Shown piece after piece: positions 1 through 40,076 of a stretch of 40,076 nucleotides of DNA; within the stretch, counting starts at the first letter, position 1, and every line of letters starts with the position of its first letter. Source of the DNA: Bdellovibrionales bacterium GWB1_55_8 (GTDB lineage Bacteria > Bdellovibrionota > UBA1018); assembly GCA_001769835.1 (NCBI GenBank), contig MEPR01000081.1:1-40076 (forward strand), read 5' to 3'. The notes under the pieces are model-generated. The model searched no databases, had not been told where the DNA came from, and saw only the letters and a program-made list of their open reading frames with translations. The translations under genes were made by a program, and so were the position numbers.

Positions 1-1002
1 CCGGTGAGTGGTTTTGGTGACGAGATGTTAGGTACCGGAACCCAGGTCATCCTGGATGATCCGATGAATCCATCCGCATCCATCGCTCACTCTATCAAGG
101 TTTCGGCTGGCTCCCTCTACGTCGCCGGCATGATCAACTCGAAATTCATGGTGGCCAAACTGGATTCCACCACGGGTGCGCTGGACACCACCTTCGGCGA
201 TGCCGCTGTATGCGACCCAGGCCCATGCGACCCGGCGACTCAAATAGGTTATGCCACATTTGATTTCGGCCATTCAGCTCTCGGAGACGAAAGCGAGGCT
301 CACGATCTTTACGTCGACACGGCAGGTGGCGCTATCTATGCGACCGGGTTCACACGCTACGCCGACGGCACCGTCCAGGAACTGGCGGTCGCCAAGTTCA
401 ACCTGGCAGACGGGGTCCTTCTCGACTCGAACACTTTCCTGCCCGCGCCGGCAACTCAGGCTATTGCGCGATCCATCGCGGTGGATTCCAGCAATCGGAT
501 TTATCTCGGTGGCGATGTTGACGGAAGTTTCGCGATGTTCAGAATCGATTCTTCGCTCGATCTGGACCCCGCTTTCAACGCGCTTGATACACCGGGCTAT
601 CGCCTCACGGCTCTCACGGGCGGGAGCACGGAAGATGCCGCGCACCAGCTACTGATCGATGGGCAGGACAGGCCGGTGCTCGTCGGGAAATCGAAATCCG
701 GGACGGCTGACGACCTCATGAACTTCGCCATAATCCGTTACACCACGTCAGGGATACTCGACACAAGCTTCGGTGATTCCTCTTCAGGAATCATGACGAT
801 CGATCTGCAGCCAGGAAAGAATGATGAGGCAAATGCGGTGGCAATCGAACCCGCGTTGGACTACATCGCGGAAAACGACGCCAGCAGAAAAGTCTCGGAC
901 GGAGAAAAGCTTGTGGTAGTCGGTAAATCTTACGTGAATTTCTCAATCGGCACGACGTTCGCCGTAACACGCATCTTCGGCCGCGGTACTCCTCCGCCCT
1001 GA
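1..1002 (+). CDS. Delta-60 repeat protein, 3' part (5' end outside window)
   Basis: The reading frame is open from the first base of the window to the TGA at 1000-1002, so the N-terminus is missing. The protein carries repeated units of about 55-65 residues with the signature of delta-60 repeats: a strand ending in K/R-L/Y, then LDTTFGD or LDTSFGD (residues about 59-65 and 252-258 counted from the GTG at 4), and a following glycine-rich stretch. These repeats are known from large, probably extracellular, beta-propeller-like proteins of unknown function in deltaproteobacteria and Bdellovibrio relatives. It ends convergently with the HEAT-repeat gene, leaving only two bases between the stops. 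No enzymatic motif is visible. Confidence 0.8.
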   Translation, partial: PVSGFGDEMLGTGTQVILDDPMNPSASIAHSIKVSAGSLYVAGMINSKFMVAKLDSTTGALDTTFGDAAVCDPGPCDPATQIGYATFDFGHSALGDESEAHDLYVDTAGGAIYATGFTRYADGTVQELAVAKFNLADGVLLDSNTFLPAPATQAIARSIAVDSSNRIYLGGDVDGSFAMFRIDSSLDLDPAFNALDTPGYRLTALTGGSTEDAAHQLLIDGQDRPVLVGKSKSGTADDLMNFAIIRYTTSGILDTSFGDSSSGIMTIDLQPGKNDEANAVAIEPALDYIAENDASRKVSDGEKLVVVGKSYVNFSIGTTFAVTRIFGRGTPPP

Positions 1003-1004
1003 GA

Positions 1005-2066
1005 TTACCGTCTCGCAGCGCTCCCGCAACGCTCCTGATGAGCTCCCTTTTCCAGCTCTTCGAGCACGTCGTTTGCCATTGGAACGAGATTTGACGGGAA
1101 CCCGGGCCCCTGCAGGGACTGTCTGACGAGGGTTTCGGCTTCCGGGCCGCCAAGCGCCGCAGCAGCCTGTATCCCGTACTGAATGGATTGTGCGTCCTTC
1201 TCGGTCGACAGCCAGTTCTGAAGCAGCTTGACGCGGTCCGGGTCACACAGCTTGATGGCGGCAGTCAGGGCGGCAAAGCGGATCTGCAGATCCTTGCTTG
1301 TCAACAAGAGGCGATAATTACGCAAGACCCATTCAGGATCGGTCGCGGTCAGGTGCCTCACCAAAACAGGAACAATGGACGAATCACCCACACTTGAAAC
1401 CAGTTTTTTTGCAGCATCGAGGAAACGCTCGTCCTGTGCCGCAACCGCCATTAACTTGAATGATGCCTCTCGCGCGAGATTCACATCTTTTGATCCCATC
1501 ATTCGAACCAGAACACGGAATGCTTCATCCCGAAGTGACTTGTCCTGAGCTATCTGCGACAGGCTGTAGGCCGCTACCATTCGCTCAAACTCGCGGTTCT
1601 TCTCCTTCATCCGAAGGCGTGGAACGAGCAGTTCTTCCCGTCCAGCGCCTGGCATCATTCCCAATGCGTTTAGAGTGGAAAGCCTGACGTCCACATCCGC
1701 ATCATCGACCAGCTTCTTCAGCACCGCAAAGGACTCAGGATCATTGAAATTGCCAAGAGCCGTCGCCGCCCCCTGTCTCAACCGTTTTACCGTGCTTGAG
1801 CTTCTTTTGATCGCTTCCGCGCGCGCCTCCGGCCTGAGCGTCTGGGCCAATCTGATCATGGCCGCGTAGACCTCATTATCCGTGGCGTCGGGCCTTTGAA
1901 GGTTCTCCGAATCTTTCGTCAACAGTGCCTGGACTCGTGCTTGTTCCTGTTTCATGGGATCGCGATGCAATATCCCGGAAACGTAAACGCCGTACCCGAT
2001 CGATAGCGCCAGCGCAGTGCCGGCCGTCAGTCCGAACATGAGCTTCTTGGTTTGTTTCATAAGCAA
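1005..2066 (-). CDS. Membrane-anchored HEAT-repeat protein
   Basis: A short basic N-terminus and one hydrophobic segment (residues about 9-30) are followed by helical repeats such as RLRQGAATALGNFNDPESF and VRLSTLNALGMM, typical of HEAT/PBS-lyase-like repeats, which serve as protein-protein scaffolds. The topology suggests one anchor with a periplasmic scaffold. The TTG at 2066 is preceded by AGGA at 7-base spacing and is preferred; an ATG at 2060 is the alternative. It is the third gene of a minus-strand operon, 15 bases after the FecR-like gene. Function is unknown; a scaffold role for the neighbouring signalling proteins is inference. Confidence 0.8.
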   Translation of the reverse strand: MLMKQTKKLMFGLTAGTALALSIGYGVYVSGILHRDPMKQEQARVQALLTKDSENLQRPDATDNEVYAAMIRLAQTLRPEARAEAIKRSSSTVKRLRQGAATALGNFNDPESFAVLKKLVDDADVDVRLSTLNALGMMPGAGREELLVPRLRMKEKNREFERMVAAYSLSQIAQDKSLRDEAFRVLVRMMGSKDVNLAREASFKLMAVAAQDERFLDAAKKLVSSVGDSSIVPVLVRHLTATDPEWVLRNYRLLLTSKDLQIRFAALTAAIKLCDPDRVKLLQNWLSTEKDAQSIQYGIQAAAALGGPEAETLVRQSLQGPGFPSNLVPMANDVLEELEKGAHQERCGSAARR

Positions 2067-2080
2067 TCAACCATCCTGTT

Positions 2081-2923
2081 TCACCAGTAAATGAGAAGCG
2101 GCTTCTCCGGCTTCTCGGTCAAAAGACGTTTCGCGGTTATGCTGTCGAGCATGTGTAATTCGAATGAAAACGGGCCCAGAAGGTTGACCTTCTTGTCATC
2201 CATGATCGCCCATTGGTAGGTTTCGTCATTATCCAGCCGAAGTGCGGCGAACATCTGCTCTTTGATCGGGGCGTAGTAGACCTCCCCTCCCTTTCTTCCG
2301 CTCACTTTCAGATAACCGGTTTTGATCTTTGTCCAAGCCAGCCGGATCTCGACTTTCCCGCGGTCGCGATAATACAGCTCGGCCTGATGAGGCGGGAAAA
2401 TCCCGGACCCTTTCTGCAAATCAACCTCTTTCGGGGCGCCTTCCGAACCATCGGTCAACTCATTTTTACGCAGGCCAGAAGATCTGCTGCTCTTGAGTGA
2501 CTTGCCTCCACCGCCCAGACGAACTTCTCCATGAACCATTCGAATCTGCTCGTCCAAAGCGGGTTTGTACCTGCGCCTGAACGGTCGCTTCAGGACGATC
2601 AGCGTTTTTTCGCCCAGCGTGATGTGAATGCCGGTATCCAGCGCTATCTCAGCCGACTGATTCTTCCCCGTCCATACGGCATCCAGGTCATAAAACTTCT
2701 GCCCGACCAGGACCGGCGAAAACCCCTTGGCGCCCATGCCTTTTCTCTCCGCCGCTCCTGAAACGAGGGTGGCAACCGAGCCACCGACACCGCTGTTCTT
2801 TTCCGCACCGATTGATCCCGCAATAAAAAAGCCCAGGGACACCGCTGCCCCGCTCAGCATGAGCGTCTCAAAGACATTCCTCCTGATCAACGCGATGAAT
2901 GGTTTCAGAGCTGGTATTTTCAT
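2081..2923 (-). CDS. FecR-domain-like single-pass membrane protein
   Basis: 280 residues. A basic N-terminus and membrane segment (about 15-38) are followed by a region resembling the FecR fold: a VGQ...DAVWTGKNQSAEIALDTG stretch and then ITLGEKTLIVL, the usual 'what is the threshold / effect on gel-like surface' strand pattern of FecR domains, and a charged linker. The C-terminal 100 residues (tyrosine- and lysine-rich beta strands) are not recognised. FecR domains normally sense signals in the periplasm and regulate sigma factors, but there is no sigma factor here. The ATG overlaps the TGA of the phosphatase gene (ATGA, 2920-2923), so the two are translationally coupled and probably work together. 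Confidence 0.75.
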   Translation of the reverse strand: MKIPALKPFIALIRRNVFETLMLSGAAVSLGFFIAGSIGAEKNSGVGGSVATLVSGAAERKGMGAKGFSPVLVGQKFYDLDAVWTGKNQSAEIALDTGIHITLGEKTLIVLKRPFRRRYKPALDEQIRMVHGEVRLGGGGKSLKSSRSSGLRKNELTDGSEGAPKEVDLQKGSGIFPPHQAELYYRDRGKVEIRLAWTKIKTGYLKVSGRKGGEVYYAPIKEQMFAALRLDNDETYQWAIMDDKKVNLLGPFSFELHMLDSITAKRLLTEKPEKPLLIYW

Positions 2924-4704
2924 GTTCCGTCCGTAATTTCACACATGACTACCGTGATATCGTCCGGCTGAATCGCGCCGCCAGTCGCCGTGCGATGCTC
3001 CTGCATCACCTTTGCCAGCAGAGACCGGGCTCCGAGCCTTGCATGCGCGTCGAGCGCCTTACGAAGCTTGTTCCTCCCGAACTGATCAGAATCGATGAGA
3101 CCGTCTGTGTAAAGGAAGAGCTTGGATCCAGGAAGCCAGGGGTGCGTCTCGAAACCTTCATAAACCGAGTCCAGCGCGTAGCCAAGAGGAGCGCCGGTCG
3201 CGATGCCAATGGGCCTGAGCTGGTACGTGACAGTATCCTCTTTCACCTTGGGAAGGATCAGATACGGCCGGTTATGGCCCGCGTTTGCGCAGTAGAGTTT
3301 CTTTTTTGTCGTGTCCATGAGCGCGACGAAGAAAGTCATCGCCAGCGCACCATTCGCCGACTCGCAAACCGCTCGATTGAAGTGCTGAAGAATCCGACTG
3401 GGATCCGGGTCTGCGGCGCCTTCCTCCTCGAGGTACTGCGCAATCACGGACAGCCCTCCCCTCACGGCGGCCGCCACCAGTGCCGACTCCGTTCCGTGCC
3501 CCGTGACGTCACCAATAAGTATCAAGAACAGCGGAGGCCTTCCGCTTCGTGGAAGTTCCAGATAACCCCACCAATCGCCGCCACAGATCGTCGCCTGATC
3601 AGCGATGCTGTGAAGGGCGTGTTCGGTCGCCCTGACGTTCTTCGGCGGAAAGAGCATCTTGTGCACGCCGGCCACCGTCTTGAATTCCGCTTCAAGCTCC
3701 GTCTTCCGCTGAGCGTCGATGATGAGTGCCTGGATCTTATCAATCATGACGTTGAAGGCGCTCTTGACGGCGGCCACCTCATTGTTGCCTACCGCCTCCA
3801 GTCGCCTGTCAAATCGGCCTTTTCCGATTTCCTCCGCCGACTTCTTCAGATCGGAAAGCGGCCTGACAATGCTTTCCGCGATTCGTTTCCCGAAGAACAG
3901 GCAGATGAAGACGATCCCGGCGATCAGAAGCAGGGACTGCGTTATTGCATAGTTCACCGCTTGCAGAAGCGTAGGTTTGTAAGAGAGAGAGACGAGCGTC
4001 CATTCTGAATTCACGGGCGCGTAGGCGATCAATCCAGCCGCACGCACATCCATGACGCCGGAATCACCGGCGGCAGCGGCTTCCACGATGGTTTTCAAAT
4101 AAGAAGGATCCAGCTCCGTGTCGAGGAAAGCCGTTCTCACGTAGGCTTCGCCATCGGCGCTCCAGATCAACTCGCCCTTCCGATTCAGCATGAAAAGAGT
4201 GCTCCCGGAGCCCCCTTCAAAACCCTCGACGGATACGGCAACCAGCCGGGGTCCACTCTCTTTGCGGACCAGCGCCGTAACATACGGCACCATCAAATTC
4301 AGGTCCGTATTCACAACCTGAAACCTGCTTTTGGCGGAGTTGCACGCTTTGTACAATTCAAAGCTCGTCAACCAGTCGCTCGGACTCGCATCGATGTCAG
4401 AAAAATGCTTTGTGAAAGACGCGCTTACCGCAGAATCCTTGCGCGTGCTGCCGCAAACCCCGTCCACGACGAAAATCAGTTCACTCGAGACGTCGACGTC
4501 CCGCACCGAGACATTTTCCGCGAGCAGAAAAAGGCTTTGTAAATGGTCAGCCAGGCGCTGAATCCCCACCCCCGCGTCTCGGCGGACATGGTAGAGCCGC
4601 TCCTGACGGTAGAGCCCGAGGCAGAACGCACTGACCCCGCCGATCCCAACAAGGACCAGTATCGAAACCAGCGCGATAGTCTTATTGCGATAAGTCGCTT
4701 TCAC
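2920..4704 (-). CDS. Membrane sensor with HAMP and SpoIIE-type PP2C phosphatase domain
   Basis: With the GTG at 4704 the protein has 594 residues: TM1 (about 9-32), an extracytoplasmic sensor of about 220 residues, TM2 (about 254-273), HAMP (about 274-326) and a C-terminal SpoIIE/PP2C phosphatase. Metal-site motifs are intact: GGDWWGY (375-381), GDVTGHG (398-404), ANAGHN and YTDGLID. Such proteins dephosphorylate serine in STAS-type anti-sigma antagonists; no STAS partner is in the window. The frame stays open to a TTG at 4866, but only the GTG has a fair ribosome site (AAAGG, 8 bases) and a normal membrane-protein N-terminus, and it leaves room for a divergent promoter. First gene of an operon with the FecR-like and HEAT proteins. 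Confidence 0.85.
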   Translation of the reverse strand: MKATYRNKTIALVSILVLVGIGGVSAFCLGLYRQERLYHVRRDAGVGIQRLADHLQSLFLLAENVSVRDVDVSSELIFVVDGVCGSTRKDSAVSASFTKHFSDIDASPSDWLTSFELYKACNSAKSRFQVVNTDLNLMVPYVTALVRKESGPRLVAVSVEGFEGGSGSTLFMLNRKGELIWSADGEAYVRTAFLDTELDPSYLKTIVEAAAAGDSGVMDVRAAGLIAYAPVNSEWTLVSLSYKPTLLQAVNYAITQSLLLIAGIVFICLFFGKRIAESIVRPLSDLKKSAEEIGKGRFDRRLEAVGNNEVAAVKSAFNVMIDKIQALIIDAQRKTELEAEFKTVAGVHKMLFPPKNVRATEHALHSIADQATICGGDWWGYLELPRSGRPPLFLILIGDVTGHGTESALVAAAVRGGLSVIAQYLEEEGAADPDPSRILQHFNRAVCESANGALAMTFFVALMDTTKKKLYCANAGHNRPYLILPKVKEDTVTYQLRPIGIATGAPLGYALDSVYEGFETHPWLPGSKLFLYTDGLIDSDQFGRNKLRKALDAHARLGARSLLAKVMQEHRTATGGAIQPDDITVVMCEITDGT

Positions 4705-4897
4705 CTGACGCGCCTTTAAAAGTGTATGAAAGTACAAAGAAATGGTTTCATAGGGGTTTCCGAGTGTCAAAACCAAATCAAGGAATCCCGACCGCACGTC
4801 AGCTGCCACGTCATCCGATTGACGCTGCCTCAGGGCACGAGCAGGCCTCATCCGTAATAATTTCAAGCGCGAGACCGCATTTGCCGAAAAATCCTCT
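4705..4897. promoter_or_regulatory. Divergent intergenic promoter region
   Basis: This 193-base gap separates the phosphatase operon (minus) from the motor-like operon (plus), so both promoters should lie here. On the minus strand there is a perfect TTGACA (complement of 4765-4770), a good -35 candidate, but no convincing -10 at the right distance. On the plus strand no clear sigma-70 pair was found. The placement depends on the GTG start chosen for the phosphatase. Confidence 0.35.
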
Positions 4898-4903
4898 AGG
4901 AGG
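4898..4903 (+). promoter_or_regulatory. Strong ribosome binding site deciding a TTG start
   Basis: AGGAGG stands 9 bases before the TTG at 4913. An ATG at 4906 is too close and runs into a stop after six codons. The first ATG in the frame (4967) would leave only six residues before the lipobox cysteine, too short for a signal peptide. The TTG is therefore the likely start. Confidence 0.75.
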
Positions 4904-4912
4904 ATATGGGCT

Positions 4913-5563
4913 TTGCCGCATCTTGAGTATCACACCCGCAGCTTCTGGCTGATTCTCGGGACCAGCATGGCCTCACTGCTGGTCGGCTGCGCGACCACGA
5001 TTTCCTTTGAATCCCAGCCTACTGGAGCGGAGATACACGCTCGCCGACTCGGCTCCGACACCCAGCCGCAAGTCGTCGGCCAGACCCCTCTTCAGATGAA
5101 GACCTCGGATTTTGAGAAGCTTTTCTCCGCGCCCGGACCAAGTGAAATTGAGTTCCGCAAAGACGGTCATCAACCTTCAAAAATAGTGATGACCCAGACC
5201 ATCAACTCCGACATCACGCTCTCGATGCAGCTCTCGCCGTCAAACGGTCTGGATGACATCGACCAGCTGAATGCACGAATCGACCAGGCTTTCGAGATTC
5301 AGAGACTTGCCCGGGCCGGCAAGTTCGACGAAGCTCTCGCGAAGATCAAGACAATCCAGAAGGAAGCCCCCCAGCTCTCCGTCAGCTACGAGATCGAGGG
5401 CGGCATCTATTATCTTCAGAAGAAGTATAAACAGGCTTTCGACTCCTTTACGCAGGCTGCAAAGTACAATCCCAGAAATGTTCAGGCGATCCGGATGCGG
5501 CAAAAAATGCGAGCGCCCGCTTCTGTTGAGCAGCCACAAAAGAAGAAGGAGCCGAAAAGGTGA
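4913..5563 (+). CDS. PEGA-domain and TPR lipoprotein
   Basis: 216 residues beginning at a TTG with a strong AGGAGG. A type II signal peptide ends in the lipobox LLVGC (Cys26), so the protein is probably anchored to a membrane on the periplasmic side. Residues about 30-75 look like a PEGA domain (ISFESQPTGAEIHARRLG ... VGQTPLQM). Residues about 105-195 form tetratricopeptide-like helices (FDEALAKIKTIQKEAP; YKQAFDSFTQAAKYNPRN). The tail is lysine-rich. PEGA domains are often found in surface-layer or envelope proteins, and TPRs bind partners. It is the first gene of the motor-like operon and overlaps the next by GTGA, so an adaptor or anchoring role for that machine is the natural inference. 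Confidence 0.85.
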   Translation: MPHLEYHTRSFWLILGTSMASLLVGCATTISFESQPTGAEIHARRLGSDTQPQVVGQTPLQMKTSDFEKLFSAPGPSEIEFRKDGHQPSKIVMTQTINSDITLSMQLSPSNGLDDIDQLNARIDQAFEIQRLARAGKFDEALAKIKTIQKEAPQLSVSYEIEGGIYYLQKKYKQAFDSFTQAAKYNPRNVQAIRMRQKMRAPASVEQPQKKKEPKR

Positions 5564-7425
5564 CCAGAGCCATTAAAACAGCTCTGCTCCTTCTCCTTAC
5601 CGCTGTCGCGGGCTGGACAGGTGCGACTCCGCAAGTGCAGGCAGGAGAAGCCGGACAACTCGCCTGGCAGAAGCTCAAATTCGAAGAGTTACTGCAGGAT
5701 CGCATCCGGAAAGCCTTGGTGCCCGTCATTCCCGAGAATCAGCTGATCGTCAGCGCTAGCATTCAACTCGCAGTGATTGCAGCGAAGAAGGGCGACGGTG
5801 ATCTCAACTCGGACGACACGGTATTTCTGGAAAAGCTCGACATGAGTGATCCCGCCGTTGAAGCCGCATTCGCCGAAGCGGACCTTCTGGATTCCATCAA
5901 GGGGCTTTCAATATCCGTCCTTTACGACAACTCGGTCCCGGCCACCAAAAGGCCTATCATCGAGCAGATCACCAAAAATATCGCGGAATCCCTGGGAGAC
6001 CTCAAACCGGTCCTGAAAATTGAACAGGCCGATCTGACCACTCCGCCGATCCCTGAACAATGGGATCTGAAGCGCTGGATCCTCGAATTCAAAAATGGAA
6101 TCGGAATTCTTCTCGGCGTGTTTTTCCTTTCTCTGATTCTGGGGACCCCGAGCCTCCTCGTCGTCAACGAATTCCGCAAACTTCAGGCTCGAAAGATCTC
6201 CCTGCTCGAGGTGGAAAGCACCCGCAAGCAGAACGCTGAAAACGAGGAAACAGAACGCAAAAATGCGGAAGCCTTCCCCACTCAGCCCGGCCAGATCGCC
6301 GGAATCGCCGCAGTGAGCGGTGCCGGAGCTCCCGGCAGCGAAGCCGCGGAGCATGGGATCGAGCAATTCAGGCAGTTCCTGAAGGAGGCCCCCGAACGTG
6401 CGGCAGGACTGGTCAGACAATGGATCAAAGCGCCCATAAAAGGGGCCGCTGACGCTCTCGCCTTCCTGCCGGATTTCCTGAGTTCAGATGAATTGAACGC
6501 GATATTCAATCAACTCAGCATCGCCGACAGGCAGGAGTGGAAACAGCTCACGAAGGTCCCTTCTCCGAATGCGAACGCCAAAGATACCGAAAAATTCATC
6601 CGAAGCCAGACGCTTGACGTGATGCTCGTGCCTCCGCCCACGTCCGAAAGCGACGCCAGGGCATTGGCCACCGACCTTTCCACGACGGAGTGCGCGCAGC
6701 TTATTTCAGACGATCAGCAGCTTGGTGCCGCCCTGCTGAACATCCTTCCCTCAGCTCAGGTTTCAAAACTGATGGCTGTTCTGTCGCCTGACGTGGTCAA
6801 CCAGATATCGTCAGAAGGTCTGACGATGACCGAGACCGATTTGCACAAAAATCTTGCCGGACTGAAACGAGCTGTGACTGAACTGAGACGCGACTCCGGA
6901 AGCGGCAAAAAAACGCCTTTTTATTACGAAACCATCGAGCTGCTCTACCAGCTTACCCCGCAAAAACAGGAAGCCCTCTTCAATGCCATGGCTGCCGCGG
7001 GAGAATACGCGCTTCTGGAAGCCGGAGCGAAGCGTTTTCTCCCTTCCGATATCGTGCTGAAACTCCCGGACGATCTGCTTCGCAGCTGTCTCAACAGGTT
7101 ACCTGTCGCCCATAAGGCCGAGCTCATCGTCAGCCTCGATGAAAGCCAGCGTCAGATTCTTCTGAAGGCGCTGGGCGAACCCGGGACGAAATTACGCGAC
7201 CTCGTCGAGTTCGAGGTGCAGACCATCGAGGCGAATGAGGTTCAGCTCAGGCGAACCAGGAAGAAGAAGGATTCTCACTGGCAACAGTTCGTTGAAACGG
7301 TGCGGACCACGATTCTCTTGGACGAGGCAGCGGCGGACTCCGTGAGCACGGCATTGAACGAATGGCTTTACCAGAAGACTGAAGGTCGCTTCGGGGAGAA
7401 TGGCAATGCGAAAAAGGTCGCGTAG
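5560..7425 (+). CDS. FliF/FliG-like fusion: predicted inner-membrane rotor protein
   Basis: 621 residues, GTG start overlapping the previous stop. A signal peptide or first anchor (1-28) leads to a periplasmic part whose IKGLSISVLYD (113-123), IIEQITKNI and following strand resemble the last ring-building domain of FliF, which likewise precedes a membrane segment. Here TM2 is at about 181-202. A charged helical linker leads to a FliG-like half: LLNILPSAQVSKLMAVLSPD (392-411) matches the FliG middle domain, and the C-terminus (about 455-590) matches the FliG torque domain, with LPDDLLRSCLNRLP (503-516) aligning with the FliG helix LDDRSIQTLLREV that meets MotA. The EHPQ motif is not seen. The assignment rests on pattern recognition and needs profile or structure checks. 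Confidence 0.7.
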   Translation: MTRAIKTALLLLLTAVAGWTGATPQVQAGEAGQLAWQKLKFEELLQDRIRKALVPVIPENQLIVSASIQLAVIAAKKGDGDLNSDDTVFLEKLDMSDPAVEAAFAEADLLDSIKGLSISVLYDNSVPATKRPIIEQITKNIAESLGDLKPVLKIEQADLTTPPIPEQWDLKRWILEFKNGIGILLGVFFLSLILGTPSLLVVNEFRKLQARKISLLEVESTRKQNAENEETERKNAEAFPTQPGQIAGIAAVSGAGAPGSEAAEHGIEQFRQFLKEAPERAAGLVRQWIKAPIKGAADALAFLPDFLSSDELNAIFNQLSIADRQEWKQLTKVPSPNANAKDTEKFIRSQTLDVMLVPPPTSESDARALATDLSTTECAQLISDDQQLGAALLNILPSAQVSKLMAVLSPDVVNQISSEGLTMTETDLHKNLAGLKRAVTELRRDSGSGKKTPFYYETIELLYQLTPQKQEALFNAMAAAGEYALLEAGAKRFLPSDIVLKLPDDLLRSCLNRLPVAHKAELIVSLDESQRQILLKALGEPGTKLRDLVEFEVQTIEANEVQLRRTRKKKDSHWQQFVETVRTTILLDEAAADSVSTALNEWLYQKTEGRFGENGNAKKVA

Positions 7426-8008
7426 CCTCTGGCTCGGCACTTTGCTGCTTCTCCTGCCCTGCTCAGCACTCTCTTATCAGTACCAGAGCCCGGGGCGCGT
7501 CCACACCCGCGTCGGCCCAATGGTCACCTCGTACACCGGACCGATCTCTAATTCCTATTCGGTGCCAGCAACCTTCGATTTCGAGTACGAGCACTTTGTC
7601 TCACCCACATTCTCCTATGCCGCACGCTCTATCTTTGCTTACGACTTTTCTGCCGCACGCCTCATGTATGGCTATGCGGGGCTCGGGATGCGGCGATACA
7701 TCTACTCTACCGGGATGTCCTTCGACAGTTCGAATGAGGGAGCAAAAATAAGCATTCAGCCACGGTTCCAGTATTACATCGGGGGCGACGCCGGAATATC
7801 GCAGGTCGTGGTCAAGACCCACGGTACCGTTCTTCAGACCAACAGCGCGCTCATGGACTTCAGCGCATGTGGCGGGGCCATTTACAAGGCTTGGCGCGCT
7901 TTCGGCCTGGAGGCACAGCTGGGATACTCCATGGGTTTTGGGTTTTCTTCGGTTGCGGTTTCCGAATCCCACCTTCGATTCTTCATGGGCGCAACATGGA
8001 ACTTATAA
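7406..8008 (+). CDS. Outer-membrane beta-barrel-like protein of the motor-like operon
   Basis: About 200 residues. The ATG at 7406 (GGGGAG about 7 bases upstream) is preferred over the in-frame ATG at 7400; either way the gene starts inside the rotor-like gene. A basic signal peptide (RKRSRSLWLGTLLLLLPCSALS) is followed by alternating aromatic and polar strands rich in Tyr, Phe and Gly, with amphipathic strands such as AARLMYGYAGLGMRRYIYS and a C-terminal RFFMGATWNL, consistent with a small beta barrel. No named family is recognised. Its place between the rotor-like gene and motA suggests it carries the machine to the outer membrane; this is inference. Confidence 0.7.
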   Translation: MRKRSRSLWLGTLLLLLPCSALSYQYQSPGRVHTRVGPMVTSYTGPISNSYSVPATFDFEYEHFVSPTFSYAARSIFAYDFSAARLMYGYAGLGMRRYIYSTGMSFDSSNEGAKISIQPRFQYYIGGDAGISQVVVKTHGTVLQTNSALMDFSACGGAIYKAWRAFGLEAQLGYSMGFGFSSVAVSESHLRFFMGATWNL

Positions 8009-8018
8009 GGAGAATTTC

Positions 8019-8846
8019 GTGAATCCCTTATCAATCGTAGCCCTGATCCTTGCTGGAACGGTTTTCATCGTCGGAACCCTCTCCTCGACCAACAATCCAA
8101 TGATGTTCATCGATGGACACGCCATTCTGATTGTAGTCGGGGGCAGCGTTGCGGCAGCATCGATCGCTTTTCAGATCGATCGCCTTTTCCTGCTGATGAA
8201 GGTTTTCTTTGGTCGGGTCATTCGCGGCCGCAAGCTCAATTACGCGAGCGTGATCCAGGAGCTGATGCAGATCGCCGAAGCCTATAGAACGAACTCCCCC
8301 GCCCTCAAGGATCTTCTCGCGAAAACGACGGATCCGTTCATCCGGGAAGCCATGGGCGCCGTATTGGAAGAGGTCATGGACAAGAAAGGGATCATAAAAA
8401 TCCTGCGGGCGCGAGTCGCGACCATGTATCACCGGCACCTCGACGACAGCATCAAATTCAAGATCGTGGGCAAGTACCCGCCGGCGTTCGGACTCATGGG
8501 CACCACCCTGGGTATGATCGGTCTGCTCCAGAAAATCGGACAGGAAGGCGGCCAAAAGCTGATCGGCCCGGCGATGTCGCTGGCATTGGTCGCGACATTT
8601 TACGGGATCGCCCTCGCCAATCTGGTGTTCAACCCGATTTCAGAGAATCTCCAGGACAGCGCGAAAGAGACGAAACTGAAGAACACAATCATTGTGGAAG
8701 GCGTGGCGCTCATCATGGACCGGGTGAACCCGATTGTCCTCGCCGAAGAACTCAATTCCTTCCTGCTCCCGAGCGAACGCATTGACTGGAAATCCCTTGT
8801 GAAGCACCGGCCCGCAGCTGAAAGCGAGAAGAAGGAGGCCGCGTGA
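8019..8846 (+). CDS. motA: MotA/PomA-family stator subunit
   Basis: 275 residues from a GTG at 8019 with AAGGAG at 8007-8012; the frame is open further upstream, but those starts lie in the barrel gene. The N-terminus NPLSIVALILAGTVFIVG and MMFIDGHAILIVVGGSVAA are classical MotA TM1 and TM2, then comes the cytoplasmic loop with charged helices, then TM3 with KYPPAFGLMGTTLGMIG (conserved proline at 154/155) and TM4 with ATFYGIALANLVFNP (Pro206). IGPAM and TFYG place it nearer PomA/MotP than enteric MotA. With MotB it should form an ion-driven 5:2 stator; the FliG-like partner is encoded two genes upstream. It overlaps motB by GTGA. Confidence 0.93.
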   Translation: MNPLSIVALILAGTVFIVGTLSSTNNPMMFIDGHAILIVVGGSVAAASIAFQIDRLFLLMKVFFGRVIRGRKLNYASVIQELMQIAEAYRTNSPALKDLLAKTTDPFIREAMGAVLEEVMDKKGIIKILRARVATMYHRHLDDSIKFKIVGKYPPAFGLMGTTLGMIGLLQKIGQEGGQKLIGPAMSLALVATFYGIALANLVFNPISENLQDSAKETKLKNTIIVEGVALIMDRVNPIVLAEELNSFLLPSERIDWKSLVKHRPAAESEKKEAA

Positions 8847-9553
8847 AGGATGATTCCGCCGCTTCAGATGACTATGATCCGCTGACAGCGATCAACGACA
8901 CGGATCATGAAACTCATGATGATGGCGAGTCCGCCTGGATTGTGTCCTATGCGGACCTCATGACCCTGCTGTTCGGATTTTTCGCGATGCTCTTCATGTT
9001 CGCCTCGTTTGAGGACTCAGACGTGGTCAAGGTCAACCGCGAGGTGGCGAAATTTTTTGGTGGAGCTTACGCGACGAACACGCCTGGAGAGGAAGTCTCC
9101 GAAAAAATGGACGCTCGCCTGAAGGCGTCGCCTTACTCGAAAGAACTCACGCTCAAGGAATCCGTCAATGGCGTGGAGATTTCCTTCATCACTTCCCTGC
9201 TGTTTCCGCCGGGCAACGCGGACCTCTCACCTCAATCCACAGAGCCCCTGAAAATCCTGGGGGATGTCATTAAATCCACCGGCAAGAAATTCCAGATTCT
9301 CGTCGAGGGCCATACGGATGACTCTCCGATCGCGAGCGGGCGCTTTCCCTCAAATTGGGAACTCAGCGCGGCTCGAGCAGCCAGCATCGTCCGTTTTTTT
9401 CAGACAATGGGTTTCCCTGCGGAAAACCTCTCTGCCACCGGCTATGGCGAATCCCGTCCGATATTTCCGAATCGGGACCCTGCCGGTCACGTGATCTCGG
9501 ACAACCAGGCGAAGAACCGCCGGGTCGTCATCAAAGTCCTGCCCGTGCCATAA
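8843..9553 (+). CDS. motB: MotB/PomB-family stator subunit with OmpA domain
   Basis: 236 residues, GTG start overlapping motA. The single membrane helix contains SYADLMTLLFGFFAMLF with the essential ion-binding aspartate (Asp38). A plug/linker leads to an OmpA-like peptidoglycan-binding domain (about 105-232) with VEGHTDDSPI, NWELSAARA, GYGESRP and NRRVVIKV. It is shorter than enteric MotB (about 308), close to PomB/MotS size. It anchors the stator to peptidoglycan and conducts ions. ADLMTLL resembles sodium-type PomB, but ion choice cannot be fixed from this. Last gene of the operon. Confidence 0.93.
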   Translation: MKDDSAASDDYDPLTAINDTDHETHDDGESAWIVSYADLMTLLFGFFAMLFMFASFEDSDVVKVNREVAKFFGGAYATNTPGEEVSEKMDARLKASPYSKELTLKESVNGVEISFITSLLFPPGNADLSPQSTEPLKILGDVIKSTGKKFQILVEGHTDDSPIASGRFPSNWELSAARAASIVRFFQTMGFPAENLSATGYGESRPIFPNRDPAGHVISDNQAKNRRVVIKVLPVP

Positions 9554-9586
9554 AAAAAGGCCAAGCTGCAAGCTGCAGCCTGGCCT
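9552..9586 (-). terminator. Rho-independent terminator of the RRM gene
   Basis: Read on the minus strand: AGGCCA, one mismatch, GCTGCA, a three-base loop, TGCAGC, one mismatch, TGGCCT, then a run of seven T. It lies just after the stop of the RRM gene and touches the motB stop, so the convergent genes share it. On the plus strand the T run is poor. Confidence 0.85.
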
Positions 9587-9609
9587 CTTGGAATCAAATC
9601 GAACTCAGA

Positions 9610-9918
9610 TTAGTAGCGACCGCCGCGGCCGCCGCCACCACCGAATCCACCACCGCGGTTTTCGCGGGGGGCCATCGGCTTGGCTTCGTTGACGGTCATC
9701 GCGCGGCCATCATAATCGGCGCCGTTGAACTTGCTGATCGCGTTGGCTGCTTCGGCTTCCGAAGACATTTCAACGAATCCGAAGCCCTTGCTGCGGCCGG
9801 TGTCGCGATCCATGATGATTTTGGCTGATTCAACAGTTCCGCATTGAGCGAAAGTGTCAGACAGAATCTGATCGGTTGCGGAGAACGGAAGATTACCTAC
9901 GTATAGTTTTTTACCCAT
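9610..9918 (-). CDS. Glycine-rich RRM RNA-binding protein
   Basis: 102 residues. One RNA-recognition motif with RNP2 (KLYVGNLPF, residues 4-12) and RNP1 (KGFGFVEM, about 44-51), followed by a short Arg/Gly tail (FGGGGGRGGRY). This matches the bacterial Rbp family, small single-stranded-RNA-binding proteins often abundant or cold-induced in cyanobacteria and deltaproteobacteria. An excellent ribosome site (AGGAGGT, complement of 9923-9929) stands 4 bases before the ATG, suggesting high expression. The 5' leader could lie in 9930-10080, where no further gene is seen. It has its own strong terminator, so it is probably monocistronic. Confidence 0.92.
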   Translation of the reverse strand: MGKKLYVGNLPFSATDQILSDTFAQCGTVESAKIIMDRDTGRSKGFGFVEMSSEAEAANAISKFNGADYDGRAMTVNEAKPMAPRENRGGGFGGGGGRGGRY

Positions 9919-10084
9919 GATTACCTCCTAAAGGCTTGGGGCCGCTCAAGAGGATATGGGCCTGATTGCCCGCAGACTCTGAAGAAGCGAAGTGAACTAA
10001 CAACCCGACAAGTACCACACGGGGGCGGAACCTACGAGCTAATTCACATAAGGTGCCGTTAGGCCTGCCGCTGCCCGAAAAAGC

Positions 10085-10113
10085 CTAACAGAATCCTGAC
10101 ATACACCTGATAA
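10085..10113 (+). promoter_or_regulatory. Pho-box-like triple repeat upstream of pstS
   Basis: Three 7-base units at exact 11-base spacing: CTAACAG (10085-10091), CTGACAT (10096-10102) and CTGATAA (10107-10113), separated by AATC and ACAC. PhoB binds 7-base direct repeats of CTGTCAT type with 4-base spacers, so the geometry fits exactly and the second and third units fit the consensus best. The box lies 55-83 bases before the pstS ATG, with AT-rich -10 candidates at 10117-10130. PhoB itself is encoded in the same operon, so autoregulation is likely. Confidence 0.7.
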
Positions 10114-10167
10114 GCCCATAAATTGAATACAGTACGGTCGGCTTCATTAAATAAGGAATCAACCAGG

Positions 10168-11211
10168 ATGATGAATATGATGATGAAGAAAATTTCGGTT
10201 CTCGTGACCACTTTGCTGGCAATTCAGGCGACCGTTACAATCGCCCATTCAGCTGCTGCAACCCGTCTGACGGGCGCAGGAGCGACATTCCCCTATCCGC
10301 TCTATTCGAAGTGGTTCTTTGAGTACCAAAAGAGGAATCCCGAAGCTGAGATCAATTATCAGTCCATCGGCAGCGGCGGTGGCATACGTCAATTTACTGA
10401 AGGAACCATTGATTTCGGCGCGTCAGATGCCCCGATGACCGATGAACAGCTCGCCAAGCTGGCACAACCTGCGTTTCACATCCCGACCGTATTGGGCGCA
10501 GTTGTGCTCACATACCATGTCCCCGGTACGTCCACAGGGCTGAAACTGACTCCCGACGTGCTTGCGGATATCTTCCTCGGAAAGCTAACGAAATGGAATG
10601 ACCCTAGATTAACGAAGCTCAATCCTGGCGTGTCATTTCCGGACACGCCCATCCTGGTTGCGCACCGCTCGGACGGGAGCGGCACCACAGGAATCTTCAC
10701 CGACTACCTTTCGAAAGTGAGTCCGGAATGGAAGAAGAAGGTCGGCCAAGGCACAGCCGTTAAATGGCCAGTGGGCCTGGGCGGGAAAGGAAACGAGGGC
10801 GTGACCGGCCTTGTGAAACAGACACCGGGCGCCATCGGTTACGTTGAGCTGATTTACGCCGAAAACAGCAAACTTCCTTACGCATCTGTTCAGAATGCGG
10901 CGGGCCATTTCACACTGCCATCGATGAAATCCGTATCTGCAGCCGCTGCAGGAGCTCTCAAAACGATGCCCGGGGATTTCCGTGTATCCATCACCAACCC
11001 TCCGGGCAAGGATTCCTACCCCATCAGCGGATTCACCTATCTGCTCGTGCACCAGACCGTCAGCGGCGCCAAGGGCCGCACGCTCGTCGAGTTTCTGGAA
11101 TGGGCGGTCAGTGATGGTCAAAAACTCGCGGAGCCACTCTCTTACGCTCCGCTGCCTCACTCCTTGGCGAAAAAAGTCGAGGCCACGATCAAGAAGATTC
11201 AAGTGAAATGA
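10168..11211 (+). CDS. pstS: Phosphate ABC transporter, periplasmic phosphate-binding protein
   Basis: 347 residues from the ATG at 10168 (AAGGA 10 bases upstream); the frame is open to an earlier in-frame ATG at 10123, which lies in the probable promoter. The signal peptide (MKKISVLVTTLLAIQATVTIAHSAAA) is followed by LTGAGATFPYPLYSKWF, the PstS hallmark that forms part of the phosphate site, then IDFGASDAPM and HRSDGSGTTGIFTDYL, both phosphate-contacting segments. It delivers phosphate to PstCAB. First gene of the pst-pho operon; it overlaps pstC by ATGA. Confidence 0.97.
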   Translation: MMNMMMKKISVLVTTLLAIQATVTIAHSAAATRLTGAGATFPYPLYSKWFFEYQKRNPEAEINYQSIGSGGGIRQFTEGTIDFGASDAPMTDEQLAKLAQPAFHIPTVLGAVVLTYHVPGTSTGLKLTPDVLADIFLGKLTKWNDPRLTKLNPGVSFPDTPILVAHRSDGSGTTGIFTDYLSKVSPEWKKKVGQGTAVKWPVGLGGKGNEGVTGLVKQTPGAIGYVELIYAENSKLPYASVQNAAGHFTLPSMKSVSAAAAGALKTMPGDFRVSITNPPGKDSYPISGFTYLLVHQTVSGAKGRTLVEFLEWAVSDGQKLAEPLSYAPLPHSLAKKVEATIKKIQVK

Positions 11212-12146
11212 AGATCATTCGAAAGCGCCGGGACATACATCACGGTGATCGTTACTTCTACTTTCTTCTGAAGGGGTTGGCTTCCGGGCTGCCCCTTCTC
11301 CTTTTTCTGATCGCGGCGTTCTTACTCAAAGCATCGTGGCCGACTATCAATGAATTCGGGGCCGCATTTCTCTTTACGCAGGACTGGGACCCGGTTGGAG
11401 AGCATTTCGGAGTCCTCGCATTCGCCTTCGGAACGATCGTCTCCTCGTTGATCGCGATCGCCATCGGCGCGCCGCTCAGTATTTTCACCGCCCTCTTCCT
11501 CACGGAACTCGCCTCGTCGAGAGTTGCGAAAGTAGCTGGATTTTTGGTCGAGATGCTTGCAGCTATTCCGAGCGTCGTCTACGGACTTTGGGGAATCTTC
11601 GTCCTTGCTCCGATCCTCCGCATTCATGTGGAGCCCTTCCTCGGGAAAACTCTTGGCTTTTTGCCACTGTTCCAAGGACCGCCCTACGGTGTCGGGATGC
11701 TTGCCGCCGGAATCGTGCTCGCAATCATGATCATTCCGACAATCACTTCAGTGTCGAGGGAAGTATTCAGATCGGTGCCTCAGTCCTACCGCGAAGCAGC
11801 CATGGCGCTTGGCGCGACACGCTGGGAAGTGATGCGCATCGCGGTTCTGAAAACCGGATCGACCGGAATTTTAGGTGCCGTAATCCTTGGCCTCGGACGC
11901 GCTCTCGGCGAAACCATGGCGGTAACGATGGTCATCGGTAACCGCGCCGATATATCCGCCTCGCTCTTTTCCCCCGCCCAGACAATGTCCAGTGTGATTG
12001 CCAACGAATATGCGGAAGCCACGTCAGCGACACACGTCGCCGCGCTACTCGAAATTGGGCTGGTTCTTTTCCTGCTGACGTTCATCGTCAACTCCCTCGC
12101 CAGGGTTTTCGTCTGGCGCGCCAGCCTGGGAAGGAGCGCCCGATAA
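11208..12146 (+). CDS. pstC: Phosphate ABC transporter permease PstC
   Basis: 312 residues with six predicted membrane helices. GTIVSSLIAIAIGAPLSIFTALFL begins the permease core, and YREAAMALGATRWEVMRIAVLK is the EAA loop that docks on PstB. The GRALGETMAVTMVIGN motif following it is diagnostic for PstC/PstA. The ATG overlaps the pstS stop (ATGA), and the stop overlaps the pstA ATG by one base. Together with PstA it forms the inner-membrane channel for phosphate. Confidence 0.97.
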   Translation: MKIIRKRRDIHHGDRYFYFLLKGLASGLPLLLFLIAAFLLKASWPTINEFGAAFLFTQDWDPVGEHFGVLAFAFGTIVSSLIAIAIGAPLSIFTALFLTELASSRVAKVAGFLVEMLAAIPSVVYGLWGIFVLAPILRIHVEPFLGKTLGFLPLFQGPPYGVGMLAAGIVLAIMIIPTITSVSREVFRSVPQSYREAAMALGATRWEVMRIAVLKTGSTGILGAVILGLGRALGETMAVTMVIGNRADISASLFSPAQTMSSVIANEYAEATSATHVAALLEIGLVLFLLTFIVNSLARVFVWRASLGRSAR

Positions 12147-13033
12147 TGCGCCGAACTCAACCAAGCGCGCTGTCGCAACTCGTCGAGATCACTTACAAGA
12201 GGCGAAGGCTTGTCACTCGGGCCATGATGATCGTCCTGATAGCGGCGTTCCTGGTCGCGACAGTACCTCTGTTCAGTGTGTTCTTTCATGTGGTGAGACA
12301 GGGTTTGCCCGCGCTCAATATGGACTTTTTCACCCATCTTCCGGCTCCTGTCGGAGAGGCCGGAGGTGGCCTCGCCAATGCGCTTCTTGGAACCATCATC
12401 CTGGTGGTGCTGGCGAGCGTGATCGGAATCCCCTGGGGGGTCGTGATCGGTATCTTCCTCTCCGAGTATGGCAAAAGCCGTTTCGCAGCTCTCGTACGTT
12501 TCAGCGTGGACATGCTTGCCAGCATTCCTTCTATAGTGATCGGTCTATTCGTCTACGCGCTCGTGGTGATTCCGATGAAAAGGTTTTCCGGGCTCGCCGG
12601 AGGTTTGGCTCTGGGCATCCTGATGGTCCCCACCATCGCCCGCACAACTGAGGAGATCCTCAAGCTCATTCCCGTACACATACGGGAGGCCGGCCTCGGA
12701 CTGGGTGTGCCCAGATGGAAGATGATCCTCTTCATCATAGTTCGCGGCAGTATGGGTGCCATTGCGACCGGCGTTATTCTATCGGTAGCACGAGTCGCGG
12801 GAGAAACAGCACCACTCCTGTTTACCGCTCTAAGCAGCCGGTTTTGGTTCGGTGGTCTCGACCAGCCGATTGCTTCTCTTCCAGTGCAGATTTTCAATTA
12901 TGCAATCAGCCCGTTCGAAGAATGGCAAAGCCAGGCCTGGGGTGGCGCATTGGTTCTAATTCTCTTTGTCTTTGTGACAAATATCATTACTCGGCTGGCT
13001 CTTCGACGAGCGCATGGATCGGGGCAATCATGA
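12146..13033 (+). CDS. pstA: Phosphate ABC transporter permease PstA
   Basis: 295 residues, hydrophobic, six helices. It shows the PstA pattern: [40 protein letters not shown], the EAA loop [19 protein letters not shown] and [14 protein letters not shown]. It follows pstC with a one-base overlap (TAATG) and ends in the ATGA shared with pstB. Length and motifs are normal for the family. It pairs with PstC in the high-affinity phosphate importer. Confidence 0.97.
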
Positions 13034-13806
13034 ATACAACGGAACTCCGGGAAACTCTTCTCGATGTCAGGAATCTACATGCCTCCTTCGGAGGAATCGC
13101 TGCGCTTCACGGCATATCCCTTTCCGTGATCGCGAACTCCGTAACGGCGATCATTGGTCCTTCAGGCTGTGGAAAATCGACTTTCATCCGCTGCCTGAAC
13201 CGGCTTCACGAAGAGGTGCCGGGCGCGACGACACAGGGAGAGGTCTGGTTGGACGGCCAGGACATTCTCAGTGCTGATGTCGACCCCGTCACGCTTCGCC
13301 GAAAGATCGGCATGGTATTCCAGAAGCCGAATCCATTCCCCGCGATGTCGATATATGAAAACGTCGTAGCCGGCCTGACGCTTGCCGGAGTTCGCCGCCG
13401 TAGCGTCCTGAACGAGGTGGTCGAAAAAACGCTCAACCTGGCGGCGCTTTGGGATGAAGTGAAAGACAAACTCCACCATCCAGGAAGCAGCCTTTCAGGG
13501 GGGCAACAGCAGCGCCTCTGTATTGCCAGGGCCTTGGCCATCGAACCGCGCGTTTTGCTGATGGATGAACCGACTAGCGCATTGGACCCCATATCCACGG
13601 CACGAATCGAGGAACTCATCGGCGAACTGAAAAGAGAGGTGACGATCGTTATCGTCACGCATAATATGCAGCAGGCGGCAAGAATTTCCGATAAGACCGG
13701 CTTCTTCCTTCTTGGCGAGCTCGTCGAGTTTACGGACACATCGGTCTTGTTCACGGCACCTAAGGATCCGCGCACGGAGCGTTACATAACGGGGAGATTT
13801 GGCTGA
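13030..13806 (+). CDS. pstB: Phosphate ABC transporter ATPase PstB
   Basis: 258 residues from the ATG at 13030, which overlaps the pstA stop; the frame is open further upstream but that is inside pstA. Walker A is GPSGCGKST (43-51), the signature is [15 protein letters not shown], Walker B is [13 protein letters not shown], and the H-loop is in [16 protein letters not shown]. The segment [12 protein letters not shown], with the Q-loop, is characteristic of PstB. It powers phosphate uptake. The stop overlaps the phoU start (TGATG). Confidence 0.97.
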
Positions 13807-14465
13807 TGGAACGGCACTTCGAAACATCACTTCGTGAACTGAAAGTACAGCTTGTGGCGATGGCGAGCCACGTCGAGCGCGCGATCGGAAATGCCATTGA
13901 AGGTCTGCAGAATGGGGACTTCGCCGCGATCGCATCTGTGTACTCGGTTGAAGAGACCATCAACCGTGAAAACATGGACCTCGACGGGTCTTGCGTCAGA
14001 CTACTCGCACTCCAGCAGCCCCTCGCAGCGGATTTGCGGCTTTTGATCGCCGTGATCAAGATCAACACGGACCTGGAGCGCATGGGTGACCAGGCCGTGA
14101 ATATCGCGCAAGATGCTGAAGCTTATCTAAAAGGAGCTCCGCTCAAACCTCTCATCGATCTTCCAAAAATGTTTATGGAAGTTCAGGGTATGGTTCGAGA
14201 GTCCATCAACTCCTTCGTGAACCGAGACGAGAAACTGGCGCGCGATGTGTTGAAACGCGATGACGTCGTAGACGGCTTGAAAGCTAAAATAATCAATGAT
14301 GTGACCGAAATATTGAAAACCCGGCCGACTGATGTTCGCCAGGGCTTGCACCTGATTCTGATCGCACGTCACCTCGAAAGAATCGGCGACCATGCCACCA
14401 ACATCGCGGAAGACGTGATCTATGCGATATCTGGCAAGGATGTGAGGCACGGAGGCTCCACGTGA
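13806..14465 (+). CDS. phoU: Phosphate signalling protein PhoU
   Basis: 219 residues, all-helical, two tandem PhoU repeats. The repeats carry the metal-binding E/D-xxx-D signature: DLRLLIAVIKINTDLERMGDQAVNIA in the first and RQGLHLILIARHLERIGDHATNIAED in the second. PhoU links the transport state of PstSCAB to the PhoR kinase and keeps the Pho regulon off when phosphate is plentiful. Its position between pstB and phoB is common. It overlaps phoB by GTGA. Confidence 0.96.
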   Translation: MERHFETSLRELKVQLVAMASHVERAIGNAIEGLQNGDFAAIASVYSVEETINRENMDLDGSCVRLLALQQPLAADLRLLIAVIKINTDLERMGDQAVNIAQDAEAYLKGAPLKPLIDLPKMFMEVQGMVRESINSFVNRDEKLARDVLKRDDVVDGLKAKIINDVTEILKTRPTDVRQGLHLILIARHLERIGDHATNIAEDVIYAISGKDVRHGGST

Positions 14466-15133
14466 GTTCGCAAAAAATCCTTGTGGTTGAGGATGAAAAA
14501 GACGTCGCTCTTTTGATTTCGATGCGTCTCAAACGCGAGGGTTACGCCGTTACGGTCTCGGGCGACGGTCAGGATGCGCTCGAGCTGGCCAATCGCGAAT
14601 CCTTTGATCTCATTATTCTGGACTGGATGCTTCCAGGTATAACCGGGTTAGACGTTCTGAAAAGACTTGATCGTAAAACGCCCGTACTGATGGTCACGGC
14701 AAGATCAGAACCCGCCGACATAGTTCTCGGTCTCGAAATGGGGGCCGATGACTATCTGACGAAGCCTTTCGAGGTGTCCGTTCTCATTGCACGCGTCCGC
14801 GCCCTGATGCGAAGACGTCAAAACAAGGAAAACAAAGCGGCGGAGAACCGCATCAGGAACGGTCAGCTCATTATCGACACTGAAAGACATGAGGTATTTT
14901 GCGGCGATCAACAGGTGGACCTCACGCCATCTGAATTCCGTTTACTGACAGCCCTGATGCAAAACGCCGGTCGGGTTCTCTCGAGAAACCGTCTGATGGA
15001 ACACGTTCAGGGAGATGTCAACGTGACGGACCGAACGATCGACACGCACGTATTCGGGCTCCGAAAGAAACTGGGCATCTGCCAGGACACCATCGAAACC
15101 ATCCGCGGCGTCGGCTATCGGGTTCGAGGTTAA
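14462..15133 (+). CDS. phoB: Phosphate regulon response regulator PhoB
   Basis: 223 residues, GTG start overlapping phoU. The receiver domain has acidic residues in VVEDEKD, phospho-acceptor Asp54 in LDWMLPG and Lys101 in LTKPFE. An OmpR/PhoB winged helix follows (about 130-221) with LTPSEFRLL, VLSRNRLMEHV, DRTIDTHVFGLRKKLG and IRGVGYRVRG. Phosphorylated by PhoR, it should bind the Pho-box-like repeats before pstS. The assignment to PhoB rather than another OmpR-type regulator rests mainly on context. Confidence 0.93.
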   Translation: MSSQKILVVEDEKDVALLISMRLKREGYAVTVSGDGQDALELANRESFDLIILDWMLPGITGLDVLKRLDRKTPVLMVTARSEPADIVLGLEMGADDYLTKPFEVSVLIARVRALMRRRQNKENKAAENRIRNGQLIIDTERHEVFCGDQQVDLTPSEFRLLTALMQNAGRVLSRNRLMEHVQGDVNVTDRTIDTHVFGLRKKLGICQDTIETIRGVGYRVRG

Positions 15134-15135
15134 TC

Positions 15136-16869
15136 GTGTTCCCTTGGAGAATATTCGGCAGAGTTGTCTTCATCCAGGCCGCAATAGGCTTGTTGACTCT
15201 GTTCGGTGCCGGCCTGTCTGCGCGCCTTTATTTTGAATCACAGTTTATTGCACAGAGCCAGAACCAGCTGCGAGACACGTTGTCCGCCATTTCCTCACAT
15301 ATCGCCCGGGATCAGCTGCACCGAGCATGTCAATCCTCGATGCAGACCGAACTCAGGCTTACGATAATACTTCAGGACGGGACCGTACGCTGTGATTCAC
15401 AGCACGACCCGGCGAAGATGGAAAACCATGCTACCAGACCGGAGTTTCAGGATGCACTTCACTCAGGGTACGGATTCAGCATGAGGGAAAGCGAAACGCT
15501 TCAGAGTCGCATGATTTACGGCGCTATGGCGCACCCATCGGGCCAGTGGGTCATACGCGGAGCTTTTCCCCTGACGCAGCTCACACTGGCTCTCGAGCGT
15601 TTCGACACTTCTTTCAGAATATTTCTCGTTGCGGCGCTTGCCTTAATTGTACTGTTCGCGACGTGGGCCGCGCGCAATATTGTCCTGCCGATTCGAGGCG
15701 TTTCAGACAGGCTGAACGCGATTCTCCAGGGTCGCGTATCTCCTGCCCGAAATCGAGAACTGTTGAGCAATTCCTATGGCGAATGGCCCGCCATCGAATC
15801 AGCGCTCGATCAGGTCAGCCAGAATGTTGAGTCCAGGGAAGAATTTTTTTCCAAAGAGCGAAGCCTTCACGACACGGTTCTGTCCGCCATCAACGAAGGC
15901 ATCCTGGCTGTCGACGTGAAGGGCGAACCTGTTTTCGTGAATTCTAGCTTCCTGGAAATATTTGGAATTGAAGACTTTCGCCGCCCGAGAACGTTATGGG
16001 AGACTTTGCGGATTCCTGAACTCCTGGATCCATTCAGGGCCGCGATTCAAGCGGGCAAAAGCTCGTCGCTCATTCCGATTCACCTGGAGCAAACAAGGAG
16101 ATTCATTTCCGTCTCTGTGTCGCCGCTGAAAGCGGCGGATCGAGCAACCTATGGCGCAGTCGGAATATTTCACGATCTCACTGAAATAAAGAAAGCGGAA
16201 CAAATTCGGACCGATTTCATCGCAAACGCATCACATGAACTGAAGACCCCGCTTACCGCGATCAAGGGCTTCTCAGAAACACTTTTGGATGATCTAAAAG
16301 CCGGTAACAGACCGGAACTGGAATACGCCGAAGCGATTCATCGCAATTCAGAGCGCATGATGGCGCTTGTGAGGGATCTTCTCGATCTGTCCGCGCTTGA
16401 AACGGGCAGTTTCCTGACCAAGGCGGATCTTGACACTGAAATAATCACGTCCCGAGCGCTCGCCTCGATCAGAACGGGAGTAGAAGCAAAGCATCAGGAA
16501 ATCAGAACCCGATTCGAGATCCGGAACGTCCAGGCTGATGCTCACCGTATTGAGCAGGTACTGGTAAACCTCCTGGATAACGCAAACAAATACTGTCCCG
16601 ATGGGGCTACGATCGAAGTGCTATGGACGACAGGGCCCCACAACTCACCTATTCTCACCGTACGGGACAATGGACCAGGCATCGCCAAAGAGCATCTCCC
16701 CAGATTGTTTGAACGATTTTATCGCGTCAACGGCGCTCGTTCACGAGAGCTCGGAGGAACAGGGTTGGGCCTGGCAATTGTAAAACACATCATGCTTCGC
16801 CATGGCGGAAACGTGCGCGTCGAAAGCGAGGCTCATAAAGGGACGACGTTTGTGTGCGAGTTCCCCTGA
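15136..16869 (+). CDS. phoR: Phosphate regulon sensor histidine kinase PhoR
   Basis: 577 residues, GTG start two bases after phoB. Order: TM1 (about 9-31), a periplasmic loop of roughly 130 residues, TM2 (about 162-180), HAMP (about 180-235), PAS (about 245-350), HisKA with ASHELKTPLTAIKGFSETL (His367) and HATPase with NLLDNANKYCP, DNGPGI and GGTGLGLAIVKH. The large periplasmic loop differs from enteric PhoR, which has almost none, but resembles the Gram-positive PhoR layout. Last gene of the pst-pho operon; no terminator was seen after it. Confidence 0.93.
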   Translation: MFPWRIFGRVVFIQAAIGLLTLFGAGLSARLYFESQFIAQSQNQLRDTLSAISSHIARDQLHRACQSSMQTELRLTIILQDGTVRCDSQHDPAKMENHATRPEFQDALHSGYGFSMRESETLQSRMIYGAMAHPSGQWVIRGAFPLTQLTLALERFDTSFRIFLVAALALIVLFATWAARNIVLPIRGVSDRLNAILQGRVSPARNRELLSNSYGEWPAIESALDQVSQNVESREEFFSKERSLHDTVLSAINEGILAVDVKGEPVFVNSSFLEIFGIEDFRRPRTLWETLRIPELLDPFRAAIQAGKSSSLIPIHLEQTRRFISVSVSPLKAADRATYGAVGIFHDLTEIKKAEQIRTDFIANASHELKTPLTAIKGFSETLLDDLKAGNRPELEYAEAIHRNSERMMALVRDLLDLSALETGSFLTKADLDTEIITSRALASIRTGVEAKHQEIRTRFEIRNVQADAHRIEQVLVNLLDNANKYCPDGATIEVLWTTGPHNSPILTVRDNGPGIAKEHLPRLFERFYRVNGARSRELGGTGLGLAIVKHIMLRHGGNVRVESEAHKGTTFVCEFP

Positions 16870-16875
16870 CCCGTT

Positions 16876-17574
16876 TTAAATATGTTTGGAACTGCCAACA
16901 ATGGTGGACCGGTTAGTAACCATTACGGCGGACAACCTGCCATCAGTTCTCAAGGGCGACATGTATTTCAGCTGGATCTTGCATTTCAAAAGCTCAGTCG
17001 AATTCACTTCCTCGAAAACGTGCTCAGGAATCCCTATCTCGATGGTTTTATCCGTTTTACCGGTAACAAAGCCCTGTCCTATGTCGTAAAGCTTACGTTC
17101 GATTTCCGGGTCCCGGCGAGTCACGTTCCACCACTCGACCGCAAAAATATCCTCGATGGAAAAGCTGCAGACCTCGAAGAATTTCAGATTCCTGAATCGC
17201 TGCCGGTGATCCAACGAGTAAATTTCCACAACATCTTCATCGGAAATTTTATCGAAAATATCCTTCTCTGGAATCAGCCTCAGCCGATTCAGTGAACGCC
17301 AGAGCAGACGCGGCGTGTCCTTGAGCGAACAACCTTCATCTCGAAGTTCCGTGAATATCTCGAGTGACTCGGACAGACAATCGATGGCGGCGAGCTGTCT
17401 CTCAGGACTGGAGTTCGCGAACAGCTCCAATCCCGGTGACCGGAAGGGTCGGACCAGAATACCCTCCTCATGAACCATTTGCGAATACAGCAGCGACATC
17501 TGCCTGAATCGTTCGACTCGGTCCTCAAGCGCTTTGATCTCATTCAGACCTTTCAGCCGGGGAGAATTGGACAT
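16876..17574 (-). CDS. Uncharacterised 232-residue protein
   Basis: Not recognised. Predicted cytoplasmic: no signal peptide or membrane segment. The first 100 residues are helical and charged (LNEIKALEDRVERFRQMSLLYS), the middle has KDIFDKISDEDVVEIYSLDHRQRF, and the last 80 residues alternate strand-like runs (KTIEIGIPEHVFEEV, CKIQLKYMSPL). It ends 6 bases from phoR, tail to tail, and starts back to back with an XRE-type regulator. No clear ribosome site precedes the ATG at 17574, so the start is uncertain. The conserved-looking composition and full-length frame support a real gene. Confidence 0.7.
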   Translation of the reverse strand: MSNSPRLKGLNEIKALEDRVERFRQMSLLYSQMVHEEGILVRPFRSPGLELFANSSPERQLAAIDCLSESLEIFTELRDEGCSLKDTPRLLWRSLNRLRLIPEKDIFDKISDEDVVEIYSLDHRQRFRNLKFFEVCSFSIEDIFAVEWWNVTRRDPEIERKLYDIGQGFVTGKTDKTIEIGIPEHVFEEVNSTELLKCKIQLKYMSPLRTDGRLSAVMVTNRSTIVGSSKHI

Positions 17575-17680
17575 TATAAAAGATTAGCTCAGCTGAAACC
17601 TGCCGGCAATCCAGGCCGAGAAATAACCCGAAAAAGTCTTTTGCGAATGCTGAAGCTGGTCTATCCTGAGGATTCAACTG

Positions 17681-17983
17681 ATGACGACGTACAGAACAAG
17701 AAAGCAGCCCACCCTTCCGGAGTTTCTCCGACAAAGACGCTTATCCGCAGGGCTGTCCCAAAAGGACGTGTCGGATGTAATGGGTTACTCCACCGCTCAG
17801 TTTGTATCCAACTGGGAGCGCGGAACATCACATCCTCCCATGAATGCCTTGCGAAAGCTCTGTCAGGTGTATCGCGTTTCTGCTGATCAATTGTATGAGG
17901 TCCTTCTGGCGGACACGCTTGACAGGACAGAGAAAGAACTGGAACGGGAATTTTTCAGGACCCGCACACAAAACCGTAAATGA
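17681..17983 (+). CDS. XRE-family helix-turn-helix regulator
   Basis: 100 residues. A Cro/CI-type helix-turn-helix spans about 12-66: FLRQRRLSAGLSQKDVSDVM, then YSTAQFVSNWERGTSHPP with the recognition helix, and LRKLCQVYRVSADQLYEVLL. A charged C-terminal tail follows. TGAGGA stands 8 bases before the ATG. It is divergent from the 232-residue gene (107-base gap) and overlaps the DUF4421-like gene by ATGA, so it may control either or both. Confidence 0.88.
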   Translation: MTTYRTRKQPTLPEFLRQRRLSAGLSQKDVSDVMGYSTAQFVSNWERGTSHPPMNALRKLCQVYRVSADQLYEVLLADTLDRTEKELEREFFRTRTQNRK

Positions 17984-18942
17984 AACCGGCTTCGAAGCTA
18001 TTACTGTCGTTGACTCTTCTTGCGGTCTTCCCATACCCACTTCACGCCCGCGAACTGCCTCCCTTCAAAATCGGCTTGAGTACTCAGGTCGTTGGCGCTG
18101 GTTTTGAACTGAGGCCTCTTTCACCCGATTCAAGATCAACGATCCTCAAGTTCCGTCCTGCGCAGTCCAACTACGCCGGCATCATTCTCGGCTACCGTTG
18201 GATCGCCGGGACATTTTCTTTCGGAATACCGGCGAATCCTGAGGTTCGCGACGTGGAGGGCGTCAGCCATTATCGTGACTATCGCCTCGCATACTGGGGT
18301 AACCGGTTGGGGATCGAAGGCGCCTACAGCTGGTACCGGGGATACCTCATCGAGAACAGCGACGCGCTTTCAGCAGCAACCCTCGGTGGCAATGTTTTCT
18401 ACAAGCTTCCCGACGTCGAGACGCTGGGGTACGGAGTCACCGTCGTGAAGGCTGTCGGGCTGTCAAGCAACTACTCCATGGCCGCTGCAATGGATCAAAG
18501 CGCCATCCAGGAAAAATCCGGCGGTTCTCCGCTTGTTCTCGCAACCTGGCGGCGACAAAGCATTAAAAGCCCGGCAGCGCTCATTCCGCTGGAAAATCGC
18601 GTTTCGTTTGGCGCCGATCAGGATATTGCGCTGGCGGACACGATCAGCATCGCCGCGGGAGCTGGCTATGCGTACAACTGGGTTCCGGGGATCTTTTTTG
18701 TTTCGCCGTTAATCGCCCTGACGCTGGGATATCAACAGGTGGAATACGAACTTGCGGGCCAGGCCAAAGCGCATGCATCCGCAGGAGCCAACATTCACGC
18801 AAGAATTTCTCTTGGGATGAATTTCGTGAATGGCTTCCTGGCTGCGCGGTTCATTTTTGATCGATTTGGCCAGCAGACCGAAAGCATTGAGGTCGGAAAT
18901 AACATTTACGGATTCAGCATTTCCGCCGGAACGCGCTTCTAA
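17980..18942 (+). CDS. DUF4421-like outer-membrane protein
   Basis: 320 residues. A signal peptide (KLLLSLTLLAVFPYPLHA) is followed by Tyr/Gly-rich strands: IILGYRWIAGTFSFGIP, DYRLAYWGNRLGIEGAYSWYRGYLIEN and IYGFSISAGTRF at the C-terminus with a terminal Phe, the usual outer-membrane barrel signal. The pattern resembles DUF4421, a barrel family of unknown function. The start overlaps the regulator stop (ATGA), so the two are co-translated; coupling a cytoplasmic regulator with an outer-membrane protein is a little unusual. Confidence 0.75.
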   Translation: MKPASKLLLSLTLLAVFPYPLHARELPPFKIGLSTQVVGAGFELRPLSPDSRSTILKFRPAQSNYAGIILGYRWIAGTFSFGIPANPEVRDVEGVSHYRDYRLAYWGNRLGIEGAYSWYRGYLIENSDALSAATLGGNVFYKLPDVETLGYGVTVVKAVGLSSNYSMAAAMDQSAIQEKSGGSPLVLATWRRQSIKSPAALIPLENRVSFGADQDIALADTISIAAGAGYAYNWVPGIFFVSPLIALTLGYQQVEYELAGQAKAHASAGANIHARISLGMNFVNGFLAARFIFDRFGQQTESIEVGNNIYGFSISAGTRF

Positions 18943-19010
18943 AGGCGCCGCGACGAACAATCGTCAAGCCGCTCCCTGTTCAGGCACCACCACTGCATCT
19001 TTAATACGGC

Positions 19011-19214
19011 ATGATCCGCATTGAAATGACAGATCAGGAAGCCGCGATACTGCGAGATGCGCTCAGCCAATTTGACCATACGTCCAAGTTCGAAATTGCA
19101 CGAACAGACGACCATGACTATCGCGTCGGCCTGGAAGGCCGCGAAGCGATAATAGCCCGGTTGATACGACGTCTGGATGAAGCTATTGCTTCCGCTAAAT
19201 CAGCCGCCGCCTGA
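19011..19214 (+). CDS. Small conserved-type hypothetical protein (67 residues)
   Basis: A compact charged helical protein: TDQEAAILRDALSQF, then IARTDDHDYRVGLEGREAIIARLIRRL. This pattern (two helices around a T-D-x-x-D-Y/F-R motif) is familiar from small uncharacterised bacterial proteins. No strong ribosome site precedes the ATG. Its 3' end overlaps the convergent DUF2938 gene by 15 bases. Function unknown. Confidence 0.55.
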   Translation: MIRIEMTDQEAAILRDALSQFDHTSKFEIARTDDHDYRVGLEGREAIIARLIRRLDEAIASAKSAAA

Positions 19215-19691
19215 TGTGAAAAGCGCCACCACGCCAAGCGTCAGACCGTACACCAGGTGATTCCAGATAGCCGTGCGAAACAGGGGCGCGCCGGGTGGCG
19301 CTTTGAGCGCAAAAAAACCAAAGCCCATCGCTGGGAACATAAGAAGAAAAGGAAAGACGTCGGTCATAGTTCCATAAGCGATCGCAGTCAGAATATCGGC
19401 CGGAGAAAAGGCCAGCTGTGCAGCCAGCCAGAAATAAAGAATCCCCAACGCGACTCCGATTCCATAATGAGAGGCGATGCCAATCAGGCTTTCGTGCTTC
19501 ACAGGATTCGCATCAAAAATAGTGCGATGGACCAGCTTCCCCCGAATCAGGTAAGCGACCCACCGGCCCAGTAGCGCCGCACTCGGAGGCTTCAGCAGGC
19601 CCACCCGCGATCCCAGTGCCGAGCCGACATCCATGGCGAAAGTTCCAAGCAGCCCCGCGACAACAGAGATAAAAAACAATCCGATATCCAT
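19200..19691 (-). CDS. DUF2938-family membrane protein
   Basis: 163 residues with about four membrane helices: IGLFFISVVAGLLGTFAMDVGSA at the N-terminus, then SHYGIGVALGILYFWLAAQL, TDVFPFLLMFPAMGFGFFAL and NHLVYGLTLGVVALF. The TFAMD segment, the HY/GIG helix and the N-H-x-x-YG helix match DUF2938, a family of unknown function. It starts 8 bases after the histidine kinase stop, with its AAGGAA ribosome site inside the end of the kinase gene, so it belongs to the ThiF-kinase operon. The C-terminus ends in three glycines. Confidence 0.85.
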   Translation of the reverse strand: MDIGLFFISVVAGLLGTFAMDVGSALGSRVGLLKPPSAALLGRWVAYLIRGKLVHRTIFDANPVKHESLIGIASHYGIGVALGILYFWLAAQLAFSPADILTAIAYGTMTDVFPFLLMFPAMGFGFFALKAPPGAPLFRTAIWNHLVYGLTLGVVALFTSGGG

Positions 19692-19699
19692 CGTTCTGC

Positions 19700-21031
19700 C
19701 TATTCCTTCGTTAGGAGCGTGAAGTGAATGGTGGTACCGCCTTCAGCCCTGTTTTCAGCCCATATCTTTCCGCCATGCTTCTCGACGATAGCGCGGCTGA
19801 TCGCAAGCCCGAGCCCTGCGCCCGCCTTGGCGGTGCGATCGGCTTGCCAATAGGGATCAAAGATCTTCGCTAGCTCGCCTTGTGGAATACCCTGGCCGGA
19901 ATCCTGGACCGAGATGCGCACTCCCGAAAGCTCCCGAACCGCGCTCAGGCTGACATGTCCGGAGGAAGTGAACTTGATCGCGTTCCCTACCACGTTTGAA
20001 ATCACCTGAAAAACGCGGTCTCGGTCGACGGCGATGCTAAAATCTGATGCAAGCAGATTTTGCTGAAGCTTGAGACCTTTTTCCACAGCCAGTACCTCGA
20101 GAGGCTGCAAGGCCTCGGTAATCAGCTGGTTCGTGCTTTGAGTCTTGATCTTCAGCTCCACGTTCCCGAATTCCAGTTTTCGCAGATCCAGGAGGTCGTC
20201 GATGAGCTTCGTCATTCCGTCCACTGAAGATCCAACCTGCTCAACATGCTTGCGAATGGTGACCAGATCGTCCGGGAGCAGCTTCAGCAGAAGTTCCGAT
20301 CGCAGGCGAATAGCCAGCAGAGGATTTTTAAGATCGTGTGACACCACCGCCACCATATGATCCCGGGCAAGAACGGCATCCTGCGCTTGCTTGTGAAGTC
20401 GCGCATTCCCGATGGCAAGCGCCGCCCGATTAGCGATCTGACGGCAGACGTTGAGATCGCCCGATCCGTATCGCATGCCCGAACGACTGAGGCCAAACAC
20501 GATCGCGCCGAGAACGTTCCCTGCGTGAGATAAGGAAATGACGATCAGCGACTTCAGGTTCGCTTTTTCAAGTTGCTCGCGTTCTTCGGCGTCGGCCGAT
20601 AGGGCATCCAACTCATCAGCCCCCAACCTGTCGTAAAGCACGGACTCACGCTTCTTCAGGATTTTCAGTGAGGCAGAAGACAGGATCGGACCCGATTCCA
20701 GAACTCCTCCTCTGGCAACTCGCCTGAGGTCACCATTCTCTTCCATCAGATCAACCCAGCACACATCGCTCATGCCGGGTACCGCAAGTTCCGCGACTTT
20801 CGAAATGGTGAGATTATAATCGAGCGACTCGCTCAGCGCCCGGTTTGCCTCACTCAGGAAGACCCAATGTTCCTGCGTCATCTCGTCGATGATTTCCCTG
20901 GATGCACGAAGCTCCATGCGCACCTTGCGGTTCGCCCTGAACGAGATAAACGAGAAACCCGCAAGTACTGCCGTTGCAATCACCAGAAGCGATGCAAGCA
21001 CCTGCCAAACGACGTTACAGTTTTCAATCAC
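19700..21031 (-). CDS. GAF-domain sensor histidine kinase
   Basis: 443 residues, GTG start overlapping the ThiF-like gene (GTGA). An N-terminal membrane helix (about 9-30) and a coiled coil lead to a GAF domain (about 65-212), HisKA with VVSHDLKNPLLAIRLRSELL (His232) and HATPase with NVVGNAIKF, DSGQGIPQGEL and GAGLGLAISRAI. GAF domains bind small ligands. There is no adjacent response regulator, so the partner is elsewhere. Co-translation with a ThiF-like enzyme suggests that it senses or controls that pathway; this is inference. Confidence 0.92.
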   Translation of the reverse strand: MIENCNVVWQVLASLLVIATAVLAGFSFISFRANRKVRMELRASREIIDEMTQEHWVFLSEANRALSESLDYNLTISKVAELAVPGMSDVCWVDLMEENGDLRRVARGGVLESGPILSSASLKILKKRESVLYDRLGADELDALSADAEEREQLEKANLKSLIVISLSHAGNVLGAIVFGLSRSGMRYGSGDLNVCRQIANRAALAIGNARLHKQAQDAVLARDHMVAVVSHDLKNPLLAIRLRSELLLKLLPDDLVTIRKHVEQVGSSVDGMTKLIDDLLDLRKLEFGNVELKIKTQSTNQLITEALQPLEVLAVEKGLKLQQNLLASDFSIAVDRDRVFQVISNVVGNAIKFTSSGHVSLSAVRELSGVRISVQDSGQGIPQGELAKIFDPYWQADRTAKAGAGLGLAISRAIVEKHGGKIWAENRAEGGTTIHFTLLTKE

Positions 21032-21858
21032 GCGGCTTTTCTTTCCGGAGCACCCACCACTCTGGCCTGATAGGACGCGAGGAACTTCTGAATCCGAAGA
21101 TTGACCGGATCAAAGTAAATTCCATAAGGCGCAACCACCTTCTCGCCCAGCTGCAATATCTGTTTGGCGATTTCGGTCGTCGCGATCGCTGCGGCTATTT
21201 CAACGCCAGGAACTACAAAAGGAATGTGAGTACTCCTGTTCAGCGCTCGAAGGAGCTGTTTTTCCATGTAGGCAGGGATTTCCGGCGTAATGAACTGCAG
21301 AAAACGCCTGCTATTCTCCTCATAGCTATTATCACGTGAAATTCCTGTCAATTCCGCAAAACTTGGCCCCTGCTGATCGAAGACAACGACCGCACCTCCG
21401 AACCCCAGGGCCCCGCATGAGGCCACCGGAATCTTGCGAATATGGGCCTCTTCATTGAGCGCGAGTTTGTCGAGCATGGCGAACAGATCGACGACATCAA
21501 CAACCCAATCAACTCCGTTTAGAAACTGCGCGACATTGTGCTGCTTGACGCCTTCGCGAAAGACCTCCACCTCGATCGATGGATTAATGGCCCGAGCCTC
21601 TTCGAGAAGCGAATCGTCTTTCCTTCGTCCTAACGTAGGCTCTTTCGCCAGCCGCTGCCGATTGATGTTCGTGCGCTCGTAGACGTCAGGATCGGCAATG
21701 TGGAACTTCTCAAATCCCGTTCGCACAAGATTGATGAAAACAGAGCCCCCCAATCCCAAGCCACCCATGGCGATTCGAGTGTTCTTGATGCGAAGCAATT
21801 GAGCCTCATTCATGATCCCGATATTCCGAAGAAATCTTTCCCGATAAAATGAATCCAT
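21028..21858 (-). CDS. ThiF/MoeB/E1-like adenylating enzyme
   Basis: 276 residues from the ATG at 21858, which has GAGGAG 6-7 bases upstream; the frame is open to 21897 but that would enter the operator region. The E1 fold is shown by MGGLGLGGSVFINLVRTGF (nucleotide loop, about 31-49), the acidic DPDVYERTNINRQ (about 56-68) and DWVVDVVDLFAML. Such enzymes adenylate the C-terminal glycine of ubiquitin-like proteins (ThiS, MoaD) or of peptides. Oddities: no CxxC zinc pairs and only one cysteine (Cys148, in VASCGALGF), so the usual zinc site is missing and the thioester cysteine uncertain. No ThiS/MoaD gene is in the window. First gene of the ThiF-kinase-DUF2938 operon. Confidence 0.88.
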   Translation of the reverse strand: MDSFYRERFLRNIGIMNEAQLLRIKNTRIAMGGLGLGGSVFINLVRTGFEKFHIADPDVYERTNINRQRLAKEPTLGRRKDDSLLEEARAINPSIEVEVFREGVKQHNVAQFLNGVDWVVDVVDLFAMLDKLALNEEAHIRKIPVASCGALGFGGAVVVFDQQGPSFAELTGISRDNSYEENSRRFLQFITPEIPAYMEKQLLRALNRSTHIPFVVPGVEIAAAIATTEIAKQILQLGEKVVAPYGIYFDPVNLRIQKFLASYQARVVGAPERKAA

Positions 21859-21869
21859 TATGACTCCTC

Positions 21870-21901
21870 GAATATGATATATTCTTGAGTATAACACTCA
21901 A
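21870..21901. promoter_or_regulatory. Two adjacent palindromes in a divergent promoter
   Basis: GAATAT-GAT-ATATTC (21870-21884) is directly followed by TTGAGT-ATAAC-ACTCAA (21885-21901); both have perfect 6-base arms. On the minus strand TTGAGT (complement of 21896-21901), a 16-base spacer and TATCAT form a plausible promoter for the ThiF-like operon, so a bound protein would block it. They lie between the ThiF-like and GNAT-like genes and probably control both. Confidence 0.6.
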
Positions 21902-21934
21902 TTGTTGTTTTTCCAGCCTTGGAGGAGTGGCGTG

Positions 21935-22693
21935 ATGACGGATTTACTGAGGGACCTGAAAATTGTTGTGATTGATAACCCCACAAAAACATGGGCTGAA
22001 TCGCTCACAACAGATCTTTTCACTAAAACAGTTGATCTGAAGTTACGAGGCTACGGCGTTGAGTATCAGCGCGGGGTCCTCCCGATAGACACGAGTGACT
22101 TTTACGGAGTTCATCAGCTTGTCTGCCGACAGACCTCTTCCGGTCTTGTCCCTCTCATGGGTTATCGGTCGACCACACTGGAGCGAAGCCGGTTGTACGG
22201 TCAGACCTTCGGAGGCCTCAGCCTTGTTCGGGCCGCGAATGCCGCTCAGCATGATCGTGCCATTCAGGATATTCTGAATCGTTGCGAATCACAGGGAAGG
22301 TCCATCACCTACACGGGCTCCTGGACCATCGATCCCGAGGCTCGCAAAAATCCGGAACTATCACACCTGCTGAACGAGCTCTTTGCCGCCATGTATGTTC
22401 TTTTCCATCTGGAAGCGGGAATCCAGGAAATCATCACCGGTGGAACCCTTCGGTTCAAGGTGGATCGGCTGCTGGTCAGATGGGGACATGAATATCTTCA
22501 AAGCAACGGCACACGATTGCCCCCCATCCGCGTCGCCAACCTTGTCAGTGAACCCGTGGTCATCATGCACCTGCGGGAATTCAGCCATGAGGTGCGGGAG
22601 CAAGTGAACAAATGGCGGTTCTTCTGGAATCAGCGCCTGATGATCACCGTTCCGTCAGACTCATCGCTCGATCAAAAGAGCAAAGCGGCTTAA
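21935..22693 (+). CDS. GNAT / acyl-amino-acid or AHL synthase-like protein
   Basis: 252 residues from the ATG at 21935, with GGAGGAG 7 bases upstream; GTG at 21932 is possible. The order suggests a GNAT-type fold similar to FeeM and AHL synthases: a helical start, LVPLMGYRSTTLERSR (strand with Arg), ITYTGSWTIDPEARKNPELSHLLNEL (the strand, acceptor loop and helix expected around the acyl-CoA/ACP site), IQEIITGGTLRFK and a basic helix VDRLLVRWGHEYL. Family membership is moderate confidence; substrate unknown. It is divergent from the ThiF-like operon across shared palindromes and overlaps the convergent V4R gene by 4 bases. Confidence 0.65.
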   Translation: MTDLLRDLKIVVIDNPTKTWAESLTTDLFTKTVDLKLRGYGVEYQRGVLPIDTSDFYGVHQLVCRQTSSGLVPLMGYRSTTLERSRLYGQTFGGLSLVRAANAAQHDRAIQDILNRCESQGRSITYTGSWTIDPEARKNPELSHLLNELFAAMYVLFHLEAGIQEIITGGTLRFKVDRLLVRWGHEYLQSNGTRLPPIRVANLVSEPVVIMHLREFSHEVREQVNKWRFFWNQRLMITVPSDSSLDQKSKAA

Positions 22694-23616
22694 GATACCG
22701 CCGAGGCCTCTTCAAAGTCGATCTCGAAGCAGCAAACCGGATCCCCCCGGTGCACGCAGCTGACTTCTTCAATTTTTGCAAATGGCAGCCCGAGATAACT
22801 CGGCGCCGCCGCCATCCATCCGGCTTTGAGTGAACAGACATCCGCGCTTCCAAGATTTCGCACGCCGATGGCGCTCGCTATCGAGCTTCGATCCCGCACT
22901 TCAACGGTGCAGCGTCGGTCATCCAGCCGTACGACATCATAGTGACAGTTATGCTCGAAGAACCGCATCAGATCGGTAAACAGCCGTTCATAAATCTCAC
23001 CGGGATTCGTGCAGTTCTCGAGCAACTCACAAAGAGCGGGGTTCTGCCTGGAAATTCCGGCGTACAATCCCATTCGGTAAAAATCGCGATCCCGGTAGGC
23101 ATACGCGGTGCGCAGAGTGCTGCAGATATCGGTAATACACTGGATGCTGATCGCGCCCATCGGTTCAGTCAGCAGACGTTCGCCGATATCGTGATCCTGC
23201 AGGAGCTTGGCACGCATGCGCCAGCCGGAATTTTTTTCGACAAAATCCAATGCATGGATAGTCGTGCGGCGCCGGCCGAATGCGGCGATGCGGTACCGTT
23301 CCGGAAAATCGAGGTTCGCGGGAGATTGATTGATCGCAATTTCGCGAAAATCGATTTCGCCTTTTTCCAGCTGCTGCTCCGTAATCAAAAAGCGATTACA
23401 AATGGCCTCGAGCGCATGAACCGGGAGACCCCGATTTCCCTTGAGAAAGAGATCGTATTCCGGAGCGGTCATTTCAAGAAGATCGAGCCACTGACTTTTC
23501 CCTTTTGCTTTGATTCCGGGCGAAGACCAGCTCAGCCGCTCAACGGATTCACGCAACTGACTTGCCTTAAGATGGATTGCCGGATTCTGACGCATCGCAT
23601 TTGCGGTATAGCGCAC
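22690..23616 (-). CDS. V4R-domain regulator with HTH-like N-terminus
   Basis: 308 residues from the GTG at 23616; an ATG at 23595 is the alternative. Residues about 33-85 (KSQWLDLLEMTAPEYDLFLKG, LPVHALEAICNRFLITEQQLEKG) resemble a Cro/CI-like helix-turn-helix. The C-terminal 80 residues match the V4R domain: CSLKAGWMAAAPSYLGLP, then KIEEVSCVHRGDPVCCFEI with the conserved cysteines and RGDP. V4R domains bind small molecules and occur in transcription regulators such as the XylR/DmpR type. It shares its 3' end with the GNAT-like gene, so it may respond to that gene's product; this is inference. Confidence 0.75.
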   Translation of the reverse strand: MRYTANAMRQNPAIHLKASQLRESVERLSWSSPGIKAKGKSQWLDLLEMTAPEYDLFLKGNRGLPVHALEAICNRFLITEQQLEKGEIDFREIAINQSPANLDFPERYRIAAFGRRRTTIHALDFVEKNSGWRMRAKLLQDHDIGERLLTEPMGAISIQCITDICSTLRTAYAYRDRDFYRMGLYAGISRQNPALCELLENCTNPGEIYERLFTDLMRFFEHNCHYDVVRLDDRRCTVEVRDRSSIASAIGVRNLGSADVCSLKAGWMAAAPSYLGLPFAKIEEVSCVHRGDPVCCFEIDFEEASAVS

Positions 23617-23713
23617 GGCTTTTGATTTGTGAAGTCCCTCTCTTCGCCTGAATTGTTTCAGTTGAGTGCCTTAAAGCGTTTTTGGAGCCTTTTTTGCACC
23701 CCCGCAGCATCGC

Positions 23714-24154
23714 ATGCGCACGACACGCCACACGCCGCTCTCCTGCGGAATCATACCTGTATGGCCGGTCCTGCCCTCTAATGACAAATGGCTCTACCTT
23801 CTACTTCGTGCGTATCGCTACTGGGACTTCCCAAAAGGCATGATTCAGCCGAATGAAGACCCCTGGACCGCTGCGCTGAGAGAGTTGCAGGAGGAAACGG
23901 CGATTACTTCAGCAAACCCGCGCTGGGGCAAGGATTTCTACGAAACACCGGTCTATTCCGGTGGCAAGGTCGCACGATATTATCTGGCGGAAGTTCCCGC
24001 ACAATCAGTTCACATTCTCCCCAATCCGGAGACCGGGCAAATCGAGCACCACGGATTCAGGTGGATGTCCTACGAGGAAGCACGCGCTCTTGTTGTTCCC
24101 AGGGTCCGAGGCGCATTGGATTGGGCGCGACAAATGATAAACAGAAAACTTTGA
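23714..24154 (+). CDS. NUDIX hydrolase, diadenosine-tetraphosphatase-like
   Basis: 146 residues. The Nudix box reads GMIQPNEDPWTAAL then RELQEETAI: G-x5-E-x7-REL-x-EE are in place, with alanine for the last glycine. WDFPKGMI just before the box and the RYYLAEVPAQ strand resemble Ap4A hydrolases (MutT/bis(5'-nucleosyl)-tetraphosphatases). Likely a cytosolic house-cleaning nucleotide pyrophosphohydrolase. It is divergent from the V4R gene, and the kinase gene starts 36 bases downstream, so they may share a transcript. Confidence 0.88.
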   Translation: MRTTRHTPLSCGIIPVWPVLPSNDKWLYLLLRAYRYWDFPKGMIQPNEDPWTAALRELQEETAITSANPRWGKDFYETPVYSGGKVARYYLAEVPAQSVHILPNPETGQIEHHGFRWMSYEEARALVVPRVRGALDWARQMINRKL

Positions 24155-24190
24155 TTGCACGACTAAGAGACTGCCATGTAGAAGGAGCGC

Positions 24191-26164
24191 ATGGCGCTTT
24201 TTGGCCAGATCTTTTCAAGGCTCGTTCAGCAGATCCGCATCCGCAGGCGCTCCGGAGCCGCGCTCCGTGAAAGCCACGCCCTCCTCCATGTTCTGTTCGA
24301 AGAGTCCTTCGAACTCGCCGGGCTTTTGACCCCGGACGGGGTCCTAATCAAAGTGAACCAGAGAGCACGCGATTTCATCGGAAAAAAGGATTCCGAGCTC
24401 CTTGGAAAATATTTCTGGGAAACCCCCTGGTGGACCCACTCTCCGGAATTGCAAGAACGCTTGCGGGCAGCGATCAAAGCAGCCGCTGGGGGCGAACTGG
24501 TTCGTTTCGAGTCAAATCATCTGGATCTTCATGGAGAGCTCTTCCACATCGATTTCAGCCTGAAGCCGGCTCGAGACAAGCACGGCAAAGTGATTCTCTT
24601 GATCCCGGAAGGGCGAGACATCACCGAACAAAAGCGCGCTCAGTCCGAACTGAAAGCAAGCGCACAGCGGCTGCGAACCATTATCGAGACTGAACCTGAA
24701 TGCGTGAAAGTGGTTGGGCTGAACGGCGAGATCCAGGAAATGAATCCAGCAGGCATTGGGATGCTCGAGGCAAGCTCGCTTGAAGAGGTCCGCAACCTCA
24801 AACTCCAGGATTTCGTCACGGCACCCCATCAGGCGGCCTTCAGATCCATGCGCGAGCGCGTGCTCAAGGGTGAAAGTGGTGAGCTCCAATTTGAAATCAC
24901 AGGCATGAAAGGAACCAAGCGCTGGCTGGAAACCCACGCTGTCCCACTCCGGGACGAAAACGGACAAATCCGGGGTTTGCTGGGCATCACCCGGGACATC
25001 ACGGCCCACAAGGCTTCAGAGAAAATAGATCAGCAACGCCACGAGCTTGAGCGACAACTCGCAACTATCGCCAAAACCGCACCAGGCGCGCTTTGCTCCC
25101 TTCGCATGAAGCCTGACGGGTCAATATCCATGCCTTACGTCAGTCCGCGGTGGGAGGAGTACTTTCAATTATCCCAGGCGGATGTTGCGCAGGACGCATC
25201 CGCCCTTGTGTCTCGCTACCACCCCGACGATCTTGAATATATCAATGCGTCAGTTGCGGAATCCGCGAAAAACATGACGGACTGGCGTGCGGAGTTTCGC
25301 ATATTGAATCCCGCGCGGGGTACGATCTGGATAGAAGGTCACTCGACACCCGTTCGTGAGCCTGACGGCAGCATTATCTGGCACGGCTTTATTACGGAGA
25401 TCACCCAACGCAAACGCATAGCGGCTGAACTCCTTGCCGCCAAGAACGCAGCTGAACTTGCGGCAAAGACTCAGGCAGAGTTTCTGAACATTGCGGCTCA
25501 CGAACTGCGCACACCGATCACATCCCTTTCGCTCATTCTTCAGCTTGCGCAAAAAAAGATCGAGAAAGGCGAAGTCCCTACTCCGGCGACACTGAATCGG
25601 CTTCGTGCTCCCGCAGATAGGCTTTCCGCGCTGGTGGCCGACCTCCTTGATCTCTCGCGCTTGGAAAGAGGCATAATCCTCCTGCATCCGAAACGGACCA
25701 ATGTCGTCGATCTGATCTTGGAGTGTATTGAAGAATTCAAAACACATGCGCCTGCGCGACACTTCCATTTCGAAAAACCCGAGACTCCGGTCGATGCGGA
25801 GATCGATCCCACCCGTATCTACCAAGTCTTGTCGAATTTCCTGGATAACGCGATCAAGTACACCCCTGAGCAGGGGCCCATCGACGTCGCCATCAGTTCA
25901 CTTGCCGGCAAAATTCGCGTTTCGGTTACCGATAGGGGTGCCGGCATCGCAGAGCAGCAGCAAGCCCACCTGTTCGCTCCATTCGCCCGAGGCGAATCGA
26001 ATGAAGTGATACGCACGAGTGGCCTTGGTTTGGGGCTTTCCATCTCACGAAAAATCGTTGAGCTCCACGGAGGAGCGATCGGTGTCGACAGCGTGGAAGG
26101 ACAGGGCAGCACCTTTTACTTCGAACTTCCACGAAAAGCCCTCTTGTCCAATACGACGAAATGA
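24191..26164 (+). CDS. Cytosolic triple-PAS sensor histidine kinase
   Basis: 657 residues without membrane segments. Three PAS/PAC units: about 25-148 (ends EGRDITEQKRAQSEL), about 155-275 (ends GITRDITAHKASE) and about 285-405 (ends GFITEITQRKR). Then HisKA with NIAAHELRTPITSLSLIL (His437) and HATPase with NFLDNAIKYTPEQG, DRGAGIAEQQ and GLGLGLSISRKI. AGAAGGAG stands 4 bases before the ATG. One base separates it from the response regulator gene, making a cognate pair. PAS domains sense redox, light or ligands; the signal is unknown. Confidence 0.94.
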   Translation: MALFGQIFSRLVQQIRIRRRSGAALRESHALLHVLFEESFELAGLLTPDGVLIKVNQRARDFIGKKDSELLGKYFWETPWWTHSPELQERLRAAIKAAAGGELVRFESNHLDLHGELFHIDFSLKPARDKHGKVILLIPEGRDITEQKRAQSELKASAQRLRTIIETEPECVKVVGLNGEIQEMNPAGIGMLEASSLEEVRNLKLQDFVTAPHQAAFRSMRERVLKGESGELQFEITGMKGTKRWLETHAVPLRDENGQIRGLLGITRDITAHKASEKIDQQRHELERQLATIAKTAPGALCSLRMKPDGSISMPYVSPRWEEYFQLSQADVAQDASALVSRYHPDDLEYINASVAESAKNMTDWRAEFRILNPARGTIWIEGHSTPVREPDGSIIWHGFITEITQRKRIAAELLAAKNAAELAAKTQAEFLNIAAHELRTPITSLSLILQLAQKKIEKGEVPTPATLNRLRAPADRLSALVADLLDLSRLERGIILLHPKRTNVVDLILECIEEFKTHAPARHFHFEKPETPVDAEIDPTRIYQVLSNFLDNAIKYTPEQGPIDVAISSLAGKIRVSVTDRGAGIAEQQQAHLFAPFARGESNEVIRTSGLGLGLSISRKIVELHGGAIGVDSVEGQGSTFYFELPRKALLSNTTK

Positions 26165-26165
26165 A

Positions 26166-26552
26166 ATGACGAGCCCCGAACCACTCAAGCGCATTCTGGT
26201 AATTGAAGATGACGAGGACATTCTGTTCGCGGTCACTCAACTTCTTGAACTCGAAGGTTATGAAGTCAGCACTGCGACAAATGGCGCAATCGCACTTGAT
26301 CTGCTGCAGCAGAACGAGCTTCCGGACCTGATCTTGCTCGATATGATCATGCCAGTGATGGATGGATGGAAATTTGCCGCAGCACTTCACCAGAAGTTCG
26401 GAACGTGCATCCCGGTCCTCGTCATGACCGCCGCCGCCAATGCAGCAGAACGCGCGCGGGATGTCGGCGCCGCCGGTTGGGTGCCGAAACCTTTCAAGAT
26501 CGAGGAATTGATAGAACGCATTAAAGAACACTCAAACGGGAGAAAATCATGA
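26166..26552 (+). CDS. Single-domain response regulator
   Basis: 128 residues, receiver domain only. VIEDDEDILFAVT carries the acidic pair, LILLDMIMPVMDGW the phospho-acceptor Asp, LVMTAAA the conserved Thr and WVPKPFKIEEL the Lys. There is no output domain, so it acts by protein contact or in a phosphorelay, as CheY-like proteins do. It starts one base after the kinase stop and overlaps the cytochrome gene by ATGA. The frame is open upstream, but that part is inside the kinase gene. Confidence 0.93.
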   Translation: MTSPEPLKRILVIEDDEDILFAVTQLLELEGYEVSTATNGAIALDLLQQNELPDLILLDMIMPVMDGWKFAAALHQKFGTCIPVLVMTAAANAAERARDVGAAGWVPKPFKIEELIERIKEHSNGRKS

Positions 26553-26896
26553 CCAGAATTCTTGTTTTATTCCTGACATCGATTGCCGTTATTGGATGCG
26601 CAACCCCGGCATCCGACCAACCAACACAAGATTCCCAGCCGGAGGCCCGAGCGGCAACAGCTGCCCCGGAAACCGCAAAGAAAGCTCCGGATCAGGTCAC
26701 ACTGAAGACGAAAATGGGCAACATCACCTTTGGCCATGAATCCCACGGCCAGCGGATGAAATGCTCCGTTTGCCATGGTGCTGAAATCAAGGCAATGGCA
26801 CCACTCGGGCAGAAGGCCGGCCACAAGCTTTGTCTGGATTGCCACAAGGATAAAAAAGCAGGCCCGACCAAGTGTGGAGACTGCCACAAGAAGTGA
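26549..26896 (+). CDS. Triheme cytochrome c lipoprotein (c7/c3-type)
   Basis: 115 residues. The signal peptide ends in a lipobox-like VIGC (Cys17). An Ala/Pro/Gln linker leads to a small haem domain with three CxxCH motifs (CSVCH, CLDCH, CGDCH) and distal histidines in FGHESH and AGH. The domain begins MGNITFGHESHG, typical of the c7/c3 'cytochrome_C7' family with low-potential bis-His haems. Likely a periplasmic or outer-membrane-attached electron carrier. It is co-translated with a response regulator (ATGA overlap). Confidence 0.9.
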   Translation: MTRILVLFLTSIAVIGCATPASDQPTQDSQPEARAATAAPETAKKAPDQVTLKTKMGNITFGHESHGQRMKCSVCHGAEIKAMAPLGQKAGHKLCLDCHKDKKAGPTKCGDCHKK

Positions 26897-26921
26897 ACTC
26901 CTTCGATCGGGAGCACGTCAT

Positions 26922-27416
26922 TTGCAACTTCTCGCAGCAGTGCTGCGACAGGGATCGGTTTCTGACCTCATCACCGACCGGGTGAACCGTGAAAAAGGCT
27001 ACGTCGTGATCACGATGCGACGATATCCACGTTTCGTGCGTCGCGAGTTGCGTGACGAATATTTAAGCACCATGTCACCCGACTCAAAGCTTCACGAAAG
27101 TTGGCTCAGTGCCAAACGGCGTCATCACGATCACAACGGAGCGTTTTCCCGGGTACATTACGAAAATCGTTTTACAGTGAGCCCTGAAGGCTGGGCGGAT
27201 CTTGAGAGACTCTGTCGTTTGGCAAAACGGAAAACGGTGTACTTGGTTTGTCAGTGCCGGGTCGGCGACCGTTGCCATCGTGAAATGCTTCTTATGCTCG
27301 CTCGCGAGATTTTCAATACTCCGGCAGAAGAGCCTAAGAATGATTATCCGGATTTCAAAAAAAGAATCCCAGGTTTCCGGCGCTCGATCTCCAGACAGCT
27401 GCCGCGGTCAGCCTAA
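26922..27416 (+). CDS. DUF488-family protein
   Basis: 164 residues from a TTG at 26922 that has GGGAG 8 bases upstream; upstream starts would lie inside the cytochrome gene. The core TMRRYPRFVRREL, FSRVHYENRF and YLVCQCRVGDRCHREMLLMLA fits DUF488, whose members keep a C-x-C ... CHR motif near the end. The function of the family is unknown. The 3' end overlaps the convergent GST gene by 4 bases. The N-terminal 30 residues are not conserved-looking, so a later GTG (26982 or 27006) could also be the start. Confidence 0.75.
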   Translation: MQLLAAVLRQGSVSDLITDRVNREKGYVVITMRRYPRFVRRELRDEYLSTMSPDSKLHESWLSAKRRHHDHNGAFSRVHYENRFTVSPEGWADLERLCRLAKRKTVYLVCQCRVGDRCHREMLLMLAREIFNTPAEEPKNDYPDFKKRIPGFRRSISRQLPRSA

Positions 27417-28333
27417 CGTCTCACGTCGCCCCTTGAATGAGGCGTATTGAAATCAATTTCCGGCCCTGCGGGAACGATTCGAGTGGGGTTGATCTCGGTC
27501 TGGCTCAGGTAGTAATGGCGTTTGACGTGATCTGAGTGGCACGTCTCAGCGATGCCCGGTGTCTGGTAGATGTCCCGAACATATCCCCAGAGATTCGGGT
27601 ATTCATAGAGGTGTTTCCGGTTGCATTTGAAATGACTGTAGTAGACCAGGTCAAAACGATAGAGCGTGGTGAACATGCAGATATCCGCGAGAGTGAGCTC
27701 ATTCCCGCAGAGATAACGCTGACCGGCCAGCTTCGATTCCCAATCATGCAGCGCTCTGAAAAGTGCCTGGTACGCTCGCTCATAAGGACGCTGATGGGTA
27801 GCGAAGCCCGCGCGATAAACGCCGTTATTGATTGTGGGATAAATGTTTTCGATGGTTCTGTCGATCTCGGGACGGAGACTTGCCGGATAAAGATCCCGGT
27901 TCGTTTTTGAAATATCGGTGAATTCGGTCGCGAACATCCTGATGATGTCCAATGACTCGTTATTGACGATCGTACGGTACTGCTTATCCCACAGAACAGG
28001 CGTGGTCTCCTCCCCTTGATAGGAAGGATTGGCGAGCCTGTAGATGTCGATCAGGTCTCTTGCGCCGTTTACAAAATCGGGAATGCATCCGGGTTCCGTC
28101 GAGAAGGTCCAACCCTTTTCATTCCAGACAGGATCCACCACCGACAGCGTGATCACATCTCCCAGTCCGAGCAGACCGCGGACAATCGCGGTGCGATGCG
28201 CCCATGGACAGGCCCACGAGATGTAGAGGTGATACCGGTCAGCTTCAGGTGCGAAGCGGCTCTGTCCTCGCGTGATCCGATTCCGAAACTCAGAGGTGTA
28301 ACGAACAAACTCGCCGTCTTTATTGTTCCACAT
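27413..28333 (-). CDS. Glutathionyl-hydroquinone reductase-like GST (YqjG/ECM4 type)
   Basis: 306 residues, the normal length. The catalytic motif SWACPWAHRTAIV gives Cys42 in C-P-W-A-H-R, diagnostic of the xi-class that reduces glutathionyl-hydroquinones. FNTPHSRGDVRR, EVDFN-like ending (PEIDFNTPHSR) and YLCGNELTLADICMFTTLYRFD in the C-terminal helical domain agree. Its gene is back to back with the LysR regulator; a putative LysR operator lies between. It probably protects against quinones. Confidence 0.93.
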   Translation of the reverse strand: MWNNKDGEFVRYTSEFRNRITRGQSRFAPEADRYHLYISWACPWAHRTAIVRGLLGLGDVITLSVVDPVWNEKGWTFSTEPGCIPDFVNGARDLIDIYRLANPSYQGEETTPVLWDKQYRTIVNNESLDIIRMFATEFTDISKTNRDLYPASLRPEIDRTIENIYPTINNGVYRAGFATHQRPYERAYQALFRALHDWESKLAGQRYLCGNELTLADICMFTTLYRFDLVYYSHFKCNRKHLYEYPNLWGYVRDIYQTPGIAETCHSDHVKRHYYLSQTEINPTRIVPAGPEIDFNTPHSRGDVRR

Positions 28334-28416
28334 ATTCGTGCCTGCAGATGCTGCAATTTCCCTACTTGAAGTTTAGCCGAACGGGAACCGGGTACTAGCA
28401 CCAAGGTGGGGAATCT

Positions 28417-28443
28417 CTGTTCCAAATATGGACTAATCGTTCC
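28417..28443. promoter_or_regulatory. Putative LysR operator between GST and LysR genes
   Basis: CTGTTCCAAATATGGAC (from 28417) contains the dyad TCCA-AATA-TGGA, and a second GTTCCA starts at 28439, 20 bases after the first one (two helical turns). A related site lies upstream of yceI (30062-30084), with 16 of 21 bases matching from GTTCC onward. Location and spacing fit a LysR recognition plus activation site. Confidence 0.5.
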
Positions 28444-28463
28444 ACTTGTGAAACTATTCAGAA

Positions 28464-29357
28464 ATGTCCGATTTAGATGAGATTGCCGCCTTCACAGCAG
28501 TGATCAAAGCAGGGAGTTTCACGGGAGCAGCTCGGGTTTTAAAGGCGCCTAAATCGACAATCAGCCGGAAAGTGGCTTCGCTGGAGGACCGGCTCGGGGT
28601 CGCATTGATTCACCGAACGACCAGAAAGCTCCATCTGACTGATGTCGGAACGCGATACTACCGCAGCTGTGCACGGATTCTTTCAGAACTGGCCGAGGTC
28701 GAGGCAGCCGCGAAAAGCGCGCAGGAAGCTGCCCGCGGCCTGCTCCGAATCACGGCTCCGGTGGAGCTCGGCACTGCATTTCTGGAGGAAGTGCTCGAGC
28801 GCTATCTTCAAGCCAACAAAGAAGTCGAGGTAGACCTTCTATTCACCGATCGCGTGGTCGACTTGATCGAGGAAGGTGTTGACGTTGCGATTCGTGCCGG
28901 ACAGATGGCCGATTCATCACTGGTGGCAAAAAGAATCGGCTCAGATGAATTCCGGCTCGTCGCCAGCCCGTCCTATCTCAAGAAAGCGGGAAAAACCCCT
29001 GCCCACCCGCGGGACCTTTCGACACATTCCTGTCTTCTGTTCACCACTCAAAGTGAAGGCGGAACCTGGCATCTCGAGAACGGGAAGACTCATGTGGAAG
29101 CCGAGATCTTGAGCCGTGTTCGATCAAGCAGCTTGGGAATCCTGCTCAATCTCGCCCTGCGTGGGGAAGGCATTGCACTCCTCCCCACGTTCATGGCTCG
29201 TGACGCCATCCGCACCGGAAAGCTGGTCCGCGTTCTTCCGGAGTGGTCCTCGGGAAAGGAGCCGCTCTATGTCGTATACCCCGCACAACGTTTTCTTCCC
29301 GCAAAACTGAAAAGTTTCCTGGCAATGCTCAGCGCGGCCAGTGAATTCAAGTCATAA
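28464..29357 (+). CDS. LysR-family transcription regulator
   Basis: 297 residues. The winged helix (1-60) has the family pattern FTAVIKAGSFTGAARVLKAPKSTISRKVASLE then LGVALIHRTTRKLHLTDVG. The effector domain includes GLLRITAPVELG, VDVAIRAGQMADSSL, LRGEGIALLPTFMA. This subgroup (LRITAP, RTTRKLHLT, A-I-R-x-G) often controls neighbouring oxidoreductases. It is divergent from the GST gene and is likely to regulate it and yceI. A strong hairpin terminator follows. Confidence 0.95.
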   Translation: MSDLDEIAAFTAVIKAGSFTGAARVLKAPKSTISRKVASLEDRLGVALIHRTTRKLHLTDVGTRYYRSCARILSELAEVEAAAKSAQEAARGLLRITAPVELGTAFLEEVLERYLQANKEVEVDLLFTDRVVDLIEEGVDVAIRAGQMADSSLVAKRIGSDEFRLVASPSYLKKAGKTPAHPRDLSTHSCLLFTTQSEGGTWHLENGKTHVEAEILSRVRSSSLGILLNLALRGEGIALLPTFMARDAIRTGKLVRVLPEWSSGKEPLYVVYPAQRFLPAKLKSFLAMLSAASEFKS

Positions 29358-29387
29358 AAGGGCCACGTCAATCGCCGTGGCCCTTTT
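29356..29387. terminator. Bidirectional terminator between LysR and YceI genes
   Basis: A perfect 12-base stem AAAAGGGCCACG / CGTGGCCCTTTT with an 8-base loop; T runs on both strands make it work both ways. It begins at the lysR stop and serves the convergent yceI gene. Confidence 0.92.
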
Positions 29388-29410
29388 CATCACCTATCAA
29401 ACGAACTGGC

Positions 29411-29989
29411 TCATTTTTTCGCAATCAACGAAAAACTGAGTTCGAACTGATCGTTGATCATTTTATCGCCGAGGTTCTGGAAGAACCTTCCCGAGCCGTA
29501 CTTGATCCCGTACTTCGTGCGATCAATCAGCATTTTTCCCGTCGCGGATATCTTATCTGCGCCCGCTATGATTTTCGCCGGGAACGAAATCGGCAGAGTG
29601 GTGCCTTTGATGGTCAGATCACCATTGATTTCAACATCGCTCGCACGCTCTTTCACGGATTTCACGACCAGGGTCGCTTCATTATATTTCGCGCTGCTGA
29701 AAAAGTCGTCCGACTCGAGGTGACCGATCAGCTTCTTGTTGTATTCAGCATCCGTCAGATCCGCGCATTGGATGGAGGTCATATCGATACTGAACCTGCC
29801 ACCAACAAGTTTGTTCCCATTCAACTTCACGGAACCGCTCTTAACAGCGATCGAGCCGTTATGTTGTCCTGTCACCTTCTTCCCCACCCACTCGACTTTT
29901 GAGGCTGCGGGATCCACTACATAATCCGCTTGAGCTGCCATCGCCGACGCGGGTACCAAAACCAGAGCTGCCATTAAAAATGCCTTCAT
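29411..29989 (-). CDS. yceI: YceI-family periplasmic lipocalin-like protein
   Basis: 192 residues from the ATG at 29989 (AAGGAG 8-9 bases upstream); a GTG seven codons earlier would include the ribosome site and is rejected. The signal peptide MKAFLMAALVLVPASAMA is followed by YVVDPAASKVEWVGKKV, the usual start of the YceI beta barrel, then GGRFSIDMTSI, YNKKLIGHLESDDFF and a typical LTIKGTTLPISFPAKI stretch. YceI proteins bind isoprenoid-type lipids such as polyprenyl quinones. A LysR-type operator candidate lies upstream, fitting co-regulation with the quinone-handling GST. Confidence 0.93.
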   Translation of the reverse strand: MKAFLMAALVLVPASAMAAQADYVVDPAASKVEWVGKKVTGQHNGSIAVKSGSVKLNGNKLVGGRFSIDMTSIQCADLTDAEYNKKLIGHLESDDFFSSAKYNEATLVVKSVKERASDVEINGDLTIKGTTLPISFPAKIIAGADKISATGKMLIDRTKYGIKYGSGRFFQNLGDKMINDQFELSFSLIAKK

Positions 29990-30013
29990 AAATGTAATCT
30001 CCTTGTTCACTCA

Positions 30014-30084
30014 TATGAACAGATCCGCAGCTGTTCCATAAGTCGGTATTTTCTCAAAATACTGTTCCATATATAGAACAATTG
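30014..30084 (-). promoter_or_regulatory. Putative LysR operators upstream of yceI
   Basis: Two copies of CTGTTCCATA begin at 30031 and 30062, 31 bases apart (three turns). The first forms an imperfect dyad with TATGAACAG at 30014-30022; the second with TAGAACA at 30074-30080. The second copy matches the site in the GST/LysR gap. The sites are 25-95 bases before the yceI ATG. Confidence 0.5.
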
Positions 30085-30180
30085 ACCACTATAAAAATAC
30101 CGCCAAAATCTCGACACCTTTGTACCTGCCTCTCGTACCCCTTCTGAGACTTATAAAAACGCCAACAAGGAGGTTGCGCT

Positions 30181-30849
30181 ATGAGAGAGAAGTACTCAGG
30201 GATTCCTGCGGTTTTCGGCTTATGTTTGGGTTTACTGCTGGTCGGTTGCGAACAAGAGGCGAATGTCGGAAACGACACCGATTGGATTCATACTCCAGCG
30301 CCGACGGAGAGCCCGGCTCCGACGCCCACAGCAACCCCGACACCCGCACCTACCGTCACACCCACACCTGCCCCAACCACCGGGCAGCTTTACACAGGCC
30401 CCGCTGAATTGGCGAAATACGTGAACAAATTCGTGGATGACGCGAAGATCCAGGGTGTCGACGTGCTCCCGGACATGAAGAATCCAACCCTTGAGATCCG
30501 GATCGCAAGCCTGGACTCCTATGGCTCCTCTGTCATCGGACTCTGTGAAACGGGGACAAATCAGCGTCGTGTGACCTTTGATCCCGACTTCTGGAACTCG
30601 GTATCCGAAACGCAACGTGAACTCCTTGCCCACCACGAGCTTGGCCATTGCGTTCTGTATCGCGGACACCGGACGACGACACTCACGACAGGCGCCTATG
30701 CCTCGATCATGTATCCGATCATCATGGGCAGTTCCATGTACACGAGCGACTACGACTATTACCAGGAAGAGCTCTTTACATATGGCGCGACTGCCGCGAC
30801 TGCCGCGACTGGCGAAACGACGGTGCACGTTTGCGACCACGCGCAGTAA
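30181..30849 (+). CDS. Zincin-like lipoprotein with Pro/Thr linker
   Basis: 222 residues; AAGGAGG is 7 bases before the ATG. The signal peptide ends in lipobox LLVGC (Cys23). A Pro/Thr/Ala-rich spacer (about 37-67) holds the domain away from the membrane. The catalytic-looking motif is H-ELGH-CVLYRGH (His152, Glu153, His156, His163), followed by ASIMYP (Met177), which could serve as a Met-turn. The third histidine is one residue later than in classic metzincins (HExxHx6H rather than HExxHx5H). Probably a surface or periplasmic metalloprotease; substrate unknown. It may be co-transcribed with the next gene (15-base gap). Confidence 0.8.
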   Translation: MREKYSGIPAVFGLCLGLLLVGCEQEANVGNDTDWIHTPAPTESPAPTPTATPTPAPTVTPTPAPTTGQLYTGPAELAKYVNKFVDDAKIQGVDVLPDMKNPTLEIRIASLDSYGSSVIGLCETGTNQRRVTFDPDFWNSVSETQRELLAHHELGHCVLYRGHRTTTLTTGAYASIMYPIIMGSSMYTSDYDYYQEELFTYGATAATAATGETTVHVCDHAQ

Positions 30850-30864
30850 CCACCGCGAAAGGGG

Positions 30865-31758
30865 ATGAATCGGATGACGCAAAGAATGAAATATTTTCTT
30901 CTGGTTCTGATCAGTACTTTCGCGACCGCCGCCTGCAATGGACCGGGCTCAAGCACTGCGGCCTCAGAACGCAGTCCGGCCGCAATCCTGCCGGATTCCA
31001 GCCTGGAGGATCCGAAAAATCCGCCAGTCACGGTGGAGGTCCCGAACGCTACTCCCGATCAGCGAAGCTACACGATCGATGCCCTGATTTTCAACGGAAC
31101 AGGGGTTTCCGTCTCGGATTGGCAAAACACCGAAATCATCGTCAAGTCGCTCGGCATGAATTACCATCTGGCCAATTCTGCGCAGCTCAATGCGATGACT
31201 CTGGATGAAATCGCCAGCTTCGGACTCATCATCGTGCCTGGAGGAAGTGGCGGTACGATCACGGGGAATCTCACGACTGCCACACGACTGAACGTTCGTA
31301 AGGCGGTCAGAGATCGCGGAGTCGGCTACGTTGGCTTTTGCGCGGGCGCATGGGTGGCCGTAGGGCCGGAAGCGGATACCGATCAGACAGCAGGGTATGG
31401 CATGGCGGTGGCGAAGGGAGACGTTCTCCCCTATTTCTGGCCTGACGGGAATTCCTCGCTCGTCGCGGCGATGGTTCCCGTATCGTTCCCGGATGGCTCC
31501 TCTCGGGAACTTGTCTGGTGGGGCGGCCCGAGCACTCCAGAGTGGTCAGATGGCGTTGTTGCGCGCTACAAGAACGGAAGTCCAGCCATCTCCCAGACCA
31601 GATCCGGGAAAGGCTTTGTCGTTATCTCCGGGCCTCATCCTGAAGCGCCCGAAGGCTGGCGCCTGACCGCCGGAAACGATTCCGACGGGCTCGATTACGA
31701 TATCGCGATCGATATGATCAAAGCCGCGATCCATCAGCGCCCGCTTCAGGCCTTTTAA
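30865..31758 (+). CDS. BPL_N / class I glutamine-amidotransferase-like lipoprotein
   Basis: 297 residues from the ATG at 30865; an ATG at 30874 has better spacing from AAAGGGG. The N-terminus has a lipobox-like ATAAC (Cys24). The body resembles the biotin-protein-ligase N-terminal (BPL_N) form of the GATase1 fold: IDALIFNGTGVSVSD, FGLIIVPGGSGG and GVGYVGFCAGAWVAV with Cys159 in the nucleophile elbow, then GFVVISGPHPEAPEGW. Other secreted proteins with this domain are uncharacterised. It follows the zincin-like gene by 15 bases and is convergent with the phosphatase gene. Confidence 0.78.
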   Translation: MNRMTQRMKYFLLVLISTFATAACNGPGSSTAASERSPAAILPDSSLEDPKNPPVTVEVPNATPDQRSYTIDALIFNGTGVSVSDWQNTEIIVKSLGMNYHLANSAQLNAMTLDEIASFGLIIVPGGSGGTITGNLTTATRLNVRKAVRDRGVGYVGFCAGAWVAVGPEADTDQTAGYGMAVAKGDVLPYFWPDGNSSLVAAMVPVSFPDGSSRELVWWGGPSTPEWSDGVVARYKNGSPAISQTRSGKGFVVISGPHPEAPEGWRLTAGNDSDGLDYDIAIDMIKAAIHQRPLQAF

Positions 31759-31760
31759 GT

Positions 31761-32537
31761 TCAGGGGCTCAGCTTGTCGCAGGGAAAATCCCGGATCACT
31801 TCTTCGTTATCCTTGGAACGCCCACCGGCTCTTTCCTCGTTCTCGTAAGCGACGTGACAGTGGTACTCGTTCAACACCTGTGCAAGCGGGACCTTGTTGA
31901 AGCATTTTTGCATGACGGCGAAAACAAGGCCCGTTCGATGCATTCCGCCATAACAATGCATCAGCACGTTTCCAGGAACGGATTGAACCACCGACACAAT
32001 CTCGGCGACCTTGTCGATGATTCTCTCTTTCTTCACTTCCTTGAACTTGTACTGATAATTGAGAATGTCCGTATAAACCTGCGCGCCCGCTTTCTGGAAC
32101 TGTGCCTTCTCATCAATCGAAAGCTGCGTGTGCGACTCCAGGTCACCCATATTGTAAAGATTCACGACGGATCTCACGCCGCCCTTGCTCACGAGCTCTT
32201 TAATGCAGGCAGGGGCATTGGACAAAAACGAGGAACGATAAATCGTCTTTTTGGTGCCGTCCGGCAAAGTGAACACGCCGCTTCCAACATTCGGATTGGC
32301 CGCTACCTGTTCCTGCACGGTCTTTTCGAAAAGCTCCGGATTACTCTTCCGGATCTCATCCAGCCCATAACTCCACGCGACGGAATCACTGCATGAAGAA
32401 AGTTTGCCGGCCGTAAGTGCCGGCTTGGCGATGTCGCAGCGAAACGGTGTCTTGGAAGGATCTTTGGCTTCCGAGTAGGGTCCATAAAAGAACGACGCCA
32501 AAGCGAGCAGGCATGCAATGCGAATGGAAATTTTCAC
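31761..32537 (-). CDS. Exported tyrosine / dual-specificity phosphatase
   Basis: 258 residues, GTG start with GAGGA about 7 bases before it. A signal peptide (MKISIRIACLLALASFFYGPYSEA) targets it to the periplasm or beyond. The active-site signature is HCYGGMHRTG, with Cys195 and Arg201 (C-x5-R) as in the PTP/DSP superfamily. Upstream, VRSVVNLYNMGDLES resembles the SVVNLR strand of bacterial DSP-like phosphatases. Periplasmic PTP-like enzymes include phytases and phosphoinositide phosphatases, so an inositol phosphate substrate is possible. The expected general-acid Asp is not clearly assigned. Confidence 0.85.
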   Translation of the reverse strand: MKISIRIACLLALASFFYGPYSEAKDPSKTPFRCDIAKPALTAGKLSSCSDSVAWSYGLDEIRKSNPELFEKTVQEQVAANPNVGSGVFTLPDGTKKTIYRSSFLSNAPACIKELVSKGGVRSVVNLYNMGDLESHTQLSIDEKAQFQKAGAQVYTDILNYQYKFKEVKKERIIDKVAEIVSVVQSVPGNVLMHCYGGMHRTGLVFAVMQKCFNKVPLAQVLNEYHCHVAYENEERAGGRSKDNEEVIRDFPCDKLSP

Positions 32538-32555
32538 GGGAGTATCCTCATGAGG

Positions 32556-32571
32556 TTTAACTTGAGTTTAA
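32556..32571. promoter_or_regulatory. AT-rich imperfect dyad in divergent promoter
   Basis: TTTAACT-TG-AGTTTAA lies 19 bases before the phosphatase GTG and 51 before osmC. It resembles half of a SoxR-type box but is not a convincing match. It may be an operator for either gene. Confidence 0.25.
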
Positions 32572-32622
32572 GTGATTTTAACCCGCTTCGTCTGGAATAG
32601 GCGATGCATATTCGCCCGGTAT

Positions 32623-33072
32623 ATGAAAAGAAGCGCATCGGCAAGGTGGCTGGGATCATTGAAGGATGGCTCGGGAAAACTGACCTCGACAAGCGGGGTC
32701 CTGTCTGACATCCCCTATTCATTCAAAACTCGATTTGAGAACGAGCCGGGTACCAATCCCGAGGAACTGATAGCGGCCGCTCATGCCGGTTGCTTTTCAA
32801 TGGCTCTCGCGGGCGAACTCACCAAAGCAGGTTACAGTCCGGAGGAAATATTTTCCAAAAACACCGCCACCCTCGATCAGGCGGACGGTAAGTGGTCCAT
32901 CACGGAATTTCACCTCGAAGTCACTGCGAAAGTAGCTGGTATCAGCAGGGATGAGTTTCAGAATATCGCCCTCGCCGCAAAAGAAGGGTGCCCCGTGTCC
33001 AGGGTTCTTCGGGCAAATGTCACCCTGGAAGCGAAACTCAGTACCGAAGCGCCGTCCAAGAAAAGCGCCTGA
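32623..33072 (+). CDS. osmC: OsmC-family peroxiredoxin
   Basis: 149 residues from the ATG at 32623; an earlier start (32572) is in the promoter region. The two redox cysteines are present: AHAGCFSMALA (Cys57) and EGCPVSRVL (Cys123), with TNPEELIAAAHA typical of OsmC. It reduces organic hydroperoxides with thiols in the cytoplasm. Compared with Ohr, the sequence is nearer OsmC (EGCPVS rather than HxxCPYS), so the OsmC call is moderate. Nearby stress genes (GST, YceI) give a detoxification context. Confidence 0.92.
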   Translation: MKRSASARWLGSLKDGSGKLTSTSGVLSDIPYSFKTRFENEPGTNPEELIAAAHAGCFSMALAGELTKAGYSPEEIFSKNTATLDQADGKWSITEFHLEVTAKVAGISRDEFQNIALAAKEGCPVSRVLRANVTLEAKLSTEAPSKKSA

Positions 33073-33120
33073 TCCAATTTGGACATTCTGGGTCAGAGAT
33101 TCATTGAAGGAGACATCCAA

Positions 33121-33162
33121 GTGACCTATAAAGGGTCACATGGAATCCCTTCTGACATCTGA
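33121..33162 (+). other. Possible 13-residue leader ORF overlapping the TerC gene start
   Basis: GTG at 33121 with an excellent AAGGAG 8 bases upstream begins a frame that stops at TGA 33160-33162, past the terC ATG. Its first 19 bases form a hairpin (GTGACC / GGTCAC, 33121-33139) which holds the weak AAAGGG site of terC in its loop and ends just before the terC ATG. Translation of the leader could open the hairpin. Confidence 0.4.
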
Positions 33163-33880
33163 AGCGCTGATCGCCCTCGTTACATTAACCGCAATGGAAA
33201 TTATCCTGGGAATCGATAATATCGTTTTCATCGCGATCCTGGTTGGAAAACTTCCCGCCGCACAAAGAGAGAAGGCGCGGAAGATCGGCATTTCACTGGC
33301 GCTGATCACACGCCTCATGCTCCTGTTCTCAATCTCCTGGGTGATGGGCCTGACACAGCCTCTTTTTTCTGTTTTCAGCCACGCTGTTTCAGGTCGGGAC
33401 CTGATTCTTCTTTTCGGCGGCCTGTTTCTCATCGCCAAGGCGACCCACGAAATCCACAACAAGCTCGAAGCAGGAGCCGAGGAGCTTCATACCATCGGCG
33501 GAGGCAAAGCCCGCTTCAACACCATTCTTTTTCAGATCATTTTACTGGATATTGTTTTTTCACTGGATTCGGTCATCACTGCAGTCGGCATGGCCCAGCA
33601 GATTGCCATCATGGTGATCGCGATGGTTTTGGCCGTGATCGCCATGCTGATCTTCAGCGGATCAATCAGTGACTTTGTACACCGCCACCCTACGATAAAA
33701 ATCCTGGCCCTGTCGTTCCTTCTGCTGATCGGCGTAACCCTGTTTGCCGAAGGCACCGGCGCTCACATCAGCAAAGGATATATTTATTTCGCCATGGCGT
33801 TTTCACTCACAGTGGAGATTCTCAATCTGCGCTATCGGAAGAAACACGAGCCAGTTCATCTACATGAACCGACACGGTAA
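33140..33880 (+). CDS. TerC-family integral membrane protein
   Basis: 246 residues with about seven membrane helices. Both acidic family motifs are present: TAMEIILGIDNIVFIAIL in the first helix and ILLDIVFSLDSVITAV in the middle, together with FGGLFLIAKATHEIH. TerC/Alx/MntP-group proteins move or handle divalent metal such as manganese and occur near tellurite or oxidative-stress genes. The family yybP-ykoY riboswitch is often upstream; no such element was recognised here. The ATG at 33140 has only a weak AAAGGG. Confidence 0.92.
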   Translation: MESLLTSEALIALVTLTAMEIILGIDNIVFIAILVGKLPAAQREKARKIGISLALITRLMLLFSISWVMGLTQPLFSVFSHAVSGRDLILLFGGLFLIAKATHEIHNKLEAGAEELHTIGGGKARFNTILFQIILLDIVFSLDSVITAVGMAQQIAIMVIAMVLAVIAMLIFSGSISDFVHRHPTIKILALSFLLLIGVTLFAEGTGAHISKGYIYFAMAFSLTVEILNLRYRKKHEPVHLHEPTR

Positions 33881-33980
33881 ATATTGCCTAGCGCAGCCAT
33901 TGTGAAACCATTTCAAAGAATAACCACCTGATCTACGCAAGACTGCAAAAGCTCTCTATCATAGCGATAGGAGGTGGCCG

Positions 33981-35570
33981 GTGATCAGCAGAGCGGTTCT
34001 CTTGGTTTCAGCAGCGATACTGCTCTCCTTTGCCCTCAGTGGCTGCCAGAAGAGCCGCACCTTGCTTGAGGTGGACAGCACCGTCCGGGCAAGACTCGAC
34101 CACGAAGGCTTTGAGCGAACCTGTGTAGGCTGTCACGAGAAGCGAAGACCAGCCTCGCCCCATCCGGCTGCAGGCGACTGCGTGAATTGCCATACGCCAG
34201 GAACCGAATGGCTCGATCTCAAGTATTTCAAACACACTCCACCGCCGCAATCATGCGTCCGCTGCCATGAGGAAGATCGTCCAGTGACTTCCCTTTTCAA
34301 ATTATTCCTCAAACACGGTTCGGGGGCTGATTGCGCCAACTGTCACAATCCCGGAACACAGTGGAACGACACGCAGGAATTCAGTCATGTACCCGTTCCG
34401 GAATCCTGCGCCGTTTGCCATGAGAAAAAACGCCCCGTCGACGTTTCTCTCCCTCCGCCGAACAGCGGGTCCGCGCCACACTTCCCCGAACGAGACTGCT
34501 CGGAATGCCATCGTCCACGTGCCGAGAAAGGTCTTCCCTTCATTTTTGATCATCGAAATTCTGCGGGCAAAGTGATCGCCAGTTGCTTGCCCTGCCATGA
34601 GGCTGCGCGTAAAACCGAAGATCACTTTCCGGAAAAAGATTGCATGGGTTGCCATCTGGATCCTTCGAAACCCTGGAAACTGTCGATCGGCAGCCCACAT
34701 CCGGCCAACGATCCGGCACCTCAGAGCTGCAGTTCATGCCATACCGGCTGGCGACCAGCCGACCATTACGGGGAACAGGATTGTATCGGTTGTCACAAGC
34801 CGGCGAGCACCACGGTGACAGCATTCCTCTTTGATCACGCAGCGAGCGGGGCTTCAATACGTACCTGTTTACCGTGTCATGAATCTGATCGGCCCAGCCT
34901 GCTCGTGAACGATCACTTCCTGCACTCCGTAGGCGGTTCCGGCGATTGCGCGAACTGCCACACTCGTCCGGGAGAACAATGGGCTGGCGGCCTTTTTTCG
35001 CACGAGCCGGCCCCTGCAAGCTGTGCGGAGTGCCACAGTTCGAAGCGCCCTACGGCAGTTGTGAATCGATTTGACCATACGGCAAGTGGCGCCGACTGCT
35101 CGAACTGCCACAAACGTCCGGGCTTCACCTGGAGCGAGGCAACTTATGGCCATAGTCCGAAACCCACCCAATGCGTGAACTGCCATTCGACGGATCGACC
35201 TGCGTCCGTCGTAAACGGCTTTGACCATGCCAGAGTTCAAGCGGCAGACTGTGCGGGCTGCCACCAGCAACCCGGGATCACCTGGTCTGGTGGAAGCTAC
35301 TCTCATCAGCCAGCGCCGACCGCCTGTTCCGCCTGCCACGCGTCCGACCGCCCTGCCGCGCGCGTCGGCACGACCAATTTCAGCCACACGGATCAAGGCT
35401 GTGGAGGCTACCGCGATTCCGGCGGAAGGTGGCACGGATGTCATGGCCAATACCACAGCTATGCCGATTGCTTCCGCTGCCATACGGGAGCCCCTGGTGT
35501 CAGCTGGTCCATTCCGGACACCGGTGTGATTGACCACTCTTGCGGTGAATGTCATTCGGCCGGCATGTAG
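33981..35570 (+). CDS. Multihaem cytochrome c lipoprotein (19 canonical haem motifs)
   Basis: 529 residues, GTG start with AGGAGG 6 bases upstream. The signal peptide ends in lipobox LSGC (Cys22). Nineteen CxxCH motifs were counted. The C-terminal half has a repeated module of about 45 residues: F/Y-DH...GADCxNCH-xRPGxxW...Y/F-xH-xPxPxxCxxCH-xxDRP, each binding two haems. One additional cysteine-histidine pair (Cys474 ... Cys487-His488) has 12 residues between the cysteines instead of two. The repeats imply a long haem wire made by internal duplication. Likely in the periplasm or on the outer membrane; electron transfer partner unknown. Related multihaem proteins are known in anaerobic respiration and extracellular electron transfer. 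Confidence 0.93.
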   Translation: MISRAVLLVSAAILLSFALSGCQKSRTLLEVDSTVRARLDHEGFERTCVGCHEKRRPASPHPAAGDCVNCHTPGTEWLDLKYFKHTPPPQSCVRCHEEDRPVTSLFKLFLKHGSGADCANCHNPGTQWNDTQEFSHVPVPESCAVCHEKKRPVDVSLPPPNSGSAPHFPERDCSECHRPRAEKGLPFIFDHRNSAGKVIASCLPCHEAARKTEDHFPEKDCMGCHLDPSKPWKLSIGSPHPANDPAPQSCSSCHTGWRPADHYGEQDCIGCHKPASTTVTAFLFDHAASGASIRTCLPCHESDRPSLLVNDHFLHSVGGSGDCANCHTRPGEQWAGGLFSHEPAPASCAECHSSKRPTAVVNRFDHTASGADCSNCHKRPGFTWSEATYGHSPKPTQCVNCHSTDRPASVVNGFDHARVQAADCAGCHQQPGITWSGGSYSHQPAPTACSACHASDRPAARVGTTNFSHTDQGCGGYRDSGGRWHGCHGQYHSYADCFRCHTGAPGVSWSIPDTGVIDHSCGECHSAGM

Positions 35571-35644
35571 AGCGGAAATTCACTTCAAGCTGCACGCGCT
35601 TTGCAGTGGCGGATAGGAAACCTAAGACCGAAGTCACATTCAGC

Positions 35645-35664
35645 CACGGCAGCCTAGTGCCGTG
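35645..35664 (+). other. Hairpin in the 5' leader of the EF-hand-like protein gene
   Basis: CACGGCA / TGCCGTG with a 6-base loop, followed by AGAAAGGGA, not by a T run, so it is not a typical terminator. It ends 2 bases before the ribosome site and may stabilise or regulate the transcript. Confidence 0.45.
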
Positions 35665-35678
35665 AGAAAGGGATTCCT

Positions 35679-36539
35679 ATGTCCAAAAATATCAACCTAT
35701 GGGCGATCGCCGTGGTCACATTTGCCGCAGCAACCCCTTGGGCTCTCAGCCAGACAACCCCCGACGCGACGCCCAGCCCTGAGCCGACTGCAACTCCTGC
35801 CTCAAGCCCCACGCCGGCTGCCGGCGATCAACGTAGGGTATTCGTCGCAGAACTCACGCCCCTGAACACGTCCTTTGGAGCCGTGAATGGGTTTTTATCA
35901 GGCGACGCGGTCATCGTCGTCGATGAGAATCGCTTCGGCGTCGCTATCGCCATGGAAGGTCTCGATGAGAACATCGCGCATCCCGTCCGTCTGCATGCAG
36001 GCACCGCATGCCCATCGTTCGCGGAAGACACGAACTTCGACAGCTATGTCGACGCACAGGAAGCCTTCGCGGCTCACGCCGGATCGCTGATTCCTTTTGA
36101 CGGAGACCTGAATTCCTTCAGCGCAGGAGAGGCCTTCTACCCCGTCGCGAACAGTGATGGAGTCAGTCATTACATTGCCAGCACGAATCTGGATGCTCTG
36201 CTTGCGGATCTCAGACGTGCGACGCCTGAGGGTGATACCAGCGTTGCAACCCTCGGCGCGGAGCAGCCGCTGACACTCGCCGACAAGGTTGTTGTTGTTT
36301 ATGGTGTGAATCCGGAAACTCAGCTGCCGGAAACCGTGCAAACTACGGCTGCCGGCCCTGCCTCAAGCACGCTGCCAGTCGCCTGTGGGGAACTGGAACA
36401 GGTCGCAGGCCAGACGGAAGAGCAACCCGCCGTCGAGCCGAGCCCTTCACCGTCTCCGTCTCCGGCTCCATCTCCGTCACCAACGGAGACACCCAGTCCG
36501 GAGCCAACCGAAACGCCCTCGCCTGAGGTGACGCCGTAA
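35679..36539 (+). CDS. Exported EF-hand-like protein with Pro-rich ends
   Basis: 286 residues. A signal peptide (LWAIAVVTFAAATPWALS) leads to a Thr/Pro/Ser linker (about 26-48), a folded domain (about 53-230) and a tail of SP/EP/TP repeats (about 248-286). The folded part starts VFVAELTPLNTSF and has HPVRLHAGTACPS, weakly like CHRD domains. DTNFDSYVDAQE (117-128) fits an EF-hand/dockerin-like calcium loop (D-x-N-x-D-S-x-V-D-x-x-E). Function unknown; likely secreted or on the surface. A terminator follows. Confidence 0.8.
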   Translation: MSKNINLWAIAVVTFAAATPWALSQTTPDATPSPEPTATPASSPTPAAGDQRRVFVAELTPLNTSFGAVNGFLSGDAVIVVDENRFGVAIAMEGLDENIAHPVRLHAGTACPSFAEDTNFDSYVDAQEAFAAHAGSLIPFDGDLNSFSAGEAFYPVANSDGVSHYIASTNLDALLADLRRATPEGDTSVATLGAEQPLTLADKVVVVYGVNPETQLPETVQTTAAGPASSTLPVACGELEQVAGQTEEQPAVEPSPSPSPSPAPSPSPTETPSPEPTETPSPEVTP

Positions 36540-36559
36540 TCACAATCCGATGAACGTCC

Positions 36560-36595
36560 GGGAGTAGCGGAGTCTTGCGAGAGTCCGCTACTCCC
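36560..36595 (+). terminator. Terminator after the EF-hand-like protein gene
   Basis: GGGAGTAGCGGA / TCCGCTACTCCC, a perfect 12-base stem, then TGTTTT. The stem covers the stop codon of the convergent PilZ gene (36588-36590 on the complement). On the minus strand no T run follows, so it serves mainly the plus-strand gene. Confidence 0.75.
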
Positions 36596-38420
36596 TGTTT
36601 TCGGCTTTATAAAGGGTGTATTTGCGGAAGTATTCGAATCCTTCCTCAAGAACGTAGAGATTGATCAGCTGCTGATCCGAAACGCGCAGCCCCTCGAATT
36701 GGATTCCGATTGAAAGCCGGTCCTCGGGTTTGCCATCTTCGCCATCTTCCGTGACGGTGCGCCACCGCACTACCGCCTTGCAGCTGATGGTTTCATTATA
36801 GATGATAAAGCTGATTTTCTTGAGGACCGTTCCCGGCTCAAAAACGGCTTGCTGGGAAAGGTCAGCGGAAAAGGCCATGCCTCCGCCACTGATATTGGAA
36901 ACCGGATTGAATTCACTCCCGATACGGACGAATAGCGTCTTATCTTCGGTGAGAAAAATCCTTCTGAAATGACTCCGCCGCTGAACCTGGTAAATTTCAT
37001 CCGGGATGTCGATGCGCAGGCAATCTTCCTCGATCGACACGGCCGTGGAAACTGTGGAGAAAAACACGCTGCCTCGGCGCAATGCGATATTGACATAGAG
37101 CCGGCTCTCTTCCTGCTCGCGCAAAGCCGTCATGAGCTCGACCGGCGAAAGAGTCTTCGGCAGCTCCAGAATAATGGCGTGATACTGGTCCTCGGCTCCG
37201 CGCAGCCTGGCAGCAAACCGGATTCTCTGACCATGCGTCCACAAGAGCGCGGAGCACTCGGACTCGGCAATCTCGCGTATCACATTGGCGCGCTCTTCCG
37301 GCTGGTCAATCGGATTGAAGAGCTGCTTGCCAGGTGCCCAGAACTGCGTGATTTTCTTTACGACCTCGGCATTCGACACGCCCGGGACGGGCTGCTCCTC
37401 AGGAGCAGCCATGAGGCGGTGCCATGACGGTCCGGAAGCTGCCGCGCCCAGATTCCATGCTTTCGGACGGGCATTCTTGATCCATTCCATCGGCAGATGA
37501 TAATCGTTCAACACACTTGCCTGGATCGCGGGCCACTTGTTCTTGGCAATATCCGAATTCTGGGCAATGTGCAGGATACGACCTTCGCCTATGCGAAAGA
37601 AGTCCACGACCGCTTGTTCCCGTTCGAAATAAGTGAGCTTTGGGTACTTGCTGGTGAAGGTCCAATGAAAATCATCAAATTTAGGTTTTTTGCCCTCGAA
37701 AACCCAGCTGCCCTCACCCGAGACGAAGAGCTCCGCATGCTTCTTGCGGGGTTTCCATTCCCAGATCGAGTGGCCGTCAGAAGGATTGAGAATCGCGGCG
37801 GGAAGACGCGCCCAGCGTCCGACCGAGGGACCGGGCCCGATCAGATCAATGATCCACTGTTCGTTCACAATGCGAATATCCTGCGGTTTCCGTAATAACC
37901 AGCAATCCGACTCGACCCCGAGCGGATCGAGAATCTCCAGCTTGCACTCCCTGACGACGAGGGTGCCAATCCTGTCGAAGCGCTCGGACTTTCGCACGAT
38001 CGTCTGAGAAACAACCGGAAACATGCTCCGGAAAACAGCCTCAATGCGAACCTTGAGCGAGGGAGCCGTGATCGAGGCTGACGAGATCACCTCGGAAAAG
38101 CCGATCTTCTTCAGAATTCGCGGAATCTCATGATGTCGCACGCGGTTCACCGCGATAGCCGTCACCGTATTTCGCCGGATGTACGGCAAAAGCTCAGTTC
38201 TGAACTCGTTGGCCAGTTCCTTGATCTGATCGACTGAGGAGATCACAAAAAGCAAAACGCATGGCCCGACGGAATTGATCCGGAGAGAAAGCCTTTCAGA
38301 CGCGGAATGCGGAACAACCAGAAAGGACTTGCCGTCATGAGCCAGCGCCGCGAGCTCCCGCAGTAACTCTTCGTCTTCGCCACCAATGGTCAGAAGAATG
38401 TGATCCGATGAAGCGCGCAT
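36588..38420 (-). CDS. PilZ c-di-GMP effector with receiver-like N-terminus
   Basis: 610 residues, cytosolic. The N-terminal 130 residues (HILLTIGGEDEELLRELA; LFVISSVDQIKELANEF; IGFSEVISSASI) look like a degenerate receiver domain without a phosphorylatable aspartate. The centre (about 140-320) is not recognised. Residues about 365-475 (FWAPGKQLFNPIDQPEER ... LWTHGQRIRFAARL) resemble a YcgR-type N-domain. The C-terminus is PilZ with both c-di-GMP motifs: R-SHF-R (482-486) and NISGGG (509-514). Such proteins act as c-di-GMP-dependent brakes or regulators. A link to the MotAB-type genes of this window is only speculation. Confidence 0.9.
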   Translation of the reverse strand: MRASSDHILLTIGGEDEELLRELAALAHDGKSFLVVPHSASERLSLRINSVGPCVLLFVISSVDQIKELANEFRTELLPYIRRNTVTAIAVNRVRHHEIPRILKKIGFSEVISSASITAPSLKVRIEAVFRSMFPVVSQTIVRKSERFDRIGTLVVRECKLEILDPLGVESDCWLLRKPQDIRIVNEQWIIDLIGPGPSVGRWARLPAAILNPSDGHSIWEWKPRKKHAELFVSGEGSWVFEGKKPKFDDFHWTFTSKYPKLTYFEREQAVVDFFRIGEGRILHIAQNSDIAKNKWPAIQASVLNDYHLPMEWIKNARPKAWNLGAAASGPSWHRLMAAPEEQPVPGVSNAEVVKKITQFWAPGKQLFNPIDQPEERANVIREIAESECSALLWTHGQRIRFAARLRGAEDQYHAIILELPKTLSPVELMTALREQEESRLYVNIALRRGSVFFSTVSTAVSIEEDCLRIDIPDEIYQVQRRSHFRRIFLTEDKTLFVRIGSEFNPVSNISGGGMAFSADLSQQAVFEPGTVLKKISFIIYNETISCKAVVRWRTVTEDGEDGKPEDRLSIGIQFEGLRVSDQQLINLYVLEEGFEYFRKYTLYKAENRE

Positions 38421-38553
38421 GTTGACTTCCCGCCAATTATGGTTTCGCCATTATGATTTGGAAAGATGAGAGAAGTCAAATAGCCCCCGGGCGAATAAAT
38501 TCCATTTGATCTCGAACGCCCGCTGCCCTCTACTATTAGGAAAGGGGAAAAAA

Positions 38554-39912
38554 ATGCCAGCTTCCGAACAGTCCGCGACACAATTCATTGAACAACTCAG
38601 TGCCATGGTCTGGGGCTTGCCTCTCATCATCCTTCTCGTGGGCGTAGGCCTCTGGTTGACGTTGGCATTGAAGGGACTTCAATTCAGCAAGCTGGGACAT
38701 GCGCTTTATCTTGGTTTGATCAAACGTCGTGAAAAGACAGACGAACCGGGCGACATTTCGCACTTTCAAGCGTTGATGACCGCGCTCTCCGCGACTGTCG
38801 GAACGGGAAATATCGCGGGCGTGGCCACGGCCATTGCCATCGGCGGCCCAGGGGCGATGTTCTGGATGTGGGTGACCGGCTTGGTCGGGATGGCTACAAA
38901 ATACTCTGAAGCCGTATTGGCGGTGAAGTACCGGACCAAAGACCGGAACGGAAACATGTGCGGCGGGCCGATGTACTACATCGAACAGGGCCTCGGCTGG
39001 AAGTGGCTGGCGCTGGCTTTCGCGGTCTTCGCCGTCATCGCATCTTTCGGGATCGGCAATATGGTCCAGACCAATTCAGTCGCAGCAGCCATGGAATCCA
39101 CCTTTCACGTTCCCGTGGCGGTAAGTGGAATCGTACTCGCCATCGCGACGGCAGCCGTGATTCTGGGCGGAATCCGAAGCATCGGCAGAGTGACCTCGTT
39201 CTTTGTGCCGCTGATGATCGTTCTCTATATACTCGGCGCCCTGACCATCCTGTTTCTGAATCTCGACAAGATTCCCGGTGCCTTTGCGCTCATCTTTGAA
39301 AAGGCGTTCTCACCGACGGCCGCGACCGGCGGGTTTGCAGGCTCAAGCGTGATGCTTGCCATGAGACTTGGCGTGGCACGCGGAATTTTTTCAAACGAAT
39401 CAGGACTGGGAAGCTCGCCTATTGCGGCAGCCGCGGCGAAAACCCGCCATCCCGTCAGTCAGGCACTCGTGTCCATGACTCAGACATTCATTGATACATT
39501 GGTCGTCTGCAGCATGACGGGCCTGGTTCTCATCGTTACGGACACCTGGCACACCGGAATGAACGGAGCGGCGCTCACCTCTTTGGCTTTCAAGACCGGC
39601 CTCCCGGGTGAATGGGGAACCTATATCGTCGCTACCAGCATCATCCTGTTTGCGTATTCCACGGTGATCGGCTGGAGCTACTACGGCGAAAAAGCAATCG
39701 AGTACCTCTGGGGTGAAAAGGCCATTCTTCCTTACCGCATTCTCTGGGTTCTCGTTGCGGGGATCGGAGCAATTCTGAAACTCGACTTTGTCTGGGCCCT
39801 GTCCGACGTATTCAACGGCCTGATGGCTTTTCCGAATTTGATAGCCCTGGTCATGCTTTCGCCGGTGATCATCCGCGAGACCAGAAACTATTTCGGAGCT
39901 CGCACCTCCTGA
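38554..39912 (+). CDS. Sodium:alanine/glycine symporter (AGCS family)
   Basis: 452 residues from the ATG at 38554 with AAAGGGG upstream; an earlier start (38506) is unlikely. Family landmarks: [19 protein letters not shown] at the N-terminus, [20 protein letters not shown], the [21 protein letters not shown] segment, [18 protein letters not shown], and [22 protein letters not shown]. It imports alanine or glycine with Na+ across the inner membrane. Length and motifs are typical. It stands alone, divergent from the PilZ gene. Confidence 0.96.
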
Positions 39913-40076
39913 TCAGACGATCGGGCTCGGTTCCGGAGAGGGAGAAGGCGATGGTGACGGACTTGGAATTCCGGATGGCATCGCGCATACCGGCTCGTTC
40001 GGGACGCATTCCCCGGTTCGGGTACAGAATTTGAGCACTGCGGTTTCAAAACAATTCGGATCATCAGGAGAACAGA
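39913..40076 (-). CDS. C-terminus of a Cys-containing, Ser/Pro-tailed secreted protein (partial)
   Basis: On the minus strand the frame is open from the window end to the TGA at 39913-39915, giving 54 residues. It begins CSPDDPNCFETAVLKFC, contains five cysteines in 30 residues (probable disulphides) and ends with a run of five SP pairs, then EPSPIV. The tail resembles that of the EF-hand-like protein. Probably exported, since disulphide-rich; the 5' part lies outside the window. Confidence 0.7.
   Translation of the reverse strand, partial: CSPDDPNCFETAVLKFCTRTGECVPNEPVCAMPSGIPSPSPSPSPSPEPSPIV

Follow-up and report, generated by a model that had tools for sequence, protein, structure and literature searches.

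A recurrent synthase and V4R receptor gene pair in Bdellovibrionota, possibly serving an N-acylated small-molecule signal

In the described acyl-oxazolone pathways, TyzB and the ThiF part of TrzS carry out the ATP-driven cyclisation of N-acyl amino acids to oxazolones, and a flavin oxidase is also required (PMC10404671, PMC12856293). Stieleriacine-type clusters contain the same synthase and ThiF genes (PMC12479983). An earlier note on the locus described here had proposed an undescribed acylated or adenylated signal; the chemistry of synthase and ThiF, however, is already described, since acyl-oxazolone pathways use the same pair (PMC10404671, PMC12856293, PMC12479983). The locus resembles OxzAB, TyzACB and TrzAS in that an N-acyltransferase adjoins an adenylating enzyme of ThiF type that has no accompanying sulfur carrier. 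It differs from them in having no detected flavin oxidase, a ThiF closest to PRK08223, a PLP enzyme after ThiF in seven relatives and a V4R regulator. FeeM and the stieleriacine NasY share the fold (2g0b) and the expected reaction, and methyltransferase and ThiF neighbours occur in stieleriacine clusters too, whereas the synthase studied here lies below the Pfam FeeM cut-off and is paired with receptors. With LuxI/LuxR systems (BjaI, LasI and EsaI with their cognate LuxR) the locus has in common the acyl-synthase fold, BjaI being the top structural match, a synthase gene paired with a ligand-sensing, DNA-binding regulator, and the occurrence of solo receptors. Unlike those systems, it has no PF00765 or LuxR-family match, its receptor is an XRE-like and V4R protein, and it carries additional carboxylate-tailoring enzymes and ssrA-like synthase tails. 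The modelled C-terminal sensor domain of the regulator resembles in fold H-NOX proteins and the phenol sensors DmpR, PoxR and MopR, but the regulator has an XRE-like N-terminus and neither an AAA+ domain nor a heme motif.

The analysed stretch of 40,076 nucleotides (hereafter, the window) is part of an 84-kb contig in a 3.78-Mb genome that is 96% complete and belongs to the phylum Bdellovibrionota. Reading of the open reading frames together with Pfam searches confirmed five genes at window positions 19200–23616 (Table 1). The ThiF stop and the GTG start of the kinase have four bases in common (GTGA); thus, the two genes are translationally coupled, in agreement with the co-translation that the earlier note had assumed. 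The overlap between the GNAT-like gene and the regulator gene that it had reported is likewise present: the two converge tail to tail and their stop codons overlap. The longest reading frame of the synthase starts with TTG at 21902, but translation plausibly begins at the ATG at 21935, which follows GGAGG. No Rfam match was found in the window. Elsewhere in the window, the gene content of positions 10123–16869 (+) marks an operon for the uptake and sensing of phosphate. It comprises a substrate-binding protein, two permeases, an ATPase, PhoU and a response regulator and is ended, judging by position and sequence, by a PhoR-like kinase at 15136–16869. A 232-aa protein without any Pfam match (16876–17574, −) stands beside a small divergent HTH_3 protein (17681–17983, +), and a small cytochrome c7-like reading frame (26549–26896, +) lies behind a response regulator.

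Table 1. Features of the locus, in window coordinates
Feature	Position	Strand	Evidence or remark
DUF2938 membrane protein	19200-19691	-	PF11158 E=1.4e-26
GAF histidine kinase	19700-21031	-	HATPase 9.6e-29, HisKA 7.5e-13, GAF
ThiF C-terminal -RKAA, synthase-type tail	21031-21042	-	9/9 closest orthologues AA or VA
ThiF/E1-like adenylating enzyme	21028-21858	-	PF00899 E=6.7e-34
ThiF/synthase divergent promoter region	21859-21934	.	two exact inverted repeats
N-acyltransferase-like synthase, 252 aa	21935-22693	+	AHL-synthase/FeeM fold; weak PF21926 FeeM
Synthase C-terminal -SKAA, ssrA-like tail, candidate ClpXP degron	22679-22690	+	conserved C-termini
V4R receptor-type regulator	22690-23616	-	PF02830 V4R weak; XRE-like HTH region and V4R/H-NOX-fold domain

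The sequence of the synthase places it only loosely. Its match to Pfam FeeM (PF21926) is weak (E=0.006, 16.8 bits against a curated cut-off of 27), just 1 of 15 homologues matched this family at all, and none of the 15 matched PF00765 (LuxI) up to E=1. A sequence search of the PDB found no relatives; therefore, structures were compared. The AlphaFold (AF2) model, built from six homologues, had a pLDDT of 88.6 and a pTM of 0.87, and its best Foldseek match in the PDB was BjaI, a CoA-dependent acyl-homoserine-lactone synthase (E=4e-6), followed by FeeM, LasI, EsaI and MesI, with other general GNATs also among the matches. Query TM-scores of 0.4–0.55 denote the same fold and a distant relation; for chains of the FeeM structure 2g0b, the target TM-score reached 0.61. 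Residue D55 does not vary among 40 homologues, and D52 agrees with the consensus. The two lie three residues apart before the first central strand, which we take to be the position of the aspartate pair of AHL synthases. As modelled, the synthase (252 aa) has the AHL-synthase/FeeM fold and is a diverged N-acyltransferase, with N-acylation as its predicted reaction. The likeness to FeeM and AHL synthases noted earlier is therefore borne out by the fold, and with BjaI as the top match the protein cannot be called unrelated to acyl synthases.

The regulator matched PF02830 (V4R) with E=9e-5, below the Pfam cut-off. Its AF2 model (pLDDT 82.4) has a helical N-terminal part and a C-terminal sensor domain, for which Foldseek returned H-NOX as the best match and then the V4R aromatic-sensor domains of MopR, PoxR and DmpR. 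A heme-binding H-NOX identity was rejected, since the YxSxR heme motif occurs in only 3 of 107 family members. With the heme motif absent, a small-molecule pocket is the likely function of the modelled V4R domain. A paralogue of the regulator matches HTH_3 at 3.6e-12, and we infer an XRE-like helix-turn-helix in the window regulator itself.

Next, the distribution of the two genes was examined. A profile of 15 synthase homologues, searched against 369 Bdellovibrionota genomes, found relatives in 86 of them. A V4R profile found the V4R family in 128 genomes of the phylum, usually in one to five copies each; two further V4R genes lie elsewhere in the window's own genome. The V4R family was present in 80 of the 86 synthase genomes (Fisher P=2.2e-39, a value that ignores shared ancestry), and in 63 of the 74 fully read loci a V4R gene lay within 1.5 kb of the synthase. 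Nine synthase loci had no V4R gene in the fetched stretch, and some of these nine stop at a contig border. Given about two V4R genes per 3.5 Mb, adjacency by chance would be well below 1% per locus. In 49 loci the two genes converged tail to tail at a spacing of −68 to +35 nt; a spacing of −3, the stop-codon overlap seen in the window, occurred in 14 of them. A mirror-tree comparison that ignores shared ancestry gave a correlation of r=0.80 between the synthase and V4R distance matrices. One locus (L134, genome G197) has V4R and kinase genes without a synthase, that is, a solo receptor resembling LuxR solos. No synthase relatives were found on plasmids. A scan of 84,980 genomes with search patterns that reach close relatives only returned 5 loci, all in Bdellovibrionota. 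A deeply diverged synthase clade (L124–L133, branch 2.7) is still paired with V4R, usually together with ThiF and an alpha/beta hydrolase. Since V4R is both adjacent to and co-occurring with the synthase, the conserved core of the locus is synthase plus V4R receptor.

The pairing thus recurs throughout the phylum, in other genomes than the one in which it was noticed. Conservation of the ThiF and GNAT neighbourhood, which the earlier note had singled out, was found in part: ThiF stands near 30 of 73 synthase loci (the window and 29 further), but it is an accessory that alternates with a SAM methyltransferase. The latter is near 34 loci, and both are near 1 (Fisher P=4e-11 for this near-exclusion, ignoring shared ancestry). 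On the synthase tree, the ThiF/methyltransferase label changes at least seven times, and five of these changes are forced by supported branches; a phylogenetic sign test of the swapping was underpowered, too small for significance (median P 0.25). Most simply, the two would be alternative tailoring genes acting on the same group, the free carboxylate that is left after N-acylation, and both could cap this carboxylate in the product.

The window ThiF gave its best NCBIfam match to PRK08223 (187 bits), followed by PRK14851 (153 bits) and the Rv1355c model (46 bits). The G-G-G motif, D58, R69, K82, D123 and D126 are invariant in five ThiFs of these loci. As the earlier note had remarked, the enzyme lacks zinc CxxC pairs, because the whole protein has a single cysteine, and no ThiS/MoaD-like partner frame was seen in the window. 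A nitroreductase-type flavin oxidase was found neither in the window nor among the scanned neighbour representatives. The oxidase half of PRK14851 is also missing from the window's 96%-complete genome, which has one ordinary nitroreductase elsewhere. Therefore, the product should be saturated or different. Hydrolases, methyltransferases and acyl-CoA dehydrogenases are among the locus neighbours; alpha/beta hydrolases, near about half of the synthase loci, could turn the product over. In seven relatives (L073, L075, L076, L078, L079, L081 and L085), a short PLP enzyme of 273–283 aa, similar to cysteine synthase and SbnA, directly follows ThiF, which hints at an unusual amino acid; it is missing from the window locus.

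The kinase and the DUF2938 protein look like frequent guests and not like part of the core. Kinase-like frames, some of which may be other kinases, occur near 22 of 73 synthase loci, and relatives carry GAF-kinase or GAF-kinase-receiver proteins. DUF2938 stands beside V4R in two more loci (L081 and L085, Bdellovibrionaceae family). Only this loose adjacency in three loci speaks for the exporter role once assigned to DUF2938, and we do not retain it. Between ThiF and synthase there are two exact inverted repeats, GAATAT-N3-ATATTC at 21870–21884 and TTGAGT-N5-ACTCAA at 21885–21901, both candidate operators. The shared palindromes of the earlier note are thus present in the window, but the intergenic regions of eight relatives held no matching palindrome, and a conserved operator was rejected on this ground.

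A new observation, alongside the swap of tailoring genes, is the pattern at the C-terminal tails. Synthases typically end in -AA, -VA or -SA, while the rest of the tail is variable, often with Lys or Arg before the final pair. Among 72 homologues, position −1 is Ala in 61 and position −2 is Ala or Val in 64; entropy is 0.89 bits at −1 and 1.33 bits at −2, against about 3.8 bits upstream. An ending of the form [AVSTG][AGS] was found in 69/74 synthases vs 45/692 other frames of the loci. All nine of the closest ThiF orthologues end in AA or VA. In the AF2 model, the synthase tail has a pLDDT of 52–56, with the AA on a flexible tail. The tmRNA tag of the window genome ends in GNDYALAA, and the resemblance of both tails to this tag suggests ClpXP control of synthase and ThiF. 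For sigmaAntA, it has been proven that ClpXP recognises a conserved Ala-Ala at the C-terminus as a degron (PMC7142297). The parallel lies in a conserved Ala-Ala ending in a protein encoded within a specialised-metabolite locus; the difference is that sigmaAntA is a sigma factor, whereas the putative degrons here stand on the biosynthetic enzymes themselves.

We propose that synthase and receptor form a module that works in the manner of LuxI/LuxR, with an unrelated receptor and with an N-acylated small molecule of the amino-acid type as its product and cell-cell signal; we consider the chances of this proposal to be even. By analogy with homologous pathways, ThiF would adenylate the free carboxylate, leading to cyclisation to a neutral product with an oxazolone-like or similar cap. 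In sister loci this step would fall to a SAM methyltransferase, probably making a methyl ester. The fold and the adjacency of the XRE-V4R protein suggest that it would bind the product in its V4R pocket and control transcription. The conserved C-termini suggest that ClpXP would keep synthase and ThiF scarce through the ssrA-like tails, and signal synthesis low. This module best explains the synthase fold, the V4R sensor fold, the co-occurrence and adjacency of the two genes, the near-exclusion between ThiF and methyltransferase, the published chemistry of NAS with ThiF, the tails and the solo receptor. Recurrence, adjacency, partner swapping and tails are direct observations, and it is plausible that the product is a cell-cell signal. 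Counted against the module are the fold-level TM-scores, the GNAT matches, the FeeM score below cut-off, the lack of a PF00765 match, the mirror-tree and Fisher values uncorrected for ancestry, the underpowered sign test of the swapping and the operators that are not conserved.

The main competing explanation is a small acyl-oxazolone or N-acyl amino acid pathway for a specialised lipid or antimicrobial, in which V4R is a dedicated switch that reacts to the product or a precursor, without any signal between cells. Feedback on the pathway may be all that a regulator next to a biosynthetic gene provides, synthase plus ThiF is the core of the OxzAB, TyzACB, TrzAS and stieleriacine clusters (PMC10404671, PMC12856293, PMC12479983), antimicrobial effects and effects on communities are described for N-acyl tyrosines (PMC12479983), and the hydrolases, methyltransferases and acyl-CoA dehydrogenases near the loci also fit a pathway. 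However, these papers on the clusters describe no V4R regulator (PMC10404671, PMC12856293, PMC12479983), the oxazolone flavin oxidase was seen neither in the loci nor in the genome, and the core of synthase and receptor persists across loci with different tailoring genes. Sensing also accounts better than feedback for the multiple receptors per synthase and for the solo receptors. We regard this pathway explanation as a serious possibility, though a doubtful one.

A further reading takes the synthase as a GNAT for another substrate (acetylating a protein, tRNA or antibiotic) and V4R as the sensor of an unrelated ligand. The general GNATs among the Foldseek matches and the marginal similarity to FeeM would fit, but the best and most specific structural neighbours are AHL synthases and FeeM, the D52/D55 pair presumably occupies the AHL-synthase aspartate position, and partners such as ThiF and methyltransferase suit a small molecule with a carboxylate. 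This explanation is improbable. Far less credible still is a ThiF that acts as in sulfur-carrier or ubiquitin-like systems, among unrelated neighbours. Membership in the ThiF superfamily and the -GGG end of the window DUF2938 protein point that way; such a role was nevertheless rejected, as there is neither a ThiS/MoaD partner nor zinc cysteines, the DUF2938 proteins of relatives have no C-terminal glycine, and 30 loci carry ThiF next to the synthase.

Returning to the synthase-receptor module, the recurrence of the pair across the phylum makes a chemical communication system in Bdellovibrionota possible. In the literature searched, no description was found of a self-made acyl signal for Bdellovibrio and its relatives. 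Our most specific suggestion, tentative and somewhat short of even in our judgement, is that Bdellovibrionota, including the Bdellovibrio family, have a previously undescribed quorum-sensing family, in which the product of a LuxI-fold synthase is an N-acyl amino acid with its carboxylate capped through methylation or ThiF cyclisation, the receptor is a cognate XRE-V4R protein, and an ssrA-like degron throttles the synthase. If true, the LuxI fold has here a partner of another receptor type, and the masking of the carboxylate is solved by either of two different enzymes. The degron-like tails offer a cheap, sharp prediction on the control of signal synthesis. With such a synthase-receptor pair conserved phylum-wide, the way in which predators gauge density or time their release would become directly accessible to genetics.
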